From Herbiconiux sp. (GTDB taxonomy: Bacteria; Actinomycetota; Actinomycetes; Actinomycetales; Microbacteriaceae): a DNA stretch of 64,000 bases. Shown here piece by piece: positions 1 to 64,000 of the stretch. The notes beneath the pieces were generated by a model. The model saw only the letters and a program-made list of their open reading frames with translations, did no database searches and was not told the origin of the DNA. The DNA is taken from the NCBI RefSeq assembly GCF_023264895.1, contig NZ_JAHFUY010000021.1:1-64000 (forward strand), read 5' to 3'. Numbering within the stretch: position 1 is the stretch's first letter; each line of letters opens with the position of its first letter. The position numbers and the translations under genes are program-made.

Positions 1-348
1 ACCGACTACACGATCACCTTCACCGCCGAGCAGCTGCCGAAGGCCCGCTTCTTCTGGTCGGCCACGCTCTACACGCTGCCTCAGCGGCTGCTCAGCGCCA
101 ACGAGATCGACCGGTACTCGATCGGCGACCGCACCGAGGGCATCCGCTACGCCGACGACGGATCGCTGACCCTGTTCGTGCAGCACCGCCGACCCGCTGA
201 CGAAGCGCAGGCGGCGAACTGGCTGCCCTCGTCGGAGGGCCCGTTCACCGTGATCATCCGCGCGTACGGCGGAGACGAATCGATCGCAGAGGGCACCTAC
301 AGGCTGCCGGCGATCACTCCACGACGTCAGCCGCCGACTAGGGCGTGA
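1..348 (+). CDS. DUF1214 domain protein, C-terminal part (5' end outside window)
   Basis: The reading frame is open from base 1 to a TGA at 346-348 (115 residues visible). It contains the motifs FFWSATLYTLP, NRYSIGDR-like DRYSIGDRTEGIRY, DGSLTLFVQH and NWLPSSEGPFTVIIRAY, which are the hallmark of the C-terminal DUF1214 beta-sandwich found in DUF1254/DUF1214 proteins. The function of that family is not firmly established; members are often secreted or envelope-associated. The last 11 bases overlap the end of the convergent alkylsulfatase gene. The start, any signal peptide and the DUF1254 half are outside the window. Confidence 0.85.
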   Translation, partial: TDYTITFTAEQLPKARFFWSATLYTLPQRLLSANEIDRYSIGDRTEGIRYADDGSLTLFVQHRRPADEAQAANWLPSSEGPFTVIIRAYGGDESIAEGTYRLPAITPRRQPPTRA

Positions 349-2248
349 CGATGGCGAAGTTCGGGTCGAAGGTGTCCATGACAGCGGCGAGTCCGGTCAA
401 CGCGGAGCTGTCGCCGTCCAAGGTCACACGACCTGCCTCGGCGAGCGGAGCTCCGGTCGCGGGTGCGAGGACGATTCCCACCAGGGCCGACTTCGGCCCC
501 GACACCGTCAGACGCGTCTCCGGTGATGCGCCTCGCCGGGCGTTGAGCACGCCTCGTCTGACCCAGACCGTCCAGATCTCGCCCACGTCGGTGAAGTCGA
601 AGTCGATGCGCAGGTCGGTGTCGACCGCCTTGTCCCCGATGAGGTGCACCCCCGCGAAGTCGAACAGCACATCCAGCGGCATCGCGAGGATGCTGTCGGG
701 TGAGGCCGTGCTGAACACCGCTTCGACGATGCCCTCGCGGAGCTCACGCGCGGCGGTGAGGAAGATGCCTCGCCACTGCGGTGCTTCGGTCTGGTAGCCC
801 ATCTGCTCATAGGCATCCGCCTGGAGGTTCTTGGCCTCCTGGTCAGCGGGCCGGGCGAAGACCAGCTTGTGCAGGATTTCGGTCGCCCAGCGATAGTCGC
901 CCTCGTCGAAGGCCCTCCTGCCTTCGGCGAGGATCGCGTCCGCGCCGATGAGGTCGACGTAGCGTCTGGCCGACTCCACGGGGATGTGTGGATGAAGCGA
1001 GACCGGATCGCCATCCCACATGCCGAGTTCCTTGGTGAACACCCCGCGCACGTCGTGGTGAACGGTGCCGTGGTACTGGCGGTTGTACCACTTGTGGGCG
1101 AGCTCGTCGGGGAGGGCGATGACCTCGGCGGCCTCGAGCGGCGTGAAACCCTTGTTGGCCAGCCGGAGCGACTGGTCGTGAATGTACTTGTACATGTCGC
1201 GCTGGTCTTCCAGGAACTGCACGATCTTCTCGTTGCCCCAGACCGGCCACGAGTGCGGCCCGTAGTGCACCTCGGCCTGCTCGCCCCAGCGCTCGAGGGT
1301 CTCGTCGAGGTACCGGGCGAAGTTCCGGGCGTCGCGGGTGCGGGCACCACGCAGGGTCTGGATGTTGTGCAGGCAGTGGTTGGCGTTCTCGGCGCAGGTC
1401 AGTGCCTTCAGTTCCGGAATCCAGATGTGCATCTCCTCGGGCGCCTCGGTGTCCGGGGCGTAAAGGAACTCGAACGTGAGTCCCGCGATCGTGCGGGTCT
1501 GACCTGTCTCCGTGATGGGGTCGGTCGGCGAGATGTAAGAGATCGTCATGCCGTGCTTGCCGTTGCCGATGCCCGCTCCGAGAGTGACGAACTGGTGCGG
1601 CTCCCGATCGAGGAGGTTGCCGAAGGCGTACTGAGCACGTCGGGACATGGCGTTGCCGGCGATCACGTTCTCACCGATCGCGAACTTGTCGAACGACGCG
1701 ATCGTGCCCGGTGCGAAGATGGGCACCGCCCCGGAGGCGACATCGGCGGCGTCGACCACGCCCTTCACGCCGCCGTAGTGGTCGACATGGGTGTGGGTGT
1801 AGATGACCGCGGCGACAGGTTTGTCCGCCACGTGCTTGCGGAACAGCGCCATGCCCTGAGCCGCCGCTTCGACGCTGGTGGTGCAGTCGATGATGATGAG
1901 CCCGTCGTCACCCTCGACGATGGTGAGGTTGCCGATGTCATTGTTGCGCACCTGATAGATCCGGTCGATCACTCGGTACAGGCCGCCCTCGTGGATGACC
2001 TGCGAGGTGCGCCACAGGCTGGCGTCGACCGTGTCGGGCCGAGGAGCATCATCGGTCAGGTAAGCGAAATCACCCAGGTCGAAGACGACGTCACCGGATG
2101 CGTTGTGTACCTTCCCGTCGGGGATGGGAGCGATCAGGTTGAGACGGGCGTCGTGGAAGTCGTGCCGATCGTCCAGGGGATAGAACGACTCGCCCGCCTT
2201 GTTGATCGAGGCGGTGACCGGTGTTGCTTCTTTCGGACGATACGACAT
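338..2248 (-). CDS. Alkylsulfatase (SdsA1/BDS1-type MBL-fold hydrolase)
   Basis: A 636-residue metallo-beta-lactamase-fold enzyme of the SDS-hydrolase type, which cleaves primary or secondary alkyl sulfate esters to alcohol and sulfate with a dinuclear zinc centre. The metal-binding motif HTHVDH lies at residues 152-157. The middle (roughly 400-520) is the helical alkylsulfatase dimerisation domain, with conserved HKWYNRQYHGT and REGI stretches, and the C terminus (about 525-636) is an SCP2-like domain. Length and domain order match the family. I chose the ATG at 2246-2248 because an AGGAGG sits ten bases upstream; a frame extension of 14 residues has no such site. There is no obvious signal peptide, so it is probably cytoplasmic, unlike some secreted relatives. 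The substrate is unknown. Confidence 0.9.
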   Translation of the reverse strand: MSYRPKEATPVTASINKAGESFYPLDDRHDFHDARLNLIAPIPDGKVHNASGDVVFDLGDFAYLTDDAPRPDTVDASLWRTSQVIHEGGLYRVIDRIYQVRNNDIGNLTIVEGDDGLIIIDCTTSVEAAAQGMALFRKHVADKPVAAVIYTHTHVDHYGGVKGVVDAADVASGAVPIFAPGTIASFDKFAIGENVIAGNAMSRRAQYAFGNLLDREPHQFVTLGAGIGNGKHGMTISYISPTDPITETGQTRTIAGLTFEFLYAPDTEAPEEMHIWIPELKALTCAENANHCLHNIQTLRGARTRDARNFARYLDETLERWGEQAEVHYGPHSWPVWGNEKIVQFLEDQRDMYKYIHDQSLRLANKGFTPLEAAEVIALPDELAHKWYNRQYHGTVHHDVRGVFTKELGMWDGDPVSLHPHIPVESARRYVDLIGADAILAEGRRAFDEGDYRWATEILHKLVFARPADQEAKNLQADAYEQMGYQTEAPQWRGIFLTAARELREGIVEAVFSTASPDSILAMPLDVLFDFAGVHLIGDKAVDTDLRIDFDFTDVGEIWTVWVRRGVLNARRGASPETRLTVSGPKSALVGIVLAPATGAPLAEAGRVTLDGDSSALTGLAAVMDTFDPNFAIVTP

Positions 2249-2499
2249 GTCGACGACCTCCTGGTGCGGCAACCGGCACCGTCGCCGCAACCCAGGTCTT
2301 GGGCCCCCCGCCGCTCAAGGTCAGGGTACTGTTCGGCAGCACTGCGAGGCAATGCATCGGCTGATCCCCGAGCGTCCCTCATAACGCAGCGAGCGGCGGT
2401 GCGCAACTCCCCCGCGCCGGCTAGGCGTCGGGGCGCGGATCGTGGGAACCTGAAAGATGGGTCCCCAGTCCCCGGGCCCGAGACGGGAGGCCCACGACC

Positions 2500-2829
2500 A
2501 TGGGCAAACTTATCTATGACTCGACGCTGACCGTCGATTTCGAAGACCGCGTGCTGGCCCACCTGCATCTCGTGATCGGTGCGAAGCTGCGGCGCAACGA
2601 GTCCTTCTTCTTCTCCTGGAAGGACGACCCGCAGAACGGTGACGGGCGAACCGTCATCTGGATCTACCCGACCGCGCCCGTCGTGTTCAAGTTCTACGGC
2701 GGGCGACCGCCGGTGATCAACCGGCACTGGGTCGAGGCGCTCATGCTCACCGCGAACTCCACCCAGGGGCTGCAGCTCATCCCGGAACCCGCCGAGAACG
2801 GCCAACCCGTCACGGAGGCCTCCGCATGA
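2500..2829 (+). CDS. DUF7882-type small protein (often mislabelled ATP-dependent DNA ligase)
   Basis: A 109-residue protein beginning MGKLIYDSTLTVDFEDRVL and containing FFFSWKDD and HWVEALMLTANS. I recognise this as the small protein common in Microbacteriaceae that is often annotated as a DNA ligase by transfer of labels. It has no nucleotidyltransferase KxDG motif, so the ligase label is not supported, and its biochemical function is unknown. GGGAGG lies ten bases upstream of the ATG. Its stop overlaps the next start in an ATGA arrangement, so the two are translationally coupled. Confidence 0.8.
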   Translation: MGKLIYDSTLTVDFEDRVLAHLHLVIGAKLRRNESFFFSWKDDPQNGDGRTVIWIYPTAPVVFKFYGGRPPVINRHWVEALMLTANSTQGLQLIPEPAENGQPVTEASA

Positions 2830-3071
2830 AGCGCATCGACGTGCTCTACGACGGCGCCCTCTATTCCATCGGCCGCGAGGACTACGACGCCGTCAAGGCC
2901 GCCATCACCTCAGCCGCGACCGGATCGGCGACCTGGATCACCGTCAACCACGGCGAGGGCCGCGCGCAGCCGGCCGAACTCCTCATCGGCCCGGGCATCC
3001 CGATCGCGATCCTCCCCATCACCCAGGACGACGACGCCCCCGCCACGTCTCCGTCGACGCCCGACCGCTGA
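2826..3071 (+). CDS. Small conserved hypothetical protein, paralog family A
   Basis: An 81-residue acidic protein with a beta-alpha-beta feel: an N-terminal strand (RIDVLYDGALYSI), a helix (YDAVKAAITSAA), then WITVNHGEG and LLIGPGIPIAILPI. It overlaps the DUF7882 gene by four bases and is presumably cotranscribed. Two other small genes in this window (starts at 14668 and 28424) share the same layout and look like distant paralogs. I know of no assigned function. There are no membrane segments or metal-binding motifs. Confidence 0.7.
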   Translation: MKRIDVLYDGALYSIGREDYDAVKAAITSAATGSATWITVNHGEGRAQPAELLIGPGIPIAILPITQDDDAPATSPSTPDR

Positions 3072-3080
3072 GCTACCCTC

Positions 3081-3224
3081 TCAGCAGGGTGCGGGCGTGG
3101 GGCGCGACGGGTCTTCCGAGGCGGGCTGCGGGCCGCAGCAGGTGCAGTACACGAACTGGCCGAGAACCATCATCTCGCCGTCGGGGCAGCTGCTGCACCG
3201 TGAGTTGAGCTTGATGGGTTCCAC
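3081..3224 (-). CDS. Small zinc-ribbon-like protein
   Basis: A 47-residue protein with CSSCPDGEMMVLGQFVYCTCCG, a CxxC plus CxCC pattern that could form a small zinc ribbon. I prefer a GTG start at 3222-3224. The longer frame starts with TTG at 3308 and would overlap the upstream gene. Support is the cysteine pattern and a TAGG sequence a little upstream, both weak. It lies downstream of the small membrane protein gene on the same strand. Function unknown; it could also be non-coding. Confidence 0.45.
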   Translation of the reverse strand: MEPIKLNSRCSSCPDGEMMVLGQFVYCTCCGPQPASEDPSRPTPAPC

Positions 3225-3304
3225 CCTGAGGAACCTACCCGGAGACGACAGCCCGTGGGGAAAGACAAGGTCTTGTCCCAGACGGGCCCGGATCCGGCTG
3301 CCGC

Positions 3305-3667
3305 TCAAGCGCGGACGTGCACCTCGCGGCCGACCACGCGCACGAGGGTGGCCCGGTGCCGGCTCGCGACCGTCTCGGCGATCCGGGTGAACGCGCGCTT
3401 GGCGCGGAGGCCCACGACGAAAGCCACGATCTCGACGACGATGATGACGGCGAACACCACGAGGATGACGGCGAACAGGGCGGGCGTCGTGGCGAGCGCG
3501 GAGCCGAAGATCGCCGCGCCGATCCCGACCGCGGCGGCCACGACCGCGCCGCCCGTGAGCATCGTCGACGCGGTGCGCCCGCGACCCGCGGCCTGCACGA
3601 CGTCGGGCATCGAGCTGTTGAGCGCTTCCGTGATTTCACGGCTCAGTCTCGCGTCGGATTCATCCAT
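3305..3667 (-). CDS. Small two-helix membrane protein
   Basis: A 120-residue protein with a short soluble N terminus, a hydrophobic alanine-rich segment at about 36-62, a second strongly hydrophobic segment at about 64-88 (ALFAVILVVFAVIIVVEIVA), and a basic C-terminal tail. It probably sits in the cytoplasmic membrane with both ends inside. GGAGG lies directly upstream of the ATG. It is transcribed divergently from the kaiC-like gene with 87 bases between them. No family recognised. Confidence 0.65.
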   Translation of the reverse strand: MDESDARLSREITEALNSSMPDVVQAAGRGRTASTMLTGGAVVAAAVGIGAAIFGSALATTPALFAVILVVFAVIIVVEIVAFVVGLRAKRAFTRIAETVASRHRATLVRVVGREVHVRA

Positions 3668-3754
3668 GCCTCCACTATGCCCGGCTCGGGGTGCTCGGCC
3701 GCAATAGGTTTCTCCGTCAGCTGTAGATAGTCTCTGTCGTGTGTACGGGGCCGC

Positions 3755-5494
3755 GTGTCAAGCCCCCTTGACGGACGGGGCAGCGTGGACGATCGCACCA
3801 TCACGACCGGGGTCACAGGGCTCGACCGCATCACCGGAGGCGGGCTCCCGCGGGGGCGGGTGATCAGCATCTTCGGCAGCGCCGGTGCCGGCAAGACCAT
3901 CCTGGGCCTGCAGATCCTCGCCCACAGGGTGAAGGAGTTCGGCGAGAAGGCCGTGCTGGTGAGCTTCGAGCAGACGGCGGAGGGCGTGCTCTCCGACGTC
4001 TCGGGCTTCTCCTGGGGGCGGGACGGGTTCTCGGACGACGAGCTCATCGTCCTGGAGACAGGCGTACCCGCCGACCTGCACGTGTCCGGCCAGTTCGACA
4101 TGCAGGGCCTGATCGCCACGCTGCTCGCCGTCACCGAGGAGTCCGGGGCGGAGATCGTGCTCCTCGACGGCCTCGACGCCCTGCTCTCACTGCTCCTCCG
4201 CGAGGAGGACGAACGGCGGGAGCTCCTCCGCCTCACCGACTGGGTGCGCATGCAGGGGCTCACCGTGCTCATCACCGCCAAGTCGAGCACCCAGCAGGAG
4301 CGCAGCCGCACGCGCGCGGAGATCCTCGACTTCCAGACCGACTGCGTGCTCGTGCTCGACCGCCCGCGATCCGGGAACGCCGTGTCACGCACGCTCCAGG
4401 TCACCAAGTACCGCGGCGCCGACCACAGCGGCCAGGTCTGCCCGGTGGTCATCACGGGCGACGGCATCGAGGTGCTGGCCGTGACCTCGCCCGCCTCGGC
4501 CACGACGGCCGACGAGCCCGTGACGCGGAGCTCGGACCGCCTGCCCACGGGGGTGGAGGGCATGGACGCCCTCCTCGGCGGCGGGTACCTCGTCGGCTCC
4601 CGAACCCTTCTCTCCGGCGCGCCCGGCACGGCGAAGAGCACGCTCGCGGCGGCGTTCTCCCTGGCCGTCGTCGAGCGGGGCGGCCGGGTGCTGTACGCGA
4701 GCTTCGACGAGGTCGCGGCCCAGATCGAGCTGCACATGCGGACGGTCGGCTACGGCTTCCGGGAGCACCTCGACAGCGGCAGCATCAGCATCGTGGAGCT
4801 GTCCGGTGCCGAGGGGACGCCCGAGGAGGCGGTGCTGCGCATCCTCCGTGGCGTCGACGAGATCGACGCGACCGCGCTCATCATCGATCCGATCTCCGCC
4901 ATCACCGGATCCGGACGGCTCTTCTCCGAGGAGGCCATCGCCTACCTGCTCTCCGCCCTCGGGCATCGCGGCGTGACCGTTCTGCTCACCTCCCTGCTCA
5001 CCGGGCAGGCGAGCCTCGAGAACGAGTCCACGCGGAGCCAGATCTCGACGATCGCCGACAACTGGATCCACCTGAGCTACATCGCCGCCGGCGGCGAGCG
5101 CAACCGCGCCCTCACCGTCGTGAAGTCTCGCGGATCCGCTCACACGAACCAGGTGCGGGAGCTCCTCATCTCGTCGAACGGCATCGAGCTGCGGCCCGCC
5201 TACTCCGCCGACGGCGACGTGCTGCTCGGCTCGGCCCGGGCGCAGAAGGAGGAGGCCGACCGCACCGCCGCCTGGCAGCGCGCGGTCGACTACGAGCAGG
5301 AGGAGGCTCTGCTGCTCGCCGCGGTGGCCGAGATGGAGGTGCGCGCCACGGGAATGCTGACCGAGGTGGAGCTGCGCCGAAGAGACCTCGAGCGCCTCCG
5401 GGCCGAACGCGCCGGAGTGCTCGAGCGCAGCGAGAACGCCGCGCAGGCGCGGATCGCCTCGCGGACACCGCAGGACGAGGGCGTCGCCGGATGA
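3755..5494 (+). CDS. kaiC: KaiC-like double-domain RecA-family ATPase
   Basis: A 579-residue protein with two tandem KaiC/RecA ATPase domains. Domain CI carries Walker A GSAGAGKT at 41-48 and a FEQ motif at 71-73, where cyanobacterial KaiC has a Glu pair. Domain CII carries Walker A GAPGTAKS at 288-295 and FDE at 317-319. The segment SQISTIAD (428-435) aligns with the KaiC region holding the autophosphorylated Ser431 and Thr432, and here Ser431 and Thr432 are both present. The C-terminal 80 residues are charged and helical (likely coiled coil) and replace the short KaiA-binding tail. The GTG at 3755 is used; a GTG at 3785 is an alternative, ten residues shorter. The kaiB-like gene follows with a four-base overlap. 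Family knowledge: KaiC homologs outside cyanobacteria can act in timing or stress responses. The role here is inferred only. Confidence 0.88.
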   Translation: MSSPLDGRGSVDDRTITTGVTGLDRITGGGLPRGRVISIFGSAGAGKTILGLQILAHRVKEFGEKAVLVSFEQTAEGVLSDVSGFSWGRDGFSDDELIVLETGVPADLHVSGQFDMQGLIATLLAVTEESGAEIVLLDGLDALLSLLLREEDERRELLRLTDWVRMQGLTVLITAKSSTQQERSRTRAEILDFQTDCVLVLDRPRSGNAVSRTLQVTKYRGADHSGQVCPVVITGDGIEVLAVTSPASATTADEPVTRSSDRLPTGVEGMDALLGGGYLVGSRTLLSGAPGTAKSTLAAAFSLAVVERGGRVLYASFDEVAAQIELHMRTVGYGFREHLDSGSISIVELSGAEGTPEEAVLRILRGVDEIDATALIIDPISAITGSGRLFSEEAIAYLLSALGHRGVTVLLTSLLTGQASLENESTRSQISTIADNWIHLSYIAAGGERNRALTVVKSRGSAHTNQVRELLISSNGIELRPAYSADGDVLLGSARAQKEEADRTAAWQRAVDYEQEEALLLAAVAEMEVRATGMLTEVELRRRDLERLRAERAGVLERSENAAQARIASRTPQDEGVAG

Positions 5495-5787
5495 GCGGGC
5501 CCGACCCGCGCAACCCGGATGCGGCGCTGACGCTGCTGGTGGCCGGCGACTCCCCGACGTCGGTCGCCGCCCAGGTCAACCTCGCCCGGCTGATCGAGTC
5601 GCGCCCTGCGCTCGGAGATTCCCTGCGCGTCATCGATGTGCTCGCCGAACCCCACCACGCCGCGCGGCACCGGGTGCTCTTCACGCCGACCCTGATCGTC
5701 TCCACGCCGGAGCGGGAGTTCCGTGTCGTCGGCGACCTCAGGGACACCGCGCCCCTGCGCTTCCTCCTCGGCGACGCTCCGCACTGA
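5491..5787 (+). CDS. kaiB: KaiB-like thioredoxin-fold protein
   Basis: A 98-residue KaiB family protein. Key features are the N-terminal strand LTLLVAGDSPTSVAA, NLARLIES, the central DVLAEPHHAARHRVLFTPTLIV with the TPTL element, and VVGDLRDTAPLRFLLG at the end. This matches the KaiB layout of about 90-105 residues. The start overlaps the kaiC-like stop (ATGA), so the two are translated as a coupled pair. In cyanobacteria KaiB refolds and binds phosphorylated KaiC. No KaiA, SasA or CikA gene is adjacent. The gene converges on the hydrolase gene at 5815 with a 27-base gap that contains repeated GGCCGGCC. Confidence 0.88.
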   Translation: MSGPDPRNPDAALTLLVAGDSPTSVAAQVNLARLIESRPALGDSLRVIDVLAEPHHAARHRVLFTPTLIVSTPEREFRVVGDLRDTAPLRFLLGDAPH

Positions 5788-5814
5788 GCCGACAGGGGCC
5801 GAGAGCGGCCGGCC

Positions 5815-6546
5815 TCAGTCGCGGCCGGCCTCGATGATCTTCTGGGCGAGCAGCACCGGGTTGGTGAACATGACCTCGTGGCTGCCGGGGAGCTGCACGA
5901 GCCGCGGGCCCTGGAGTCGCGACGACATGCGCGGATGCCACGCCCACTCCCCCGCCGGGAGCGCGATGTCCTCCGTGCCGTTGATGTAGCTCCGGCCGAC
6001 CGTGGGCAGGGCCGCGTAGAACCGGTCGAGCGGGAGCTTGTCGACGAACGGCTGGAACGGCTCGGTCGAGAGCAGGGCGTGGGTCGAGGTGGCGAACTCG
6101 AGGTCGGCATCCTGGATGAAGGCCTCGCGCCAGATCGGGAACGGCATGGGCACCGTGTTGTCGTCGGACGCGGCGGCAAGCTGCTCGAACAGGGCGCGGT
6201 AGTGCGGCGGCACCTCGTCGAGCAGGGAGTTGCCCGGGGCCGGCACGAACGCGTTCCAGAAGACCAGCCGCCGGATGCGCTCCGGGATCTCCTCGAACAC
6301 GCGCGCGATGATCGTTCCGCCGTAGCTGTGGCCGAGCAGCACGACGTCGTCGAGCCCCTCCCCCTCGATGTAGTCCACGATCGAGGCGACGCAGGCCGCG
6401 TGGTCGACGTTCTTGTCGACTCCGTTCCCGTGCCCGGCGACCGTGGGGGTGTGGACGGTCAGGCCGGCGGCCCGCAGCTCCGTGGCCACCGGCTCCCAGA
6501 GGCTGCCGTCGTGCCAGGATCCGTGGACGAGGACGTAGGTGGGCAT
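5815..6546 (-). CDS. Alpha/beta hydrolase, esterase family
   Basis: A 243-residue single-domain alpha/beta hydrolase. The N-terminal strand YVLVHGSWHDGSLWEP supplies the oxyanion HG region, and GHSYGG places the nucleophile at Ser74. The size and the HGSWHDG start resemble the methylesterase/hydroxynitrile lyase-like and salicylate-esterase-like group of small secondary-metabolite esterases; the substrate cannot be read from sequence. The start is the ATG at 6544-6546 with AAGGAG seven bases upstream, rather than the 15-residue longer frame. It is divergently transcribed from the AraC-family regulator, which is the most likely controller. Confidence 0.85.
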   Translation of the reverse strand: MPTYVLVHGSWHDGSLWEPVATELRAAGLTVHTPTVAGHGNGVDKNVDHAACVASIVDYIEGEGLDDVVLLGHSYGGTIIARVFEEIPERIRRLVFWNAFVPAPGNSLLDEVPPHYRALFEQLAAASDDNTVPMPFPIWREAFIQDADLEFATSTHALLSTEPFQPFVDKLPLDRFYAALPTVGRSYINGTEDIALPAGEWAWHPRMSSRLQGPRLVQLPGSHEVMFTNPVLLAQKIIEAGRD

Positions 6547-6743
6547 GCTGTCTCCTTCGGGTCGGTGTGGTGATGCCGATCGGTCGCGCATCCGTTGACT
6601 CCCCAGCCAAGCGGCCTCTACGATCGGCTCCTAGCCGGATCGCGCACGGCCGTGGCCGCCGACCGCCGAGTCGGCGGGTCGGCCGGCGCCCATCGCCCGA
6701 CGCCCATCGCCGGTCGCCCGGCGCCCGAGCGGAGAGGTGAGCG

Positions 6744-7691
6744 ATGCCGACACGGTTGGTGGACACCCGCGACATCGACGAGGCCAGGAGTCGCATCGCC
6801 GACGTCTACTGCGACCACCGCCTCGAGATCGACCGCCCCCGCCGGCGCTTCCACGCGGTGCAGACCGAGACGGTCTTTGGCCCCCTGGCCGTGCATCACC
6901 TGGCCTACGGGGCCGACGTCACGGCGCGGGCGCATCCGCTCGATTCGTGGGTTCTGGTGAGCACGCCCACGCGTGGGTCGCTCATGGTGCGACACGGGAG
7001 GGAGGAGATCCGCGTGGGGCGCGGGGAGGTGGCCGTGATCCCGCCCGATGCGCCGTTCACCCTGCTCTGGGAGGACGACTGCCGCCTGCGCACGGTGCGT
7101 CTCCGCCGCGAGGCGGTCGAGGGGGCGGCTGTGGCTGCAGGATGGCGCCCCGGCACCGCACTCCACTTCGATTCCGCTGCGGGGCGCGGTGGGACGGGGG
7201 CCGGCTGGAACCGGTTGATCGACTACGTGGCCCGTGGGCCGGCATCACCTCTGGCCGGTCCGTCGGCCGCGATCGACGAGACGCTGGAGCAGCACGTCGC
7301 GGCGACCCTCGTCGCCGGACTGGGTCTCCGCGGAACGGGCCTCGTCGATTCTCCGGCGGGTATCGCTCCTCGCCGGATCCGCGCTGTCGTCGATCACATG
7401 GTGGCGCATTCGGACCGTCACCTCAGCACGGAGGAGCTCGCGGCGGTCGCCCACGTGAGCCCGCGGGCTCTGCACGAGTCCTTCCGGCGCCACCTCGGCA
7501 CGACCCCCACCCTGCTGCTGCGCGACCTGCGCCTCGACCGGGCGCACGAGGTGCTGCTGGCGTCGCATCCGGATGACGGCACGTCGGTCGCCGCGGTCGC
7601 CCACCGCTGCGGCTTCGGCAACCTCGGCCGTTTCGCCCGCTGGTACGCCGACCGCTTCGCCGAGCTCCCCTCCCAGACCCTCGCCCGCTGA
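6744..7691 (+). CDS. AraC-family transcriptional regulator
   Basis: A 315-residue regulator. Residues 20-125 form an AraC-binding-like cupin region (RGSLMVRHGREEIRVGRGEVAVIPP). Residues about 213-312 hold the double helix-turn-helix AraC domain, with LSTEELAAVAHVSPRALHESFRRHLG in the first half and a canonical second half ending CGFGNLGRFARWYADRFAELPS. GGAGAGG precedes the ATG by about six bases. It is divergent from the alpha/beta hydrolase with a 197-base GC-rich spacer, suggesting local control of that gene. The effector is unknown. Confidence 0.88.
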   Translation: MPTRLVDTRDIDEARSRIADVYCDHRLEIDRPRRRFHAVQTETVFGPLAVHHLAYGADVTARAHPLDSWVLVSTPTRGSLMVRHGREEIRVGRGEVAVIPPDAPFTLLWEDDCRLRTVRLRREAVEGAAVAAGWRPGTALHFDSAAGRGGTGAGWNRLIDYVARGPASPLAGPSAAIDETLEQHVAATLVAGLGLRGTGLVDSPAGIAPRRIRAVVDHMVAHSDRHLSTEELAAVAHVSPRALHESFRRHLGTTPTLLLRDLRLDRAHEVLLASHPDDGTSVAAVAHRCGFGNLGRFARWYADRFAELPSQTLAR

Positions 7692-7783
7692 GCGGGCCCT
7701 CGGGCCGGGGTGGGCGCGCCGTCGGTCTGCTGTGCGGCCGGCGGCACGAGCGGCGGCCTGATCTTCTTGCCTCGGGAGTGGCT

Positions 7784-7813
7784 AAAACTTTACCTTACGT
7801 ACGGTATAGTTTT
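7784..7813. promoter_or_regulatory. 30-bp near-perfect palindrome, TetR operator overlapping a leaderless promoter
   Basis: The segment reads AAAACTTTACCTTACG followed by TACGGTATAGTTTT. It is self-complementary over 30 bases except for two mismatched pairs, and is centred between 7798 and 7799. A -10 hexamer TATAGT (7805-7810) lies inside its right arm, exactly six bases before the ATG at 7817. No Shine-Dalgarno sequence is present. Binding of the encoded TetR protein here would block the promoter of its own gene and of the SMR pair (inference). Confidence 0.75.
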
Positions 7814-7816
7814 GGC

Positions 7817-8362
7817 ATGCGATCCAGTTCCCTTCCCGACATCCTCGATGCCGCCATGCGCGTGCTCGACGCCGCCGACGGCGGTGACATCACCTACGAC
7901 TCGGTCGCGCGGGAGGCCGGTCTGACCAAGGCCGGCCTCATGTACCACTTCCCCTCGAAGGACGCGATGATGATCGCGATCATCGAGCACGTGATCGGCC
8001 GCTGGCAGAGCGAACTCCGAACCGCCCTGGGAGTGCCCCTCGAGGAGTCGACGCTGGAGCAGCGCGTCCGGGCCTTCGTGGAGTTCACCGGCACCGGCGG
8101 AGCCACTCCGGGCGAGTTCGCCGTCTTCTCCGAAGCGGTGCGCCGCCCGGCGCTGTCCGCACCCTGGCTCGAGTATCTGAAGACGTGGTTCGGGGTCGGC
8201 GACGGCAGCCTTCCGGATGCGACGCCGCTGCTCCTGGTCTGGCTGGCCGCCAACGGACTCTGGATCGCGGAGTCGACCGGCATCCTCACCGTCGACCGCA
8301 GCGGTCGCGAGGCGCTGGTGGCGGCCCTGCTCGCCATCCTGCCGAAGGAGGACGACCGATGA
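7817..8362 (+). CDS. TetR-family repressor of the paired SMR operon
   Basis: A 181-residue TetR protein. The N-terminal helix-turn-helix covers about residues 6-52 (ITYDSVAREAGLTKAGLMYHFPSKDAM), with the LMYHF variant of the usual TLYRHF. The C-terminal ligand domain resembles other TetR regulators of small multidrug transporters. I start it at ATG 7817 because a TATAGT hexamer ends six bases earlier, which fits a leaderless transcript. The longer GTG start at 7778 would put coding sequence across the operator palindrome. Its stop overlaps the next start (ATGA). Confidence 0.87.
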   Translation: MRSSSLPDILDAAMRVLDAADGGDITYDSVAREAGLTKAGLMYHFPSKDAMMIAIIEHVIGRWQSELRTALGVPLEESTLEQRVRAFVEFTGTGGATPGEFAVFSEAVRRPALSAPWLEYLKTWFGVGDGSLPDATPLLLVWLAANGLWIAESTGILTVDRSGREALVAALLAILPKEDDR

Positions 8363-8706
8363 GGAGATGGTTGATCCTCGCCGGCGCGATCGTGCTGGAG
8401 GTCACGGCGACGCTGTCGCTGCGCGCCGCGATCGACGCACCGTGGTGGGCGCTGCTCGCGGTCGTCGGCTACGGCGGAGCCTTCGTCGCGTTGTCGATGC
8501 TCCTGCGCCTCGGCACCCCGATCGGAGTCGTCTACGGCATCTGGGCGGCAGCAGGCGTGGCTCTGACCGCGGTGCTCGGCAGCATCGTCTTCGGCGAGCC
8601 GTTCACGTTCCTGATCGGGCTGGGCATCGCCGTGGTGATCGCGGGGGTGGTGCTCGTGGAGACAGGGCACGGGGCAGCCGTCGAGAGCGCGGGTGGCCGC
8701 TCGTGA
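8359..8706 (+). CDS. SMR-family efflux subunit, first of a pair
   Basis: A 115-residue four-helix small multidrug resistance protein. The essential membrane Glu is at position 14 in VLEVTATLSLRA. The third and fourth helices show the family pattern PIGVVYGIWAAAGVALTAVLG and GEPFTFLIGLGIAVVIAGV. It is fused head to tail with the TetR gene (ATGA) and the second SMR gene (GTGA). Paired SMR proteins such as EbrAB or YkkCD work as antiparallel heterodimers exchanging protons for cationic compounds or guanidinium-like metabolites. The substrate here is not known. Confidence 0.9.
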   Translation: MRRWLILAGAIVLEVTATLSLRAAIDAPWWALLAVVGYGGAFVALSMLLRLGTPIGVVYGIWAAAGVALTAVLGSIVFGEPFTFLIGLGIAVVIAGVVLVETGHGAAVESAGGRS

Positions 8707-9029
8707 CGTGGCTCCTGCTCGCTGCGGCGATCCTGCTGGAGGTCGCCGCCACCATGTCGCTCCGAGCCTCGGAGGGCCTCCGGAAGAAGCGCTGGATCGC
8801 TCCCGTCGCCGTCTTCTACCTGAGCGCGTTCGGCCTGCTGACCGTGACACTGGCGGCGGGGATGCCGGTCGGCATCGCGTATGGCATCTGGGCCGCCTGC
8901 GGCGTGGCCCTGACGGCGATCGGGGCGCGGGTCTTCTTCAAGGAGCGACTCACCTGGCGGATGGGCGCCGGCATCGTGCTCATCGCGATCGGCGTGCTCC
9001 TCATCGAACTGGGGAGCCAGGCGCACTAG
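8703..9029 (+). CDS. SMR-family efflux subunit, second of a pair
   Basis: A 108-residue SMR protein with Glu13 in ILLEVAATMSLRA and the conserved GIAYGIWAACGVALTAIGA helix. It starts with GTG at 8703, overlapping the previous stop by four bases. The KKRW and KERLTWR loops give it a different charge pattern from its partner, as expected when the two subunits insert in opposite topology. The TetR-SMR-SMR order predicts induced efflux of the TetR ligand. Confidence 0.9.
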   Translation: MTWLLLAAAILLEVAATMSLRASEGLRKKRWIAPVAVFYLSAFGLLTVTLAAGMPVGIAYGIWAACGVALTAIGARVFFKERLTWRMGAGIVLIAIGVLLIELGSQAH

Positions 9030-9072
9030 AGCGGCCGCGTGTGCACCCGGGTCGCGTCGCTACACTTCCCCC

Positions 9073-9657
9073 ATGAAGCGGGCACCTCTCATCGTCGGCG
9101 GCCTGGTGGCGGCGGCGCTCCTGGGCGCCGGCGTGGTGGTGCTGCAGCCGTGACTGCTGTTCAGCGATGTGCGGGTCGACGACGCGCTGCCGACAGCCCG
9201 CTCCGCTCAGCCGACCCCCGATCCCACCCCCGACCCGGCCCCCGCCACCACCGACCCGGACCCCGCGACGTCCGCCACACCGTCGCCCACCTCCGCGCCG
9301 GACCAGGTGCCGATCATCCTCGCCTCGAGCTCCTTCATCAGCCACGAGCACGCGACGACGGGCACCGCCACGGTCGTCGGGAATCCAGACGGCACGCGCG
9401 TGCTCGCGTTCGAGAGCCTCGACACCACCACTGGTCCGGACGTCCACGTCTGGCTGAGTGCCGCGGACGCGGTCGAGGGCTTCGACGGCTGGTTCCTGGC
9501 CGGCGGGGCCGACTACGTCGACCTCGGCGTCATCAAGGGGAATCAGGGTGACCAGGTCTACGACATCCCCGCCGATGTCGACCTGAGCCTCTATCGCAGC
9601 GTCTCGCTGTGGTGCGTTCAGTTCGGCGTATCATTCGGGGCCGCCCCGCTGGGGTAG
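9073..9657 (+). pseudogene. DM13-domain membrane-anchored protein interrupted by an in-frame stop
   Basis: The frame starts at ATG 9073 (MKRAPLIVGGLVAAALLGAG), giving one N-terminal membrane segment. It meets TGA at 9151-9153, codon 27, and then continues open to a TAG at 9655-9657. The continuation LLFSDVRVDDALP is what normally follows the membrane anchor, usually with Trp at the stop position, so TGG to TGA is the likely change. Downstream are a Pro/Thr/Asp-rich linker and a DM13 domain (about 120 residues, with LASSSFISHEHATTGTA, VHVWLSAAD and a final Cys-containing strand). DM13 domains are proposed redox or electron-transfer modules. An internal GTG at 9169 has no ribosome binding site. 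Readthrough, real decay or a base-call error are all possible. Confidence 0.75.
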
Positions 9658-9666
9658 CCGAGCCGG

Positions 9667-10314
9667 CTAGAACGCGAGGTCGGTGGCCCCGAGGGGCACG
9701 ATGAGGAGGCCGGTGATGCGGCCGGATCCGTTGTAGGCCACGCGGCCCGTCCAGTCCTGCTTCTCGTGCACGAGCCGGGTCTGGATCACCACGCCGCCCA
9801 CGAGGTGGCGGTTGAGGATCTTCTCGGCGATGGTGCGGCCGTCGAGGGTCGTGGCGACGAGGTCGGTGCACAGCTCGAACGGCCCGGCGCTCTTCTCGAG
9901 CTCGGCCCACACGCCCATGACCTTGCGCCTGGTGAGCTGGCGGGAGCAGGTGAAGGTCATGAGGGCCTTGACCGCGTCGAAGTCGCCGGCGGCCAGACTC
10001 GAGAACACGGTCGCGGTGCGTGCGTAGAGGTCGATCGCGGCCGGATCCGCGTCACCATTCGTGGGACTGTCGTCGGCGAGGCTGAACCTCTTGAAGGCGG
10101 CCTGCCTGGTCACACCCAGCGTGCGGCCGATGCTCTGCCACGAGACGCCGTGGGCGCGCGCCGCGGTCACGGCATCCTGAAGCTGCACCTGCGCCTCGCG
10201 CCCGAGCTCCTCGGCGAGCGAGACGGCCTCCAGCAGCACCCCGGTTTCGGGTTCGGCGGCCCGCGCCGTCTGCAGTCGCGCGGCGAGATCGCCGGCAGCA
10301 CGTGTCGATTCCAT
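9667..10314 (-). CDS. DNA-binding protein with DUF3887-like C-terminal domain
   Basis: A 215-residue protein. The N-terminal half contains a likely helix-turn-helix (VSWQSIGRTLGVTRQAAFKRF, about residues 58-78), a pattern common in actinobacterial proteins that choose regulators by Arg-rich HTH. The C-terminal half (about 95-215) has the small alpha+beta DUF3887-like layout (ATVFSSLAAGDFDAVKALM, then beta strands to the end). The ATG at 10312-10314 is chosen; a GTG two codons upstream is possible. No clear Shine-Dalgarno sequence is visible. The role is unknown, possibly a transcription factor. Confidence 0.7.
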   Translation of the reverse strand: MESTRAAGDLAARLQTARAAEPETGVLLEAVSLAEELGREAQVQLQDAVTAARAHGVSWQSIGRTLGVTRQAAFKRFSLADDSPTNGDADPAAIDLYARTATVFSSLAAGDFDAVKALMTFTCSRQLTRRKVMGVWAELEKSAGPFELCTDLVATTLDGRTIAEKILNRHLVGGVVIQTRLVHEKQDWTGRVAYNGSGRITGLLIVPLGATDLAF

Positions 10315-10391
10315 GCCCACGACGCTAGTCGCCGTTGCGTGATCCGTCAACGAACAGATGACAAACCACTCTCGATCGAGGTCGGGAACGG

Positions 10392-10781
10392 CTAGGGGCG
10401 CTGGAGCCAGTCGAGCACCGACCCCAGCCAGGAGTTGACGTAGAGGAGGAAGGCGACTGCGGCGACACTCGACACCGCCAAGCACACCGCGGCGAAGACC
10501 GCCCCCCAGGCACCGCTCGGGAAGACGGGGTCGTAGTGCCGGAACCGGTCGCCCCACCACGCGAAGTTCGCGCCGGCGACGATCGCGAAGCAGCCGGGAG
10601 CGATGAGCACCGCCCACGGTGTCCGGCTCAGCAGGGTCCACGCGAGCACCACCGCCGCCAGCCCTGCGAAGGAGAGTCCGGCACCGATCCACAGCAGCAG
10701 CGTCCCCGAGCTCCGCACGGTCTCCCGGCGCAGATCCGCCCGGGTCTCGACCGCCTCCGCATCCGCCCCCGCGATCGTCAT
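10392..10781 (-). CDS. Small membrane protein
   Basis: A 129-residue protein with an acidic soluble N terminus (about 22 residues) and three hydrophobic segments at about 27-50, 56-76 and 88-118. It ends in a short amphipathic tail (SWLGSVLDWLQRP). No family motif is recognised. It lies between the DUF3887-like gene and the decarboxylase gene, all on the minus strand, with short gaps of 77 and 36 bases. Confidence 0.65.
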   Translation of the reverse strand: MTIAGADAEAVETRADLRRETVRSSGTLLLWIGAGLSFAGLAAVVLAWTLLSRTPWAVLIAPGCFAIVAGANFAWWGDRFRHYDPVFPSGAWGAVFAAVCLAVSSVAAVAFLLYVNSWLGSVLDWLQRP

Positions 10782-10817
10782 GCCGCAAGTCTGCCAGTGA
10801 GCACCAACCCACCCCGC

Positions 10818-12200
10818 TCAGCGCATCGTGTCGAGCACCGCCGACATCTTCTCCACCGAGCTCCGCGGGTTCACGATCGCGAAGCGGGTGACGGGGCGAC
10901 CGTGGTGCGAGCTCGGCGTCACGAACGCCTGCTGCTGATCGAGCAGGCCCGCCGACCAGCGCTCGTAGTCGGCCATCGCCCAGCCCTCCCGCTCGAACAC
11001 CACCACCGACAGGTCCGGCTCCCGCACGAGCCGCAGCTCGGGGCGGGAGCGGATCTCGTCGGCGATCTCACGCGCGAGCCGCACGCACGCCCCGATCGCC
11101 TCGCGGTACGCATCCGTGCCGTGCGTGGCCAGCGAGAACCACAGCGGGAGGCCGCGCGGCCGCCGGGTGAGCTGGATCGCGAAGTCGGACGGGTTCCACT
11201 CGTCGGCCTGGTTGAGCGTGTCGAGGTAGCCGGCCGACTGGGTGTGCGCGATCCGGCCGTCGAGCGGATCGCGGTAGATGAGCGCGCACGCGTCGAAGGG
11301 GGCGAAGAGCCACTTGTGCGGGTCGACGATCACCGAGTCGGCGCGCTCCACACCGCGGAACAGCTCGCGCGTCTCGTCGGCGAGGATGCCCGCGAGGCCG
11401 TAGGCGCCGTCGACGTGCAGCCAGAAGTCGTGCTCGTCCTTCAGCGCCGCGATCGACTCGAGGTGGTCGACGGTGCCGAAGTTGGTCGAGCCCGCGGTCG
11501 CCACGACCGCGAACACCGAGTCGCCGTGCTCGAGCAGCGCCGCGCGCACGGCCTCCCCGCGGAGCCGGCCGTCCGCATCCGCCGGCGCGAGCACGATCTC
11601 GACGTCCATCACTTCGGCGGCGGATGCCACGGAGGAGTGCGCCTCGTCGCTGCACACCAGCACCCAGGACTCCGGCATCGCCGCCCCCACCGACCGCCGC
11701 ACCCGCCGGGCCCGCGCGCGGGCGGCCACGAGCGCCGACAGGTTGCCGATGGTGCCGCCCTGCACGAACACGCCGCCCGCCCCCGCGGGCAGCCCGAACT
11801 CGGCCGCGAGCCAGTGCAGCACCTCGTTCTCGGCGAACACGGCGCCGGCTCCCTCGAGCCACGACCCGCCGTAGACGGCCGAGGCCGACACCACGAGGTC
11901 GAAGGCGAGCGCGGCCTTGCTCGGTGCGGAGGGGATGAACGAGAGGTACTCCGGATGATCGACCGAGATGCAGGCGGGCGCGAGCACGTGCTCGAAGAGC
12001 GCGAGCGCCCGGGCATCGCCGAGCCCGCCGGGCGAGATCGACCCGGAGGCGAGCCTCGCGAGGTCGGCGGGCGTCATGGGCTTGTCGAGCGGCACGTCCT
12101 TCAGCAGGATGCGCCGACGGGATGCGTCGAGCACCCGGTCGACGACGCGCTCGGTCTCATCGGAGATGCTGTGCATCCGGGCGGAGGGATCCTGGGGCAT
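10818..12200 (-). CDS. Group II PLP-dependent decarboxylase
   Basis: A 460-residue enzyme of the aromatic-L-amino-acid/tyrosine/glutamate decarboxylase group. The PLP-binding lysine is Lys296 in DPHKWLF. HVDGAYG (262-268) supplies the Asp that pairs with the pyridine nitrogen, and His188 in DEAHSS stacks on the cofactor ring. Length and motif order fit the family. The substrate cannot be assigned: aromatic amino acids, Glu/Asp and diaminobutyrate are all used by relatives. It starts MPQDPSARMH. The TetR gene upstream at 12327 is on the same strand but is separated by 126 bases. Confidence 0.88.
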   Translation of the reverse strand: MPQDPSARMHSISDETERVVDRVLDASRRRILLKDVPLDKPMTPADLARLASGSISPGGLGDARALALFEHVLAPACISVDHPEYLSFIPSAPSKAALAFDLVVSASAVYGGSWLEGAGAVFAENEVLHWLAAEFGLPAGAGGVFVQGGTIGNLSALVAARARARRVRRSVGAAMPESWVLVCSDEAHSSVASAAEVMDVEIVLAPADADGRLRGEAVRAALLEHGDSVFAVVATAGSTNFGTVDHLESIAALKDEHDFWLHVDGAYGLAGILADETRELFRGVERADSVIVDPHKWLFAPFDACALIYRDPLDGRIAHTQSAGYLDTLNQADEWNPSDFAIQLTRRPRGLPLWFSLATHGTDAYREAIGACVRLAREIADEIRSRPELRLVREPDLSVVVFEREGWAMADYERWSAGLLDQQQAFVTPSSHHGRPVTRFAIVNPRSSVEKMSAVLDTMR

Positions 12201-12326
12201 GGTTCTCGACCTTCGTTCCGTTCTCGCTCTCGCTTGTGGCTGAGCGCACTGCTGTCGACCCTATTCTCACCGGGCGCGCAGACCGGGCACCAGCGGCAGC
12301 CACTGGTGGCGGGCACCAGGCGGGTT

Positions 12327-12866
12327 CTAAGGGCGGAGCCCCCGCAGGATGACCTCGAGCAGCACCCGCGCCGCGTCGCTGTCGGGCGCGAACCCGGCGC
12401 TCCGGATCGAGTGCGCCGCTCCGCACGCGAGCAGCAGCACCGCGTTGGCGTCGATGCCACCGCGCACCCTCCGCTCGGCCTGGGCCTCTGCGAGCACCTC
12501 GCCGAGACGGCCGATCAGCGCGGTGCGCCTCGACGCCGTCTCCGGGAGGGCCGGATCCGGTTGCGCGGTGACCTTCTCGAACAGCGGATCCGCGACGAGG
12601 AGGGCGACGTGCTCGGCGAGCACCCGGTCGAACCGGTCGGGCCCCGCCTCGTCCAGCACGCGGTCGAGCTCCGCGAACCGGTCCCAGACGAGAACCTCTT
12701 CGAGCTCGTCGACGGTGGCGAAGTGCCGGTACACCGTTCCGACGCCCACGTCGGCCGCGCGAGCCACCGCGTTCAGCGCCAGCACGTCCCCTCGCCCGAC
12801 GAGCTCCTGGGCGGCCGAGAGGATGCGGGCGCGATTGCGAGCAGCGTCGCGCCGAAGACCGTCCAT
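12327..12866 (-). CDS. TetR-family regulator
   Basis: A 179-residue TetR protein. Residues 5-52 hold the helix-turn-helix (ILSAAQELVGRGDVLALNAVARAADVGVGTVYRHF). The rest is an alpha-helical ligand domain of the usual size. It is divergently transcribed from an SDR gene with a 94-base spacer carrying an inverted repeat, so it probably represses both itself and the SDR (inference). Confidence 0.87.
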   Translation of the reverse strand: MDGLRRDAARNRARILSAAQELVGRGDVLALNAVARAADVGVGTVYRHFATVDELEEVLVWDRFAELDRVLDEAGPDRFDRVLAEHVALLVADPLFEKVTAQPDPALPETASRRTALIGRLGEVLAEAQAERRVRGGIDANAVLLLACGAAHSIRSAGFAPDSDAARVLLEVILRGLRP

Positions 12867-12894
12867 GGCGTCTCATCCTAGGCGAGAATCAACG

Positions 12895-12932
12895 AAACGG
12901 ACAAGCGATCCAAGTGGATGATGCATCCGTTT
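12895..12932. promoter_or_regulatory. Inverted repeat between divergent TetR and SDR genes
   Basis: AAACGGA at 12895-12901 is mirrored by TCCGTTT at 12926-12932, giving 7-bp arms with 24 bases between. The position, centred in the divergent intergenic region, suits a TetR operator. TAGGAT at about 12933-12938 is a candidate -10 for the rightward SDR gene. The spacing is wider than usual for one TetR dimer, so this is only a candidate. Confidence 0.4.
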
Positions 12933-12960
12933 AGGATGGTGGCAACGAAAGGACACCTTC

Positions 12961-13734
12961 ATGAACACAGCCAGCCCCCGCCCCCTCGCCCTCATCACCG
13001 GCGCGAGTTCGGGCATCGGCGCCCAGTTCGCTCGCCGCTACGCCCGCGAGGGCTTCGACCTGCTGCTCGTGGCGCGCTCGGAGGCCCCGCTGAGGGCCCT
13101 CGCCGACGATCTCTCCGCAGAGCACGCCATCACCGCCTCCGTGCATCGGGCCGACCTCGCGGACGCGGCGGACGTCGCGGGCCTCGTCGAGTTCATCACC
13201 CGACGGCTGCCTCGCCTCGACCACCTCGTCAACAGCGCCGGCACCGCCCCCGAGGGCGACCTCGACCGGATGGACCCGGATGCGCTGCGACAGATGGTCG
13301 ACATCAACATCACCGCGCTCTCCCTGCTCACGAGGGCCGCGGTCATCCGGATGCGTGACGCCGGCACAGGCACCATCATCAACATCGCGAGCGCTGCCGG
13401 CTACCAGCCGATGCCGCACTACGCCGCCTACGCGGCCTCCAAGTCGTACGTGATCCGCTTCACCGAGGCGCTCTCCGAGGAGCATCGCGAGCACGGCCTG
13501 CGGATCTTCTCCGTCGCCCCCGGAGACACCGAGACCCCCATGAACCCGGGGCCGACGAAGAACAAACGCCAGCCGCAGCAGGTGGTCGAGACGGCCTGGC
13601 GGGCGATGGGCACGGGAGCGCCCTCCGTGGTCGACGGCCGCGCGAACAGCCTCCTCGCGCTCCTCTCGACCCGAGTCCTCCCGAAGCGGTTCGGGCTCCG
13701 CACGGCGGAGAAGATGATGCGCGCGAGAGCATAA
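12961..13734 (+). CDS. Short-chain dehydrogenase/reductase (classical, YqjQ/DltE-like)
   Basis: A 257-residue SDR. The cofactor motif TGASSGIG is at 13-20, the NSAG motif at 91-94, catalytic Ser144 in NIASAAG, and Tyr157/Lys161 in YAAYAASK. Ser-Tyr-Lys is therefore complete. The substrate is unknown; this subgroup (starting LALITGASSGIG with an ARSE acidic/basic loop at 38-41) prefers NADP(H) in many members. AAAGGACACC lies upstream of the ATG. Probably controlled by the divergent TetR regulator. Confidence 0.87.
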   Translation: MNTASPRPLALITGASSGIGAQFARRYAREGFDLLLVARSEAPLRALADDLSAEHAITASVHRADLADAADVAGLVEFITRRLPRLDHLVNSAGTAPEGDLDRMDPDALRQMVDINITALSLLTRAAVIRMRDAGTGTIINIASAAGYQPMPHYAAYAASKSYVIRFTEALSEEHREHGLRIFSVAPGDTETPMNPGPTKNKRQPQQVVETAWRAMGTGAPSVVDGRANSLLALLSTRVLPKRFGLRTAEKMMRARA

Positions 13735-13766
13735 CCTGCCGACGAGGGGTTTACTTAACCGCACGG

Positions 13767-13781
13767 CAAGTGAAAGACTTG
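13767..13781. promoter_or_regulatory. Short perfect inverted repeat upstream of the membrane protein/winged-helix pair
   Basis: CAAGTGAAAGACTTG has perfect 5-bp arms and a 5-base centre, five bases upstream of the ATG at 13787. It could be an operator for the winged-helix protein encoded by the second gene of the pair. No terminator-type T run follows. Confidence 0.45.
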
Positions 13782-13786
13782 GCTGC

Positions 13787-14260
13787 ATGGAAAGTGACTC
13801 TGAGAATCCGGAACGCCGCCCTGACGAGCACGCCGCCCGCGAGGCACTCTCGGCGCTGGACGCTGATCGGCAGGTTCTCGCCGACCGCACCCGCACGCCG
13901 GCCTGGTACTACCCTCTGCTGGCGCTCTCGACGGCTCTCCTCATCGGATCGCCCGGGGCGGGGATGCCCGGTCAGTCGGTGCTGGTGGTCTTCGGCTGCC
14001 TCGGCATCGTCTTCCTCTCGCTGGCCTACCAGCGCATCACGGGTCTGACGGTGACCCGGATGCCGGGACCGAGGACCCTGGTCGCCGCGATCGTGCTCGG
14101 CGTCACGGTCGTGCTGCTGCTGGGCGTCTCGTTCGCGCTGGCGGCCACCGGGCACCGCTCCTGGGTGTGGCTGACGGCGGCCGCGGCGTTCGCCGCGATG
14201 TGGATCGGCGGCCGCCTCTGCGATCGCCTGTTCGACCGCGAGCTGCGCCGTGGCCGGTGA
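13787..14260 (+). CDS. Four-helix membrane protein paired with winged-helix regulator
   Basis: A 157-residue protein. The first 45 residues are charged and soluble. Four hydrophobic segments follow at about 46-62, 67-84, 97-122 and 127-143, and the tail is basic. No family is recognised, but pairs of a small permease-like protein and a winged-helix regulator of this size are common in actinobacteria. Its stop (14258-14260) overlaps the regulator's GTG start by 11 bases, so the two are coupled. Confidence 0.72.
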   Translation: MESDSENPERRPDEHAAREALSALDADRQVLADRTRTPAWYYPLLALSTALLIGSPGAGMPGQSVLVVFGCLGIVFLSLAYQRITGLTVTRMPGPRTLVAAIVLGVTVVLLLGVSFALAATGHRSWVWLTAAAAFAAMWIGGRLCDRLFDRELRRGR

Positions 14261-14555
14261 CGACGGGTTCGACGAGCAGATCCACGCACCGACCCGACTG
14301 CGCATCTGCGGACTGCTGCGACCCGTCGACGCGGCCGAGTTCTCGGCGCTGCGCTCGACGCTCGGGCTGTCGGAGGCGAACCTCTCCAAGACGCTGCGGA
14401 GCCTGACCGAGATCGGCTACGTGCGGGTCTCGAAGGCGTCGTCGACGAGCCGCGGCGACCAGCGCCGCACCACCACGGTGGCGCTCACCGCCGAGGGCCG
14501 TCGCGCCTTCGACGGGCACGTGGCGGCCCTCCGCCGCATCGCGGGCGGGGTCTGA
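14250..14555 (+). CDS. Winged-helix transcriptional regulator (MarR/ArsR-like, PF13601 type)
   Basis: A 101-residue protein: HAPTRLRICGLLRPVDAAEF, then SEANLSKTLRSLTEIGYVRV as recognition helix and wing entry, then RRTTTVALTAEGRRAFDGHVAALRRI. This matches the single-domain transcriptional regulators in which the HTH is followed by a dimerising helix. It uses GTG at 14250. The inverted repeat upstream of its partner gene may be its operator (inference). Its stop codon lies in the first unit of a 17-bp tandem repeat. Confidence 0.85.
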   Translation: MAGDDGFDEQIHAPTRLRICGLLRPVDAAEFSALRSTLGLSEANLSKTLRSLTEIGYVRVSKASSTSRGDQRRTTTVALTAEGRRAFDGHVAALRRIAGGV

Positions 14556-14608
14556 TGGCGGGCAGGGCCTGATGGCCGGCGGGGTCTGATGGCGGGCGGG
14601 GTCTAACG
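14541..14608 (+). repeat. Four tandem copies of a 17-bp unit
   Basis: The unit GCGGGCGGGGTCTGATG occurs four times in a row (14541-14557, 14558-14574, 14575-14591, 14592-14608) with one to two changes per copy. The first copy contains the last codons and the TGA of the winged-helix gene, so the repeat grew across a gene end. The unit length is not a multiple of three. Confidence 0.85.
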
Positions 14609-14667
14609 GAAAGTCGGCGGCGACGGTAGCCCCTTGCCGGCCGGCGCCCGCGCGCGAGGCTTGTCGT

Positions 14668-15000
14668 ATGCACAGAGTCTCGTATGCCGGAGAGAAGTTC
14701 CTCGTGGCCGATGCCGCGATCGTGGCGCTCCTCGATTTCGCCATCGTCATCGCGGATGCCGGGCAGGCGCAGCCGATCGTGATCCCGACGGTCACCGACG
14801 ACGGCCGGCCCTCGCTCGTCCGCTCCACCATCGGCCCCGCGAGTCAGATCGTCGCGGTCCCGATCGACGACGGGGCGAACGACCCCGACGTCGACGACTT
14901 CGTGGAGGAGATCTCCGACCGCGCGAAACGCTACATGCGCGGCCGCGGCATCCCCGAGGAGATCACGGACCGGGTGCTCCACGAGGACTACCCCGAGTAG
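14668..15000 (+). CDS. Small conserved hypothetical protein, paralog family A
   Basis: A 110-residue acidic protein (MHRVSYAGEKFLVADAAIV...). GAGG lies nine bases upstream of the ATG. The layout of an N-terminal strand, a helix, then two strands ending IVAVPIDDG, resembles the small genes starting at 2826 and 28424. A 45-residue C-terminal helical extension (DDFVEEISDRAKRYMRG) is unique to this copy. No function known. It is convergent with the SDR gene at 15026 with a 25-base gap. Confidence 0.65.
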   Translation: MHRVSYAGEKFLVADAAIVALLDFAIVIADAGQAQPIVIPTVTDDGRPSLVRSTIGPASQIVAVPIDDGANDPDVDDFVEEISDRAKRYMRGRGIPEEITDRVLHEDYPE

Positions 15001-15025
15001 GAGCCGCCCGGCGCCCCGCACGCCC

Positions 15026-15790
15026 CTAGAAGGTGCCGTCGATCGTCACCCCTCCGTCGGTGTTCAGGACCGCGCCCGTGACGAACGAGGACTCGTCGCC
15101 GAGGAGGAACGCGATGACGGAGGCGATCTCCGACGGCTCGCCGAGCCGGCCGAGCGGCGTGCGGTCGATGATGCGGTCGCGGTCGAGGGCGCCGGAGCGG
15201 AATCCGCTGAGCGCCATCTCGGTGGCGATGTACCCCGGTGCGATGGCGTTGACCCGGATGTTGTGTGGCCCCCATTCGACGGCGAGGGTGCGGGTGAGGC
15301 CCAGCACGCCGCTCTTGGCCGTCGAGTAGGCCAGCCTCCCGGGCAGGCCGAAGGTCGCGCCCACCGAGGCCACGTTGACGATCGAGGCGGAGCCCGCGCG
15401 CTTCAGCAGGGGGAAGGCGAAGCGGCTGCAGAGCATCGCGCCCGTGAGGTGCACGTCGAGCTGCAGCCGCCACGACGCGGTCTCGAACTCCTCCGCCGCC
15501 ATCCGGAAGAGCACCCCGGCCCCGTTGACCACGCCGTGGAGCTCGTCGATGTGCGAGCTCAGCGTGGCGAAGGCCGCCTCGACCCGCTGCTCGTCGGCAA
15601 CGTCCACCCCGAGGGCGAGGTGCCCGCCCTCCACGGGGAAGGCCTGGCCGAGCTCGTCGACGACGCGCTGGGCGGCCTCGAGCGAGAGATCCGCGACGAC
15701 CACCCGCCATCCGCGACCCGCGAGGTGGCGCGCCGTCTCGGCCCCGAGGCCCTGGGCCGCGCCCGTGATGAGTGCTGTCCGTGCGGTCAT
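15026..15790 (-). CDS. SDR dehydrogenase, last gene of the catabolic operon
   Basis: A 254-residue classical SDR with TGAAQGLG (9-16), NGAG (89-92), Ser142, Tyr155 and Lys159 (AYSTAKSG). VVVADLS at 30-36 ends beta-2 with an Asp, which favours NAD over NADP. The C terminus LNTDGGVTIDG is typical of the FabG/glucose-dehydrogenase-like polyol and sugar dehydrogenases. It overlaps the iron-type alcohol dehydrogenase gene by four bases. In the operon it probably oxidises a polyol or reduces a keto-sugar produced upstream (inference). Confidence 0.87.
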   Translation of the reverse strand: MTARTALITGAAQGLGAETARHLAGRGWRVVVADLSLEAAQRVVDELGQAFPVEGGHLALGVDVADEQRVEAAFATLSSHIDELHGVVNGAGVLFRMAAEEFETASWRLQLDVHLTGAMLCSRFAFPLLKRAGSASIVNVASVGATFGLPGRLAYSTAKSGVLGLTRTLAVEWGPHNIRVNAIAPGYIATEMALSGFRSGALDRDRIIDRTPLGRLGEPSEIASVIAFLLGDESSFVTGAVLNTDGGVTIDGTF

Positions 15791-16896
15791 GCCGGGTTCT
15801 CCTCGAGAGTGCTCTCGACCGATTCCATCGCGCCGATGAGCGAGTCGACGGATGCGGTGGGTGTCGAATGGCGGGCGTGCGGCGCCGACATCGCGGCCGT
15901 CGCCATCCGCCGGAGGGTTCCGTCGTCGCTCGCCGCCCCGAGATCGTGCAGGGTGCGGGGAAGCTCCACAGCATCGAAGAAGCGGCTCACCCGCTCGAAC
16001 TCGGCCCGGTCTCCCTCGTGCGCGAGTTGCACGAGCAGCCCGTAGGCCACCTGGAAGCCGTGCAGGTGGGACGACGCCCCGGACTCCGCCATGAGCCCCC
16101 GCGTCATCGCGTGGGCGAGGGACAGACCGCCGTTCTCGAAGGCCAGGCCCGACATCAGCACGACGGCCTCGATGACGTTCTCGAGCTCCGTCGAGACCGT
16201 CGGCCCTCCGAGGTCGCGGAGGGCGCTCGCGCTGTCGCGGAGGAGCACCGAGTAGCAGTGCGCCGCGATGGCGAGGGGAAGACTGAGCGGCGCGGTCGAG
16301 TGCGAGTTGAGACCGCCCGCCCGTGCGGTGGCCCCGGCTTCGAACGTCTTGGCGAGCGCGTCGCCGATGCCCGAGAGGAGGAATCGGCGCGGGGCCCCGC
16401 TGATGAGGGCTGTGTCGACGATGACGGCCTCGGGGTTGAACGACATCGTGGGCGTGGCGACGAGCCGGTGCTCGTCGTCGTACTGGGCGATCACCCGCGA
16501 CGTGGGGCCGTCGTTCGACGCGATCGTCGGCACGGTGATGATGGGGATGGACAGTGCGGCAGCGACGCCCTTCCCGAGGTCGAGGGTCTTGCCCCCTCCG
16601 GCCGCCACGACCAGATCAGGACGGCTGACCGCGAACTCCGCCGCGAGATCGGCGATGTTGCCGGCCGTCACCTCGTCGCTCACCCGCCGGCAGTCGATCG
16701 CGAGGCCGCCCGCTTCGAGCGAACGCATCAGCCGGGGCTCGATCGCGTCGGCGATGAACGAGTCCAGGAGCAGAGCCGCCCTGGAATGACCCAGCGCGGC
16801 GAACCGGCCGACCTGGTCCAGTGCACCCGGCCCCTGCACGTAGCGGAGTGGAGAACTGTAGATGCGAGCGCCCGGGGGCGCTGTCGAGGGAACCAT
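15787..16896 (-). CDS. GldA-type metal-dependent alcohol/glycerol dehydrogenase
   Basis: A 369-residue iron-containing ADH superfamily protein, GldA branch. The nucleotide site is AAGGGKTLDLGK (98-109), followed by PTIASNDGPTS (123-133). The metal ligands are Asp179, His262 and His279, all present. GldA relatives interconvert glycerol, glycolaldehyde, dihydroxyacetone or sn-glycerol phosphate with NAD(H). Placed directly after a split transketolase, a plausible role is reducing a two- or three-carbon aldehyde or ketone formed there (inference). The gap to the transketolase C-half gene is only six bases. Confidence 0.87.
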   Translation of the reverse strand: MVPSTAPPGARIYSSPLRYVQGPGALDQVGRFAALGHSRAALLLDSFIADAIEPRLMRSLEAGGLAIDCRRVSDEVTAGNIADLAAEFAVSRPDLVVAAGGGKTLDLGKGVAAALSIPIITVPTIASNDGPTSRVIAQYDDEHRLVATPTMSFNPEAVIVDTALISGAPRRFLLSGIGDALAKTFEAGATARAGGLNSHSTAPLSLPLAIAAHCYSVLLRDSASALRDLGGPTVSTELENVIEAVVLMSGLAFENGGLSLAHAMTRGLMAESGASSHLHGFQVAYGLLVQLAHEGDRAEFERVSRFFDAVELPRTLHDLGAASDDGTLRRMATAAMSAPHARHSTPTASVDSLIGAMESVESTLEENPA

Positions 16897-16902
16897 GAGG
16901 GC

Positions 16903-17886
16903 CTAGTGGTCCCATCGATCGGCGACGAGCGCCTCGGTGATCGAGTCGGTGTCGAGGCCGAACATGCGGTCCAGGTAGTCCTGCGAGCCGCAGGGGTGGA
17001 ACCGGTCGCGCAACCCGATCCGGATGACGGGCCTCGCCTCCGCCGCGTCGAACAGCGTCTCCACCACGAGGGTGCCGAGGCCTCCGGCGCGGAGGTGGTT
17101 CTCGGCGGTCACGAGCCGGGGGTAGCGCGAGGCGAACTCGAGCAGGCCCTTGGTGTCGAAGGGCTTGATGGTCGGCACGTGCAGCACCCCCACCGAGACG
17201 CCCGCCTCCGCCGCCCGGTCGGCGGCCTCGAGCGCCCGTGCCGTCATGAAGCCCGTGCTCACGATGCCGACGTCGGTGCCCTCACGGAGCACGCGTGACT
17301 TCCCGATCTCGAACCGGTACGAGTCGTCGAGCGTGACCGGCACCTTGCCGCGGATGTTGCGGATGTAGAAGGTCCCGGGAGTCTCCGCGGCGGCCTTCAC
17401 CACCTGCTTGAGCTCGGTCGCGTCGCACGGATCGATGACCGTGACGTCCGGGATCATCCGCATCACGGCGAGATCCTCGAGCGCCTGGTGCGTGCCGCCG
17501 TAGGGGTTCACGAGGCCGGGCGATCCGCCCATGACCTTCACGTCGGCCTTGCTGTGGGCGCAGGCGATGGCCATGAAGTCGAGGGCGCGGCGCGTGAGGA
17601 ACACCGAGTAGGTGGCCACGAACGCCACGTGCCCGACCTTCGCGAGCCCGGCGGCGACCATGATGGCATCCTGCTCGGCCATGCCCACGTTGAAGAAGCG
17701 GTCGGGGAAGGCGTCGCGGAACGGCAGGATGTCGCTGTAGCGCCCCATGTCGGCGGTCACGCCCACGAGGTGGGGCATCGTCTTCCCCAGTTCGGCGAGC
17801 GCCGTGCCGAACGGCGCGACCTCGTAGGGGCCGGCCACCTCGGCGACCTCGCCCATGCCGCCCGCGCGGTTCTTCAGCTCAACCAT
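16903..17886 (-). CDS. Transketolase C-terminal subunit (split enzyme)
   Basis: A 327-residue protein containing the pyrimidine-binding half of transketolase. VTADMGRYSD, then FFNVGMAEQDAIMVAAGLA with the conserved catalytic Glu (AEQ), and the C-terminal domain (about 195-327; VGIVSTGFMTARALEAA, VLHVPTIKPFD). The start is the ATG at 17884-17886, overlapping the N-half gene by eight bases. Together the two halves would form one active site with thiamine diphosphate. Split transketolases of this kind often serve special pathways rather than the pentose phosphate cycle. Confidence 0.88.
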   Translation of the reverse strand: MVELKNRAGGMGEVAEVAGPYEVAPFGTALAELGKTMPHLVGVTADMGRYSDILPFRDAFPDRFFNVGMAEQDAIMVAAGLAKVGHVAFVATYSVFLTRRALDFMAIACAHSKADVKVMGGSPGLVNPYGGTHQALEDLAVMRMIPDVTVIDPCDATELKQVVKAAAETPGTFYIRNIRGKVPVTLDDSYRFEIGKSRVLREGTDVGIVSTGFMTARALEAADRAAEAGVSVGVLHVPTIKPFDTKGLLEFASRYPRLVTAENHLRAGGLGTLVVETLFDAAEARPVIRIGLRDRFHPCGSQDYLDRMFGLDTDSITEALVADRWDH

Positions 17887-18709
17887 GGTTCTCCTCCAGT
17901 TCGGCCAGCAGCTTCGTCCATTCGTCCTCGTGCACGCGCACGAAATGCGCCCGGTCGCGGGCCACGATCGTCGGCACGCCCCAGCCGGGGGTCGTGCGCA
18001 GGATGATCGCCTTCGGGCCCGGCTTGCCACGGAGCGCCGCGAAGGCGGCGACGATCTCGGCCATGTCGTTGCCGTTCACCTCTTCGACCGACCAGCCGAA
18101 GGCGCTCCACTTCGCGGCGACCGACTCGATGTCCATCACCATGGGCCCGTCGGCCTGGATGCCGTTGCAGTCGACGAGCGCCCACAGTCCGTCGAGCCCG
18201 AAGCTGCTGGCGGCCATCGCCGACTCCCAGGTGGAGCCCTCCTGCAGCTCGCCGTCCGAGAGCTCCACGTAGACCGTCGCCGGCGAGCCCTTCAGCCGCA
18301 GCCCGAGCGCCATGCCGACGCCCTGCCCCAGGCCGTGCCCCAGGCTGCCGCTCGTGATCTCCACACCCGGGGTCTCGTCGAAGGCGCTCATGGGCAGGTC
18401 GCTGCCGTTGAGGGCGTAGGTGGCCGTCTCCTCGTCCGTCAGCACGCCGAGCTCCGCCAGCACGGCGTAGAGCGCGATGGAGTAGTGGCCGGTCGAGAGG
18501 AGGAACCGGTCGCGGTCGGGGTCATCGAGCCGCTCGGCATCGAACCGGAGTTCGGACCAGTAGACGGCGGCGAGCATGTCGGCGATGCCGAGCCCCTGGG
18601 CGATGTAGCCCTCGCCCTTGTCGGCGGCCATGCGCATCATCCGGCGTCGCAGCCGGTGCGCGATCTCGGTGAGTTCCGCGACGCTTCGTCGCGTGGTGGT
18701 GTCGGTCAT
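17879..18709 (-). CDS. Transketolase N-terminal subunit (split enzyme)
   Basis: A 276-residue thiamine-diphosphate-binding half. It has GYIAQGLGIADMLAAVYW, STGHYSIALYAVLAELG, ITSGSLGHGLGQGVGMALG and the cofactor motif SDGELQEGSTWESAM, with NGIQADGP later. The first Gly of the usual GDGELQEG is Ser here, a mild change. The gene is the fifth-from-last in the operon and is translated just before its partner. It would bind diphosphate/Mg while the C-half binds the pyrimidine. Confidence 0.88.
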   Translation of the reverse strand: MTDTTTRRSVAELTEIAHRLRRRMMRMAADKGEGYIAQGLGIADMLAAVYWSELRFDAERLDDPDRDRFLLSTGHYSIALYAVLAELGVLTDEETATYALNGSDLPMSAFDETPGVEITSGSLGHGLGQGVGMALGLRLKGSPATVYVELSDGELQEGSTWESAMAASSFGLDGLWALVDCNGIQADGPMVMDIESVAAKWSAFGWSVEEVNGNDMAEIVAAFAALRGKPGPKAIILRTTPGWGVPTIVARDRAHFVRVHEDEWTKLLAELEENHG

Positions 18710-18752
18710 TGTCAGCTCATTCCCTTTCAGGCGGTGGATCGCGGATGGATGC

Positions 18753-19427
18753 TCACGCGGACGGCGTGCCGGTGAGGATCCGGGTCAGGTCGGCCGGTGA
18801 CGACGCGGTCGCGTCCGCCCCTGCCTCGGCGAGCAGTTCCTCCGGGTAGTAGCCGTAGAGCACGGAGACGGTCTGGGCCCCGCTCGCCCGCCCGGATCTC
18901 GCATCCTGAGGGCCGTCGCCGACGTACACGACCTGGTCGGGGGTGAAGCCGGCGGTCTCGATGCCGAGCGCGACCGGAGCGGGGTGGGGCTTCCGCTCCA
19001 CCGTGTCCTCCGCGCAGATGATCGCGGCCATCGACTCGGGCGCGATGCCGAGCCAGTCGAGGTCCTTCTCGGTGCGGGCCCTGCCCTTGTTCGTGACGAT
19101 GCCGGTGCGGATGCCCCGCTCGTGCAGGGCGGCGAGCATCTCCTCGACCCCGGGGTAGAGCGTGGCGAGCCGGTAGGTCGAGGCGCGGTAGTGCCGGTCG
19201 TAGGCCTCGACGCACTCGTCGGCGCGATCGCCCGCGATGTCGCGGCAGACCTCGGCCACGCGCGGTGTCAGCAGTCGCTGCGGGTCGTTCTCGAGCTCGG
19301 GGAAGCTCCGCCCGAGCACCTCCTCGAAGGCGGCCCGGTAGGCGCCCACGAGGGCGGGGCGGGAGTCGATGAGCGTGCCGTCGAAGTCGAACAGCACGCA
19401 CTGGATGTCTCCGGTCAGGGCGTTCAC
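18753..19427 (-). CDS. HAD-superfamily phosphatase (phosphoglycolate phosphatase-like)
   Basis: A 224-residue HAD hydrolase. Motif I is FDFDGTLIDS near residue 13, motif II TGIVTNKG near 108, motif III lysine in ERKPHP, and motif IV VVYVGDGPQDARSG. The helical cap between motifs I and II marks it as subclass I. Such enzymes dephosphorylate phosphoglycolate or sugar phosphates. In this operon it could remove a phosphate from a product or detoxify a side product (inference). It overlaps the phosphotriesterase-like gene by four bases. Confidence 0.87.
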   Translation of the reverse strand: MNALTGDIQCVLFDFDGTLIDSRPALVGAYRAAFEEVLGRSFPELENDPQRLLTPRVAEVCRDIAGDRADECVEAYDRHYRASTYRLATLYPGVEEMLAALHERGIRTGIVTNKGRARTEKDLDWLGIAPESMAAIICAEDTVERKPHPAPVALGIETAGFTPDQVVYVGDGPQDARSGRASGAQTVSVLYGYYPEELLAEAGADATASSPADLTRILTGTPSA

Positions 19428-20347
19428 GCGCGGGTCCTCTCGGGGTCGAAGGCGAAGAATCGCGCCGGGTTCGTCACGAGGAAGCGATCGGCGAGTTCGT
19501 CGCCCAGCCGGCGCCTGACCGTCTGCACGATGCCGGCGAACCCGGGCGTGCCTCCGTGGGCGAGCTGGTACGACGGTCGTCCGAGGTCGCCGGAGACGAG
19601 GATCCTGTCGTGGCCCTCCTCGAGCAGTCGGGTGATGTTCGCCACCCGGTCGTCGTCCTCGGCGTACTTCGACTTCGTCCAGTGGTCGAAGCCGAGCCAG
19701 GCACCGGTCTGCGCGATCGCCCGCAGGTAGCCGAAGTCGAGGTTGCGGTCGACGTGGCCGATCAGTACCGAGTCGGCGGGCACCCCGGCGTCGACGAAGC
19801 GCTCGATCTGCTTGTCGCCGAGGGTGCCGGCCTGGGTGTGGGTCGAGATCGGTGCACCGGTCCGCAGCTGGGCGGCGGAGACCGCGGCGAGCACGTGGCG
19901 CTCGTCGTCCTGGAGGTCGTCGGTGCGGCAGGTGCCGAACTTGATCACGCCGGCGCGAGCACCGGTGTCATCCATCCCCTCGGTGAGGTCGGCGATCATG
20001 CGCGCGGCGAGCTGCTCGACGGGCGTCTTCTCGAGCCCCTCGGGATAGTAGGTGCCCTTCTGGAAGCCGGTCGCCGCGATCACGTGCACGCGGGACCTCT
20101 TCGCGACGGCCAGCAGTGCGGCGGCGTCGCGGCCGTAGTCGATCGTGGTCATCTCGACGAGGGCGCCGCCGCCCGCCGCCTCGTAGCTCCCGAGCTCCTC
20201 GACCGCCCGGTCGGGATCGTCGAGGAGGAGGTCGGGGTCGGAGGCGACCGCCCACGACGGCGGCCCCGTGAGCAGGTGCTCGTGGCAGAGGGTGACCCCC
20301 AGCTCGGAGCCGTCGATGTCACCGGTGAGGGTTCGGATGATGGTCAC
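19424..20347 (-). CDS. Phosphotriesterase-family metal hydrolase (putative lactonase)
   Basis: A 307-residue amidohydrolase-superfamily protein of the phosphotriesterase homology group. The first metal pair is in TLCHEHLL near residue 19. VIKFGT (about 139) supplies the carboxylated lysine, and THTQAG, IGHVDRN and SGDLGRPSYQ supply the remaining His and Asp ligands. Many members are sugar lactonases or carboxylesterases rather than true phosphotriesterases. The start is GTG at 20345-20347, overlapping the kinase stop (GTGA). In context it may open a sugar lactone (inference). Confidence 0.87.
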   Translation of the reverse strand: MTIIRTLTGDIDGSELGVTLCHEHLLTGPPSWAVASDPDLLLDDPDRAVEELGSYEAAGGGALVEMTTIDYGRDAAALLAVAKRSRVHVIAATGFQKGTYYPEGLEKTPVEQLAARMIADLTEGMDDTGARAGVIKFGTCRTDDLQDDERHVLAAVSAAQLRTGAPISTHTQAGTLGDKQIERFVDAGVPADSVLIGHVDRNLDFGYLRAIAQTGAWLGFDHWTKSKYAEDDDRVANITRLLEEGHDRILVSGDLGRPSYQLAHGGTPGFAGIVQTVRRRLGDELADRFLVTNPARFFAFDPERTRA

Positions 20348-21891
20348 TCGGGCGTCCTTTCGGAGTCGAGGAACGCGGCGCGGGCGCGCCACAGTTCGGA
20401 GAAGGTGGAGCGGAGTCGCCGGTAGGCCGCGTAGCCGCGGTCGTAGTCCGGTGCCCGCGAGGGTTCGGGAGTCTGCACGGAGCCGTCCGCGACGAGTCGC
20501 GCCACGCCCTCCGCGTAGTCGCGGAAGTGACCGACCCCCACGCCGGCCGCGACCGCGACGCCCACGGCGCCCGATTCGTCGACCTGGGGCACGGCGAGCT
20601 CCTGGCCCATGACGTCGGCGCAGATCTGCCGCCAGAGCTCGCTCCTGGCCCCGCCCCCGGTCATCCGGATCTCGTGCACGTCGACGGGCATGGCGGCGTA
20701 GCACTCCCGCATCGAGTAGGCCACGCCCTCGAGCACCGCCCGCAGCAGGTCGTGCCTCGTGGTCGCCTCGGTCAGGCCCGTGAAGCTCGCCCGGGCGAAC
20801 GGATCCACGAAGGGAGCGGTCGCGCCGGCGGTGCCGAGGTACGGCAGGAAGGTCACTCCGTTCGAGAGCGGTGGCACCGCACTGACGGGCCCCTCCACCA
20901 GCTCGGCCAGCGTCGTCTCGCCCGCCTTGATCGCGTCGCCGTCGCTCGAGCCGAGCGAGCGCAGGTACCAGTCGATGCCGAGCGTGCCGCCTCCCGTGTT
21001 CGACAGCACGCGCTGCCAGCGGTTCTCCGGCATGAGGTAGGTGAAGCCGACTCCAACGGGCTCGAGCACCGGTTCGCTCGTCGAGACCGCGTTCATGAAG
21101 CTCGTGCCGATGACGGTCACGGCCTGGCCGGCACCGTAGGCCCCGGCACCCAGGGCGTTCGCCACGGAGTCGCCGAGGCCGGCCACCACCGGGGTCCCCT
21201 CCGGCAGCCCGGTCTGGGCGGCGGCGTCGGCCGTGACGTGCCCGATGACCGTCTCGCTTCTGACCGCTCGCGGCAGCAACGGCAGCAGCCCGGGAATGCC
21301 CATGAGCTCGAACAGTTCGGGCGAGAGCTCACGGCGCCGGATGTCGCACGGCACGAAGGAGAGATCGGATTCGTCGGTCGTGATGCGGCCGGTGAGACGG
21401 TAGTTCACGAAGTCCTTCGCCATGAACACCGACGTCACGCGGTCGAGGAACTCCGGCTCGTGGCGCGCCATCCAGGCGTAGAGCACCGAGGGCATCCCCG
21501 CGATCATGGCGTTGCCGCCCACGTCGAAGATCGTCGGGCCGAGGCCCTGGCTCTCCCACTCCTCGAGGATCCCCACGGCACGGCTGTCGGTCCATCCGAT
21601 CGCGGGACCCGCAGGCCGGCCGTCGGCGTCGAGACACCAGAGCCCTCCCATGTGCCCGCAGACGCCCACGGCCAGCACCTCGGTGTCCGCCGCGAGCGCG
21701 CCGAGCGACTCCCGCAGGGTCTCGGCCACGCACGACCAGGTCGTGTCCATGTCCTCCTCGTGCCGGCCCGGTGCGGTGTCGAGGGTCGGCGTGCGCCTCG
21801 CCGCCGAGGCGACCACGCGTCCGTTCTCGGCGTCGATCGCCACCGTCTTGGTCGCCGACGTCCCCTTGTCGACCCCGATCAGCACCTTCAC
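20344..21891 (-). CDS. FGGY-family carbohydrate kinase
   Basis: A 515-residue kinase with both FGGY domains. The N-terminal phosphate-binding strand is VKVLIGVDKGTSATKT. The catalytic Asp is in GWTDSRAVGI, AKDFVNYRLTGRITTDESD follows, and the C-terminal domain contains GTSFMNAVST and the ATP signature MTGGGARSELWRQICADVMG. It phosphorylates a sugar or polyol taken up by the adjacent transporter. The exact substrate (xylulose-, erythritol-, ribulose-like or other) cannot be set from sequence. The GTG start at 21889-21891 overlaps the preceding stop. Confidence 0.9.
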   Translation of the reverse strand: MKVLIGVDKGTSATKTVAIDAENGRVVASAARRTPTLDTAPGRHEEDMDTTWSCVAETLRESLGALAADTEVLAVGVCGHMGGLWCLDADGRPAGPAIGWTDSRAVGILEEWESQGLGPTIFDVGGNAMIAGMPSVLYAWMARHEPEFLDRVTSVFMAKDFVNYRLTGRITTDESDLSFVPCDIRRRELSPELFELMGIPGLLPLLPRAVRSETVIGHVTADAAAQTGLPEGTPVVAGLGDSVANALGAGAYGAGQAVTVIGTSFMNAVSTSEPVLEPVGVGFTYLMPENRWQRVLSNTGGGTLGIDWYLRSLGSSDGDAIKAGETTLAELVEGPVSAVPPLSNGVTFLPYLGTAGATAPFVDPFARASFTGLTEATTRHDLLRAVLEGVAYSMRECYAAMPVDVHEIRMTGGGARSELWRQICADVMGQELAVPQVDESGAVGVAVAAGVGVGHFRDYAEGVARLVADGSVQTPEPSRAPDYDRGYAAYRRLRSTFSELWRARAAFLDSERTPE

Positions 21892-22427
21892 GCCGTCACC
21901 TCGAGCTCCCGGATCGCGGCCATGCACTGTCGGTGGAGAGCGTGCAGCGCCGTGTGCACGGCGACCGATCCGGGGTCGGGCACGTGGGCCGCCCCGTCGC
22001 CGGTCACGGGAACGCCGGTGGCCCGGGCGAAGAGCTCGCACCACAGCGCGTTCCCCGCTCGGGGCCCGGCGAGCGTGAACCCGGAGGGCAGCACCGAGAG
22101 ATCCTGCAGCACGGTGACCGCCGCGTGCACCAGGCCCTCGTGCACCGCGCGGGTGCACTCGGCCGAGGTGGTCTGGTAGGTCATCCCGAAGAACGAGCCC
22201 CCGTCGTCGCCGGGCAGGAACAGCACACCGTTGCTTCCGTCCGGCACCTCGAGTGCGGGCCGAAGTATCTCCTCGATGCGGGCGTCCTCGTCGGTGCCGT
22301 CGGTGGCGCAGAAGGTGCGCTGGTACCAGCGCAGGGTCGCCAGGCCCGGGCCGAGCAGGATGCGCTCCCCGCCCCGCCGCAGCGTGATGACGTCGCCGAC
22401 CTCGACGACGGACTCGGATGCGCTCAA
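21888..22427 (-). CDS. Stand-alone FGGY_C-like protein
   Basis: A 179-residue protein that aligns by eye with only the C-terminal domain of FGGY kinases. GLATLRWYQRTF matches the GxxxLxWY region of the neighbouring kinase, GSNGVLFLP matches LSNGVTFLP, and CTRAVHEGLVHAAVTVL matches LLRAVLEGVAYSMRECY. GPRAGNALWCELFARATG stands where the kinase has GGGARSELWRQICADVMG, so the ATP-binding GGG is lost. There is no N-terminal kinase domain or catalytic Asp. I prefer the TTG at 22427, overlapping the LivF stop, with GGGAG about seven bases upstream; a TTG at 22442 is possible. It may be a partner or regulator of the kinase. Confidence 0.65.
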   Translation of the reverse strand: MSASESVVEVGDVITLRRGGERILLGPGLATLRWYQRTFCATDGTDEDARIEEILRPALEVPDGSNGVLFLPGDDGGSFFGMTYQTTSAECTRAVHEGLVHAAVTVLQDLSVLPSGFTLAGPRAGNALWCELFARATGVPVTGDGAAHVPDPGSVAVHTALHALHRQCMAAIRELEVTA

Positions 22428-23158
22428 AACAGCTCCCACCAATCGTCTCGGGCGCGCGCCTCGTCGGCGCTCTCCGACAGCAGGATCTCGCCGGCCCGCA
22501 GATAGTAGACGCGGTCGGAGATCGGCAGGGCCGCTCCCACGTTCTGCTCCACGAGCACCACCGACAGTCCGGCGTCGCGCGACAGCGCGCGGATCGACTC
22601 GAAGAGCTCCGTCACGAGGCTGGGCGCGATGCCGAGGGAGGGCTCGTCGAGCAGCATCAGCTCGGCTCCGCTCATCAGGGCCAGCCCGATGGAGAGGAGT
22701 CGCTGCTGGCCGCCGCTCATCCGCCCTGCGACAGCGCTCCCCCGGTCCTTCAAGACAGGGAAGAGGTCGTGGATGCGGGCGAGCCTCTCGGCGCGGACCT
22801 TCGAGTCGCGCACGGTGAACGCCCCGAGCTCGAGGTTCTGCCGCACCGTGAGGTCGCGGAAGATCGCGCTCGTGGCCGAGGTGTACGACATCCCGCCACG
22901 CACGCGCGAGGCGGTCGACGACTTCGTGATGTTCTGGCCGTCGTGGATCACGACCCCGGACTGCAAGGGCAGCAGGCCGAAGAGCGCCTTCAGGGCGGTC
23001 GTCTTGCCCGCGCCGTTGTGCCCGAGGATCGTGACGATCTCACCCGCGCCGACGGTCAGCGAGACGTCGTGGAGCACGCTGTGCTTGCCGTAGCCGCAGA
23101 CCAGGTTGCTGGCCACCAGACGATCGGTCGTCGCCTGGGCCTTCTCGCTACGCTCCAA
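22424..23158 (-). CDS. livF: ABC transporter ATPase, LivF type
   Basis: A 244-residue ATPase of the HAAT (branched-chain amino acid-like) family. Walker A is GHNGAGKT at 46-53, the signature is MSGGQQRLLSIGLALM, and Walker B is LMLLDEPSLGIAP. The D-loop phrase SLGIAP and the ending VYYLRAGEIL are typical of LivF. It forms a dimer with the ATPase half of the fusion protein encoded just upstream, with which its gene overlaps by 11 bases. The operon context points to a non-amino-acid substrate. Confidence 0.9.
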   Translation of the reverse strand: MERSEKAQATTDRLVASNLVCGYGKHSVLHDVSLTVGAGEIVTILGHNGAGKTTALKALFGLLPLQSGVVIHDGQNITKSSTASRVRGGMSYTSATSAIFRDLTVRQNLELGAFTVRDSKVRAERLARIHDLFPVLKDRGSAVAGRMSGGQQRLLSIGLALMSGAELMLLDEPSLGIAPSLVTELFESIRALSRDAGLSVVLVEQNVGAALPISDRVYYLRAGEILLSESADEARARDDWWELF

Positions 23159-24953
23159 AGTAGATCTCCTTCAGGTCCTGTCGCGCCATGAGCTCCTTCA
23201 TCGAGCCCATCGCGAGCACGCGCCCCTGGTCGAGGAACACGGCCCGGTCGGCGAGCCGCTCGACCATGTGCACGCTGTGCTCCACCAGGCAGATCGTCTT
23301 GCCCGCCGCTCGGAGATCGCTGATGACGTCGATCACGTGCTCCACGGCGGAGGGATCGACGCCCGAGGTGGGTTCGTCGAGCAGCAGCACGTCGGCCCCG
23401 GTCGCGATCAGCCGAGCGATGGCCACGAGCTTCTGATCGCCGTAGGACAGATCGGCCACGAGGGTCTCGGCGTCGGCGTGCATGCCCACCAGCTGCAGGC
23501 ACTCGAGTGCCGACTGGCGCACCGCCCGCTCGCGCTTCTTCACGTAGAGCGGACGCACGGTGAGGATGAACGGGTTCTCGGCCCGCTGATCCGGGATGGC
23601 CATCGCCACGTTGTCGATCGCGCTGAGCCGCTCGAACAGCCGACCGTCCTGGAAGCTCCGCGCCATCCCCCGGCGGGCGATCTCGCTGATCGACAGCCCC
23701 GTGATCGAGGTGCCGTTCAGCGTCACGGCACCCTGGTCGGGCGTGATCGCGTTCGTGATGAGGTTGAACAGCGTGGTCTTGCCGGCTCCGTTGGGGCCCA
23801 CGAGGGCCGTGATCTGCCCGCGTGTCAGGTCGAAGGTCGCATCCGAGACGGCCTTGATGCCGCCGAACGACTTCGACATGCCCTCGACCTTCAGCACCAC
23901 CTCGGGTGCGGGGCCGCTCGGCACAGCACCGGGTGCACCGGGCGTCGCGTCAGGCGCGCCGTCGCGCGGGGCACGGGTCGTCGCTGCGGCCGCGACCGCC
24001 GGCGCATTCCTGCGCCGCCGACGCCGCAGGAACCTGAGCGGCCCCTGGTGCTCGGGCACGAGGCCCTGGGGGCGGTAGCGCATCACGAGCACGAGGGCGA
24101 GACCGTAGATGACGCCGCGCCAGGCGCTCGCCTCCGCACCCACCAGCGCATCGAGCACGGGGTTCAGGAGGCCGAGGAGGATGGCGGCCACGACGGTGCC
24201 GACCGGGTTGGCCACGCCGCCCAGGATGACGACGGCGATCGCGAGGATCGACACGTCGAGGTTGAACGACTGCGGCGCCGCCACCTGGTAGTAGGAGGCG
24301 TTGAGTGCTCCGGCGAGGCCCGCGACCCCGGCGGCCACGCCGAAGACGATGACCTTGGGCAGCACCGTGCCCTTGCCGACGGCGCGCACGGCGGTCTCCT
24401 GCTCGCGGATGCCCTTCAGCACCCGGCCGAACGGCGACTCCCCCAGGCGGTAGCAGAACACGAAGGTCAGCACCGTCGCGATGCCCACGACGATCACGAC
24501 CTGCGAGGGCTTGATGAGCGACTGACCGAAGAAGGTCATGGGTGGGATGGGCGTCAGGCCGAAGGTGCCGCCCGTGATCGAGGTCAGCGACCCCATCAGC
24601 TGCGTGGTGACGAGCTGGAAGGCCAGCGTCATGAGGATGAGGAACTCGCCTCGCACCCGGGACAGCGCGGGGATGGAGATGGCCGAGGCCACGGCCGCCG
24701 AGACCAGGATCGAGATCAGCACGGCCGGCCAGAACGGCCACCCGGCCCCTCCCGCCACTCCGCTGGAGGTCGCGATCTCCAGACCGGCGACGGCCACGGG
24801 CATGGTCAGGAGACCGACGGTGTAGGCACCGATGCCGTAGAACGCGGCCTGGGCCATCGAGGTCTCACCGGTGTAGCCGACGAGCAGGTTGAGCGAGAGG
24901 GCCAGCATCATGAGGAACATGATCTGGATGGCTATGTCTGCGTAGTACTCCAT
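23148..24953 (-). CDS. Fused LivM permease-LivG ATPase
   Basis: A 601-residue fusion. Residues 1-300 are a LivM-type permease with about nine hydrophobic segments, including the conserved LSLNLLVGYTGETSMAQAAF and LGGVANPVGTVVAA loops. Residues 301-350 are an Arg-rich then Ala/Pro-rich linker. Residues 351-601 are a LivG-type ATPase: Walker A GPNGAGKT (386-393), signature LSYGDQKLVAIAR (502-514), Walker B LLLDEPTSG (523-531), and the LivG-specific insertion near 440-480. Separate LivM and LivG is the usual arrangement, although fusions are known. It pairs with LivH in the membrane and LivF in the cytoplasm. Confidence 0.9.
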   Translation of the reverse strand: MEYYADIAIQIMFLMMLALSLNLLVGYTGETSMAQAAFYGIGAYTVGLLTMPVAVAGLEIATSSGVAGGAGWPFWPAVLISILVSAAVASAISIPALSRVRGEFLILMTLAFQLVTTQLMGSLTSITGGTFGLTPIPPMTFFGQSLIKPSQVVIVVGIATVLTFVFCYRLGESPFGRVLKGIREQETAVRAVGKGTVLPKVIVFGVAAGVAGLAGALNASYYQVAAPQSFNLDVSILAIAVVILGGVANPVGTVVAAILLGLLNPVLDALVGAEASAWRGVIYGLALVLVMRYRPQGLVPEHQGPLRFLRRRRRRNAPAVAAAATTRAPRDGAPDATPGAPGAVPSGPAPEVVLKVEGMSKSFGGIKAVSDATFDLTRGQITALVGPNGAGKTTLFNLITNAITPDQGAVTLNGTSITGLSISEIARRGMARSFQDGRLFERLSAIDNVAMAIPDQRAENPFILTVRPLYVKKRERAVRQSALECLQLVGMHADAETLVADLSYGDQKLVAIARLIATGADVLLLDEPTSGVDPSAVEHVIDVISDLRAAGKTICLVEHSVHMVERLADRAVFLDQGRVLAMGSMKELMARQDLKEIYFGA

Positions 24954-24959
24954 GAGCTT

Positions 24960-25856
24960 CTACACCGCCGCTTTCCGGAAGATGCCCTGAGGGCGCACGA
25001 TCAGGGCCACGAACAGCAGGCCGAAGATCACGGCCGTCTGGAAGGTCTGCGAGAGCCAGATGCCGCTGAGGCTCACGACCATGCCGAGCACGAACCCGGC
25101 GAGCGGTGCCGTCTTCTGGTTGCCGACACCGGCCAGGAAGGTCGCGATGAAGCCGAACAGCACCGGCTGCAGTCCCATGTTGGGAGTCGCCGCCTGGTTC
25201 AGGGTGAAGAGGATCGCGGCGGATCCGATCAGCAGGGAGCCGACGGCGAAGGCGTAGACGTAGATCTTCTGCGGTGAGATGCCCACCGCGGCCGACAGCT
25301 CACGGTTGGCGCTCACCGCGATGGAGGCGAGCCCCCAGCGCGACCGCCGCATCGCGAGCACGCCGCCGATCAGCACCCAGCTCACCACGACCGTCACGAT
25401 GTCCCAGGTGGTGAAGGTCACGGTGCCGACGGTGTAGAGGGTGGGATTGCCGACCGGGAGGTTGCGACCGTCGGGCCCGAAGATGATCTGGATCAGGTTC
25501 GGGCCCGCGATCGAGATGCCCAGCGACGCGAGGAAGATGCCGAGCGAGGAGGCCCCCGATCTCCGCATGGAGCGATACACCACCAGCTCGATCGTCACAC
25601 CCAGCACGACGGCCGCGATGAGGCCGATGACGATCGCGAGGACGATCGGCAGCCCCAGCACGGACGCCGTTCCGAGGGCCACGTACGCGGCCGCCGTGTA
25701 GACGAACGCGTGCGCGAAGTGGAACACCTTCGTGGTCGAGTAGATGACGCTCACGCTCATGCCCAGCAGGGCGTAGAACGATCCGAGGACCACCCCGCTG
25801 ACGACCAGTTGGAGGACCAGCGACGGGGATGCGCCGGCGGCGGATATCAGATGCAC
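24960..25856 (-). CDS. livH: ABC transporter permease, LivH type
   Basis: A 298-residue permease with about eight hydrophobic segments. Family features are GVVLGSFYALLGMSVSVIY near the N terminus, FVYTAAAYVALG, and GFIATFLAGVGNQKTAPLAGFVLGM in the C-terminal third, the cytoplasmic loop that contacts the ATPase. It lies six bases upstream of the fusion gene in transcription order and 33 bases after the binding-protein gene. Confidence 0.9.
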   Translation of the reverse strand: MHLISAAGASPSLVLQLVVSGVVLGSFYALLGMSVSVIYSTTKVFHFAHAFVYTAAAYVALGTASVLGLPIVLAIVIGLIAAVVLGVTIELVVYRSMRRSGASSLGIFLASLGISIAGPNLIQIIFGPDGRNLPVGNPTLYTVGTVTFTTWDIVTVVVSWVLIGGVLAMRRSRWGLASIAVSANRELSAAVGISPQKIYVYAFAVGSLLIGSAAILFTLNQAATPNMGLQPVLFGFIATFLAGVGNQKTAPLAGFVLGMVVSLSGIWLSQTFQTAVIFGLLFVALIVRPQGIFRKAAV

Positions 25857-25889
25857 ATTCAGCTCTTACGTCGAGGGTTTCGGCGAGAC

Positions 25890-27200
25890 TTACTTCGAGA
25901 CGCCCGAGAACGGGTCGCCGCCCTCGTCGACCTCCGTGATGGTGGCGACCTGGGTGAGCTGGCAGTCCTTGATCGTGTAGGCGCCCATGGGCTTCACCGG
26001 CAGGTGGGTCTCCTCGTCGATCGACATGGTGCCCACCTCGTCGGCGCTGCCGCCGTAGACCGACTGGAAGGTCGGATCCGCAGCGAGCGCGGCCTGCAGC
26101 TGCTCACCGCTCGTGGGGTCGCCGCCGTCGGCGACCACGCGGTTGACGAGCTCCCAGAACACGAACATCTCCTCGTAGTAGTTCGCCGCGAAGATGTCCG
26201 GGTTCTTGCCGTAGGCATCCTTGTACTCGGTCACGAACTGCTCGTTGAACGGGTTGGGGTTGGCCACGTCGTAGTTCTCGCCGAGGGCGATGACGGTGTC
26301 GAACTCCTCGGGAGCGAGCTTGCAGACCTCCTCGCCGCCGGTCTCGGACGAGACGACGGGAGCCGTGACGCCCGCCCGGCGGAGGGCCTTCATGAAGGTG
26401 GCGTTGTCGCCGCCCTGCTCGAAGATCCAGATCACGTCGGGCTCGGCCGACTGGATCTTGGCGATGATCTGCCCGAAGTCGGTCAGGCCCACCTCGTGCT
26501 GCTCGTTGAGCACGACCGTGCCGCCGGGGGCGACCTCGGGCCAGATCTCGGGTATGAGCTTGGTCTGGGCGTTGATGCCGTTCTCGAGCGTGCCCACGAC
26601 GGCCATCTTCGTGGCCTCCGGGTAGGTCTGCGCCACCCAGGCGAGGCCGCCGGGGATGCTGGGGTCGGCGAACAGCTGGCGGGTGTTCCAGAGGTAGTCC
26701 TTGCCGATCTGGCCGGGGCTCGTGCCGCCGCCCTGCAGGGTCAGGATCTTGTTCTGCTGCACGAGCGGGATGATGGCCTCGGAGACACCGCCGAACGATG
26801 TCTGCAGCACGTTGATGCCGTCCTGGCTGATGAGCTTGCGCGCCGCGGCCACGGCCGCCGGCACGCTCCCGCTCTCGTGGTCGCCGATCGCGATCTCGAA
26901 GTCGGGGCCGCAGGCCGCGAGGATCTGCTCCGCAGCGAGCTTCGCCCCGTTGCTCATGACCTCGCCGTACGACGATCCGGATCCGGTCATCGCGAGCAGC
27001 ATGCCGACCTTGACGGTCACGCCCTGGCCGCCGGCCTCGCCGCCCTCGCCGAAGATGCCGTTGATGGCCGTGTCGCCGTCGCACGCGGCGGCGGTGCCCG
27101 AATCGCTCGAGGCGCAGGAGGCGAGACCGACGGCCAGCGCGGCGACCGCTGCTGCGGCCGTGAACCGGCGGGCCCGGGAAATAAAGGTGGAGACTGTCAT
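25890..27200 (-). CDS. Periplasmic-binding-type lipoprotein of the HAAT transporter (peripla_BP_6)
   Basis: A 436-residue solute-binding protein. The signal peptide has a basic start, a hydrophobic core and the lipobox LASC with Cys29, so it is membrane-tethered on the outer face. The mature domain has the LivJ-like fold motifs VKVGMLLAMTGSGSSYGE, IGDHESGSVPAAVAAARKLI, and NVLQTSFGGVSEAIIPL where amino acid binders usually have a Ser/Thr clamp. FEQGGDNATFMKALRRAG and NYYEEMFVFWELVNR follow. It is the first gene of the operon, facing the IclR gene across an operator-rich spacer. The ligand is probably the substrate of the downstream kinase pathway (inference). Confidence 0.9.
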   Translation of the reverse strand: MTVSTFISRARRFTAAAAVAALAVGLASCASSDSGTAAACDGDTAINGIFGEGGEAGGQGVTVKVGMLLAMTGSGSSYGEVMSNGAKLAAEQILAACGPDFEIAIGDHESGSVPAAVAAARKLISQDGINVLQTSFGGVSEAIIPLVQQNKILTLQGGGTSPGQIGKDYLWNTRQLFADPSIPGGLAWVAQTYPEATKMAVVGTLENGINAQTKLIPEIWPEVAPGGTVVLNEQHEVGLTDFGQIIAKIQSAEPDVIWIFEQGGDNATFMKALRRAGVTAPVVSSETGGEEVCKLAPEEFDTVIALGENYDVANPNPFNEQFVTEYKDAYGKNPDIFAANYYEEMFVFWELVNRVVADGGDPTSGEQLQAALAADPTFQSVYGGSADEVGTMSIDEETHLPVKPMGAYTIKDCQLTQVATITEVDEGGDPFSGVSK

Positions 27201-27241
27201 AGTGCTTCCCTTATTGGTAAGTTCTTACTCGACACTGAGTC

Positions 27242-27269
27242 TTCCGGATTGCGGAACGCGTTTCCGGAA
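27242..27269. promoter_or_regulatory. Triple half-site operator, probable IclR binding region
   Basis: Half-sites alternate with five-base spacers: TTCCG (27242-27246), CGGAA (27252-27256), TTCCG (27262-27266) with GGAA completing TTCCGGAA to 27269. Each neighbouring pair forms a perfect 5-5-5 palindrome, the spacing known for IclR-family sites. The array lies between the divergent binding-protein and IclR genes, 41 bases from the former start. A further inverted repeat ACTAC-n6-GTAGT is at 27309-27324, near the IclR start. Confidence 0.65.
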
Positions 27270-27347
27270 CACGGGAAGCTTCTCCTGAGCGACCACTAAT
27301 GTCAAGTCACTACAGAGAAGTAGTCACCACAGGGACGAGAGAAGGAC

Positions 27348-28133
27348 ATGACAGCTGACGCAGAACCGGTTCTGGACCCCAAGAACCACGTCGCGTCGGT
27401 CGCGAAGGCGATCCGGCTGCTGGAACTGTTCACCCACGAGCAGCCCGAGCTGAACCTCGAGACGATCGTGCGGCGCAGCAAGCTGACCCGCACGACGACC
27501 TTCCGACTGCTCGCCACCCTCGTGCTCGTGGGCTGGGTCGAGCGCAACGGCGACAACTACCGCCTCTCGCTGCAGGTGTTCCGGCTCGGATCGACCGCCG
27601 TGGGCAGCGTGGAGCTGCGGCACGAGGCGCGAGCGGTGATGACCGAGCTGGCCGGGAAGTCCGGGGAGGATGTCTACCTCGTCGTGCCGGACGGGCCGCG
27701 CGCGGTGTGCCTGGAGCGGATCGAGGGGCGCTCGAACGTGCGCATGATGGCGCTCGACGTGGGCAAGTCGCTGCCGCTCTACATCGGCGGTGGTGGCTGC
27801 GCGCTCCTCGCGGAGCGCGAGTCCGAGCTGCTGCCGCTCGTGCTCGCCGAGGGCGACATGACCACGGCGACCGGTCAGCACCTGGAGGTCGACGAGCTGA
27901 AGCGCCGACTGGAGCAGACCCGTGAGCGCGGCTACTCCGTGAGTCTCGAGGACGTGACGGCCGGCGTCGGAGCGCTCGGAGCCGTGGTCCGGAACGCGCG
28001 GGGCGTGGCGGTCGCGGCCGTCAGCGTGGGCGCCATGCTGACCACTCTTCTCCCCCGCCAGGACGAGCTCGCCGAGGCGGTCACCTCGGCGGCCGCCGAC
28101 ATCTCGTCCCGCCTCGGCTACACCCGCCGCTAG
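27348..28133 (+). CDS. IclR-family regulator of the catabolic operon
   Basis: A 261-residue IclR protein. The N-terminal winged helix covers about residues 13-75 (VASVAKAIRLLELFTHEQPELN, then LTRTTTFRLLATLVLVGWVE). The effector-binding domain covers about 90-255, with the family motifs VYLVVPDGPRAVCLERIEG, LPLYIGGGGCALLAE (the usual GRPLPLHAGASGKALLA position), and RGYSVSLEDVTAGVGALGAVV. It is divergent from the 13-kb operon and is its likely repressor or activator. AAGGA lies seven bases before the ATG. Confidence 0.9.
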   Translation: MTADAEPVLDPKNHVASVAKAIRLLELFTHEQPELNLETIVRRSKLTRTTTFRLLATLVLVGWVERNGDNYRLSLQVFRLGSTAVGSVELRHEARAVMTELAGKSGEDVYLVVPDGPRAVCLERIEGRSNVRMMALDVGKSLPLYIGGGGCALLAERESELLPLVLAEGDMTTATGQHLEVDELKRRLEQTRERGYSVSLEDVTAGVGALGAVVRNARGVAVAAVSVGAMLTTLLPRQDELAEAVTSAAADISSRLGYTRR

Positions 28134-28423
28134 GTTCGTCGCTCCGTCCTGCGGACGGGTCGCCCACCTGACAGTAATTGCGCCGAAACGCGCCGACTTG
28201 GCACATCTTGTGTCAAGTCACGCCGAATAGGCGCGCCTACTGTCAAGTCGCGCGTTCCCCACCCCAGACGAGCTCGAGTCGGCCGTCAGGCGGTCGCGGC
28301 CGTGCGTCTGGGCTCCTGGCCCAGGGCGCGACCAGGGTTGTCATTCAGGAACCAGGCCTACGATAGGGTCCCTCGGCCCAGACCTCGCCGGGAGCCATCC
28401 GCTCATCGACTCCAGAGGTCATC
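28134..28423. other. Intergenic region with stem-loop and repeated TGTCAAGTC motif
   Basis: No convincing ORF is present. GACTTGGCACA (28195-28205) and TGTGTCAAGTC (28209-28219) form an 11-bp stem with one G-T pair and a TCT loop. TGTCAAGTC occurs at 28211-28219 and again at 28241-28249, with the palindrome GGCGCGCC between (28230-28237). The same nonamer is at 27300-27308, on the other side of the IclR gene. This could be a terminator-like hairpin after iclR, or paired regulator sites. Confidence 0.5.
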
Positions 28424-28684
28424 ATGCCGCTCGTCATCACGGTCAACCACGACCAGTTCATCCTCCGCGACCCGGATGCCATCAGCCGGGTGCGCGCCGA
28501 TCTCGAACAGGCCGTCCGCGCCGGCGGGCGCCTGGTCGCCCTGAGCGACGTGCCCGAAGGGCCGGAGCTGATGATCACGCCGGCCACGCATGTGCGCATC
28601 GACCTGCTCACCGAAGCCCACGACGAGCGGCACGACGGCCCGGACTTCATCGACTTCGACCAGTACGCGCCCGCGGCGTCCTAG
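28424..28684 (+). CDS. Small conserved hypothetical protein, paralog family A
   Basis: An 86-residue acidic protein: N-terminal strand PLVITVNHDQFILRDPD, helix AISRVRADLEQAVRAGG, then RLVALSDVPEGPELMITP and HVRIDLLTEAHDE. The order strand-helix-strand-strand and the LMITP/LLIGP element echo the genes at 2826 and 14668. GAGG is eight bases upstream of the ATG. It is convergent with, and overlaps by four bases, the polyphosphate kinase gene. Function unknown. Confidence 0.68.
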   Translation: MPLVITVNHDQFILRDPDAISRVRADLEQAVRAGGRLVALSDVPEGPELMITPATHVRIDLLTEAHDERHDGPDFIDFDQYAPAAS

Positions 28685-29523
28685 CGCGCGCCCTGCAGGG
28701 TGCGGGCGTGGTCCGGCACGTACTGGTGCCGCTCGCGCGCGGGTCGTTCGTAGGTGTTCGACACCGGGCGGCCCGGGATCTCGATCGGCTCCGGATCGCG
28801 GTGCTCGTAGGGGATCTGCGAGAGCAGATGGTTGATGGTGTTGAGGCGTGATGCGCGCTTGTCGTCGCTCTCGATCGTCCACCAGGGCGCATCCGCGTGG
28901 TTGGTGGCCTCGAACATCTCGTCCTTCGCGCGGGAGTAGTCCTCCCACCGGGTGATCGACTGGATGTCGGTGTCCGAGAGCTTCCACCGCCGCATCGGGT
29001 CGTCCAGCCGCGAACGGAACCGCTCCTCCTGCACGTCGTCGGAGACCGAGAACCAGTACTTGATGAGGATGATGCCGTCTTCGACGAGCATCCGCTCGAA
29101 GACAGGCGTCTGCCGGAGGAACAGCCGGTACTGCTCGGGCGTGCAGTAGTCCATGACGCGCTCGACCCCGGCCCGGTTGTACCAGGAGCGATCCATCAGC
29201 ACGATCTCCCCGGTGGTCGGAAGGTGCCGGATGTAGCGCTGGAAGTACCACTCGCCCTTCTCCTGCTCGCTCGGCGTGGGCAGAGCCACCACCCGCGCGG
29301 AGCGGGGGTTGAGGTACTGAACGATCCGCTTGATGGCACCGCCCTTGCCGGCGGCGTCGCGGCCCTCGAAGATCACGACGACCCGGGCTCCGGTCTCGAT
29401 CACCCACCGCTGCATGGTGACGAGCTCGACCTGGAGCCGTTCGAGCTCTGCTTCGTAGAGGTCCCTCCGGATCCGCTTGCTCGACGTGCTGCTGCTCTTC
29501 GACGACTTCGACGACTTCGGCAT
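28681..29523 (-). CDS. ppk2: PPK2-family polyphosphate kinase
   Basis: A 280-residue kinase using polyphosphate to phosphorylate nucleotides (or the reverse). Walker A is FEGRDAAGKGGAIK with Lys60. Walker B is VLMDRSWYNRAGVE with Asp111, and RFRSRLDDPMRRWKLSDTDI is the lid region. The short single-domain architecture is class I-like, mostly ADP to ATP/GTP. The N terminus is a Ser/Lys-rich basic tail (residues 2-20). ATG 29521-29523 is chosen by conservation; the longer frame is not supported. Confidence 0.88.
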   Translation of the reverse strand: MPKSSKSSKSSSTSSKRIRRDLYEAELERLQVELVTMQRWVIETGARVVVIFEGRDAAGKGGAIKRIVQYLNPRSARVVALPTPSEQEKGEWYFQRYIRHLPTTGEIVLMDRSWYNRAGVERVMDYCTPEQYRLFLRQTPVFERMLVEDGIILIKYWFSVSDDVQEERFRSRLDDPMRRWKLSDTDIQSITRWEDYSRAKDEMFEATNHADAPWWTIESDDKRASRLNTINHLLSQIPYEHRDPEPIEIPGRPVSNTYERPARERHQYVPDHARTLQGAR

Positions 29524-29659
29524 GGCCCGATCCCAGCTGTCCTCGCGAGGACATCGACGGTCGCCTGATACGGCGCGAATCGGAACGCTACGCCTGTTGG
29601 GACGATTCCGCGCGGGGTAGCGTCGAAATGGCCCCGCACTCGCCGCCACTGGAGGTTCC

Positions 29660-30631
29660 ATGACCGACACCCGCCCGAAGATCGCCGCCGTGATCTACAA
29701 CCCGATCAAGGTCGACCTCGACGCCCTCCGCGACGCCGTCACCGTCGAAGCCGCGGCGGCGGGCTGGGGCGAGACGCTCTGGTTCGAGACCTCCGTCGAC
29801 GACGTCGGCCAGGAGGTCACGAAGCAGGCGCTCGAGCAGGATGTCGACCTCATCATCGCCGCCGGTGGCGACGGCACCGTCCGTGCCGTCGCCGAGGCCG
29901 TCCGGGGTCATGCGACGCCCGTCGCGCTGCTGCCCTCCGGCACGGGCAACCTGCTGGCCCGTAATCTGAAACTCACCCTCGACGACATGCCGAACTCGGT
30001 CGCATCCGCCTTCACCGGCACCGATCGCAGCATCGACCTCGGCGTCATCGACATCGAGCGCGCCGACCGCTCCCGCGACCGGCACGTGTTCGTGGTCATG
30101 GCCGGCATGGGCATCGACGCGAAGATGATCAAGAACACCGACGACGACCTCAAGGCCAAAGCCGGTTGGGCCGCCTACGTCGACGCGATCGTGAAGTCGC
30201 TCCGCGACCCGGACGAGCTGCACCTGCGGTTCCAGCTCGATGGCGGCAAGCCCAAGCGCGCCACCGTGCACACCGTCATCCTCGGCAACTGCGGCTCGCT
30301 GCCGGCGAACATCCTCCTCATGCCCGATGCCGTCGTCGACGACGGTCTGTTCGACCTCATGCTGATGCGGCCGGGGAGCGCCCTCGGCTGGATCCGGCTC
30401 TGGGTGAAGGTGGCCTGGACCAACGGCGTCGTGCGCCGCACCAAGGCCGGCAAGGCCCTCGCGGGTGAGCGCCGCAACGACGGCGACCTGCACTACGAGA
30501 CCGGCAAGCGGTTCATCGCCCGCCTCTCCCGCCCCGAGGAGATCGAACTCGACGGCGACGGCTTCGGCAAGGCCACGGCCTTCAACGCCTGGATCGAGCC
30601 CGGAGCCCTCACCGTGCGCGTGCCCGCCTGA
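29660..30631 (+). CDS. Diacylglycerol kinase-family lipid kinase
   Basis: A 323-residue DAGK/YegS-type lipid kinase. Motif AAGGDGTVRAVAEAV (67-81) is the phosphate-binding loop, PSGTGNLLARN (92-102) completes the nucleotide site, and the C-terminal beta-rich lipid domain includes IELDGDGFGKA. It phosphorylates diacylglycerol or a related lipid at the inner membrane face. CCACTGGAGG lies just upstream of the ATG. It diverges from the polyphosphate kinase gene. Confidence 0.87.
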   Translation: MTDTRPKIAAVIYNPIKVDLDALRDAVTVEAAAAGWGETLWFETSVDDVGQEVTKQALEQDVDLIIAAGGDGTVRAVAEAVRGHATPVALLPSGTGNLLARNLKLTLDDMPNSVASAFTGTDRSIDLGVIDIERADRSRDRHVFVVMAGMGIDAKMIKNTDDDLKAKAGWAAYVDAIVKSLRDPDELHLRFQLDGGKPKRATVHTVILGNCGSLPANILLMPDAVVDDGLFDLMLMRPGSALGWIRLWVKVAWTNGVVRRTKAGKALAGERRNDGDLHYETGKRFIARLSRPEEIELDGDGFGKATAFNAWIEPGALTVRVPA

Positions 30632-30673
30632 GCCTGATCGAGGATCGATGCCCGGCCGACGAGAGGACACCCC

Positions 30674-30841
30674 GTGCCCCTAGGACCCACCCCGTTCGAC
30701 ACCGTGATGATCCTCCTTCCCATCTGGCTCCCGGCTCTGGTCATCGGGCTGGGGCTGCAGTGGCTGGTGATCCGCGGTGCCGTCCTGTCTGCGCTCCGCC
30801 GGCATGCGAGCGACCAGCACCGACCCCGCGACCCGGAGTGA
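30674..30841 (+). CDS. Small single-helix membrane protein
   Basis: A 55-residue protein starting with GTG after GAGAGGACACCCC. One hydrophobic segment (MILLPIWLPALVIGLGLQWL) is followed by a basic, His-rich tail ending RPRDPE. It follows the lipid kinase by 42 bases on the same strand and could be cotranscribed. No family recognised. Confidence 0.55.
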   Translation: MPLGPTPFDTVMILLPIWLPALVIGLGLQWLVIRGAVLSALRRHASDQHRPRDPE

Positions 30842-30919
30842 CCGACCTGCGGTCGAAACCTGGTTCTGGCGCGATGTCAAGTGATCAGCGGCAGTTCTTT
30901 CAGGCCGAATACTTGAAGC

Positions 30920-31126
30920 ATGTGGCGAGACAGGAAGCGGCGCACCCCCGTCGCGGCGGTGACGACCAGGGATGATCCCTATGCGGCCTATCTGGCCTGG
31001 ATCGGCGAGGGTCGCCCTTCGCTCGGGCCGGCGGATCTGCTGCTCCCCATTCCGATTCCGGCGGCCGACGACGTCCCGGAGGACGCGATCGGTGGCCGGG
31101 GAATCCTCGTGCGGTCCGCAGCCTGA
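30920..31126 (+). CDS. Small hypothetical protein
   Basis: A 68-residue protein with a basic start (MWRDRKRRTPVAAVTTRDDP) and a Pro/Leu-rich middle (LLLPIPIPAADD). AATACT lies seven bases before the ATG and would suit a leaderless -10. There is no Shine-Dalgarno sequence and no recognised domain. The reading frame is supported only by codon usage and position. Confidence 0.45.
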   Translation: MWRDRKRRTPVAAVTTRDDPYAAYLAWIGEGRPSLGPADLLLPIPIPAADDVPEDAIGGRGILVRSAA

Positions 31127-31251
31127 GCTCCCACGATCCTGTCGCGCTCCCTGGGGAGCGGTCCCCATGGCGGCGGTGACCTCGCCACCGCACAGTAGGG
31201 GGTGGCACCGGAGCGATCCTGCGCGGTGCACGTCGGAAACGGGGGGCGGCA

Positions 31252-32130
31252 ATGTCGCGCGGCATCATCGGGCTGTACATCGCCGGGAGTGTGCTCTCGC
31301 TGGCGGCGGTCGCGCTGTTCGTGGGGTACTGCTGGCACTCCGCGCAGGTGAGCGACCGGCTGTTCTCCCTCGACGCCAACGCCGTCATCGGCATCGAGTT
31401 CCTCCTGTTCACACTGGCGACGGCGGCCATCCTGATCGCCCAGTTCTCGCACCGCGGCCGCGCGGCCCGCAACCCCGAGGGCGGCATCTCGGGCACGGGC
31501 TCGAACCTCGTCGATGTCACCAGGCGCAGCTACCTCGAGCGGGTGCTCTGGATGCTCGTGCCCCTCACCGCGTGGGCGGCGATCTTCTTCACTCCCCTGC
31601 TCATCGCCAACTCCGGGCAGCCCTGGGACTGGGACGCCTACCACCCCGGCACCTACGCCGAGATCGTCGTGATCGCCAACGCCTTCGCGGCCGCCGGCGT
31701 CTTCGGGACCATGCTGCTCTCGCTGATCAAGGCGCTCTGCCACGACCTCGCCGACCGCCTCGGGCTCACGCCCAGGCGCACGACGGTCGTGAGGAGGACC
31801 AAGAACGGAAAGGGGAAGAAGGGGAAGGGCAAGGAGAAGGGGAAGACGAAGGTCGTGACGTCGTGGCCGAATGGGCAGCGCTCATCGGGGCTCTGGCTGT
31901 TCCTGTCGTACATGTGGCGCCTGGAGCTCGTCTTCGGCTTCATCGCCGTGGGGTTCCTCGGCGGCCTCCCCTACGCGCTCGTCGGCGGCGAGGGCTACCC
32001 GGCCGCCGACGTGTGGGCGCCCATCGCTGCGGCGGTGCTGGGCGCGGCGGCGCTCGTGATCGCCGCGAACTCCTGGCGTTCCGGCGAGCCGCTGACCGCC
32101 GCGGAGTCGCTCACCACGGGAGTTCTCTGA
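31252..32130 (+). CDS. Six-helix membrane protein with Lys-rich cytoplasmic loop
   Basis: A 292-residue protein with about six hydrophobic segments (near 5-25, 43-63, 96-117, 138-160, 219-243, 255-275). Between helices four and five is a strikingly basic low-complexity loop at about 184-203 (KNGKGKKGKGKEKGKTK). The DNA there is a GGGGAAGAAGG-type purine run. No family recognised. The purine-rich loop could bind nucleic acid, polyphosphate or acidic lipid head groups (speculation). GGGGGGCGGCA precedes the ATG. Confidence 0.7.
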   Translation: MSRGIIGLYIAGSVLSLAAVALFVGYCWHSAQVSDRLFSLDANAVIGIEFLLFTLATAAILIAQFSHRGRAARNPEGGISGTGSNLVDVTRRSYLERVLWMLVPLTAWAAIFFTPLLIANSGQPWDWDAYHPGTYAEIVVIANAFAAAGVFGTMLLSLIKALCHDLADRLGLTPRRTTVVRRTKNGKGKKGKGKEKGKTKVVTSWPNGQRSSGLWLFLSYMWRLELVFGFIAVGFLGGLPYALVGGEGYPAADVWAPIAAAVLGAAALVIAANSWRSGEPLTAAESLTTGVL

Positions 32131-32169
32131 GCCGCCGCACCCAGGCCCACGGCCAGGGCCTCCGTCGGA

Positions 32170-33057
32170 TCAGCGGCGCGCGAGACGCAGATCCTGCATC
32201 CCGAAGCGTCCGACAGGCAGCGCCGCCCGGATCAGCTCCTCGCTGAAGGGCGACGACGGGCGGATGCCGGCCGGCGGCTCCGGCGCGAACGGTGCCGCCT
32301 CGTTCACGCCCTCGGCGAGCATCCGAGCCTGAGCCTTGGCCACGAGAGGGGTGACCATCACCCACTCGGTCAGCTGCGCGAGAGCCTTGATCGCCCACAC
32401 CGGAAGCGGCACATACAGCGGCCGCTCCCCCGCCACACCGGCGATGCGCCTCACCGCGGCGCCGAGTTCGAGCTCCTCCGCGCCCATCACGGCGACCGTC
32501 GGATCGGGGATCCGGCCGTCGAGGGCTGCGAGCAGCACGCCCACCGCATCCTGCACCGGGATCGGGCGCACCTTCTTCTCCGTGTAGCCGACGGTGCCGA
32601 ACACGGGCCAGGTGCGCACGGCCTTCGTCACGTGATCGATCATGTGGTCGCCCGGGCCGTAGATCATGCCCGACTTCAGGATGGTGTGGTCCAGGCCCGA
32701 ACCCCGGATCAGCTCCTCCGCAGCCCACTTCGTCTCGTGGTAGGCGGATCCGGTGTCGGGCCGGGCGCGCAGGAAGCTCAGCATCACGATCCGTTTCACG
32801 CCGGCCCGCTGTGCGGCCTCGATGACGGCGCGGGTGCCCTCGACGTGCACCCACCGGAACTTCTGCTCGCCGATCTCGCGGTTGATGCCGGCGCAGTGGG
32901 CCACGGCGTCGCAGCCCGCGAAGGCGGCGGTCAGGGCCTCGACGTCGTCGATCTCGACGCCCGTGCGGCGCGAGACGATCACGGTGTCGGCGGGGTCGAG
33001 GCGTTCGGCCAGATGACGACCCACGAATCCGGATCCCCCGGTGACGGCTACGCGCAT
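32170..33057 (-). CDS. NAD(P)-binding nucleoside-diphosphate-sugar epimerase-like protein (NDUFA9-type)
   Basis: A 295-residue atypical/extended SDR. The nucleotide motif is AVTGGSGFVGRHLAE (4-18), and DAVAHCAGINREIGE, VKRIVMLSFLRARPDTGSAY and YHETKWAAEELIRGSGLDHTILK follow, giving the YxxxK-like ETKW region. The C-terminal third is typical of NDUFA9-like quinone or isoprenoid-binding proteins. ATG 33055-33057 has AAGGAG eight bases upstream. It is divergent from an ArsR regulator, which likely controls it. Confidence 0.82.
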   Translation of the reverse strand: MRVAVTGGSGFVGRHLAERLDPADTVIVSRRTGVEIDDVEALTAAFAGCDAVAHCAGINREIGEQKFRWVHVEGTRAVIEAAQRAGVKRIVMLSFLRARPDTGSAYHETKWAAEELIRGSGLDHTILKSGMIYGPGDHMIDHVTKAVRTWPVFGTVGYTEKKVRPIPVQDAVGVLLAALDGRIPDPTVAVMGAEELELGAAVRRIAGVAGERPLYVPLPVWAIKALAQLTEWVMVTPLVAKAQARMLAEGVNEAAPFAPEPPAGIRPSSPFSEELIRAALPVGRFGMQDLRLARR

Positions 33058-33092
33058 GGCGACACTCCTTTGCTTATTAGCTATGTGGCTAC

Positions 33093-33122
33093 ACTGTAAT
33101 GAGCTCATGTGCTAAATTGCAA
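33093..33122 (-). promoter_or_regulatory. Promoter of the epimerase-like gene, overlapping the arsR promoter
   Basis: Read on the minus strand: -35 TTGCAA (33117-33122), 18-base spacer, -10 TACAGT (33093-33098). On the plus strand, TAAATT (33113-33118) lies exactly six bases before the ATG of arsR at 33125, a leaderless arrangement, so the two divergent promoters overlap. The spacer holds two similar sites, AGCTATGTGGCTA (33080-33092) and AGCTCATGTGCTA (33102-33114), candidate ArsR operators. Confidence 0.55.
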
Positions 33123-33124
33123 CC

Positions 33125-33457
33125 ATGACAGATTCCGCCTCCGACATCTTCGCGGCACTCGCCCACCCGACGAGGCGGCAGATCCTGCAGGACCTGAAGG
33201 ACGGCGAGCTTGCGGCCGGCGAGATCGCGTCGCGCTTCAACGCGACCGGCCCCACCATCTCCCGCCACCTCGGCGTGCTCCGCCAGGCGGGCCTCGTGAG
33301 CGAGCGCCGCGACGCGAACCGCATCCTCTACTCCCTCGTCGGCGAGCGCCTGGCCCTCTCGGTCGGCGACTTCCTCTCGACCGTCTGCCCCGAGCAGATC
33401 GTCCTCCGCGAGGTCCGCAAGCGCGCCCCGGGCCCCGCCGCGGAGGCCCGCGCCTAG
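33125..33457 (+). CDS. ArsR-family regulator
   Basis: A 110-residue ArsR protein: FAALAHPTRRQILQDLKDGEL, then ASRFNATGPTISRHLGVLRQAGLV as the recognition helix region, and ERRDANRILYSL as the wing. There is no CxC metal-binding motif in helix alpha-3, so it is not a classical arsenic sensor; it belongs to the larger group of redox- or ligand-responsive members. It probably controls the divergent epimerase-like gene and itself. Confidence 0.87.
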   Translation: MTDSASDIFAALAHPTRRQILQDLKDGELAAGEIASRFNATGPTISRHLGVLRQAGLVSERRDANRILYSLVGERLALSVGDFLSTVCPEQIVLREVRKRAPGPAAEARA

Positions 33458-33473
33458 CCCTTCCGCCGGCGCT

Positions 33474-34538
33474 TCAGCATCCGCCGACCGTGAGTGGCAG
33501 GGTGCCGACCGGGGCCTCCTCGGTCGGGGTCTGCCGGTAGCTCGCCGACCACTCGAGGTGCCAGGAGTCCGGGGCGATGTCGGCCGATCGAGACACGGGA
33601 TACATCGCGGTGTTTCCACTGACGACGATGGTCGCGTTCCCTTGACCGTCCGCTCGGCCGAGCCCTCCGAAGGAGAAGCTCGTCGGCCTACCGGTCTGCC
33701 TGCCCGACACGAAGACGACCTCGCCCGGCTGGAGCCCCGAGAAGCTGACCGGCAGACCTGCCTCACCACTGACGAGCTGCTCCGGTTCGATGCAGGAGGG
33801 AGCCGTCACGGTCACCGACGCGATCGGGAGGAACTCGATCCCCAGCGGCTCGCTGAGCAGCAGCGGATCGGCGAAGCCCGGGACCGAATCGTCGAACGGC
33901 GGGCCGTCTCCCGCGTCCACCCGCACGTAGCTCCCGAGGAGATAGCCGCTCTCGCCGCTCTCGGTGAAGTTCTGCGGGAAGACGTCGGGCGTCCAGGTGA
34001 GTGAAGCAGCGCCGTTCGGGTCGGTCGCCACTGTGACAGGGCTGCTGAAGACGGAGAAGTAGGGCCGCGCCGCATCGGGGCCGGATTCGCCGCGATAGCG
34101 GGAATCGATCGAGAGCGCATACTCCGTGTTCGGGGCGAATCCCGAGAGGTTCGCCGTGACTCCGGCACCCCAGTCACCCGGACTGAAGACGGAGTCGCCG
34201 ACGGTCAGTGTCGGTGTCACGGGAACCGGCGGTGCGGTCGTCGGAGCGGCGGTCGGTTCCGGAGTCGGCGACGAGGTCGTGGGCACGGGCACCACGGGCG
34301 CCCCGTCGCCGCTCCCCGAGCCGAGGAACCCGAGACTCAGGGCCACGGCGCCGCCCGCGGTTCCCAGCCCGAGCACGATGAGCACGGCCACGACGACCGC
34401 ACCCCACCGGAATCGGCGCCTCGGCACGGAGACGGCCTGGGGCAGGACCGCGGGGTCCTCGGCGTTCTGGAGGACGTTCTGGCTGATCCGGCCGAGAAGT
34501 CGCTCGAATTCGTCGCCAGTGGGTGGCTCAGTTCTCAT
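33474..34538 (-). CDS. Membrane-anchored extracellular protein, putative anti-sigma partner
   Basis: A 354-residue protein. Residues 1-45 are cytoplasmic, 46-70 form one membrane helix (WGAVVVAVLIVLGLGTAGGAV), 71-110 are a Ser/Thr/Pro/Ala spacer, and the rest is a beta-rich exterior domain ending in Cys. Its start overlaps the ECF sigma factor stop by 11 bases, the arrangement typical of sigma/anti-sigma pairs. The cytoplasmic part is short and lacks the zinc-binding HxxxCxxC motif, so the anti-sigma role is an inference from context. Confidence 0.7.
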   Translation of the reverse strand: MRTEPPTGDEFERLLGRISQNVLQNAEDPAVLPQAVSVPRRRFRWGAVVVAVLIVLGLGTAGGAVALSLGFLGSGSGDGAPVVPVPTTSSPTPEPTAAPTTAPPVPVTPTLTVGDSVFSPGDWGAGVTANLSGFAPNTEYALSIDSRYRGESGPDAARPYFSVFSSPVTVATDPNGAASLTWTPDVFPQNFTESGESGYLLGSYVRVDAGDGPPFDDSVPGFADPLLLSEPLGIEFLPIASVTVTAPSCIEPEQLVSGEAGLPVSFSGLQPGEVVFVSGRQTGRPTSFSFGGLGRADGQGNATIVVSGNTAMYPVSRSADIAPDSWHLEWSASYRQTPTEEAPVGTLPLTVGGC

Positions 34539-35073
34539 TGTCGATCACCGCCTTTCGGAGCTTGTCTCGGCTGCGGGAGACCCGCTGCCGCACGGCACCC
34601 ACGCTGATGCCGGTCGCTTCCGCCGCCTCGGCATAGCTGCGTCCCTCGATGAGACAGAGTTCGCACACCCGCCGGTCTAGTGGAGACAGCCGCGCGATCT
34701 CGTCGGTGACCCAGCGCAGACGATCGCGGGCCTCGTGGTCGTCATCGAGGATGAGCACGTCGGCCGGGAGCTCATCGGCGGCGTGCCGCGCGCGGGCCCG
34801 GTTGAGGTTGAGGGCCGTGTTCCGGCACGTCACCAGCAGCCACGGGAGAAGGGAGCGGTCGAGCACCTCGATGCTGTCCGACTTCCTCCAACAGGTGAGG
34901 AAGGTGTCCTGCACCACCTCTTCGACGTCCTGCTGGTTCGCGACCAGCGCCCACGCGTACCGGGTGACAGCGGGCGAATGGCGCCGTAGCAAGCCGGCCA
35001 GTGCCCCTCTGTCCCCCGTCGCCGCGCCTCTCAGCAGCTCGGCGTCCGAACCATCATCGACGTCCACGCGCAC
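34528..35073 (-). CDS. ECF-type RNA polymerase sigma factor
   Basis: A 181-residue sigma-70 family protein of the ECF type. Region 2 covers about 20-85 (VTRYAWALVANQQDVEEVVQDTFLTCWRK). Region 4 covers about 118-170 (IARLSPLDRRVCELCLIEGRSYAEAAEATGISVGAVRQRVSRSRDKL). The start may be GTG 35073, leaderless after TATAGT, or GTG 35067, which has GAGGGG five bases upstream. The second gene probably encodes its membrane partner. The target genes are unknown. Confidence 0.88.
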   Translation of the reverse strand: MRVDVDDGSDAELLRGAATGDRGALAGLLRRHSPAVTRYAWALVANQQDVEEVVQDTFLTCWRKSDSIEVLDRSLLPWLLVTCRNTALNLNRARARHAADELPADVLILDDDHEARDRLRWVTDEIARLSPLDRRVCELCLIEGRSYAEAAEATGISVGAVRQRVSRSRDKLRKAVIDNEN

Positions 35074-35079
35074 CCCCTC

Positions 35080-35085
35080 ACTATA
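35080..35085 (-). promoter_or_regulatory. -10 hexamer of the ECF sigma gene
   Basis: TATAGT on the minus strand, with GAGGGG filling the six bases up to the GTG at 35073. This places the transcript start at the GTG itself, or gives a short leader to the GTG at 35067. No good -35 sequence is visible. Confidence 0.45.
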
Positions 35086-35155
35086 GGAATGTCGCTCCTG
35101 GGGAAATGATCACGAATCCGCCCGGGAGCCGTGCTCCGCGATGCGGCTCGCTGGG

Positions 35156-35770
35156 CTAGGCGGTCTCGTCGGTCAGCCACCGGGGCAGGAGTTCAGCGAG
35201 GAAGTCGATCATCTGCGCCTCCGTCCGGCCGGCGGGGTCGGCGACCCAGTCGAGCAGCGCGCCGACGGCCCCGTGGGCGGTGAAGTCGGCCGCGGTGCGG
35301 TAGAACGCCTCGGAGGCGTTCGGCCGTTCCGCGCGGATCGTGTGCTGCAGGCTCGAGGCGAGATCGCTCGCGAAGCGCTCGCGCACGCGCTCCGCCGCCG
35401 GAGCGGCGAGGGCGTAGAGGAAGAACGGCCGCTCCTCGAGGGCGCCGCGCAGCAGGTCGGCGAGGCCGATGCGCACGATCTCGGACCGGCGGAGCGCAGA
35501 TTCCGACCGCCTCTCGATGTCCTTCACCGTCAGCGCATCGAAGAGCTGGTCCACGGCGGCCACGGCGACGTCGCCCACGGTGGCGAAGTGCGTGTAGAAG
35601 GTGCTCCGCCCCACGTTGGCGCGGGTGCAGATCGCCGCGACCGAGACCGGCCGGTCCGACCGGAGCAGCTCGCGGCAGGCGGCGACGATGTCCCGTCGGG
35701 TGCGCGCCACCCGCGGGTCGGATGCCACGGCGAGCTGTCGCCGGCGTCCCTCCTGCCCCGAAGTCGTCAT
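35156..35770 (-). CDS. TetR-family regulator
   Basis: A 204-residue TetR protein (MTTSGQEGRRRQ...). The helix-turn-helix is at about 25-70 (VARTRRDIVAACRELLRSDRPVSVAAICTRANVGRSTFYTHF). The ligand-binding half follows and ends LAELLPRWLTDETA. ATG 35768-35770 is preceded by AGGATGGGGGG; a start six codons earlier is possible. It is divergent from the alcohol dehydrogenase gene, with an operator-like palindrome between. Confidence 0.86.
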   Translation of the reverse strand: MTTSGQEGRRRQLAVASDPRVARTRRDIVAACRELLRSDRPVSVAAICTRANVGRSTFYTHFATVGDVAVAAVDQLFDALTVKDIERRSESALRRSEIVRIGLADLLRGALEERPFFLYALAAPAAERVRERFASDLASSLQHTIRAERPNASEAFYRTAADFTAHGAVGALLDWVADPAGRTEAQMIDFLAELLPRWLTDETA

Positions 35771-35799
35771 CCCCCCATCCTCGCGCATGCCTCACTTTG

Positions 35800-35813
35800 T
35801 AGACGAGTGTCTA
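35800..35813. promoter_or_regulatory. TetR operator candidate
   Basis: TAGACGAGTGTCTA is a palindrome with perfect 5-bp arms and a 4-base centre. TTTG and CAAA flank it almost symmetrically. It lies 30 bases from the TetR start and 78 bases from the dehydrogenase ATG. Confidence 0.55.
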
Positions 35814-35890
35814 GCAAATGGGGGTAACGTGAAGAGAGCGGCCAGACACCGATGTCCGCCGCGTTCGGTTAACAGAGAGGCCGGTCAGCC

Positions 35891-36977
35891 ATGAAAGCAT
35901 CAGTCGTCCGCGAGTTCGGCGGAGGGTTCCACACCGAAGACGTCACCCTGTCCGATCCGGTCGGTCGCGAGGTGCTCGTCGAGGTGAAGGCGTCGGGCCT
36001 CTGCCACAGCGACGAGCTCGCCCAGTCCACCAATCTCGGCTTCGACGTGCCGGTGGTCTTCGGCCACGAGGTCGCGGGAATCGTGACGGCCATCGGCGAT
36101 CAGGTCAGGGACGTCGCGGTCGGCGACCATGTCGTCGGATGCCTCGTGCAGTACTGCGGCGCCTGCATCCAGTGCCTCACCGGCAGCGTCAATCTCTGCC
36201 TCCACCCCGAGGCCACGGTCCGTGAGAACCGGATCACCGACGGCGAAGGCCGTGAGGTCAACCAGGGCATGGGGCTCGGCGGCTTCGCCGAGTACGCGCT
36301 CATCCATGAGAACCAGCTCGCCAAGGTCCCGGATGCCATGCCGTTCCCGCAGGCCGCCCTGCTCGGCTGCGGTGTCGTCACCGGCGCCGGCGCCGTCATG
36401 AACACCGCCAAGGTGCAGCCCGGCCAGACCGTGGCCATCATCGGCACCGGCGGCGTGGGCACGAACGCCATCAGCGGCGCTGTCATCGCGGGCGCCAGCA
36501 GGATCATCGCGATCGACGTCGCCGACGACAAGCTCACGAACGCGCGTCACTTCGGGGCGACCGACACGGTCAACTCGCGTGAGGTCGACGCCGTCCAGGC
36601 CGTCAAGGACCTCACGGGCGGCCTCGGCGCCGACTTCGTGTTCGACTTCGTGGGAGCACCCGGCGTCACCCGATCCGGATTCGACATGCTCGCGCAGGGC
36701 GGCGGCCTCTACCTGATCGGCGTGCTCGACCCCACCAACAGCATCGAGCTCTCGTCGTTCGAGCTCCTCGGCGGCCGCAAGCGCGTGGAGGGCGTCTACA
36801 TGGGCTGGCTCGACCAACCCGAAGCGCGACATCCCCATGATCGCGGAGCTCTACCTGCAGGGCCGCTACAAGCTCGACGAACTCGTCTCCAAGGAGATCT
36901 CGATCGACGAGATCCAGGCCGGCTACGCCTCCCTCCGCGACCCGAAGATCAACCGCGTGGTGATCACGAGCTTCTGA
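35891..36977 (+). pseudogene. Zinc-dependent alcohol dehydrogenase (NDMA-dependent/class III-like) with C-terminal frameshift
   Basis: Residues 1-305 read as a medium-chain Zn alcohol dehydrogenase: catalytic zinc ligands Cys38, His59 and Cys160, structural zinc cysteines 89, 92, 95 and 103, and nucleotide motif GTGGVG (185-190). After VEGVYMG the frame turns into Pro/Arg-rich nonsense. GGCTGGCT at 36803-36810 is a 4-bp tandem duplication. Removing four bases gives STNPKRDIPMIAELYLQGRY and on to KINRVVITSF with TGA at 36975-36977, the normal family ending, for a 360-residue protein. As written, translation runs to 37018 and replaces the last 55 residues. The enzyme is probably inactive unless the duplication is an error. 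It would oxidise an alcohol, possibly under the divergent TetR. Confidence 0.82.
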
Positions 36978-37063
36978 CGCCCCCGGCCTGTGGAGATCAT
37001 GCGTTCTCCACAGGTTAGAGGTGGAAGGCGGTCAGGAGAGCCCCAGCATCGTAGGGTGCCGCA

Positions 37064-37567
37064 ATGGTTGCATCGGCGAAGTTCTGGGCGAGGGCGAAGC
37101 CTGCGCGGTCCCACGCTGCGGTCAGCGTCCTAGGCCTGACCGTCGGTTTCGGGGCGCGCAGCTTCCTTCCTCCGTTCGTCATCGACGACGAGTTGTGGCG
37201 GGAGATGCTGGCGGGCCCTCCGCTCGGCGGGGCATTCGCGGTGGTGGCCGCATCCATCGCCTTCTTCCCTGCGTTCCGTTCGACTCGCATCGCTCGAGAG
37301 AATGCGGCCCGGGAGCAGTGGTGGAAGCGGGCGGAGTGGGCACTTGCCCAAGCTGGTTCTGACAGTCGCAGCGGCCGGGAGGTGGCCAACGACGCTCTTG
37401 TGGCCCTGTCCGAAGAAGCGACTCGCATGGAGTTCAGGATGATCTTCCGCACTATCGAGAACCTGCAGAGCGCCGCAGGCCTGGACGCCGGCGTCGAGCG
37501 CGAGGAAAATGAACGGCGGAGGAGGTACGTGCCATGGGTCAAGTCAGTGAAGGGTGGGCGCAGGTGA
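37064..37567 (+). CDS. Hypothetical membrane-associated protein
   Basis: A 167-residue protein with two hydrophobic segments (about 20-40 and 54-72) followed by a long charged helical domain (RIARENAAREQWWKRAEWAL, then VANDALVALSEEATRMEFRM). The cytoplasmic helical half may be a coiled coil. No family recognised. Base composition is slightly lower in GC than its neighbours. A small gene overlaps its end. Confidence 0.62.
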   Translation: MVASAKFWARAKPARSHAAVSVLGLTVGFGARSFLPPFVIDDELWREMLAGPPLGGAFAVVAASIAFFPAFRSTRIARENAAREQWWKRAEWALAQAGSDSRSGREVANDALVALSEEATRMEFRMIFRTIENLQSAAGLDAGVEREENERRRRYVPWVKSVKGGRR

Positions 37568-37710
37568 GCAGCCTGCAGCGCCGCATCGCCGCCGGCCAGG
37601 CCGAACCGATCAGTGATCGAGAACGAGCTCAGCTCCAAGAGCTGCGCGAGGTCTACATCCGCCGTTTCGGCACCGAGCCCGACTCCCCTCAGAACCCCGA
37701 GCCCGCCTGA
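37534..37710 (+). CDS. Small hypothetical protein
   Basis: A 58-residue protein starting at ATG 37534 with GGAGGAGG about ten bases upstream. It overlaps the previous gene by 34 bases in another frame. It is charged and helical (SDRERAQLQELREVYIRRFG) with a Pro-rich end (SPQNPEPA). An alternative start is the GTG at 37564. No function known; likely coupled to the preceding gene. Confidence 0.58.
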   Translation: MGQVSEGWAQVSSLQRRIAAGQAEPISDRERAQLQELREVYIRRFGTEPDSPQNPEPA

Positions 37711-37789
37711 GTTTCCGCGAGGCTAGAGGTCGGGGCTAGCACTCCGACCGCGTCGAGGCCTCCGCTGTCGATCCCTTCCGACGAGGCGC

Positions 37790-38260
37790 ATGCCGGTGCC
37801 ACGCCGAAGAGGGCCAGACCGTGCTGCCACAGGTTCACATCCGGATGCGCAGGAGCCGTCTCTGCTCGGCTGGGCGGTGCGCTCGGGAGCCATGATCGTG
37901 GCCGGCGCTGCGGTGATCGTCGGGAGCGCGAGCCTCCTGGGCCAGGCTCAGCCCACGCAGCCCGGCCCGTCGGACGACGCCCGCGCGAGCTGCGCCGCCT
38001 TGCAGGATGAGGTCGGATCGCCGACGACGACGGCCGCCGCGGAGAAGGCGGTGACCGACGCGGCGAAGGCAGCCGGATTCGACGTGGAACGCGAGGACAC
38101 GAGCTCCGAGAGCGTCGTCGAACTCCCGAGCGGTGACACCACGGTCACCGTCGACGTCGTGACCTGGACGGTGACGGACGGACCCGAGACCGTGGCCGCC
38201 TTCACCTGGACGACGAGCGGCTCGGTCCCCGGCCGCTTCACCGGCACCTGCGCCGAGTGA
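37790..38260 (+). CDS. Secreted or membrane-anchored hypothetical protein
   Basis: Up to 156 residues. A hydrophobic segment (VRSGAMIVAGAAVIVGSASLL) is followed by a Thr/Ser/Asp-rich exterior domain of about 100 residues with two Cys (one in ASCAAL, one in the last residues TGTCAE), probably disulfide-linked. The start is uncertain: ATG 37790 is used, but GTG 37877 or ATG 37892 (with GGAG directly upstream) would also keep the hydrophobic segment. No family recognised. Confidence 0.6.
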   Translation: MPVPRRRGPDRAATGSHPDAQEPSLLGWAVRSGAMIVAGAAVIVGSASLLGQAQPTQPGPSDDARASCAALQDEVGSPTTTAAAEKAVTDAAKAAGFDVEREDTSSESVVELPSGDTTVTVDVVTWTVTDGPETVAAFTWTTSGSVPGRFTGTCAE

Positions 38261-38347
38261 CCGTGGGCCGCCCGTCCGCCCGCCGCGTGCGCCGGTCGGC
38301 GCTGCGTCCCGCGGCGCCGGGGCGTACGCTCCCCCGTGGGGGTGGAC

Positions 38348-38629
38348 ATGAACGACGGCAGGAGCCTGATCCAGCAGCGGATCGCGATCAGCAGACGACG
38401 CACGATCGGCTTGGTGATCGTGGTGGTCGCGGCACTGTTCCTCGGAGTCGAAGCGGTTCTGCTCCTCACGGGCCCGCCCGACGGCGCCTTCCGATGGTTC
38501 ACCTCCGTGGTGATGGTGGGGTGGCTCGCGGTAGGCATCTCCCAGCTGGTCGTCGCGCGGCGCCGTCGGAAGAGCTTCGAAGCAGAGCACGGGCCCGATG
38601 CCGGGATGCAGCGGCCGGTAGGACGGTGA
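38348..38629 (+). CDS. Small two-helix membrane protein
   Basis: A 93-residue protein with an N-terminal basic region, helices at about 19-41 and 50-68, and a charged tail. The ATG at 38348 has GGGGGTGG immediately upstream. It sits in a run of three small membrane protein genes. No family recognised. Confidence 0.62.
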   Translation: MNDGRSLIQQRIAISRRRTIGLVIVVVAALFLGVEAVLLLTGPPDGAFRWFTSVVMVGWLAVGISQLVVARRRRKSFEAEHGPDAGMQRPVGR

Positions 38630-38767
38630 CGGATCCGGATCCGGATCCGGCGACAGGGCCGCATGGGGAGCCCTCCCCATCGCCCCGCGTGCCGTGAGCT
38701 CGTAGTGTCGGGGCAGCGCACGAGCCGCCCGGTCGGGCCGGTGCGACGACGCGGAGGGGGCGAGCGG

Positions 38768-39124
38768 ATGCGGGATCGGAGGTACGCGACGTCGGCCGGC
38801 GTGGTCGCGCTCGTCTGGCTCCTCGGCATCCTCCCGTCGGTGGTGGGCCTGTGGCTGCTCGGCATCACGAAGAGCGTCGCTCAGAGCGGGTTCGAGCACG
38901 AGGTCGGCTGGAGCATCCCGCAGGGCCTGCAGCCGGATGTGCTCCCCGGCACCCGCTTCAACCTCGTCGCGTCGTCGGTGACCTGGTGGGTGGGCATCGA
39001 GTCGTTCTGGGTCTGCCTCCTGGGTCTCCCGCTGGCCGCGATGCTGCTCTGGATCCTGTCATCGCGTCGTCGCCCGCCGCTAGGCTCGACCCGCCAACCA
39101 CCACCGGGGGAATCACTCACATGA
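38768..39124 (+). CDS. Small two-helix membrane protein
   Basis: A 118-residue protein: basic start, helix at about 9-32, exterior loop of about 45 residues (EHEVGWSIPQGLQPDVLPGT), second helix at about 76-98, then an Arg/Pro-rich tail. GGAGGGGGCG lies upstream of ATG 38768. Its stop overlaps the start of the following gene (ATGA). Function unknown. Confidence 0.65.
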   Translation: MRDRRYATSAGVVALVWLLGILPSVVGLWLLGITKSVAQSGFEHEVGWSIPQGLQPDVLPGTRFNLVASSVTWWVGIESFWVCLLGLPLAAMLLWILSSRRRPPLGSTRQPPPGESLT

Positions 39125-39527
39125 CCATGAATCCGTACACGCCTGCCACCCCGCCTCCAGGCGGCCAGCCCCTCGTGCGCTTCGGCGACATCTCGTTCAC
39201 GGATCAGTGGGTCATCACCCCGCAGGGCACGTTCCCCTCGCGAACACCCAGATCTACATCACGGATCAGACCCGCACCGAACGCTTCATCCCCACCTGGG
39301 CCATCGTGCTCGCCGTGATCGGTTTCTTCTTCTTCCTCCTCGGGCTCCTCTTCCTTCTCGTCAAGGAGACCCGGGTCACCGGATTCATGCAGATCACCGT
39401 CACGAACGGCACCTTCACCTACCAGACGGGCGAGCCGGCCGGCTACAACCCCGCGGCCCAGCTCTACGAGCTCCAGACCCGCGCCAACTACGCCCGCGGC
39501 CTCGTAGCCCGAGCCGTCACCCAGTAG
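39121..39527 (+). pseudogene. Conserved single-helix membrane protein with one-base frameshift
   Basis: Frame one gives MTMNPYTPATPPPGGQPLV and RFGDISFTDQWVITPQGTFP, then loses sense. Another frame continues as LANTQIYITDQTRTERFIP, a membrane helix IVLAVIGFFFFLLGLLFLLV, and a beta-rich end to TAG at 39525-39527. The break is at 39233-39238, TTCCCCTC. Five Cs instead of four would restore FPLANTQ and a 135-residue protein. This domain order (Pro/Gly-rich start, DISFTDQWV, YITDQTRTERFIPTWAIV) is one I associate with conserved actinobacterial proteins. A homopolymer sequencing error is a real alternative to decay. Confidence 0.75.
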
Positions 39528-40389
39528 CTCCGCCCGGGCGCCCCACCGCCGCGCGGTTCTTCACGAGGAAGATGGCCGCGAGGGCGAGCACGACGTAGGC
39601 GATGCTGAAGAGGCCCGCGATGCTGAGCAGGCCCGAGGAGCCGGCGGCGGCGGAGTGGGTGTCGATGCCGCCACTGGCGAGGATGGTCGTGGGATCGGTC
39701 GCGGCGTGCAGCAGGATCACCCAGACCAGGCGGCCCGTGACGCGCAGCGAGAGATACATCATCGCGCCGAAGCCGAAGGCGTAGACGACGGTGATCGCGA
39801 CGGTCGCGACATCCTGCCCGCTCACGAGGTTGCCGGCATGGAGCAGCGCGAAGTAGAGCGACGAGAGCACGAAGACGAGCCGCTCGTGGTGGCCGCCGCC
39901 CCGGAGCATCCGGATGACGATCCCGCGGGTGGCGAGCTCCTCGGTGAGTCCGATGCAGAGGCCGAGGAAGAGGATCGCCAGCACCTGGGCCACCGACCAC
40001 GCCGACCACTGGGTGGCCACGAGTCGTACGACGATCGGGATGAGCACCAGCACGACGGCGACCCACATCCACGCCCGCCCCTCGACCGGCTGCCGGGCGA
40101 AGAGCGGGCGGACCCAGCCGAGCGACCGCGCGAACAGCAGCAGGACGAGCCCCGCGAGAAGTATCGGCACCGCCACCCCGAAGAGCACGCTGAGCGGCGT
40201 GGAGAGGATGTCGTCGCGCACGACCAGGCCGGCGGCAAGAGTCGTGACGGCAAGTCCGATGAGCTGGTAGACGCCCCAGTAGACGGCGATGAAGAGCAGC
40301 GCCTTCCACCAGGTGCCCGCGTTCCAGAACCGGGCCCAGGCGGATCGGGGCTCCCGCTCCTGATCGACTTCGAGTCCGTGTTCCGTCAT
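39517..40389 (-). CDS. CPBP-family intramembrane metalloprotease
   Basis: A 290-residue membrane protein with about eight helices. The CPBP/Abi motifs are present: EELATRG (Glu150, Glu151, Arg155), FALLHAGN with His184, and a third His in ILLHAATDPTT. Such enzymes are related to type II CAAX prenyl proteases, but in bacteria they have varied roles, including bacteriocin immunity. ATG 40387-40389 has GGGGGCGTC directly upstream. The last 11 bases overlap the convergent frameshifted gene. Confidence 0.85.
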   Translation of the reverse strand: MTEHGLEVDQEREPRSAWARFWNAGTWWKALLFIAVYWGVYQLIGLAVTTLAAGLVVRDDILSTPLSVLFGVAVPILLAGLVLLLFARSLGWVRPLFARQPVEGRAWMWVAVVLVLIPIVVRLVATQWSAWSVAQVLAILFLGLCIGLTEELATRGIVIRMLRGGGHHERLVFVLSSLYFALLHAGNLVSGQDVATVAITVVYAFGFGAMMYLSLRVTGRLVWVILLHAATDPTTILASGGIDTHSAAAGSSGLLSIAGLFSIAYVVLALAAIFLVKNRAAVGRPGGATG

Positions 40390-40483
40390 GACGCCCCCGT
40401 TCGTCGTCCCTCCCGTAGGACGTCGAAACCAGCCTAGGGGGGCGCGCTGCTTGCGCTGCGCTCCGCGAAGTCGTAGTCTCCTC

Positions 40484-40513
40484 GTTAGTAGACGTACTAG
40501 TTCGTCTACTAAC
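40484..40513. promoter_or_regulatory. Operator with perfect 11-bp inverted arms
   Basis: GTTAGTAGACG (40484-40494) and CGTCTACTAAC (40503-40513) are exact inverse complements around an 8-base centre TACTAGTT. The repeat lies 18 bases upstream of the GTG at 40532 and ahead of a four-gene unit that ends in a TetR gene, its likely ligand. The core TAGAC/GTCTA also appears in the operator at 35800. Confidence 0.7.
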
Positions 40514-40531
40514 ACCGAAGAGAAAGATGCC

Positions 40532-41092
40532 GTGACCGATCTCACCGCGGCTCCCCCCGCCCAGGGCTACGCACTCCGCCGCCTCTACTTCATCCGCTTC
40601 GCGTTCGCCCTCGTCTGGGCGGGCGTGCTCATCGCGACCGCCGCCGCCCAGGGCCCGCTGCTCACCGTGCTCGTCGTGGTCTACCCCCTCGTCGACGCGG
40701 CTTCCGTCGCCTGGCAGCTCCGCTCCGAGGGCAAGGGCGCATCACCCCGGATCGCCGAGACCCTCAACATCGTGCTGAGCCTCGCCGCCGCGATCGGGCT
40801 CGGCATCCTCTCGACCATCTCCGTCGGAGCGGTCCTCGCCGGCTGGGGCGTCTGGGCGATCCTGTCCGGCATCACCCAGCTCGTCACGGCACTCCTGCGC
40901 CGCAGCGCCGGCGGCCAGATCCCCCTCGTCGTCAGCGGAGCGATCTCCGTGCTCGCCGGAGCCGCATTCCTGGCCTCGGGACTCCAGGGTGGTTCGAGCG
41001 CCATCGGGATCGGCGGCTACGCCGTCCTCGGTGGCATCTTCTTCCTCATCGCCGCCATCCGCCTCAGCGTGGTCCTGCGGAGGAACGCATGA
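40532..41092 (+). CDS. DUF308/HdeD-like membrane protein
   Basis: A 186-residue protein with six hydrophobic segments in three hairpins (about 18-37, 40-57, 75-93, 96-116, 127-147, 151-175), the layout of DUF308 (HdeD) acid-stress membrane proteins. The start GTG at 40532 follows AGAGAAAGATGCC. It overlaps the oxidoreductase start (ATGA), making a coupled operon. Confidence 0.75.
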   Translation: MTDLTAAPPAQGYALRRLYFIRFAFALVWAGVLIATAAAQGPLLTVLVVVYPLVDAASVAWQLRSEGKGASPRIAETLNIVLSLAAAIGLGILSTISVGAVLAGWGVWAILSGITQLVTALLRRSAGGQIPLVVSGAISVLAGAAFLASGLQGGSSAIGIGGYAVLGGIFFLIAAIRLSVVLRRNA

Positions 41093-42519
41093 ACGCCGCG
41101 TCGGAACCCGACAGCGACTACGACTACGACTACGACCTGATCGTGATCGGCGCGGGCCCGGTGGGCGAGAACGTCGCCGACTACGCCGCCCGCAAGGGCG
41201 TCAGGGTCGCGATCGTGGAAGCAGAGCTCGTGGGCGGCGAATGCTCCTACTGGGCGTGCATGCCGTCGAAGGCGCTGCTGCGGAGCGGGCACGCCCTCCG
41301 CGCCGCCCAGCGTCTCGCCGGCTCCCGCGAAGCCGTCACGGGCGCCCTCGACCCGGCCGCCGTGCTGGCACGCCGCACCGAGTTCACGAGCAACTGGAAC
41401 GACGACGGCCAGGTCGGCTGGCTCGACTCCGTCGGCGTCGCACTGATCCGCGGCCGGGGCCGGCTGGCCGGCCCTCGCCAGGTCGCCGTGGGCGACCGCA
41501 TCCACACCGCGAAGGCCGTCGCCATCGCCACCGGCTCCGTGCCCGTCCTCCCCCCGATCCCCGGGCTCGCCGAGGCGGGCGCGTGGGGAACCCGGGAGGC
41601 GACCTCGGCCGATCACGTTCCGACGAGCCTCGCCGTCATCGGCGGCGGCGTCGCCGGCACCGAGCTGGCCTTCGCCTTCGCGTCGCTCGGCTCGCAGGTC
41701 ACCCTGCTGTCGAGGGATCCGCTGCTCGCCCGCGAAGAGCCGTTCGTCGGCGAGCTGGTCGCGGCAGCCGCCACGGCCGAGGGCATCGACGTGCGCACCG
41801 GAGTGGGCTTCGACCGGGTCGACCGCGACGCCGACGGAACCGTCCGCATCGCGCTCGCCGACGGCACCGAGGTGACCGCCGCCGAGGTGCTCGTCTCCAC
41901 CGGCCGCCGCCCGAGCACCGACGATCTGGGGCTGGACGCCGTGGGCATCCCGGCCGGCCGCGCCCTCGAGGTCGACGAGACCATGCTCGTCCGCGGCACC
42001 GACTGGCTCTACGGCGTCGGCGACGTGAACGGGCGCGCGCTGCTCACCCACCAGGGCAAGTACCAGGCGCGCGCCGCAGGCGAGGCCATCGCCGCCCGCC
42101 TCGCCGGTGATCCCGTCGACGACGGAGCGTGGGGACTGCACGCGGCGACCGCCGACCAGGCCGCGGTCCCCCGCGTCGTGTTCACGGATCCCGAGGTCGC
42201 CGCCGTCGGACTCACCGAGGCGCAGGCCCGCGAGCGCCGCCACGACATCCGCACGGTCGAGTACGACATCGGCTGGGTCGCCGGCGCCAAGCTGCACGCC
42301 GACGGCTACACCGGCCGGGCGAAGCTCGTCGTCGACGAGGAGCGTGGAGTCATCGTCGGCGCCACCTTCGTGGGCCAGGACGTCGCCGAGCTGCTGCACT
42401 CGGCCACGATCGCCATCGTCGGGGAGGTTCCCCTCGAGCGACTCTGGCACGCCGTGCCCGCCTACCCCACCATCAGCGAGATCTGGCTGCGCCTGCTCGA
42501 GACGTACGGCAGGCCCTGA
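41089..42519 (+). CDS. Class I pyridine nucleotide-disulfide oxidoreductase lacking the C-terminal His base
   Basis: A 476-residue flavoprotein: FAD motif IGAGPVGENVADYAA (about 20-34), redox disulfide GGECSYWACMPSKALL with two Cys five apart, NAD(P) motif VIGGGVAGTELAFAF, and FAD-ribityl site LYGVGDVNGR. The C terminus reads HAVPAYPTISEIW, where dihydrolipoyl dehydrogenases have HPTxxE: the catalytic His is a Tyr here, so lipoamide chemistry is unlikely. This subgroup, with an Ala-Cys redox motif, may act on quinones, mycothiol-linked or other disulfides. A 6-bp repeat encodes DYDYDYD near the start. Second gene of the operon. Confidence 0.85.
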   Translation: MNAASEPDSDYDYDYDLIVIGAGPVGENVADYAARKGVRVAIVEAELVGGECSYWACMPSKALLRSGHALRAAQRLAGSREAVTGALDPAAVLARRTEFTSNWNDDGQVGWLDSVGVALIRGRGRLAGPRQVAVGDRIHTAKAVAIATGSVPVLPPIPGLAEAGAWGTREATSADHVPTSLAVIGGGVAGTELAFAFASLGSQVTLLSRDPLLAREEPFVGELVAAAATAEGIDVRTGVGFDRVDRDADGTVRIALADGTEVTAAEVLVSTGRRPSTDDLGLDAVGIPAGRALEVDETMLVRGTDWLYGVGDVNGRALLTHQGKYQARAAGEAIAARLAGDPVDDGAWGLHAATADQAAVPRVVFTDPEVAAVGLTEAQARERRHDIRTVEYDIGWVAGAKLHADGYTGRAKLVVDEERGVIVGATFVGQDVAELLHSATIAIVGEVPLERLWHAVPAYPTISEIWLRLLETYGRP

Positions 42520-42570
42520 CCGCAGCGTCACCCCACCATCCCACCCACAGAACACGAACAAGGAGACACC

Positions 42571-42879
42571 ATGACCACCACGATCGAGATCATCATCGAC
42601 AACCTCGACGACACCGAGGCGTTCGAGCAGGCGCTGCCCGACCTGCTCGAGAAGGCGCGCGCCCTGCCCGGCCTCCGCGGCCTCGAGTCCGGCCGCGTCT
42701 GGCCCAAGGACGACGGCACCCCCACCCCCGCCTACCGCACCCTCGCCCTCTCCTTCGACGGCTACACCGAAGCCTCCGCGGCCGCCGCGTCGCCCGAGGG
42801 GCAGGCCTTCTTCGGCACGGTCGTCGGTGCCACCGGCGGCAGGATCACCGGACTCTTCCTCGACGTCGAGTCGGTGTGA
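42571..42879 (+). CDS. EthD/ABM-like dimeric alpha-beta barrel protein
   Basis: A 102-residue protein with a ferredoxin-like repeat: IEIIIDNLDDTEAFEQALPD, GLRGLESGRVWPKDDG, RTLALSFDGYTEASAAAASPEGQAFF, then ITGLFLDVESV. This matches small EthD or antibiotic-biosynthesis-monooxygenase-like proteins, which are often companions of oxidoreductases. AAGGAGACACC lies upstream. A GC-rich hairpin follows it. Role unknown. Confidence 0.7.
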   Translation: MTTTIEIIIDNLDDTEAFEQALPDLLEKARALPGLRGLESGRVWPKDDGTPTPAYRTLALSFDGYTEASAAAASPEGQAFFGTVVGATGGRITGLFLDVESV

Positions 42880-42901
42880 GCGACTGACAGCACCCACGAG
42901 C

Positions 42902-42934
42902 GCCGTGCTCCGGATCCTCGATCCGTGGCACGGC
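42902..42934 (+). terminator. Nested GC-rich hairpin between the oxidoreductase operon and TetR
   Basis: GCCGTGC (42902-42908) pairs with GCACGGC (42928-42934). Inside, CGGATC (42911-42916) pairs with GATCCG (42920-42925) around a CTC loop. The stem starts 22 bases after the upstream stop. There is no U-rich tail, so it may be a weak terminator, an attenuator or a processing site rather than a classical terminator. Confidence 0.45.
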
Positions 42935-42997
42935 GTTCCGGTGGGCATAGCCTTGACGGTGAGCACGCCGTCACCCGAGCGGCGAGAGAGGCCGGAC

Positions 42998-43594
42998 GTG
43001 ACCGAGACCGCCACCGCCGCACCCGTCGGCCGGGGCCATGAGGGGGCCGCCCGCAAGCGCATCCTCGATGCCGCCGCCGACCTGTTCTACTCCCACGGCA
43101 TCCGCGGCACCAGCGCCGACCGGATCATCGAGGCGGCCGGCATCACGAAGGTCACCTTCTACCGCCACTTCCGCACCAAGACCGACCTCGCGGTGGCCTA
43201 CCTCGAGCAGCAGGCCGCGGCCGAGCGCGGTGCCTTCGACGCCGCCCGCGCCGACGTCGACCCCGCGGGTGCGCTGCAGAACATCGCCCGCCTGATCGGC
43301 ACCATGAGCTGTCTGCCCGGTTTCCGAGGCTGCGCCTTCATCAACGCTGCCGCCGAGACCCCCGACGCAGATGATCCCGTGCGAGTGGTCGTCGATGCGC
43401 ATCGCACCTGGACCCGCGACATGTTCGCCGGCATCGCCGCCGCGGCGCAGGTGCCCGACCCCGACAAGACCGCCCGCCAGCTCCTGATGCTCCGCGACGG
43501 CGCCATGGTGGGCGGCTACCTCGGCGAGCCCGACGAGATCAGCGACACCCTCCAGGCCGCCTACCTCGACGCCCTCGCCGCCGCCCGCTCCTGA
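42998..43594 (+). CDS. TetR-family regulator, probable regulator of the oxidoreductase operon
   Basis: A 198-residue TetR protein: HTH at about 20-66 (RILDAAADLFYSHGIRGTSADRIIEAAGITKVTFYRHF), and a C-terminal half with CLPGFRGCAFINAAAE and HRTWTRDMFAGIA, a Cys-containing pattern frequent in the TetR subgroup acting on quinone or electrophile stress. GTG 42998 is used, with GAGAGAGG upstream. It is likely the protein that binds the 11-bp-arm operator at 40484 (inference). Confidence 0.82.
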   Translation: MTETATAAPVGRGHEGAARKRILDAAADLFYSHGIRGTSADRIIEAAGITKVTFYRHFRTKTDLAVAYLEQQAAAERGAFDAARADVDPAGALQNIARLIGTMSCLPGFRGCAFINAAAETPDADDPVRVVVDAHRTWTRDMFAGIAAAAQVPDPDKTARQLLMLRDGAMVGGYLGEPDEISDTLQAAYLDALAAARS

Positions 43595-43676
43595 GGCTCA
43601 GACCCCGAGTCGCGGCAGCGCTCGGCGGCCGCAGCGCCTCGATGACGCCGGTGTGGCAGTGCCGGTCGTGCCGGGT

Positions 43677-43707
43677 TTGACCCTCCCCCTAGGGGAGAGG
43701 GGATGCT
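43677..43707 (+). promoter_or_regulatory. MerR-type promoter with dyad in a 19-base spacer, leaderless
   Basis: -35 TTGACC (43677-43682), 19-base spacer, -10 GATGCT (43702-43707). The spacer begins with the dyad CTCCCC-CTA-GGGGAG (43683-43697). This long spacer with a central dyad is the classic site for activators of the MerR family that twist promoter DNA. The -10 ends six bases before the ATG at 43714, so the mRNA would begin at the ATG. Confidence 0.75.
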
Positions 43708-43713
43708 GGACTC

Positions 43714-44565
43714 ATGTTGGGAATCGGTGAGTTCGCGGGATTGACGGGGCTGAGCGTGAAGGCGCTCCGCCACTACGACGAGAAGGGCGTGCTGGTGCCG
43801 GCCGACGTCGACGACCGGTCGGCGTATCGCCGCTACGCGGAGGGCCAGGTGCGCGCGGGCGTCGTGATCCGTGCGCTCCGGGATGCCGGCGTGCCACTGC
43901 CCGCGGTGTCGTCGGCGGTCTTGGGCGGCGAGACGGGCGAGGCCCGCGAGGCCCTCGAGAGCCACCGCCGTCGCATCCTGGAGCAGCGCGACCGCGAGGA
44001 CCAGGCCTTCCGCGCGGCCGAAGGCGTGCTGCGCGGCCTGGCGGTGCCCGTGGACGTGAGGGAGCGCTCCATGCCGGCCCAGCACTTCGTCGGTCAGGTC
44101 ATCACCGTCCCGGTGGACGACGCCGACGAGCTGTCGGACGACGACGCCAACCAGGTGTTCGGCGCCCTGTTCGCGACGCTCCACGCATCCGGTCTCGGGC
44201 CTTCCGGCCCGTTCTGGACGACGCTGCGGGCGGGCGAGCTCGGAACCGCCGAGCTCGTCTGCTGCTGGCCGACATCCTCCCCCGTGCCCGAGAGCGTCTG
44301 CGGCCCCGACAGCTTCGCCGGGCTGCTCCCGCCCCGCACCGAACTGGTGGCCACCTGGAGGCCGCTCGAGGGCGAGGAACTCCCGGAGGGCACCCTCCAC
44401 CCCGCCATCGTCGCCCTCTTCGACTCCCTCGCCGATCGTGCGCTCGGCACGATCGGCGGCGAGTCCCGGGGTTGGATCGACGGCGTGACCGAGGTGCGGC
44501 AGACCGTCCTCGGCGAGAGCGAAGCCGACTACGCGGTCGAGGTCTCGCTCACGGTCTCCCGCTGA
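43714..44565 (+). CDS. MerR-family regulator with C-terminal effector domain
   Basis: A 283-residue protein: winged helix at 1-72 (GIGEFAGLTGLSVKALRHYDEKGVL, then AYRRYAEGQVRAGVVIRALRDAG), coiled-coil dimer helix about 75-105, and a GyrI/BmrR-like effector-binding domain from about 120 on. It probably senses a small molecule and activates its own promoter, which carries the dyad described at 43677. No adjacent transporter gene is obvious, so the regulon is unknown. Confidence 0.86.
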   Translation: MLGIGEFAGLTGLSVKALRHYDEKGVLVPADVDDRSAYRRYAEGQVRAGVVIRALRDAGVPLPAVSSAVLGGETGEAREALESHRRRILEQRDREDQAFRAAEGVLRGLAVPVDVRERSMPAQHFVGQVITVPVDDADELSDDDANQVFGALFATLHASGLGPSGPFWTTLRAGELGTAELVCCWPTSSPVPESVCGPDSFAGLLPPRTELVATWRPLEGEELPEGTLHPAIVALFDSLADRALGTIGGESRGWIDGVTEVRQTVLGESEADYAVEVSLTVSR

Positions 44566-44630
44566 TCTTCCGCTTGATCGCTCCGCTTCGGCAGCGAGCT
44601 GCACGCCCGAGCCGCCGACCTGATCGCGGG

Positions 44631-44683
44631 TTGCTAGCGCTGCGGTATCCAGATTATTATTTTATGCAAAAGAGTGCGCATAA
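44631..44683 (+). promoter_or_regulatory. AT-rich promoter and inverted repeat of the AAA ATPase gene
   Basis: -35 TTGCTA (44631-44636), 18-base spacer, -10 TATTAT (44655-44660). Just downstream, TTATGC (44662-44667) and GCATAA (44678-44683) form an inverted repeat. The stretch 44650-44683 is unusually AT-rich for this window. GGAGC follows as ribosome binding site before ATG 44698. Confidence 0.6.
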
Positions 44684-44697
44684 GTGCAAGGAGCAGC

Positions 44698-45897
44698 ATG
44701 GCCAACCCGTTCACGCCGGGATTCGGGACGCCACCGACAGTGCTCTACGGCCGCGAGACCGAAATGGATCTCATCGACCGCACGTCCTTCACACTTGGCG
44801 CCAAGCACCCTGCCCATAGTCGTGCGACGATCATCACAGGTAACCGAGGCATCGGCAAGACGACCCTGCTCACGGCCACCGTGCGCCGCGCTCAGGGTAT
44901 GGGTATCCCCGTGCTGCGCGTAGGTGCCAAGCGTGGATTCCTGGACGACGTCCACTACGCAGTGGATTGGCTCGTCGATGAGCTCGGTCGCAAGCCCAAT
45001 CTCTCACTCGCAGAGATCAACGTCGGTCTCACCGCGTTCGGTGTCGGCATCCCGGGTGCGAAGCTGACACGGAAGAAACGCGCCGCGGATGCTCACAAGC
45101 GTCCGTTCGGTGCCTCGATGCGAGTGCTCATCGATCTGCTGGTGAAGCGGAAGATGTCCGGTCTCCTCATCGTCATCGATGAGATGAACTTCAAACACGC
45201 CCGAGACACCACTCTCGAGCACATCGTCTCCTTCTCAAGCGCCTACCAGTCCCTGATCGAGGACGATCTGCCGGTCGCCGTGGTCATCTCCGGGCTGCCC
45301 ATCCCCATCGAGCGTGCTCGCCGGAACCAGCACATCTCTTTCCTGACGCGGGCCGAGGAGATCCGACTCGACGAGTTCACCTACCAGGAGAGCCAATCGG
45401 TCATCCGCGCCATCGCCCTCGCGTCCGATCTGCTGATCACCGACAGCGCGGTCGAGAAGATGGCAGCACTCAGCCGAGGCAACACCTACATGATCCAGGA
45501 GATCGGGTACCTGGCTTACGAACGCTCGGGCGGCGATTTGATCGACGTCGAGCACGTCCTGGCTGTCCGCGACGCCTTCCTCGAGAAGGTCATCGGATCT
45601 GTCGCGGGAGTCGCCTACGAGGAACTGTCTGCAAAGCAGAAGCTGATCATCCGGACCATCGCTGAGCATCCCGAGATCACCCCGAAGGAGATGGCCCGCG
45701 TGCTCGGCACCGCTGAGACGAGCCTGCCCGGCTACCGGAGAGATCTGGTGGATGCCGGCATCCTGGTGGCCGACCCCGTCGTGCGGGGTCGCTTCATCAT
45801 CGCGTTCCCGTACATGAAGGAGTACGCACTCCGACTGAAGAACGAGGGTGCAGATAGCGCGACGTACGACCGGGTCACCGGATTCCCGGACGTCTGA
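44698..45897 (+). CDS. AAA ATPase with C-terminal winged helix, accessory type
   Basis: A 399-residue P-loop ATPase of the AAA_16/ORC-like group: Walker A GNRGIGKTT at 48-56, Walker B LLIVIDE at 156-162, a sensor-like segment VAVVISGLPIPIERARR, and a lid. The C-terminal winged helix (about 310-370) includes KQKLIIRTIAEHPEITPKEMARVLG and LPGYRRDLVDAGILVADPV. AAGGAGC is six bases before ATG 44698. It stands alone. Lower GC, an AT-rich promoter and the lack of operon partners suggest acquired DNA. Possible roles are plasmid or phage related, or defence; none can be shown. Confidence 0.75.
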   Translation: MANPFTPGFGTPPTVLYGRETEMDLIDRTSFTLGAKHPAHSRATIITGNRGIGKTTLLTATVRRAQGMGIPVLRVGAKRGFLDDVHYAVDWLVDELGRKPNLSLAEINVGLTAFGVGIPGAKLTRKKRAADAHKRPFGASMRVLIDLLVKRKMSGLLIVIDEMNFKHARDTTLEHIVSFSSAYQSLIEDDLPVAVVISGLPIPIERARRNQHISFLTRAEEIRLDEFTYQESQSVIRAIALASDLLITDSAVEKMAALSRGNTYMIQEIGYLAYERSGGDLIDVEHVLAVRDAFLEKVIGSVAGVAYEELSAKQKLIIRTIAEHPEITPKEMARVLGTAETSLPGYRRDLVDAGILVADPVVRGRFIIAFPYMKEYALRLKNEGADSATYDRVTGFPDV

Positions 45898-45913
45898 GGA
45901 ACTGTGGTATTGA

Positions 45914-46840
45914 TCAGCGGCCGCCGGCGTCCTCCTCCTTCATGCGCGCACGGATGCCGCCGTCGACAGTGGTGCCGGCGGCGACGGGCTCGAAGATCGA
46001 GCCGTCGGTCGCAGGGAGCTCATCACCCTTCTTCGATTCGCCGTCGGCGGTCTTGGCCGAGAGCCGCTCGGTGAGGTCCGGGAAGAGGTGGTGGGACAGG
46101 TTCGCCGTGCGGGCCTTGGCGCCGACGGGCTGCTCCTCCTTCGGATCCGTGCAGGCGGCGACGATCGCGTCGACGACGATCTGAGGGTCGTCCATCGCGG
46201 CCATCCGGGCGGTGTGCCCGCTGTAGTTGGCGGCGTGGGTCCACCACGGCGTGTCGACGGCCCACGGCATGATCGTCCCGACCTTGATCCGATCCTGGTC
46301 ACCCACGAGCCGCAGCTCCTCGTTCAAGGAGCGGCTGAGACTGAGCACACCGGCCTTCGTGGCCGCATACGAGGACTGATAGGCCAGCGGCACCTCGCTG
46401 TCGATCGAGCCCACGTTCACGAGCACCCCGGACCCCTGCGAGCGGAACTGCCTGATGGCGACGTGGGCACCGTAGATGAGGCCCTTGAGGTTGACGTCCA
46501 CGAGGCGGGCATGCGCGTCGAGGGGGATGTCCCAGAACATGCCGATCGCGCCGATCCCCACGTTGTTGACCCACACGTCGATCCGCCCGAACCGCTCGAG
46601 CGCGCTCGCGGCCAGCGCGGTGACGGCATCCGGATCGCTGACATCGGTCGGCACCGCGAGCGCCGTCCCGCCGTCGGCCGCGATCTCCGCGACCACCTCA
46701 TCGAGCACTGGACCGCGGCGGGCCGCGACGACCACCTGCGCGCCCCGTCGCGCCAGCTCGACGGCGCCACCGCGCCCGAAGCCGCTCGAGGCGCCCGCGA
46801 TCACGATCGTCTTCCCGGCTACATCGTCTGTTCTGCTCAT
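45914..46840 (-). CDS. SDR-family oxidoreductase with C-terminal extension
   Basis: A 308-residue classical SDR: GASSGFG (16-22), NNVG (92-95), Ser145, Tyr158 and Lys162 (SSYAATKAG). AARRG at 39-43 gives the basic NADP-type pocket. A 60-residue C-terminal extension runs beyond the usual 250 residues and is charged. ATG 46838-46840 with GAGAGGGCGAG upstream is used. Substrate unknown. Confidence 0.83.
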   Translation of the reverse strand: MSRTDDVAGKTIVIAGASSGFGRGGAVELARRGAQVVVAARRGPVLDEVVAEIAADGGTALAVPTDVSDPDAVTALAASALERFGRIDVWVNNVGIGAIGMFWDIPLDAHARLVDVNLKGLIYGAHVAIRQFRSQGSGVLVNVGSIDSEVPLAYQSSYAATKAGVLSLSRSLNEELRLVGDQDRIKVGTIMPWAVDTPWWTHAANYSGHTARMAAMDDPQIVVDAIVAACTDPKEEQPVGAKARTANLSHHLFPDLTERLSAKTADGESKKGDELPATDGSIFEPVAAGTTVDGGIRARMKEEDAGGR

Positions 46841-46939
46841 CACTCGCCCTCTCGTCGTTCGCCTCACCGTACGACCGATGCGCGCAACCGGCCATCGCCC
46901 CTAGGCCGGGCGGTTGCCCGTGTGGGCCGTGGGGTGTAC

Positions 46940-46976
46940 GTGACACCTGTCACCCGCTTCGGTGACACCGTGTCAC
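46940..46976. promoter_or_regulatory. Two GTGACAC palindromes upstream of the SpoIIM-like gene
   Basis: GTGACACCTGTCAC (46940-46953, near palindrome) and GTGACACCGTGTCAC (46962-46976, perfect 7-1-7) are about two helical turns apart. They lie 36 bases before the ATG at 47012. This looks like a tandem operator for an unidentified regulator. Confidence 0.6.
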
Positions 46977-47011
46977 TTCACGCCCGAGGCCCGGCAACGT
47001 GGACTGGATGC

Positions 47012-47674
47012 ATGACAACCGACACCGCAACCGCCGCACGCCCAGGGGCTGTCCCCCTCTGGCGACGCCCCTTCCGGATCGTGCGCGAGAACGGACGCGC
47101 CTACCTCGTCCTGAACCTCGCGGCCTACGGTCTCACGCTCGGGGGGCTGGGGGTCGGGCTCCTCTTCCCCGAGCTCCAGGCGGCCCGCTCCACGGCGCTC
47201 GAAGACGACGGCACGGGCGAGCTCGTCCGCGACCTCGTGAACACCCCACCGCTCTTCGCCCTCATGATCCTCGCCGTGAACGTCCTCCGGCTGAGTCTCG
47301 CGACCATCGTGCTGCCCTCCCTCATCGTGCCGTTCTCGGGGTTGGCGCTCTTCGCCTACTGGGCCGTCGAGACCGGCATCACGCTCGCGCCGACGACCGC
47401 AGCGGGAGGGGTCGCCCTCATCCCGCACTCCCTCACGATCCTCATCGAGCTCCAGGCCTACGTGCTCCTCCTGCTGGGCGTCTACCTGCTCGGCCGCAAC
47501 TGGCTGCTCCCCCACCGCGTAGGGGCCGCCAACCGCCGCCAGGGGTACGCACGAGGGCTCCGCAGCCTCGGCCTGCTGGCGCTGCCGGCGGTCGCGCTCC
47601 TCATCGTCGGCGCCGTGTGGGAGGCGTACTCGCTGCGCTACCTCGTCCATCCACTGAGCCAGCTGCTCCTCTGA
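47012..47674 (+). CDS. SpoIIM-like (DUF95) membrane protein
   Basis: A 220-residue protein: a basic cytoplasmic start, a first helix at about 30-53, an exterior loop of about 35 residues (LFPELQAARSTALEDDGTGE), then helices at about 83-110, 112-136, 150-168 and 188-208. The order helix, long loop, LFALMILAVNVLRLSLATI, PSLIVPFSGL and HSLTILIELQAYVLLLLGVYLLG matches the stage II sporulation protein M family, which in non-sporulating bacteria has an unknown membrane role. No clear Shine-Dalgarno sequence. Confidence 0.7.
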   Translation: MTTDTATAARPGAVPLWRRPFRIVRENGRAYLVLNLAAYGLTLGGLGVGLLFPELQAARSTALEDDGTGELVRDLVNTPPLFALMILAVNVLRLSLATIVLPSLIVPFSGLALFAYWAVETGITLAPTTAAGGVALIPHSLTILIELQAYVLLLLGVYLLGRNWLLPHRVGAANRRQGYARGLRSLGLLALPAVALLIVGAVWEAYSLRYLVHPLSQLLL

Positions 47675-48631
47675 TCAGAGGCCTTTGCGATGCTGCTTCT
47701 GCGCGTAGAGGGCGCTGTCGGCGCGGTCGCGGATGGTGTGCGCCGTGTCATCGGGGGTGCCCGTGGCCAGCCCGTACGACCAGTGCTCGTGGACGTCTTC
47801 CCGGATGCCCTCGAGCAGCTCCGCCGCCTGCGACGACTCCATGGCCGGGAGCACGAGCAGGAACTCGTCACCCCCGATGCGCACCACCGAGCCGAGCGGC
47901 CGCACGTGGGCCCGCAGTGATGCCGCGAACTCCACCAGCAGCTGGTCCCCCGCTGAGTGGCCCCGCTCGTCGTTGATCCTCTTGAAGTCGTCGAGGTCGA
48001 GGATGGCGATCGTCACGGGCGCACCGGTCCGGGCGGCCCGCCCCAGCTCCACATCGATGCGCTCGTCGAGCCCCGCGCGGTTGAGCACTCCCGTGAGCGG
48101 GTCGGTGCTGATCTCACGGTCGAGCCGCACGCGCAGGAACGACGCCGCCTCGAGGCAGAACACCGACGCCAGCATCAGGTTGAGCCACACGATGCCGATC
48201 TGGTCCTGCGTATTCACGACGAGTGCGGCTCCGGATGCGGCGAACGCGACGCCGGTGATGACCCGCGCCGGCAGCCGACGGAACGACCACCCGAGATAGC
48301 AGGCCACCATGGGCCACAGCACGAGGTTGTTGACGGTGCCGATCGGCGCGGTGGACACGGCGACCTGCAGCGTCGTGACCGCGAAGAACACGCACGCGCC
48401 CGCGAACCCCACCACGCGAACAGACCGATCCCCCAGCACCAGCGGAACCGCCGCGACGACGACGGTCACCACCACCCACACCCACGTCCACGCACTCCCG
48501 AGCCCGCCACCCGAGGGCGACGTCAGCGCATCGATGAGCCCGCTCCCCACGATGACGGCCCCCAGCGCCGACGTGACCCACCCGAACGGCGTCACCTTCC
48601 GCCCCACCGACACCGCTCTGATCTTCTCCAT
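47675..48631 (-). CDS. Membrane-bound GGDEF diguanylate cyclase
   Basis: A 318-residue protein. Residues 1-165 hold about six membrane helices as a sensory module. Residues 172-318 are the GGDEF domain: DPLTGVLNRAGLD, ILDLDDFKRINDERGHSAGDQLL, and the active site GGDEF at 253-257. The inhibitory RxxD site normally just upstream is absent (RPLG is present instead), so product feedback is unlikely. It should make cyclic di-GMP from GTP at the inner membrane face. No EAL phosphodiesterase gene lies nearby. It is convergent with the SpoIIM-like gene, touching it end to end. Confidence 0.85.
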   Translation of the reverse strand: MEKIRAVSVGRKVTPFGWVTSALGAVIVGSGLIDALTSPSGGGLGSAWTWVWVVVTVVVAAVPLVLGDRSVRVVGFAGACVFFAVTTLQVAVSTAPIGTVNNLVLWPMVACYLGWSFRRLPARVITGVAFAASGAALVVNTQDQIGIVWLNLMLASVFCLEAASFLRVRLDREISTDPLTGVLNRAGLDERIDVELGRAARTGAPVTIAILDLDDFKRINDERGHSAGDQLLVEFAASLRAHVRPLGSVVRIGGDEFLLVLPAMESSQAAELLEGIREDVHEHWSYGLATGTPDDTAHTIRDRADSALYAQKQHRKGL

Positions 48632-48861
48632 GCGCTCCCCCGCCCCACAGAATAGAGCAGCCGACGCGCCCCTGATCGCACCTCGACCGCCCGCCGGTGC
48701 TGGTCAGCCCCGGCGACTCCGCGCCGGCGCGCTCAGCTGCTCCTCCAGCGGCATCCGACCTACCGAGAACCCCGTCGCCCGGTGCACCCCACCACGACCG
48801 GCCCAGGTCGAGAACTGGTCCCTCACCCAAGCCCAAGAAGGGCGGCGGTCTCCGAGGCCGC

Positions 48862-49250
48862 TTACCGAGCCGATGGCACCAGTTCGAACGACAGCCCGGG
48901 ATTCCCGGTCAGGCCGTCCGCGTCGACGGCCACGGTGATCGGCGACGCGAGAAGAGCCACATCTCCCAAGGGATTCGCCGGAGTGCTGTATTCGGCCACT
49001 GCGATCGCGAACAGCGCGGGTCCCCAGTCGTCCCTTTTCCTCCATGGGAAACTCCGGCACGTCGTTGGTCACGGCGATGGTGCCGAAGGCGTAACCTGCG
49101 AATTGCGAGCGTAGGTCGAGGGTCACGTTGCCTTCAGCGCCCGCTACGACGTCGTCAGGTGAGAGGCAACTGGCCGTTGATGGGTTGGCTGGTGGTTCAC
49201 GCGATGCCGGCGACAACGAAAGTTCTGATAGAGGTTGGGTTGAGGAGGTA
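48862..49250 (-). pseudogene. Remnant of a secreted-protein gene, N-terminally truncated and frameshifted
   Basis: On the minus strand one frame reads SREPPANPSTASCLSPDDV through VAGAEGNVTLDLRSQFAGYA and FGTIAVTNDVPEFPMEEK. It then continues sensibly only in another frame as DDWGPALFAIAVAEYSTPAN and SPITVAVDADGLTGNPGLSF to TAA at 48862-48864. The break is at a GGG run (49032-49034); one G fewer would join the frames. No signal peptide or start remains: the next gene upstream begins on the other strand at 49256. The composition resembles a surface-protein beta domain. Confidence 0.5.
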
Positions 49251-49255
49251 AGCAG

Positions 49256-49519
49256 ATGAGTGAGTACACCGATGTGAATGGCGCGCCTTTCACCGATGAC
49301 GACATCGAGCAGTGGGCAGCAGCGACGGAGTCCGAGGAGGGTTACACCGGGAAGCACCTTGGCTCTTCCATACCTGGTCGTCCTGTCAGCGTGGGTGCTC
49401 AGGCGCGTCCGTTCACGCTGCGTCTTGACGCAGCGAGGCGGGCAAAGCTGGATGTGGCGGCGCAGGAGCGTCACACCACACCATCCCAGCTCATGCGCGA
49501 GCTCATCGACGCCCTCTGA
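49256..49519 (+). CDS. Ribbon-helix-helix (CopG-like) DNA-binding protein
   Basis: An 87-residue protein. The C-terminal 35 residues (RPFTLRLDAARRAKLDVAAQ, then ERHTTPSQLMRELIDAL) form a ribbon-helix-helix domain, and the N-terminal half is acidic and probably flexible. GAGGAGG lies eight bases upstream of the ATG. This matches CopG/MetJ-like antitoxins, but no toxin ORF is adjacent. It may be an orphan antitoxin or a local repressor. Confidence 0.72.
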   Translation: MSEYTDVNGAPFTDDDIEQWAAATESEEGYTGKHLGSSIPGRPVSVGAQARPFTLRLDAARRAKLDVAAQERHTTPSQLMRELIDAL

Positions 49520-49648
49520 CCCGCCCGCGATCTGCACCAGACCAGTCTTCTGGGTGTGGGTGGTCAGTGCGGCATGTCGCGGCTCCGCTCAGAGAGGCAT
49601 GCCCGAACGGCATCCTTCTGATCCCCCCGCGTGGTTCACCCCACGGTC

Positions 49649-51346
49649 TCACCCCGCCACGGTCTCCCGGCTCGAACCGATGCCCGCACGCGATCCCCGC
49701 ACAACTCCGAACAGCCCCATGACGATTAGAGCCGCGCCCCCGATCGGCACCCAGGGAGCCACACCGGAACCCGTGGCGGCGAGGGTGGCGCCACCAGCGG
49801 AGCCGGCGGGCCCGCCAGGCCCACCCGAACCCGACCCCACGGGAGGAGCGCCGGACCCGATGTCCGGCGACTCACTCCCGCCGCCCGACGGCGCCCACGC
49901 CGCATACACCGTGATCGTCTTCGGACCACCGCCCCCGAGGTCGACGTCCTCGGTCAGCCGAGTGCCCCCATCGGCCTGGGTGTACCAGCCCACGTAGTCG
50001 TAGCCCGCACGCACCGGGACAGGGAACGAGACATCCCCGGCGTCGGTGATGGTGCGCGCGAAGATGGGCCCGGTCTCGGCGACCGGCGCAGTGCCGCCGT
50101 TGCCATCCCACGTGATCGTCGTGTTGTTGTCGGAGACCCGCTCGGGGCGGTGGACCCTTCCTCCGTTGATGTTCCGGATCGTGCCGTGGTTGGCCATCGT
50201 GCCCTCCACCGCGATCTCGCCGCCGTCGTTGACCACGGTCACGCCCTCGGGAACCGTGACCGAGTTGCCGCTCGCGATGTACAGCTCACTCGTGCCGAGC
50301 GTGAGCTCCGACCCCGCCGCACTCAGATCGATCGCCACACCACTTGCCGATGACGGAGACAGCACCGAACGGCCGGTGACCGCCAGCCGCACAGGAACCC
50401 CCTCCCCATCGCCCCGGCTGCCGGCGCTGATGCCGGCTCCGAGGGGGCCGCCGATTGCCTCGACGATGCTGTTGGTGATGGTGATCGGCGGCATCGGGCC
50501 CCTGGCACCACCACCGCCCCCGATGCCGGCTCCACTGCCGCTTCCGGTCGCCGTCACATCGGCGTCGTTGATCCTGATCGTTCCGATCGTGGAGTCGGGC
50601 CCGCCACCGATGCCCGCCGTGCCGATGCCCTGCCCACCCGTCGCCTCCACGGTGCTGTGGCCCGTGATCGTGATGGCTCCCTGCCAGACGCTGTCGAACG
50701 CGCCACCGATGCCCGCAGCACTCTTCGACGTCGCCGTGACATGACTGCCGAAGTTGAAGTTGCCCACGGTGTTGTAGGTGATCGTGATGTCTCCGCCGGG
50801 GCCGCCGTCGATGGCGGATCCGATCGCCGCCGAAGCACTCGAGGTCGCGTCGACCTTCGCTCCGGCGATCACGATGCTGCCGAACCCGGAAGCCTGGCCC
50901 GGATGACCGAGCGCAGAAGCCCCGATTCCCGCACCGCCACTCGCCTCGACGATGAGGTGTCCGGTGTGATCGATGTCCGAGTCGGTGACCGTCAGCGTGC
51001 TGCCCGGCGGAACATCGATGCCCGCGAACCGATCTGTGCGAGTCAGCTTCACCGTGTGCCCGTTGAGGTCGAGCGTGACCGCAGTGGAATCGCGCACCGC
51101 GACGGCGGGATCGGACGCAGTGCCCGTGAGGTCCTGATTCAGCACGATCACCGCGCCGGGAGCGGCGTTCGCGAACGCGGCCGCCAGCGAAGCGACGGTC
51201 GGATACCCCTCGAGCGGAGCCTCGACGGCAGGCGCAGCCGCCGAAGCACCCGTTTCGGCATGCGCCCCAAGAGGCACACTCACCAGAACACTGAAGAGTG
51301 CTGCGGCGCCCACCACCGCAGCACCTCTCGAAACAGACAGCTTCAT
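49649..51346 (-). CDS. InlB-repeat, LAxTG-anchored surface protein
   Basis: A 565-residue protein. Signal peptide (about 1-30, ending AHA), a right-handed beta-helix-like region rich in Gly/Thr/Val/Ala (about 40-410, with repeated GAGIGGG and ITIT motifs), one InlB B-repeat (about 420-490, including RAGYDYVGWYTQADGGT and ITVYAAWAP), a Gly/Ser/Pro linker, LAATG at 522-526, a hydrophobic helix and a basic tail. The LAxTG form is the motif of class E sortases. ATG 51344-51346 has GAGGTGCGAC upstream. It probably sits covalently on the cell wall as an adhesin. Confidence 0.8.
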   Translation of the reverse strand: MKLSVSRGAAVVGAAALFSVLVSVPLGAHAETGASAAAPAVEAPLEGYPTVASLAAAFANAAPGAVIVLNQDLTGTASDPAVAVRDSTAVTLDLNGHTVKLTRTDRFAGIDVPPGSTLTVTDSDIDHTGHLIVEASGGAGIGASALGHPGQASGFGSIVIAGAKVDATSSASAAIGSAIDGGPGGDITITYNTVGNFNFGSHVTATSKSAAGIGGAFDSVWQGAITITGHSTVEATGGQGIGTAGIGGGPDSTIGTIRINDADVTATGSGSGAGIGGGGGARGPMPPITITNSIVEAIGGPLGAGISAGSRGDGEGVPVRLAVTGRSVLSPSSASGVAIDLSAAGSELTLGTSELYIASGNSVTVPEGVTVVNDGGEIAVEGTMANHGTIRNINGGRVHRPERVSDNNTTITWDGNGGTAPVAETGPIFARTITDAGDVSFPVPVRAGYDYVGWYTQADGGTRLTEDVDLGGGGPKTITVYAAWAPSGGGSESPDIGSGAPPVGSGSGGPGGPAGSAGGATLAATGSGVAPWVPIGGAALIVMGLFGVVRGSRAGIGSSRETVAG

Positions 51347-51505
51347 GTCGCACCTCATCGGACTCGGGTTGAAACGTCGACGCACGCCCGCCAACACTCA
51401 TCCGAGCCCGCGCGACGTTGCACGCTTCATGTTCCCCGCCCGGCCGCCCCCGAACAATGGACCTGAGTCGCCTGCCCCGGACCTCCCCGGGTTGCTCGTC
51501 TGGCA

Positions 51506-51607
51506 GTGGGGTGTGCATGATCCGTTCGAGTCATAGTCCCCTCGCCCGCTCCGCGGTCTCCCGCCAGACCCGATGCCTATGACTCGAACGGATCATGCAC
51601 ACCCCAC
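51506..51607. repeat. 31-bp perfect inverted repeat with 40-base centre
   Basis: The left arm 51506-51536 (begins GTGGGGTGTGCATGATCC, ends GAGTCATAG) is the exact inverse complement of 51577-51607. The centre (51537-51576) contains a smaller stem GGTCT-n6-AGACC. The element fills the gap between the degraded lipoprotein gene (ends at 51641) and the surface-protein gene (starts at 51346). It is far longer than a usual terminator stem and could be a bidirectional terminator, a MITE remnant or a recombination site. No second copy is seen in the window. Confidence 0.85.
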
Positions 51608-51640
51608 GGCCGCTCCTGTCCGAGCCGCTTCAACCACGAT

Positions 51641-52248
51641 CTACGGATGCGCGGTAAGCCTGATCGACGTCGTGAAACCGACCGCGGCGATGTCGCTGGG
51701 CGCTGCGACCGTCCACGTGAAGCCGCCTCGAACGCTCTTCCAGAAGCACCACCTTCCCCGCACGAACCCCTCCCCCGAAACGGCCGAACCGTCGACGACG
51801 ACGGTCACCTCATCAAGACCGATCGATGCGATCTCCCGTGAAAGGCGATCACGCGCCACCCGATCGGAGCCGGCAATCTCCCACTCCGGATCGAACGCCA
51901 CCAGAAAGCTCGGGGCATGCAGCTTCAACGGATCGTCAGACCCGCCGTCGCCGATGATCGCGCGCGTCGCGACGCCGGCCGGGCGGTCGGCTCCGGCACT
52001 GGATGCGACGACATGGTTGACCTCCACCGACGACACCGCGCCCCCATGCGACCAGATCGAGTACCCGACGATCATCGTGTCCTCATGAAGCGACCGAAGA
52101 ACCGGCCCCGGGAACTCCCCGACCCGGTCGGCGTTGAGTGGATTCTTCGCCATCTCCTCCCACCGCTTGAGCAGGTTCACCGGTAGGACCACGAGTCTGC
52201 AGGCTGGCCGCTCTTGCACGAACCCAGGAGAAGAAGTTGTCGTTTCAT
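51641..52248 (-). pseudogene. Probable lipoprotein gene with disrupted N terminus
   Basis: A clear AAGGAGG precedes ATG 52246-52248, which opens MKRQLLLLGSCKSGQPADSW but stops at 52177-52179 after 23 residues. Its LLLGSC looks like a shortened lipoprotein signal with lipobox. The conserved body is in another frame: VNLLKRWEEMAKNPLNADRV, EFPGPVLRSLHEDTMIVGYS, then FVRGRWCFWKSVRGGFTWTV and IAAVGFTTSIRL to the stop at 51641. The body frame has only a TTG far upstream. An indel between about 52180 and 52240 would explain it. A fragment of a second related gene lies at 52514. Confidence 0.5.
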
Positions 52249-52285
52249 GATGACCCTCCTTGGTCACCACCAGCTTGTGCCCCAA

Positions 52286-52646
52286 GTGGGGGGCGCAGAA
52301 GCTGTTGCTTTACCCAAATGGATTGTAGAATGTTCCTCATTTTCGACAGGCGCTTGGGTCACTTCGCGCCGAGAATTGAGCGCACAGGGCATGCGTGCCT
52401 TTCAAGTCGCCAATGATTCAACGAGGGTGCCGAGCAAGTCGCGACCTCCAACGAGCACGACAAGCTAGATCCCCTTCGCCTTCATCGCGGCAAGCGTCCC
52501 AACAGGCACGCAGTCAGCTCGAGACTGAACCCACGACTCCGGCTGCCGCGATGTTGCGCGGCACAGCGAGCGTCCATGCGTAGCCGTCCCCGGTGCGGGT
52601 AGAGCTTTCGCTAGGCTGGCGGCAAGCTCTGGGGGGGAGACCATAG
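52286..52646. other. Region of decayed sequence without intact genes
   Basis: No intact gene is visible. The left part is AT-richer than the rest of the window (around 52310-52340, TTTACCCAAATGGATTGTAG). The right part contains the C-terminal remnant of a protein related to the disrupted lipoprotein gene. GGGGGGGAGA at about 52631 is the ribosome binding site of the acyltransferase gene. Confidence 0.55.
52514..52605 (-). pseudogene. C-terminal fragment of a second lipoprotein-type gene
   Basis: The minus strand reads TRTGDGYAWTLAVPRNIAAA, then GVVGSVSS and TGA at 52514-52516. It aligns by eye with the last residues of the neighbouring disrupted gene, GGFTWTVAAPSDIAAVGFTT. Only about 30 residues are left, cut off on the 5' side near the acyltransferase start. 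It suggests a tandem duplication followed by loss of one copy. Confidence 0.45.
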
Positions 52647-53741
52647 GTGCGCATTCGGTCATTGGACGGACTCCGCGGTGTTGCGGCAGTCGCCGTAGTG
52701 ATCGGGCACCTCCGACTCATCGTGGTCGACAACTACGAGAGCCCACTCTTCACAGCGCCGGTCTTCAGCCAGGTCAACCGCGAACTCGGAATGATCGGCG
52801 GCCATGCCGTCTGGCTGTTCTTCGTGCTGTCGGGGCTCGTCCTCACCCGCTTCGCCTCCCATCCGAAGTTCGACTACGGGAGCTATGTGCTCTCGCGCCT
52901 CGCGCGCCTCTACATTCCGGTCTGGGCCGCCGTCGCCCTGAGTTCCGTCTCGATCCTTCTCATTCCTCGCGCCGCGAACGGGTTCGGAAACTGGATCGAC
53001 GGACACCCAGACACGCTCAGCATCAACGCGGTGATCGAGGACCTCACACTCCTGACAGGGGTCAGCGGCCATCTCTCGCCCCTGTGGACACTGCAGTGGG
53101 AAGTGCTGTTCTCGCTCCTGCTCGTCTTCTACATCGCCGTCCTGCGACGGCTCCCGCCGCTGGTCGGAATTGCTGCCTCGATCGTGCTCATCGCGATCGG
53201 GTCCACGAGCGAGAACGCCTTTCTCCGCTACATGCCCATGTTCGCGATCGGAGTCTGCCTGGCCTTCGCATGGGACCGCATGCGAGTGATCGCGGAGCGA
53301 TGGGGTTTGAGGAGGCGCGTGCTGGTCCCCCACCTAGTGGCAGTGGCCGGCGTGGTGCTCGCACTGGCCCTCAACTCTTTGCCATGGCTGCTCGAGGACC
53401 TTCACCTGCCCGCAGCCATCATGCCTTCCCTGGGAATGACCGGATCCATGCTCGGCATCGCTCTGCTCATCGTCCTGGTCGGGTTCAACCGGCCCCTCAT
53501 CCGAGTCTTCGAATCCCGCCTTGCACAGTGGCTAGGCGTGATCTCCTTCAGCATCTATCTCGTTCACGAGCCTGTACTGATCGCCGCCATGAGAGTCGGC
53601 GGCGTCTCCGCTGTCTCGATCGGCATCGGCCTCGCCTTGACGTTCGTGGTGGCCGCTGTGTTCGCGCGTTTCGTTGAAGGCCCCGCGCACCGATACTCGC
53701 AGAACCTGAGACGCAAGACTGCAGCACAGGTTTCCGCCTGA
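52647..53741 (+). CDS. Acyltransferase 3-family membrane protein
   Basis: A 364-residue integral membrane O-acyltransferase with about ten helices. It opens with the family signature RSLDGLRGVAAVAVVIGHLRL, in which His21 is the usual catalytic base, followed by FFVLSGLVLTRFA. LWTLQWEVLFSLLLVF and GVISFSIYLVHEPVLIAA match the conserved TWxLxVEExFY and SYxxYLxH elements. It uses GTG at 52647 with GGGGGGAGA upstream. It most likely acetylates a cell-surface glycan or lipid, which suits the neighbouring polysaccharide genes. Confidence 0.86.
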   Translation: MRIRSLDGLRGVAAVAVVIGHLRLIVVDNYESPLFTAPVFSQVNRELGMIGGHAVWLFFVLSGLVLTRFASHPKFDYGSYVLSRLARLYIPVWAAVALSSVSILLIPRAANGFGNWIDGHPDTLSINAVIEDLTLLTGVSGHLSPLWTLQWEVLFSLLLVFYIAVLRRLPPLVGIAASIVLIAIGSTSENAFLRYMPMFAIGVCLAFAWDRMRVIAERWGLRRRVLVPHLVAVAGVVLALALNSLPWLLEDLHLPAAIMPSLGMTGSMLGIALLIVLVGFNRPLIRVFESRLAQWLGVISFSIYLVHEPVLIAAMRVGGVSAVSIGIGLALTFVVAAVFARFVEGPAHRYSQNLRRKTAAQVSA

Positions 53742-53771
53742 CTACTCCCCCTCCCTGCCACCGGGCAGGTC

Positions 53772-54440
53772 CTAGCGAGCAGTCAGCAGCATCGGATCGA
53801 CGGGGCTGTCGGGGACGTCGCCATCACGGAGCGCCCCGACCACAAGCGCTTTGAGCGCCTCCCGCCCCTTCGGCGTCGTACCCTTCCGACCCGTGGGGTA
53901 GAAGGCCATCGGCAGAGCTATCACTTCAGCCCCCTGCCGTACGTCAGCCGTCAGTACCGTATAAGGCTGGAGAAGGTTCAGAGGACGGAACTCGAAATCC
54001 TCGATCTCCGAGCCCGCAATCGTCGCGACGCGCCGAGGCGTTCTCTCCAGCACCCACAACTCCATCACGCCTTGACGAATGAGCCAGGCGATTCCCCGCA
54101 CGTCGCCAGTGGCCTCACCCGTCAGCTCTTCTATGGCACGACCTAAGCTCGGCAAGGCCATCCCGCCGACGCTGAGATAGCTGGGATGCTGCTCGTCCAA
54201 CGCGAAGAGACGCTGGTTGAGCTGCTCGACGAGTTCCCGATCGGCCTTGCGCCCGCGAGCCATGGCCCGTGGCACAGTCCACGCGCTCAAGCACAGGATC
54301 AATCCACAACCGAGCACCGCGACGGTAACCCAGATCGTGAGTAGGTCGTACCGAACCGCCACACCATACCCCAGCCCGACAAGTAACCCCGCTCCAAGGA
54401 CGGCAGCCGCGAGTGCACCCCAAGCCCTCTGCCGGCTCAT
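53772..54440 (-). CDS. Hypothetical two-helix membrane protein
   Basis: A 222-residue protein: N-terminal helices at about 7-28 and 33-55, then a cytoplasmic alpha+beta domain (KADRELVEQLNQRLFALDEQ, LPSLGRAIEELTGEATGDVR, MELWVLERTPRRVATIAGSE). The C-terminal segment includes KGREALKALVVGAL. No family recognised. It is convergent with the acyltransferase gene, with a 30-base gap. Confidence 0.65.
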   Translation of the reverse strand: MSRQRAWGALAAAVLGAGLLVGLGYGVAVRYDLLTIWVTVAVLGCGLILCLSAWTVPRAMARGRKADRELVEQLNQRLFALDEQHPSYLSVGGMALPSLGRAIEELTGEATGDVRGIAWLIRQGVMELWVLERTPRRVATIAGSEIEDFEFRPLNLLQPYTVLTADVRQGAEVIALPMAFYPTGRKGTTPKGREALKALVVGALRDGDVPDSPVDPMLLTAR

Positions 54441-54511
54441 GCCACCACCCCCACACCTACTATCTCAGCTCCTAACAGCCAGCCGGCGTCACGCACGAAG
54501 GTGACACCCCA

Positions 54512-55168
54512 TCAGGGCTGGGCCGTGAACCGCAGCACGTCCCCGGGATAGATCTGCCCCCAGTTGAGAATGTTCTGCCCTTCGAACTCCCCCGAGTCAT
54601 GGAAGATCTGACGGGCTTCCGTTCCGAGCCGCAGCCCGATCTCGTCCCCCCGATCCCCCTCGGCCACCACGTACTTCACGATCGCCCCACCTTCATCGAC
54701 CACGACCTCCCCAGCGGCATGCTCCCGCACACCGGAGTCGACGAGCGGAGGCCGATACACCGGCCCAGCCGCCGCCCCCTGCTCCCGGAACAGCACATAC
54801 TCCCCCGGATGCAGCTCCCCGTCGTTGTAGTCGTGCCGCACCCCGTTCGCCTTCGTGAGCTCGGTCACATCCACCCCGAACCGCTCAGCAATAGCCACGA
54901 GCTTGTCCCCCTTGGCCACGAGGTAGGCCTCCACCCTCTCCTGGTCCCCCAACACGGCCTCGCCGCCTGCTCCCTCCCGGGCCCCACCGTCAACAGGCTC
55001 GAAGCCCGCCGCCGCCGACGGGGTGGCGAGAGGACCAGCGGATGCGCTGTCCGTCGCAACGACGTCGCCCGCACCGCCTGCCGCAACCTCGCCTACGCAC
55101 CCCGACAAGAGACTGCAGCAGACGGCTGCCGCGAACCCCCAGGCGACTGAGCGCTCCCATGACTTCAT
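54512..55168 (-). CDS. LysM-domain lipoprotein
   Basis: A 218-residue protein: signal peptide MKSWERSVAWGFAAAVCCSL with lipobox LSGC (Cys24), an Ala/Gly/Asp-rich linker, a first LysM at about 82-130 (YLVAKGDKLVAIAERFGVDV, then HPGEYVLF) and a second LysM-like domain at about 160-215 (KYVVAEGDRGDEIGLRLGTE, IYPGDVLRF). LysM binds peptidoglycan or N-acetylglucosamine polymers. ATG 55166-55168 with GGGAGG upstream overlaps the stop of the preceding gene, so the two form an operon. Confidence 0.83.
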   Translation of the reverse strand: MKSWERSVAWGFAAAVCCSLLSGCVGEVAAGGAGDVVATDSASAGPLATPSAAAGFEPVDGGAREGAGGEAVLGDQERVEAYLVAKGDKLVAIAERFGVDVTELTKANGVRHDYNDGELHPGEYVLFREQGAAAGPVYRPPLVDSGVREHAAGEVVVDEGGAIVKYVVAEGDRGDEIGLRLGTEARQIFHDSGEFEGQNILNWGQIYPGDVLRFTAQP

Positions 55169-55902
55169 GCGCTCGCCTCCCGTCGAAACTCCGCTTCCAG
55201 ACTCCTCACGGCCACAGGCCAACGCATCCCGAGCTTCGACCTATTCCGAGGCTGCCCATCCGGCTCAAGTCTTGCCACGAGCTCGAACCCGACGTCCCTC
55301 CAGTCCTCGTCGCGACTGGAGGCCTTTCCCGCCGAGAATGCGAGCCCCAAACCGCTGCGAATGTCGGCCCCTCCGAGCCGCTCTATCACTGCCGCCTCAG
55401 GAACGAAGTCATCGAACCACTCGAGTCGGTCGAAGACCGCATCCCTGCCGTATCGAGACTCGGATATCCCCACCACCTTGGCGAGGGCGACTTTGCCCGA
55501 GGACGACGTGTAGGCGAGTACGGATCCGATCTCGAGGTCGGTCTCGGATCTCCATGGCGCTCGTACCGCGCTGCGAGCCTTCTGAGGCCCGACCAGCTGC
55601 CCTCGTAGCTTCGCCAGCACGTCCCGACGTTTCTTCTGATCCTTCACGCTTGCTTCACTCCACCTTCGCGCATCGGAACCGGAATCGATGATCCGGATGG
55701 CGCGATCCCTGACCTCGTCATCGAGGCGGCCATAGCGAAACTGCGCGGCCGCGAGTGCAATCCACAAGACGTCCAGCTCATCCTCATCGAGGCCAGCGAA
55801 CTCCGCGACAGTCCGTCTAGCCGCCTCGACGTCCTCGACCTTCTCCTCGAGAAGCGCCCTGTAGACCGACCGCACATCCTCAGCGACATCGTCCGAGAAC
55901 AC
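55165..55902 (-). CDS. Hypothetical protein coupled to the LysM lipoprotein
   Basis: A 245-residue soluble protein: N-terminal helical half (DDVAEDVRSVYRALLEEKVE, VEAARRTVAEFAGLDEDELD, VLWIALAAAQFRYGRLDDEV), a basic middle, then a beta-rich half with a Gly-rich strand (YTSSSGKVALAKVVGISES) and WFDDFVPE. It starts with GTG at 55902 after AGGGAACC. The N-terminal half resembles the immunity-protein style of polymorphic toxin systems, but I cannot assign it. Four-base overlap with the LysM gene. Confidence 0.62.
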   Translation of the reverse strand: MFSDDVAEDVRSVYRALLEEKVEDVEAARRTVAEFAGLDEDELDVLWIALAAAQFRYGRLDDEVRDRAIRIIDSGSDARRWSEASVKDQKKRRDVLAKLRGQLVGPQKARSAVRAPWRSETDLEIGSVLAYTSSSGKVALAKVVGISESRYGRDAVFDRLEWFDDFVPEAAVIERLGGADIRSGLGLAFSAGKASSRDEDWRDVGFELVARLEPDGQPRNRSKLGMRWPVAVRSLEAEFRREASA

Positions 55903-56050
55903 CGCGGTTCCCTAAGCTCCCATTTCGATCTCACTCACTCACATCGGCAGAAGGCGGGCCATCCCCACACCACGGCGCGAGAGAGAGATGACCTTCGGAC
56001 CCTTTGCGTAGCATCTTAACTTCCAACCGCCTTGCTCAGAAGGATGAACC

Positions 56051-56407
56051 ATGGATGAGGACGACCTACGGCTGCATGACGCCCAACTGAGAAGTTTGTC
56101 GCTGGACTGGAAGCGCGGCGAAGTACGCATCGCGATAAGCGCCTGGAACCAGATCGCAATTCAGATCACCGCTCACGGCGCCGTCTTCATCGAGGCCCCA
56201 CGTCACGAGCCATGGGGTCGGAGCGATCACATCCTGTGCGCGAGCTTCACCGGAGATGAAGATCCTTTCGGCCTGGACATCACAATGCAGAGCGGAGATG
56301 TGATCCGGCTCGGAGCAGACGATTTCAGTATCACGTGCACGCGGATCTCGAATCGCCCCCTAAGCGCCGACCCGCGAGACATCCCTATTGGGACAGACGG
56401 TGGTTGA
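56051..56407 (+). CDS. Hypothetical protein, possibly immunity-like
   Basis: A 118-residue all-beta style protein: LHDAQLRSLSLDWKRGEVRI, QIAIQITAHGAVFIEAPRHE, then DPFGLDITMQSGDVIRLGAD and a final strand. AAGGATGAACC precedes the ATG. The opening LHDAxLxSLSLDWxxGEVxI is a pattern seen in small immunity-type or DUF proteins that are usually orphan. No neighbouring toxin found. GC is lower than the window average. Confidence 0.6.
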   Translation: MDEDDLRLHDAQLRSLSLDWKRGEVRIAISAWNQIAIQITAHGAVFIEAPRHEPWGRSDHILCASFTGDEDPFGLDITMQSGDVIRLGADDFSITCTRISNRPLSADPRDIPIGTDGG

Positions 56408-56530
56408 CTTCCGGACGCCACCGCGTCGAAGGACGAAGCCCTAACCTCTAACCCAAAATCGAACTGGCTAGCCATAACAGCGAACGCGACGCGATCGAGT
56501 GCACTTGAATCACTCACAGAAAGGCCGCCC

Positions 56531-56737
56531 ATGTCGCGCACACCCCGCTCCCTGGCCACCGCTCACTGCCGCTACTGCGGCGTCCGCATGCGACAAGCCG
56601 CGTTCGTCACCCCGCCGGGCGCCTGTTCCGAAGACTGCGCCGACGAGTTATGGAGCGCAGGAGACGTGCAGTCCGTTGGTCCTTGCGCCAGCTCGCAACC
56701 AACGCGATCAACCCGGGCACGACGCTCTTCGATGTGA
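56531..56737 (+). CDS. Small Cys-rich protein, zinc-ribbon-like
   Basis: A 68-residue protein with CRYCGVRMRQAAFVTPPGAC and SEDCADE, a CxxC plus CxxxC pattern similar to small treble-clef or zinc-ribbon proteins in which a final Cys pair caps the fold. AAAGGCCGCCC precedes the ATG. Basic, disordered C terminus. The region 56738-57018 after it has no clear gene; it holds a possible leader-like hydrophobic peptide frame and the terminator of the next minus-strand gene. Confidence 0.5.
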   Translation: MSRTPRSLATAHCRYCGVRMRQAAFVTPPGACSEDCADELWSAGDVQSVGPCASSQPTRSTRARRSSM

Positions 56738-56965
56738 AGTCAGGACCGACAGGCATCGGCGCAGCTCCCTCTTACGGGTGACTCATTGGGTGAAATCAAG
56801 CCAGCGCGACGTAGCCGCCTCGCGCACCTGCTTACGGTGTAGTCACGCCTTTCAAGTCATCTCCCCGCCTGTTGGTCCCCGCCCTCAGCGTCGCGGCGAC
56901 GGTGACAGCATTTCTCGCCGTGATCACAGTTCTCCGCATGTAGCTACTCCTCCGTTAAACGCCAA

Positions 56966-56989
56966 GGCCCCCGCCTGTCGGCGAGGGCC
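56966..56989 (-). terminator. Rho-independent-type terminator of the LPXTG protein gene
   Basis: Ten-base stem GGCCCCCGCC / GGCGAGGGCC with one G-T-compatible mismatch and a 4-base loop, read on the minus strand 30 bases after the TAA of the surface-protein gene. TTGGCGTTT follows as a short T-containing tail. Confidence 0.7.
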
Positions 56990-57018
56990 CGGAACGTCGG
57001 GTGATGTTGGGAGGGTAT

Positions 57019-57552
57019 TTAGGCGGAAGCCTTCTGGCGACGGACGACGGTCAGAACGACGACGAACGCTGCGCCCAGGGCGAGGAGTCCGCCACCAGCC
57101 CAGAGGCCGAGAGCCGGGTCCATAGCACCCGTGTTGGGCAGGCCACCGGTGGCACCGGTTCCGCCACCGGTCGAGGTGACCGTGATAGTCGAGTTGGCGA
57201 TAGCAGCCGACGAGGTGCCGGTAGCGGAGAGGGTGTAGCTGCCCGAAGCGTTCGACGGAAGCGTGACGGTCACCGAAGCGGCACCGGCTGCGTCAGCCTG
57301 CTTGATGATTGCGGCGGAGGTCTCCACAGCAGCGACAACCGAAGCGAGGGTAGCGCCCGAAGCGTTCTCACCGGTCAGCGTGAAGGAGACACCCTCGTTG
57401 GGAGCGAAGCCCGTGAATGCAACCGTGACGGTTCCACCGGGGCCGACGGTCGAGCCGGGAGGCGGTGTAACGACATAAGCCTGGGCCGCTGCCGGAACGG
57501 CAAAGACGGCCAGAACAGCGAGCACAACGCCCGCGAGAGCCTTTTTGATCAT
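57019..57552 (-). CDS. LPXTG-anchored small surface protein
   Basis: A 177-residue protein: signal peptide MIKKALAGVVLAVLAVFAVP ending in AQA, an Ig-like beta domain (GSTVGPGGTVTVAFTGFAPN, VSFTLTGENASGA, SVTVTLPSNASGSYTLSATG), a Thr/Gly linker, LPNTG at 138-142, a hydrophobic helix and a basic tail. A sortase would attach it to peptidoglycan. Its own strong terminator and isolated position suggest a well-expressed single-gene unit. ATG 57550-57552 with GGGGAACTC upstream is chosen because the signal peptide begins there. Confidence 0.85.
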   Translation of the reverse strand: MIKKALAGVVLAVLAVFAVPAAAQAYVVTPPPGSTVGPGGTVTVAFTGFAPNEGVSFTLTGENASGATLASVVAAVETSAAIIKQADAAGAASVTVTLPSNASGSYTLSATGTSSAAIANSTITVTSTGGGTGATGGLPNTGAMDPALGLWAGGGLLALGAAFVVVLTVVRRQKASA

Positions 57553-57661
57553 GTTTAGAGTTCCCCACCCTTGATTTGTTTTTCGAAGAGGTTCATCGCA
57601 TGCAAACCGCGACATGCGAGTGACAGTCGCTGTCGGTGACGCAGATGAATCCTTAGCAATA

Positions 57662-59752
57662 CTAGCCGAACTCACAGCCTGCGAAACCCCCGCGTGTTTC
57701 CGTTGAGTAAACAGTGGGGTGCACGCCGGGTGTTATTTCGGTCGATATCTTGCTCGATGCAGCGGTCTGAGCCACGAATTCCACAGCTACGGATCGCGTC
57801 TCACCGGGCGCTAGCTCCACTGGGAAGCCTGCAACCAGACGGTTCTGGTCCCGCCCACTGAAGGTTTCAGCGCCGTCCAGCCCGGGGTCGAGATCCGTGA
57901 TGAGTACCGGCTCATCGGGGTCTTCGCCGACAGGCCCATAGATGTAAATGATCGTCTTCACGTTACCCGGCATGACGCCGAAGCTTCCGTCACCGGTCAC
58001 GTAGGCGGGCAGAACCGTCCCGGCGTCGGGTGGTGCCGTGCTGGTAAGGGTGACCTCGATGCGAATCGTCTGCCGCCCATCTGCACGACACGCACTGGCT
58101 TCGACTGCGACCGCAGAATCTAGGTAGAAGTCCATCTTCGCGCCGGTCCCGTCGTTCAAGTAGACGCCGACACCGGTCGAGTTCGGCCCGCTGATCGGAA
58201 GCCCACCGGCCAGAGTCGTGTCGGCGAGAACGGCCTGGTCCTCGGGATGCGAACTCCAGATCTTGAATCGCCCCTCATCACCAGCCTGAGCCAGCGCGCT
58301 CACGAGCTTCCCGGCGTCGAGATCGCCGGATGACACCCTGTCGAAGACAGCCTTGGCGGCCTCGGCGAACACGGCATCCTGAACCGACGGTTCTTCGAAC
58401 TGGGCGTAGACGTCGCTCAGCAGGAACTGGACAGCATTCTCACTCGTGAGCTCCACACCCGTGGTCGGCAGCGTGATCGGTCCGGTCGCCTCGAGCAGGT
58501 AGCTGAGTGCCACCGGGTCGAACGCGATGGCACCGTCGGTCTGCACGCCGAATCGGTCAGCCCACATCGTGGCCGCGATCTGACCGCTCAGCTCGAACTG
58601 CGGAACGAGTGTGGTGTTCTGCACGAAACGGGCCGCGCGGTCGCCGTACAGTGCCAGCGACTCCGGGGGCAGCGGCAGCACGGGGGCGGCGTAGCGGAAA
58701 TCGGATCCCGAGGCCTGTTGCGTGAGGCTGACCGAGCCGCCGGTGGTGGAGATCTGCGCGAGTGCACTCGTGATGCCACCACCCGACCGAAGCTCGGCAG
58801 GGTTCTGGAGGAGCAGCAGATAGTTGCGGTCGCCGTCGGCGCCGAGCATGCGAGGGATGAGGGTGACCGCGCGATCCACACCCTGGATCAGCCTGTCGGC
58901 TTCGATGACGGAGTCGCGGAGCTTGCCGACCGCCTCGGAGATCAGGTCGATCGTGCCGTTGGTCTCGATGCCGCGCGCATCGGCGGCTGCGCCCGAGAGC
59001 ACGGTGCGCGCCGTCGCGACCGTCGGCTGAGCCGCCACGAGCGGCGCCAGGTCGATGGCCCCGTTCACCGGCTGGAAGCTGTCGACACCGATGTCGGACA
59101 CGTTGGAGACGAGCGGATAGATCGCATCGCTCGCGACCGAGTCCGTGATGGACGCCGCCTGTCGAACGGCTGCCAGATTGGGGCCCGCGAAGGGCACGAA
59201 CTCACCGAGGCGCCAGATCGGGTCACCCGTCAGGTCGGCTGCCTGCCGCGCGTGGTCGACGAGCTCGGCGGACGTGGTCTTCGCCTTCTCCACATCTCCG
59301 GAGGAGAACTCGCTCTGGATCCGGCTCGCCAGCGGGACCGCCGCCTGAAGTTCCTGCGCGGCCAGGAAGCCGCGGACACCGATCCAGGCGATGCCTGCGA
59401 CCAGCAGGATCGCGAGACCTCCGAGAGACCAGCCGACGATCCGACGCGTCCGACGGGACCTGCTGCGGCTCCTCCGCCGCTTCGACGATCCGCTCCGCGA
59501 TCGAGACGATCGCGACGATCCGGAGCGGGAGCCGGAGGATCGTGAGCTCGACGACCTCGACGAACCAGGCCGGGAGGATCGCGAACTCGACCGAGAGCTC
59601 GAGCTCGATGACCGACTGCTCGAGGTTGATGGCTCGGAGGACTCCGAGGACTCGGACGACTCCGACGACCGCGAGCTGCTGCTCCTAGACCGGGATCGAG
59701 GGCGCTCCCCCGGCTCCCAGTGCCGCATCCAGTCGTCGTTGTCGTCACTCAC
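57662..59752 (-). CDS. DUF4012 protein with Ser/Arg-rich cytoplasmic tail
   Basis: A 696-residue protein. Residues 18-105 are almost entirely Ser and Arg (runs such as SSRSSESSESSE and RSRSRSRRTRR). A membrane helix follows at about 107-130 and the large exterior DUF4012 domain covers about 140-696 (ADGDRNYLLLLQNPAELRSG, AIAFDPVALSYLLEATGPIT, SPRKGD-like NDGTGAKMDFYLD). DUF4012 proteins occur next to capsule and exopolysaccharide genes in actinobacteria; biochemical activity is not known. The tail may bind nucleic acid or polyphosphate, or be phosphorylated. The gene is followed upstream by UDP-glucose dehydrogenase, consistent with a polysaccharide locus. Confidence 0.85.
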   Translation of the reverse strand: MSDDNDDWMRHWEPGERPRSRSRSSSSRSSESSESSESSEPSTSSSRSSSSSSRSSSRSSRPGSSRSSSSRSSGSRSGSSRSSRSRSGSSKRRRSRSRSRRTRRIVGWSLGGLAILLVAGIAWIGVRGFLAAQELQAAVPLASRIQSEFSSGDVEKAKTTSAELVDHARQAADLTGDPIWRLGEFVPFAGPNLAAVRQAASITDSVASDAIYPLVSNVSDIGVDSFQPVNGAIDLAPLVAAQPTVATARTVLSGAAADARGIETNGTIDLISEAVGKLRDSVIEADRLIQGVDRAVTLIPRMLGADGDRNYLLLLQNPAELRSGGGITSALAQISTTGGSVSLTQQASGSDFRYAAPVLPLPPESLALYGDRAARFVQNTTLVPQFELSGQIAATMWADRFGVQTDGAIAFDPVALSYLLEATGPITLPTTGVELTSENAVQFLLSDVYAQFEEPSVQDAVFAEAAKAVFDRVSSGDLDAGKLVSALAQAGDEGRFKIWSSHPEDQAVLADTTLAGGLPISGPNSTGVGVYLNDGTGAKMDFYLDSAVAVEASACRADGRQTIRIEVTLTSTAPPDAGTVLPAYVTGDGSFGVMPGNVKTIIYIYGPVGEDPDEPVLITDLDPGLDGAETFSGRDQNRLVAGFPVELAPGETRSVAVEFVAQTAASSKISTEITPGVHPTVYSTETRGGFAGCEFG

Positions 59753-59783
59753 GAGAGCAATTCAACCAGAGCCGACCTGTAAG

Positions 59784-61091
59784 TCAGGGTCGCCCCATTC
59801 CCTTGTAGGTCCAGCCGGCCTCGCGCCAGGCCACCGCATCGAGGCAGTTGCGCCCGTCAACGACCACGGTGCCGCGCGTCAGTTCCGCCACTCGAGCAGG
59901 ATCGAGAGCCCGGAACTCCTTCCACTCGGTCACCACCACGACGACGTCGGCGTCCTGGAGCGCGACCTCGACCGAGTCGGCGAAGTTGAGTTGAGGGTGC
60001 AGCCGGGCAGAGTTGGCCATCGCTTCCGGATCGTAGGCGAGCACGTCGGCACCCCGACCGTGGAGCTGCACGGCGACGTCGAGCGCCGGCGAATCCCGTA
60101 CGTCGTCCGAGTCCGGCTTGAAGGCGAGCCCGAGGACCGCGACCTTCTTCTGGAAGGGCTGACCGCAGAGGGTCTCGATCACGAGGTCGACGACGCGCTG
60201 GCGACGACGCAGGTTGATCGCGTCGACCTCCTTGAGAAACGCGACCGACTCGCCTCGGCCGAGCTCCTCGGCCCGGGCCGAGAACGCTCGGATGTCCTTC
60301 GGCAGGCATCCACCCCCGAATCCAACACCCGCGTTGAGGAACCGCCGTCCGATCCGTGCGTCATGCCCGATGGCGTCGGCCAGCTGCGTAACGTCCGCAC
60401 CCGAGACCTCGGCGATCTCAGCCATCGCGTTGATAAACGAGATCTTGGTGGCGAGGAACGCGTTGGCGGCGACCTTCACGAGTTCCGCCGTGGCGTAATC
60501 TGTCACGACCAGCGGAGTGTCCTCCGACAGCGCCTTGGCGTAAATCTCGTCGAGCAGCGCTCTAGCGCGTTCTCCGGGCTCTCCCGCGGCGACCCCGTAG
60601 ACGAGACGGTCGGGACTGATCGTGTCTTGCACCGCGAATCCTTCCCGCAGGAACTCGGGGTTCCAAGCGAGGGAGGCTCCGACGGTCTCGACCCGAGCGG
60701 CGAGTGCCGCAGCGGTGCCTACCGGGACCGTCGACTTGCCCACCACAAGATCGCCCTCAGCAAGGAACGGGATGAGTGCATCGACGGCCCCGTTCACGTA
60801 CGTGAGATCAGCCGCGTACTCACCTTTCTTCTGCGGTGTTCCCACCGCGATGAAATGAACTACTGCTCCTGCAGCATCGGCCATCTTGGTGGAAAAAGTG
60901 AGCCGTCCAGATTCCCGCGCTGAGGTAAGGATCTCCGGCAGACCGGGCTCATAGAAGGGAGCCCGACCCGCCGACAGCATCTCGATCTTCGCGGCGTCGA
61001 CATCGATACCGACGACCTCGTGCCCAAGTTCCGCCATGGAGGCCGCATGCACAGCACCCAGGTAGCCACAGCCGATGACAGAGATCTTCAT
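59784..61091 (-). CDS. ugd: UDP-glucose 6-dehydrogenase
   Basis: A 435-residue UDP-glucose/GDP-mannose dehydrogenase: NAD motif VIGCGYLGAVHAA (5-17), GTPQKKGEYAADLTYV, NPEFLREG (144-151), and the catalytic Cys262 in GFGGGCLPKD. The C-terminal domain has LGLAFKPDSDDVRDSPA. It oxidises UDP-glucose to UDP-glucuronate with two NAD+, feeding acidic polysaccharides. GDP-mannose as substrate is less likely but not excluded. ATG 61089-61091 with AGGAATAC upstream is used. The gap to the fucose synthase gene is 11 bases. Confidence 0.88.
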   Translation of the reverse strand: MKISVIGCGYLGAVHAASMAELGHEVVGIDVDAAKIEMLSAGRAPFYEPGLPEILTSARESGRLTFSTKMADAAGAVVHFIAVGTPQKKGEYAADLTYVNGAVDALIPFLAEGDLVVGKSTVPVGTAAALAARVETVGASLAWNPEFLREGFAVQDTISPDRLVYGVAAGEPGERARALLDEIYAKALSEDTPLVVTDYATAELVKVAANAFLATKISFINAMAEIAEVSGADVTQLADAIGHDARIGRRFLNAGVGFGGGCLPKDIRAFSARAEELGRGESVAFLKEVDAINLRRRQRVVDLVIETLCGQPFQKKVAVLGLAFKPDSDDVRDSPALDVAVQLHGRGADVLAYDPEAMANSARLHPQLNFADSVEVALQDADVVVVVTEWKEFRALDPARVAELTRGTVVVDGRNCLDAVAWREAGWTYKGMGRP

Positions 61092-61102
61092 GTATTCCTG
61101 GC

Positions 61103-62083
61103 CTATTCGCGAATCGAGTCGACGTGCGTGCGGTACCACTCGACGGTCGAGCGCAGACCCGACTCGAGGTCAATCTTCGAGGTCCAGCCGGCGTCGGCGA
61201 GCTTCGAGACGTCGAGCAGCTTCTGCGGAGTGCCGTCGGGCTTCGTCGTGTCCCACTCGGTCCGGCCTTCGAAGCCGACGACATGCCCTATCGTCTCGGC
61301 GATCTCTTTGATGGTCACGTCGGTCCCGGTGCCCACGTTCACCTGGGCGGGCCCGTCGTAGTGCTCCAGCAGGTGCAGGCAGGCAGCCGCCATGTCGTCG
61401 ACGTGCAGGAACTCGCGCCGAGGGGTGCCGGTTCCCCAGTTGGTCACGACTTCGGCGCCCGACCTCGTCGCCTCGTCATAGCGACGGATGAGGGCAGGCA
61501 GCACGTGCGAGCCCTTCGGCGAGAAGTTGTCACCGGGCCCGTACAGGTTGGTCGGCATCGCGGAGATCCACGGCTTGCCGTATTGACGGCGCACCGCCTG
61601 GATCTGGAGGATGCCGGCGATCTTGGCGATCGCGTAAGCGTCGTTCGTCTCCTCGAGGTGCCCGGTGAGGAGGGAATCCTCCCGAATCGGCTGCTCGGCG
61701 AACTTCGGGTAGATGCAGGACGAGCCGAGGAAGAGCAGGCGATCGACGCCCACCTCGAGCGCTGCGTCGAGAACGTTGACCTGGATCTGCATGTTCTCGC
61801 TGAGGAAGTCAACCGGGTAGGTGGAGTTCGCGAGGATGCCGCCGACCTTGGCCGCGGCGAGCACGACGTTCGTGGGCCGGGTCTCCCGGAAGAAGTCGAA
61901 GACCGCCGAGCGGTCCTTCAGATCGAGTTCGCCTGACGTGCGCCCGATGAGGTTGTCGAAGCCCTCGCCCTCGAGCTTGCGCCAGATCGCAGACCCGACG
62001 AGGCCTCGGTGGCCCGCGACGTAGAAGGGCGCTTGCCGGTCAAGCTCGCGAGCGGTGAACTCGACCGAATCGGTGGCGGTCAC
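61103..62083 (-). CDS. fcl: GDP-L-fucose synthase
   Basis: A 326-residue extended SDR: NAD(P) motif [11 protein letters not shown] (22-32), LAAAKVGGI (75-83), Ser121/Ser122 in LGSSCIYP, and Tyr150/Lys154 in [23 protein letters not shown] and [10 protein letters not shown] complete the family pattern. It converts GDP-4-keto-6-deoxy-mannose to GDP-L-fucose by epimerisation and NADPH reduction. It starts with GTG at 62083, overlapping the dehydratase stop (GTGA), so the two-step pathway is coupled. Confidence 0.92.
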
Positions 62084-63111
62084 GCGGTGCCCCAGCTCGC
62101 GAGCTTCACCTGGTCGATCCATGGCTTGCCGGCGTGCTCGAGAGCGGCGATGTCGGCGTCGACCATGATGCGGGCGAGCTCGGCCGTGTCGACGGTGGCC
62201 TCCCAGCCGAGCTTTTCTTTCGCCTTCGAGGCATCTCCCACGAGGGCGTCGACCTCGGTGGGCCGGAGGTAGCGCTCGTCGAACCGTACGTGCTTCTCCC
62301 AGTCGAGGCCGGCGTGCGAGAACGCGGTCTCGAGGAAGTGTCGCACCGTGAAGTTGCCGCCGGTCGCCAGCACGAAGTCGTCGGGCTCGTCGGCCTGCAG
62401 CATCCGCCACATGCCCTCGACGTACTCGGCCGCGTAGCCCCAGTCGCGAATGGCGTCGAGGTTGCCGAGGTACACGTGGTCCTGCGTGCCAGCCTGGATC
62501 GCGGCGACGGCCCGTGTGATCTTGCGCGTCACGAACGTCTCACCGCGGCGAGGGGACTCGTGGTTGAACAGGATCCCGTTCACCGCGAACATGTCGTACG
62601 CCTCGCGGTAGTTCTTGGTGATCCAGAAGCTGTAGAGCTTGGCCGCACCGTACGGCGATCGCGGGTAAAAAGGCGTCACCTCGTTCTGAGGCGGTGGCGT
62701 GGCTCCGTAGAGTTCTGACGAGGACGCCTGGTAGAACCGCGTCTCAATTCCAGCTTGCCGGACAGCTTCCAGCAGACGGATGGTGCCCGTTCCGGTTGTG
62801 TCCGCAGTGTGTTCTGGCTCGTCAAATGAGACCCGTACGTGAGACTGAGCGGCCAGGTTGTAAACCTCTGTTGGCCGGATTTCCGCGAGAAGAGTCGCGA
62901 GACGAGATCCATCGCTCAAATCTCCGTAGTGCAGAAAGAGTCTCGCGGCCGGGTCGTGAGGATCGACGTAAAGATGATCGATTCTCGAAGTGTTGAAGGT
63001 GGATGCACGGCGTATGAGGCCGTGCACCTCGTACCCCTTACCCAACAGAAGTTCCGCTAGGTAGGAACCGTCTTGCCCCGTAATGCCCGTGATGAACGCT
63101 CGTTTAGTCAC
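62080..63111 (-). CDS. gmd: GDP-mannose 4,6-dehydratase
   Basis: A 343-residue extended [19 protein letters not shown] (8-23), [17 protein letters not shown] (84-100), Ser/Glu catalytic pair in ASSSELYG (129-136) and Tyr154/Lys158 in [27 protein letters not shown] is the GDP-mannose-binding signature. It makes GDP-4-keto-6-deoxy-D-mannose, the substrate of the next gene product. A GDP-fucose or GDP-rhamnose type sugar is therefore made for the surface polysaccharide. Confidence 0.93.
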
Positions 63112-63145
63112 CTGATCCCCAATTCTTCCCGGAACTCAGGCAGCC

Positions 63146-64000
63146 CTAACGGCCGCGCTTCGCTGCCAGGCTTCTTACTAACTCAGCATACTGATCGAAC
63201 GCGGTCGACTCGTCCAGTGCGGAGTTTCGAAACTCTAGTCCGCGCGCTCCTAATCGGTAGCGCTCCTCCTCGTCATCGCCCAGCCGCTGTGCGGCATCAT
63301 GGAGGGCCGCGGGTTGGTCAGGATCAACTCGGATCCCACCGCCAGAACGGGAAAGCTCTTCGGCCGTGACGCTAGCCGCATCGGTAGAAGCGAGAACCGG
63401 CTTCGCTGCGTTGAAGTAGGACGTGAGTTTACTCGGCACCGACATCTCGGAGAGATTGGCCTGCTCGTTGACCAGCAGAATGTCCGCTGCGCCCAAAGCC
63501 TCTTGAAAGCGGGCCTCTGAGAGCGGAGGGAGAAATTCGATCCGTTCAACGCCGCGAGCCAGTTCCTCGAGGTGAGTGCGCTGGTTACCGTCACCCATTA
63601 AGACGAAGCGCACATTTGATCTCTTCTTATCGGCATACTTGGCCGCTTCGATCACGTTCTCTAGCCCCTGCTTCACCCCCATATTGCCCGCGTGCAAGAC
63701 GACTACTTGGTCGTCTGCCCACCCCATTTCCCCGCGAACTCTTGCACGGTCGATAACTGGAGCTCTCTTCAGGTGAGTCCAATTGCGAATGACGACGATT
63801 TTCTTCGAGTCGACGTTCAAATGGTCAATTAGGTAGGTGCGGAAGCGATCATGGATCACGACGACTGCGTCTGCCGATCCCAGAGCGTAACGTTCTACCG
63901 TTCCGATGCGACGAGCGACGGAGGCCGAACCCGTACCTGTTTCGGTAATGCCAAGCGAGTAGATATCCTGCACCCACACGATGGAACTCACGTGTCTTCG
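63146..64000 (-). CDS. Glycosyltransferase family 4 (WbuB-like), C-terminal part; 5' end outside window
   Basis: About 285 residues visible, open to the right edge with no stop. The C-terminal GT-B domain has VVVLHAGNMGVKQGLENVIE, RFVLMGDGNQRTHLEEL, IEFLPPLSEARFQEALGAAD and ILLVNEQANLSEMSVPSKLTS where the family has the EX7E-type loop. Before it, IVWVQDIYSLGI and YALGSADAVVVIHDRFRTYL are the end of the first domain. The GC is lower than in most of the window. It probably adds a sugar (perhaps fucose or an amino sugar) in polysaccharide assembly. Confidence 0.82.
   Translation of the reverse strand, partial: RRHVSSIVWVQDIYSLGITETGTGSASVARRIGTVERYALGSADAVVVIHDRFRTYLIDHLNVDSKKIVVIRNWTHLKRAPVIDRARVRGEMGWADDQVVVLHAGNMGVKQGLENVIEAAKYADKKRSNVRFVLMGDGNQRTHLEELARGVERIEFLPPLSEARFQEALGAADILLVNEQANLSEMSVPSKLTSYFNAAKPVLASTDAASVTAEELSRSGGGIRVDPDQPAALHDAAQRLGDDEEERYRLGARGLEFRNSALDESTAFDQYAELVRSLAAKRGR

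Follow-up and report, generated by a model that had tools for sequence, protein, structure and literature searches.

A kaiC-kaiB pair in a variable segment of a Herbiconiux contig

The window, a stretch of 64,000 nucleotides from a Herbiconiux contig, carries on its forward strand a kaiC gene (3,755–5,494; GTG start, 579 amino acids) and a kaiB gene (5,491–5,787; ATG start, 98 amino acids), which overlap by four bases, ATGA, at 5,491–5,494. Pfam assigns the KaiC domain PF06745 to the first protein in two stretches (E 7.7e-81, 271 bits) and the KaiB domain PF07689 to the second (E 1e-11, 44.8 bits, above the cut-off of 27), which bears out the two RecA-like domains and the overlapping KaiB-like gene of the original prediction. 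The CI domain of KaiC spans approximately residues 14–245 and CII approximately residues 258–493, followed by a C-terminal helical extension over approximately residues 494–569. Both proteins score under the curated cut-offs of NCBIfam (KaiC: NF006799, 373.9 against 408 bits, and TIGR02655, 183.5 against 546.25; KaiB: NF006798, 39.4 against 110 bits, and TIGR02654, 39.3 against 145.3), an early sign of divergence in KaiC and KaiB alike. Two ATPase domains with P-loops and K/R fingers lie in one chain, as in the double-domain KaiC family. An origin from RadA/Sms-like or single-domain KaiC-like proteins was rejected, since the sms model reaches 56.5 bits, and KaiC_arch and thermo_KaiC at most 171.6 bits, against 373.9 bits for double-domain KaiC; the RadA-like grouping against which the original prediction was to be checked was not seen.

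The GTG at 3,755 is supported as the start codon because the N-terminal length is equal in four aligned Agreia homologues (T18-G19 after M1). An alternative in-frame GTG at 3,785 is possible and would move the numbering by ten residues while leaving the alignment columns unaffected. The earlier warning that the numbering depends on the start codon therefore applies to the numbers and not to the columns.

The KaiB at 5,491–5,787 is the only KaiB domain protein found by a domain search of the assembly. The KaiA domain PF07688 was not found in the assembly, in a search that did find the S. elongatus control; since the assembly is 92% complete, this absence is not final. There are 29 matches to the histidine-kinase-type ATPase domain in the assembly and none on the 83.6-kb contig, so that no SasA- or CikA-type kinase lies nearby and no output is visible, in agreement with the earlier remark that kaiA, sasA and cikA are missing from the surroundings. 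On either side of the pair lie a divergent 120-amino-acid ORF without a Pfam match and a convergent alpha/beta hydrolase gene.

The pair sits in a segment (3,254–9,668) that a sister species lacks at the corresponding position, the DNA of that species matching positions 3,081–3,253 and 9,669 onward with 70 bp in between, and its recA frame being 95% identical. Besides kaiBC and the hydrolase gene, the segment contains a DM13 protein, regulators of the AraC and TetR types and two small ORFs that match no Pfam family. It may have been gained from an unsampled relative or lost repeatedly. The G+C content of the pair (0.714) and of the segment (0.711) is near that of the downstream DNA up to 20 kb (0.708), against 0.685 in the window as a whole and 0.662 upstream; these values give no hint of origin in either direction. 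Carriage by a phage was rejected, with only partial matches in three phage records and four short matches in viral contigs, as was carriage by a plasmid, with relatives on 283 plasmid records, all below 60% identity. The synteny of the contig with the sister species fits a resident place rather than a plasmid.

The pair is shared with Agreia and under purifying selection

KaiC is present in one of the 16 genomes of the genus (E 1e-30), the other 15 being without it. Across the family, KaiB was found in five of the 299 genomes drawn, namely Herbiconiux and four of one other genus, the Agreia group. In a scan that covered 84,980 species with one genome apiece, four loci were recovered, all from the Microbacteriaceae genus Agreia (A. 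pratensis, A. bicolorata, sp. Leaf210 and sp. VKM Ac-1783); because it relied on two exact peptide patterns, the scan could have missed intermediates. A profile of the lineage matches two of 396 genomes of the order at E 1e-40, Herbiconiux and one partial match, and at the level of the phylum a KaiC match at E 1e-40 occurs in 18 of 396 genomes, Herbiconiux included, the next best being 36% identical. Herbiconiux KaiC is 68.7–71.4% identical to four Agreia-group proteins and 33–37% identical to seven other actinobacterial ones. Searches of an open-licence library gave no report of this lineage, and one account reports Kai homologues as absent in two freshwater Microbacteriaceae strains. On sequence evidence, the Herbiconiux and Agreia proteins appear to form a new Microbacteriaceae KaiC lineage, with a very long stem and broadly remodelled active sites.

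Both frames are intact in Herbiconiux, and the ATGA overlap of four bases recurs in all four named Agreia loci. Among the six lineage members (15 pairs for each gene), dN/dS is 0.07–0.29 for kaiC and 0.08–0.58 for kaiB; between Herbiconiux and the Agreia group it is 0.21–0.29 and 0.42–0.58, respectively. Such purifying selection indicates that the pair is in use. Between the same groups, dS is 0.85–1.11 for kaiC and 0.73–0.91 for two reference genes, recA and a second PF00986 gene; gyrB is not among them, its Herbiconiux rows being in a wrong frame (26–27% identity to Agreia). As the kaiC value is not below that of the two reference genes, a recent transfer from the sampled Agreia is unsupported and was rejected.

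Gene order around the pair is not common to the window and the five Agreia-group loci (16–18 kb each). The next downstream gene that the four named Agreia loci share starts approximately 130 to 910 bp past kaiB and, in A. bicolorata, belongs to the PAP2 superfamily. Elsewhere, four alphaproteobacterial plasmids carry kaiC and kaiB followed by a histidine kinase gene. Downstream on the same strand at seven actinobacterial KaiC2-type loci (L034–L040) lie a PAS-histidine kinase (three loci), a GGDEF-EAL protein (two) and a PAS-SpoIIE protein (one), while at the seventh the one downstream ORF examined is without a Pfam match.

Trees place the lineage with KaiC2-type proteins

In a whole-protein tree of 35 rows, the six lineage members join a KaiC2-type clade that includes R. 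sphaeroides KaiC, on a branch with support of 100/99 and with a stem of 3.18 changes per site. The two domains lie on the same side when treated separately (CI, 98/90, stem 3.52; CII, 100/97, stem 2.01), and a cyanobacterial-type CII fused to a KaiC2-type CI was rejected on this ground. The lineage is sister to the KaiC2-type clade in the whole-protein and CI trees, and in the CII tree it joins that clade without a resolved position inside it. Holding the lineage with the S. elongatus-side clade was rejected by the AU test (p-AU 0.006), a constraint group that was named after the tree had been seen and in which long branches share the pull of the model. The long branches of the first tree are rows L025, L094 and L028. 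With L015, L025, L028, L029, L094 and L095 removed, the rebuilt tree has no outgroup, and the lineage therefore sits between the two clades, on the branch that joins them; the single-domain trees were made without L015, L025, L028, L029 and L094 and without the fragments.

Confidence in the placement is lowered by the length of the stem, and the trees support a lineage that belongs with the KaiA-free KaiC2-type clade, mostly long-tailed and Ser-Ser, rather than with the S. elongatus KaiC clade. The Ser431/Thr432 pair on which the original prediction had relied is thus a misleading cue to kinship. KaiC2 proteins are described as carrying Ser-Ser phosphosites (PMC5520375; PMC10076222), and the Ser-Thr dyad of the lineage may have been regained, or it may predate the Ser-Ser state and have been kept; the tree is compatible with either.

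Phosphosites are retained and active-site residues are altered

Residues were counted over 39 rows, after L031–L033, from the same genomes as L041–L043, had been dropped from 42; the fragments L046, L047, L049 and L051 were kept where lettered and removed from the trees. All residue positions below are on the forward strand. The phosphosite loop (5,030–5,050) holds T426, R427 and S431-T432, with the STIAD motif beginning at residue 431 counted from the GTG at 3,755, and S431, T432 and T426 align on the phosphosites of S. elongatus KaiC, as the original prediction had proposed for the first two. Small indels happen to make the numbers identical to those of the cyanobacterial protein; the columns are correct. 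Threonine occupies position 432 in all six lineage members and serine in all 14 other long-tailed KaiCs. Residue 427, an Asp or Glu in most other KaiCs, is Arg, Lys or Asn in the lineage, a change that may matter little, given that D427A is reported to be of little consequence in S. elongatus (PMC2777353). Also fixed in the six members are the P-loop lysines (including K294) and the K/R fingers K218, R220, K457 and R459. W437 (5,063–5,065) corresponds to W419 of R. sphaeroides KaiC and is a KaiC2-type tryptophan: it occurs in all six lineage members, in 14 of 14 other long-tailed KaiCs and in two of 19 short-tailed ones, both of which belong to the KaiC2-type clade.

The catalytic surroundings of these sites are altered in both rings. 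The original prediction took both Walker A motifs as intact, which holds for CI (GSAGAGKT, residues 41–48, 3,875–3,898; canonical) but not for CII (GAPGTAKS, residues 288–295, 4,616–4,639), where Gly293, ahead of the Walker A lysine, is Ala in Herbiconiux and Ser in the five Agreia-group rows; Gly is found in 32 of 33 other KaiCs, the exception being L034 with Ala. The FEQ of CI and the FDE of CII that had been listed as odd points are real and fixed in all six members. In CI, F71-E72-Q73 (3,965–3,973) places Q73 in the column of S. elongatus E78, described as coordinated to the Mg2+ ion (PMC2777353); the column is Gln in six of six lineage members and Glu in all 29 other KaiCs with a letter there. 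K176 (4,280–4,282) occupies the column of E183, which lies near the gamma-phosphate in a role described as unclear (PMC2777353), with Lys in six of six against Glu in 30 of 33. L191-D192 (4,325–4,330) replaces E197/E198, the CI counterparts of the CII phosphosites (PMC2777353), each of which is Glu in 30 of the 33 others. In CII, F317-D318-E319 (4,703–4,711) puts D318 at the catalytic glutamate E318 of the S. elongatus kinase, which is described as activating the Ser/Thr hydroxyls (PMC2777353). This column is Glu in 32 of 33 other KaiCs, and the exception, a Sphingobium row (L094), is also Asp.

Among 93 conserved columns (at least 85% in the 33 other KaiCs), 28 are altered in all six lineage members, compared with one, three, two, two and six in five control groups of one to four rows each. 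Since a single long stem is common to the six rows, the 28 changes measure that stem and not six independent events.

Predicted structures of the C-terminal tail and of KaiB

The C-terminal extension (residues 494–569; 5,234–5,461) is predicted, in a low-confidence model, as a single helix and would be the counterpart of the coiled-coil tail of R. sphaeroides KaiC (KaiC-RS). Counted from column 494, the tail has 86 residues in Herbiconiux, 90–97 in Agreia and 91 in KaiC-RS. The approximately 50-residue KaiC-RS extension is described as a 12-helix coiled coil linking two hexamers (PMC10076222). The long charged tail that had seemed odd is indeed present, and a helix of this kind is expected in the KaiC2-type clade. 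Heptad shuffles reached the observed value in a fraction of 0.94 for the Herbiconiux tail, 0.53 for Agreia and 0.71 for KaiC-RS, a test without power in which the positive control fails too. The AlphaFold model of KaiC, built from a five-row alignment, has a mean pLDDT of 51.5, with tail block means mostly of 60–81, and is too weak for the placing of active-site residues or for a fold search. The closest solved structures to KaiC are those of R. sphaeroides KaiC (8db3/8dba, E ~2e-78), followed by chain 8zn5 (7e-63) and the S. elongatus-type 1tf7 (7e-49).

The KaiB model is firmer (mean pLDDT 70; the other four models, 52–55). Its order of elements, beta-alpha-beta-alpha-beta-beta-alpha, is that of the fold-switched, thioredoxin-like form, in the single state that was modelled. 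Its top fold match is 5jwr_B, a fold-switch-stabilized KaiB bound to KaiC CI, ahead of Legionella KaiB 4kun, which is matched at E 5.4e-06, and then of KaiB-RS.

Discussion

We consider it about an even chance that the pair is a KaiB-KaiC two-protein module of KaiC2-like type that acts as an ATP/ADP-driven switch with retuned, most likely attenuated, catalysis. From the alignments and the description of KaiC-RS, reported to phosphorylate itself free of KaiA and to form an hourglass driven by the ATP-to-ADP ratio (PMC10076222), we infer the oligomer, the phosphorylation, the binding of KaiB, the slow catalysis and the output of the pair as follows. KaiC would form a hexamer, and two hexamers would probably be joined tail to tail by the C-terminal helices. 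CII would phosphorylate S431/T432 slowly without KaiA, and CI would bind nucleotide, its ADP state recruiting KaiB in the thioredoxin-like fold. Bound KaiB would favour dephosphorylated KaiC, such that the phosphorylation state would track the cellular ATP-to-ADP ratio, as an hourglass or energy-state switch. The attenuation would come from a CI without two of its three active-site acids and a CII with Asp for the catalytic Glu. Of the self-contained two-protein timer or stress sensor originally predicted, the two-protein KaiBC module is supported.

The likeness to KaiBC-RS of R. sphaeroides (Cereibacter; 8DBA, 8DB3, 8FWI, 8FWJ; PMC10076222) covers the order of kaiC then kaiB without KaiA, the two KaiC domains with a long C-terminal extension, the Trp six residues past the first phosphosite and, by modelling, the thioredoxin-like bound form of KaiB. 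However, the KaiC proteins are only about 31–34% identical, KaiC-RS having Ser-Ser and FEE/FEE where Herbiconiux has Ser-Thr, FEQ/FDE and GAPGTAKS as its CII Walker A, and an HWE histidine kinase gene lies downstream in R. sphaeroides but not here. The absence of Ser-Ser and the changes at E78, E183, E318 and Gly293 could inactivate one or both rings, and the mechanism of KaiC-RS may therefore not apply. With several active-site residues rewritten, the module may not be a clock but an energy-sensing switch that is unusually slow or poor in hydrolysis. A tentative, more specific form would have a CI without normal ATP-hydrolysis gating (E78Q, E183K, E197/E198) and a CII working on a natural E318D base, with KaiB binding and S431/T432 phosphorylation reading ATP/ADP directly by nucleotide exchange. 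This would amount to a family-restricted sensor without an ATPase timer, its Ser-Thr dyad regained on a KaiC2 scaffold. In the cyanobacterial clock, CI ATPase activity is reported as a possible pace-setter (PMC6712028).

The main rival, roughly a one-in-four prospect in our judgement, is a dead or nearly dead KaiC that serves as a nucleotide-binding scaffold and reports ATP/ADP through KaiB or another partner, without a phosphorylation cycle. The changes of E78 to Gln and E183 to Lys in CI, and of E318 to Asp and the Walker A Gly to Ala or Ser in CII, each in all six members, would suit such a protein, as would the longer CI stem relative to CII, as if CI were under altered constraint. The rhythm of S. 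elongatus is, moreover, reported as abolished by E318D (PMC2777353). Yet S431, T432, T426, the P-loop lysines and the K/R fingers are fixed in all six members, and phosphosites would be needless for a scaffold. Aspartate is able to act as a base, which also counts against a dead enzyme. The E318A and E318D mutants are both described as arrhythmic, and the loss of phosphoryl transfer is stated there for E318A, not for E318D (PMC2777353).

We hold it improbable that the pair is a passenger, newly acquired, marginal or in decay, whose function is not maintained in the Herbiconiux strain. Its absence from the other 15 genomes of the genus, its seat in a segment missing from the sister species and the greater divergence of kaiB than of kaiC, with the higher dN/dS against the Agreia group, are what a passenger would show, but the intact frames, the low kaiC dN/dS, a dS not below that of recA and the other reference gene, and a G+C content like that of the downstream DNA argue for a maintained pair. 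A true self-sustained or damped circadian oscillator is very improbable: S431, T432 and T426 are all present, but the searches revealed neither a KaiA in the assembly nor a kinase on the contig, the tree placement is KaiC2-type, E318D is reported as arrhythmic in the cyanobacterial clock (PMC2777353), and KaiBC-RS is described as behaving as an hourglass (PMC10076222).

With S. elongatus KaiC (KaiC1) the Herbiconiux protein shares the two domains and the S431, T432, T426, K457 and R459 columns, whereas R385 is Gly and I437 is Trp in Herbiconiux, E78, E183, E197, E198 and E318 are all altered, the protein lies on the opposite side of the tree and the assembly yielded no KaiA. A Ser-Thr dyad alone is thus not a marker of a cyanobacterial-type KaiC. 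As a natural lineage with changed catalytic residues, and with phosphosites and KaiB under selection, these proteins offer a test of which Kai functions depend on hydrolysis, and the Agreia strains are candidate non-photosynthetic hosts for KaiBC work. The other actinobacterial KaiC2-type loci (L034–L040) form the nearest clade and likewise have an adjacent kaiB, Trp at 437 and, in five of seven, a long tail. They differ in that position 432 is Ser, both rings have EE, five of the seven loci contain two kaiB-like matches and six of the seven have a signalling-type gene downstream. The KaiC2 proteins of Legionella pneumophila and Rhodopseudomonas palustris are likewise KaiA-free and are reported as tied to stress response or adaptive growth (PMC5520375).

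The variable segment that holds kaiBC (3254-9668) is missing at the matching place in a sister species. The part carrying the hydrolase and the AraC-type gene has DNA matches elsewhere in other species of the genus, and the TetR-type region is likewise matched at other places in other species. Given this absence and the scattered matches of its parts, the locus is, as judged from DNA comparison, a patchwork. Upstream of the pair lies a gene for a DUF7882 protein (2500-2829, assigned by a Pfam-type domain call), which looks like a member of a many-copy family, since its DNA is matched at dozens of sites across the genus, several of them within the Herbiconiux sp. genome itself.

Among the seven actinobacterial KaiC2-type loci compared, five (L036, L037, L038, L039 and L040) contain two KaiB-like matches each, and the downstream genes differ, encoding a PAS-histidine kinase, a GGDEF-EAL protein or a PAS-SpoIIE phosphatase. 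Together, these features suggest that KaiBC in such loci has become coupled to different signalling outputs. Outside the lineage, the CII domain of a KaiC-like protein from a Sphingobium plasmid (L094) also carries FDE, so that, at the level of sequence, Asp occupies the catalytic position in a second, distantly related protein as well. Its gene adjoins a hybrid histidine kinase, and no kaiB is annotated in the L094 stretch.

At its 5' end, the contig shares 206 bases (1-206) with the start of contig C100 of the same assembly, identical but in reverse, which probably reflects an assembly joint.
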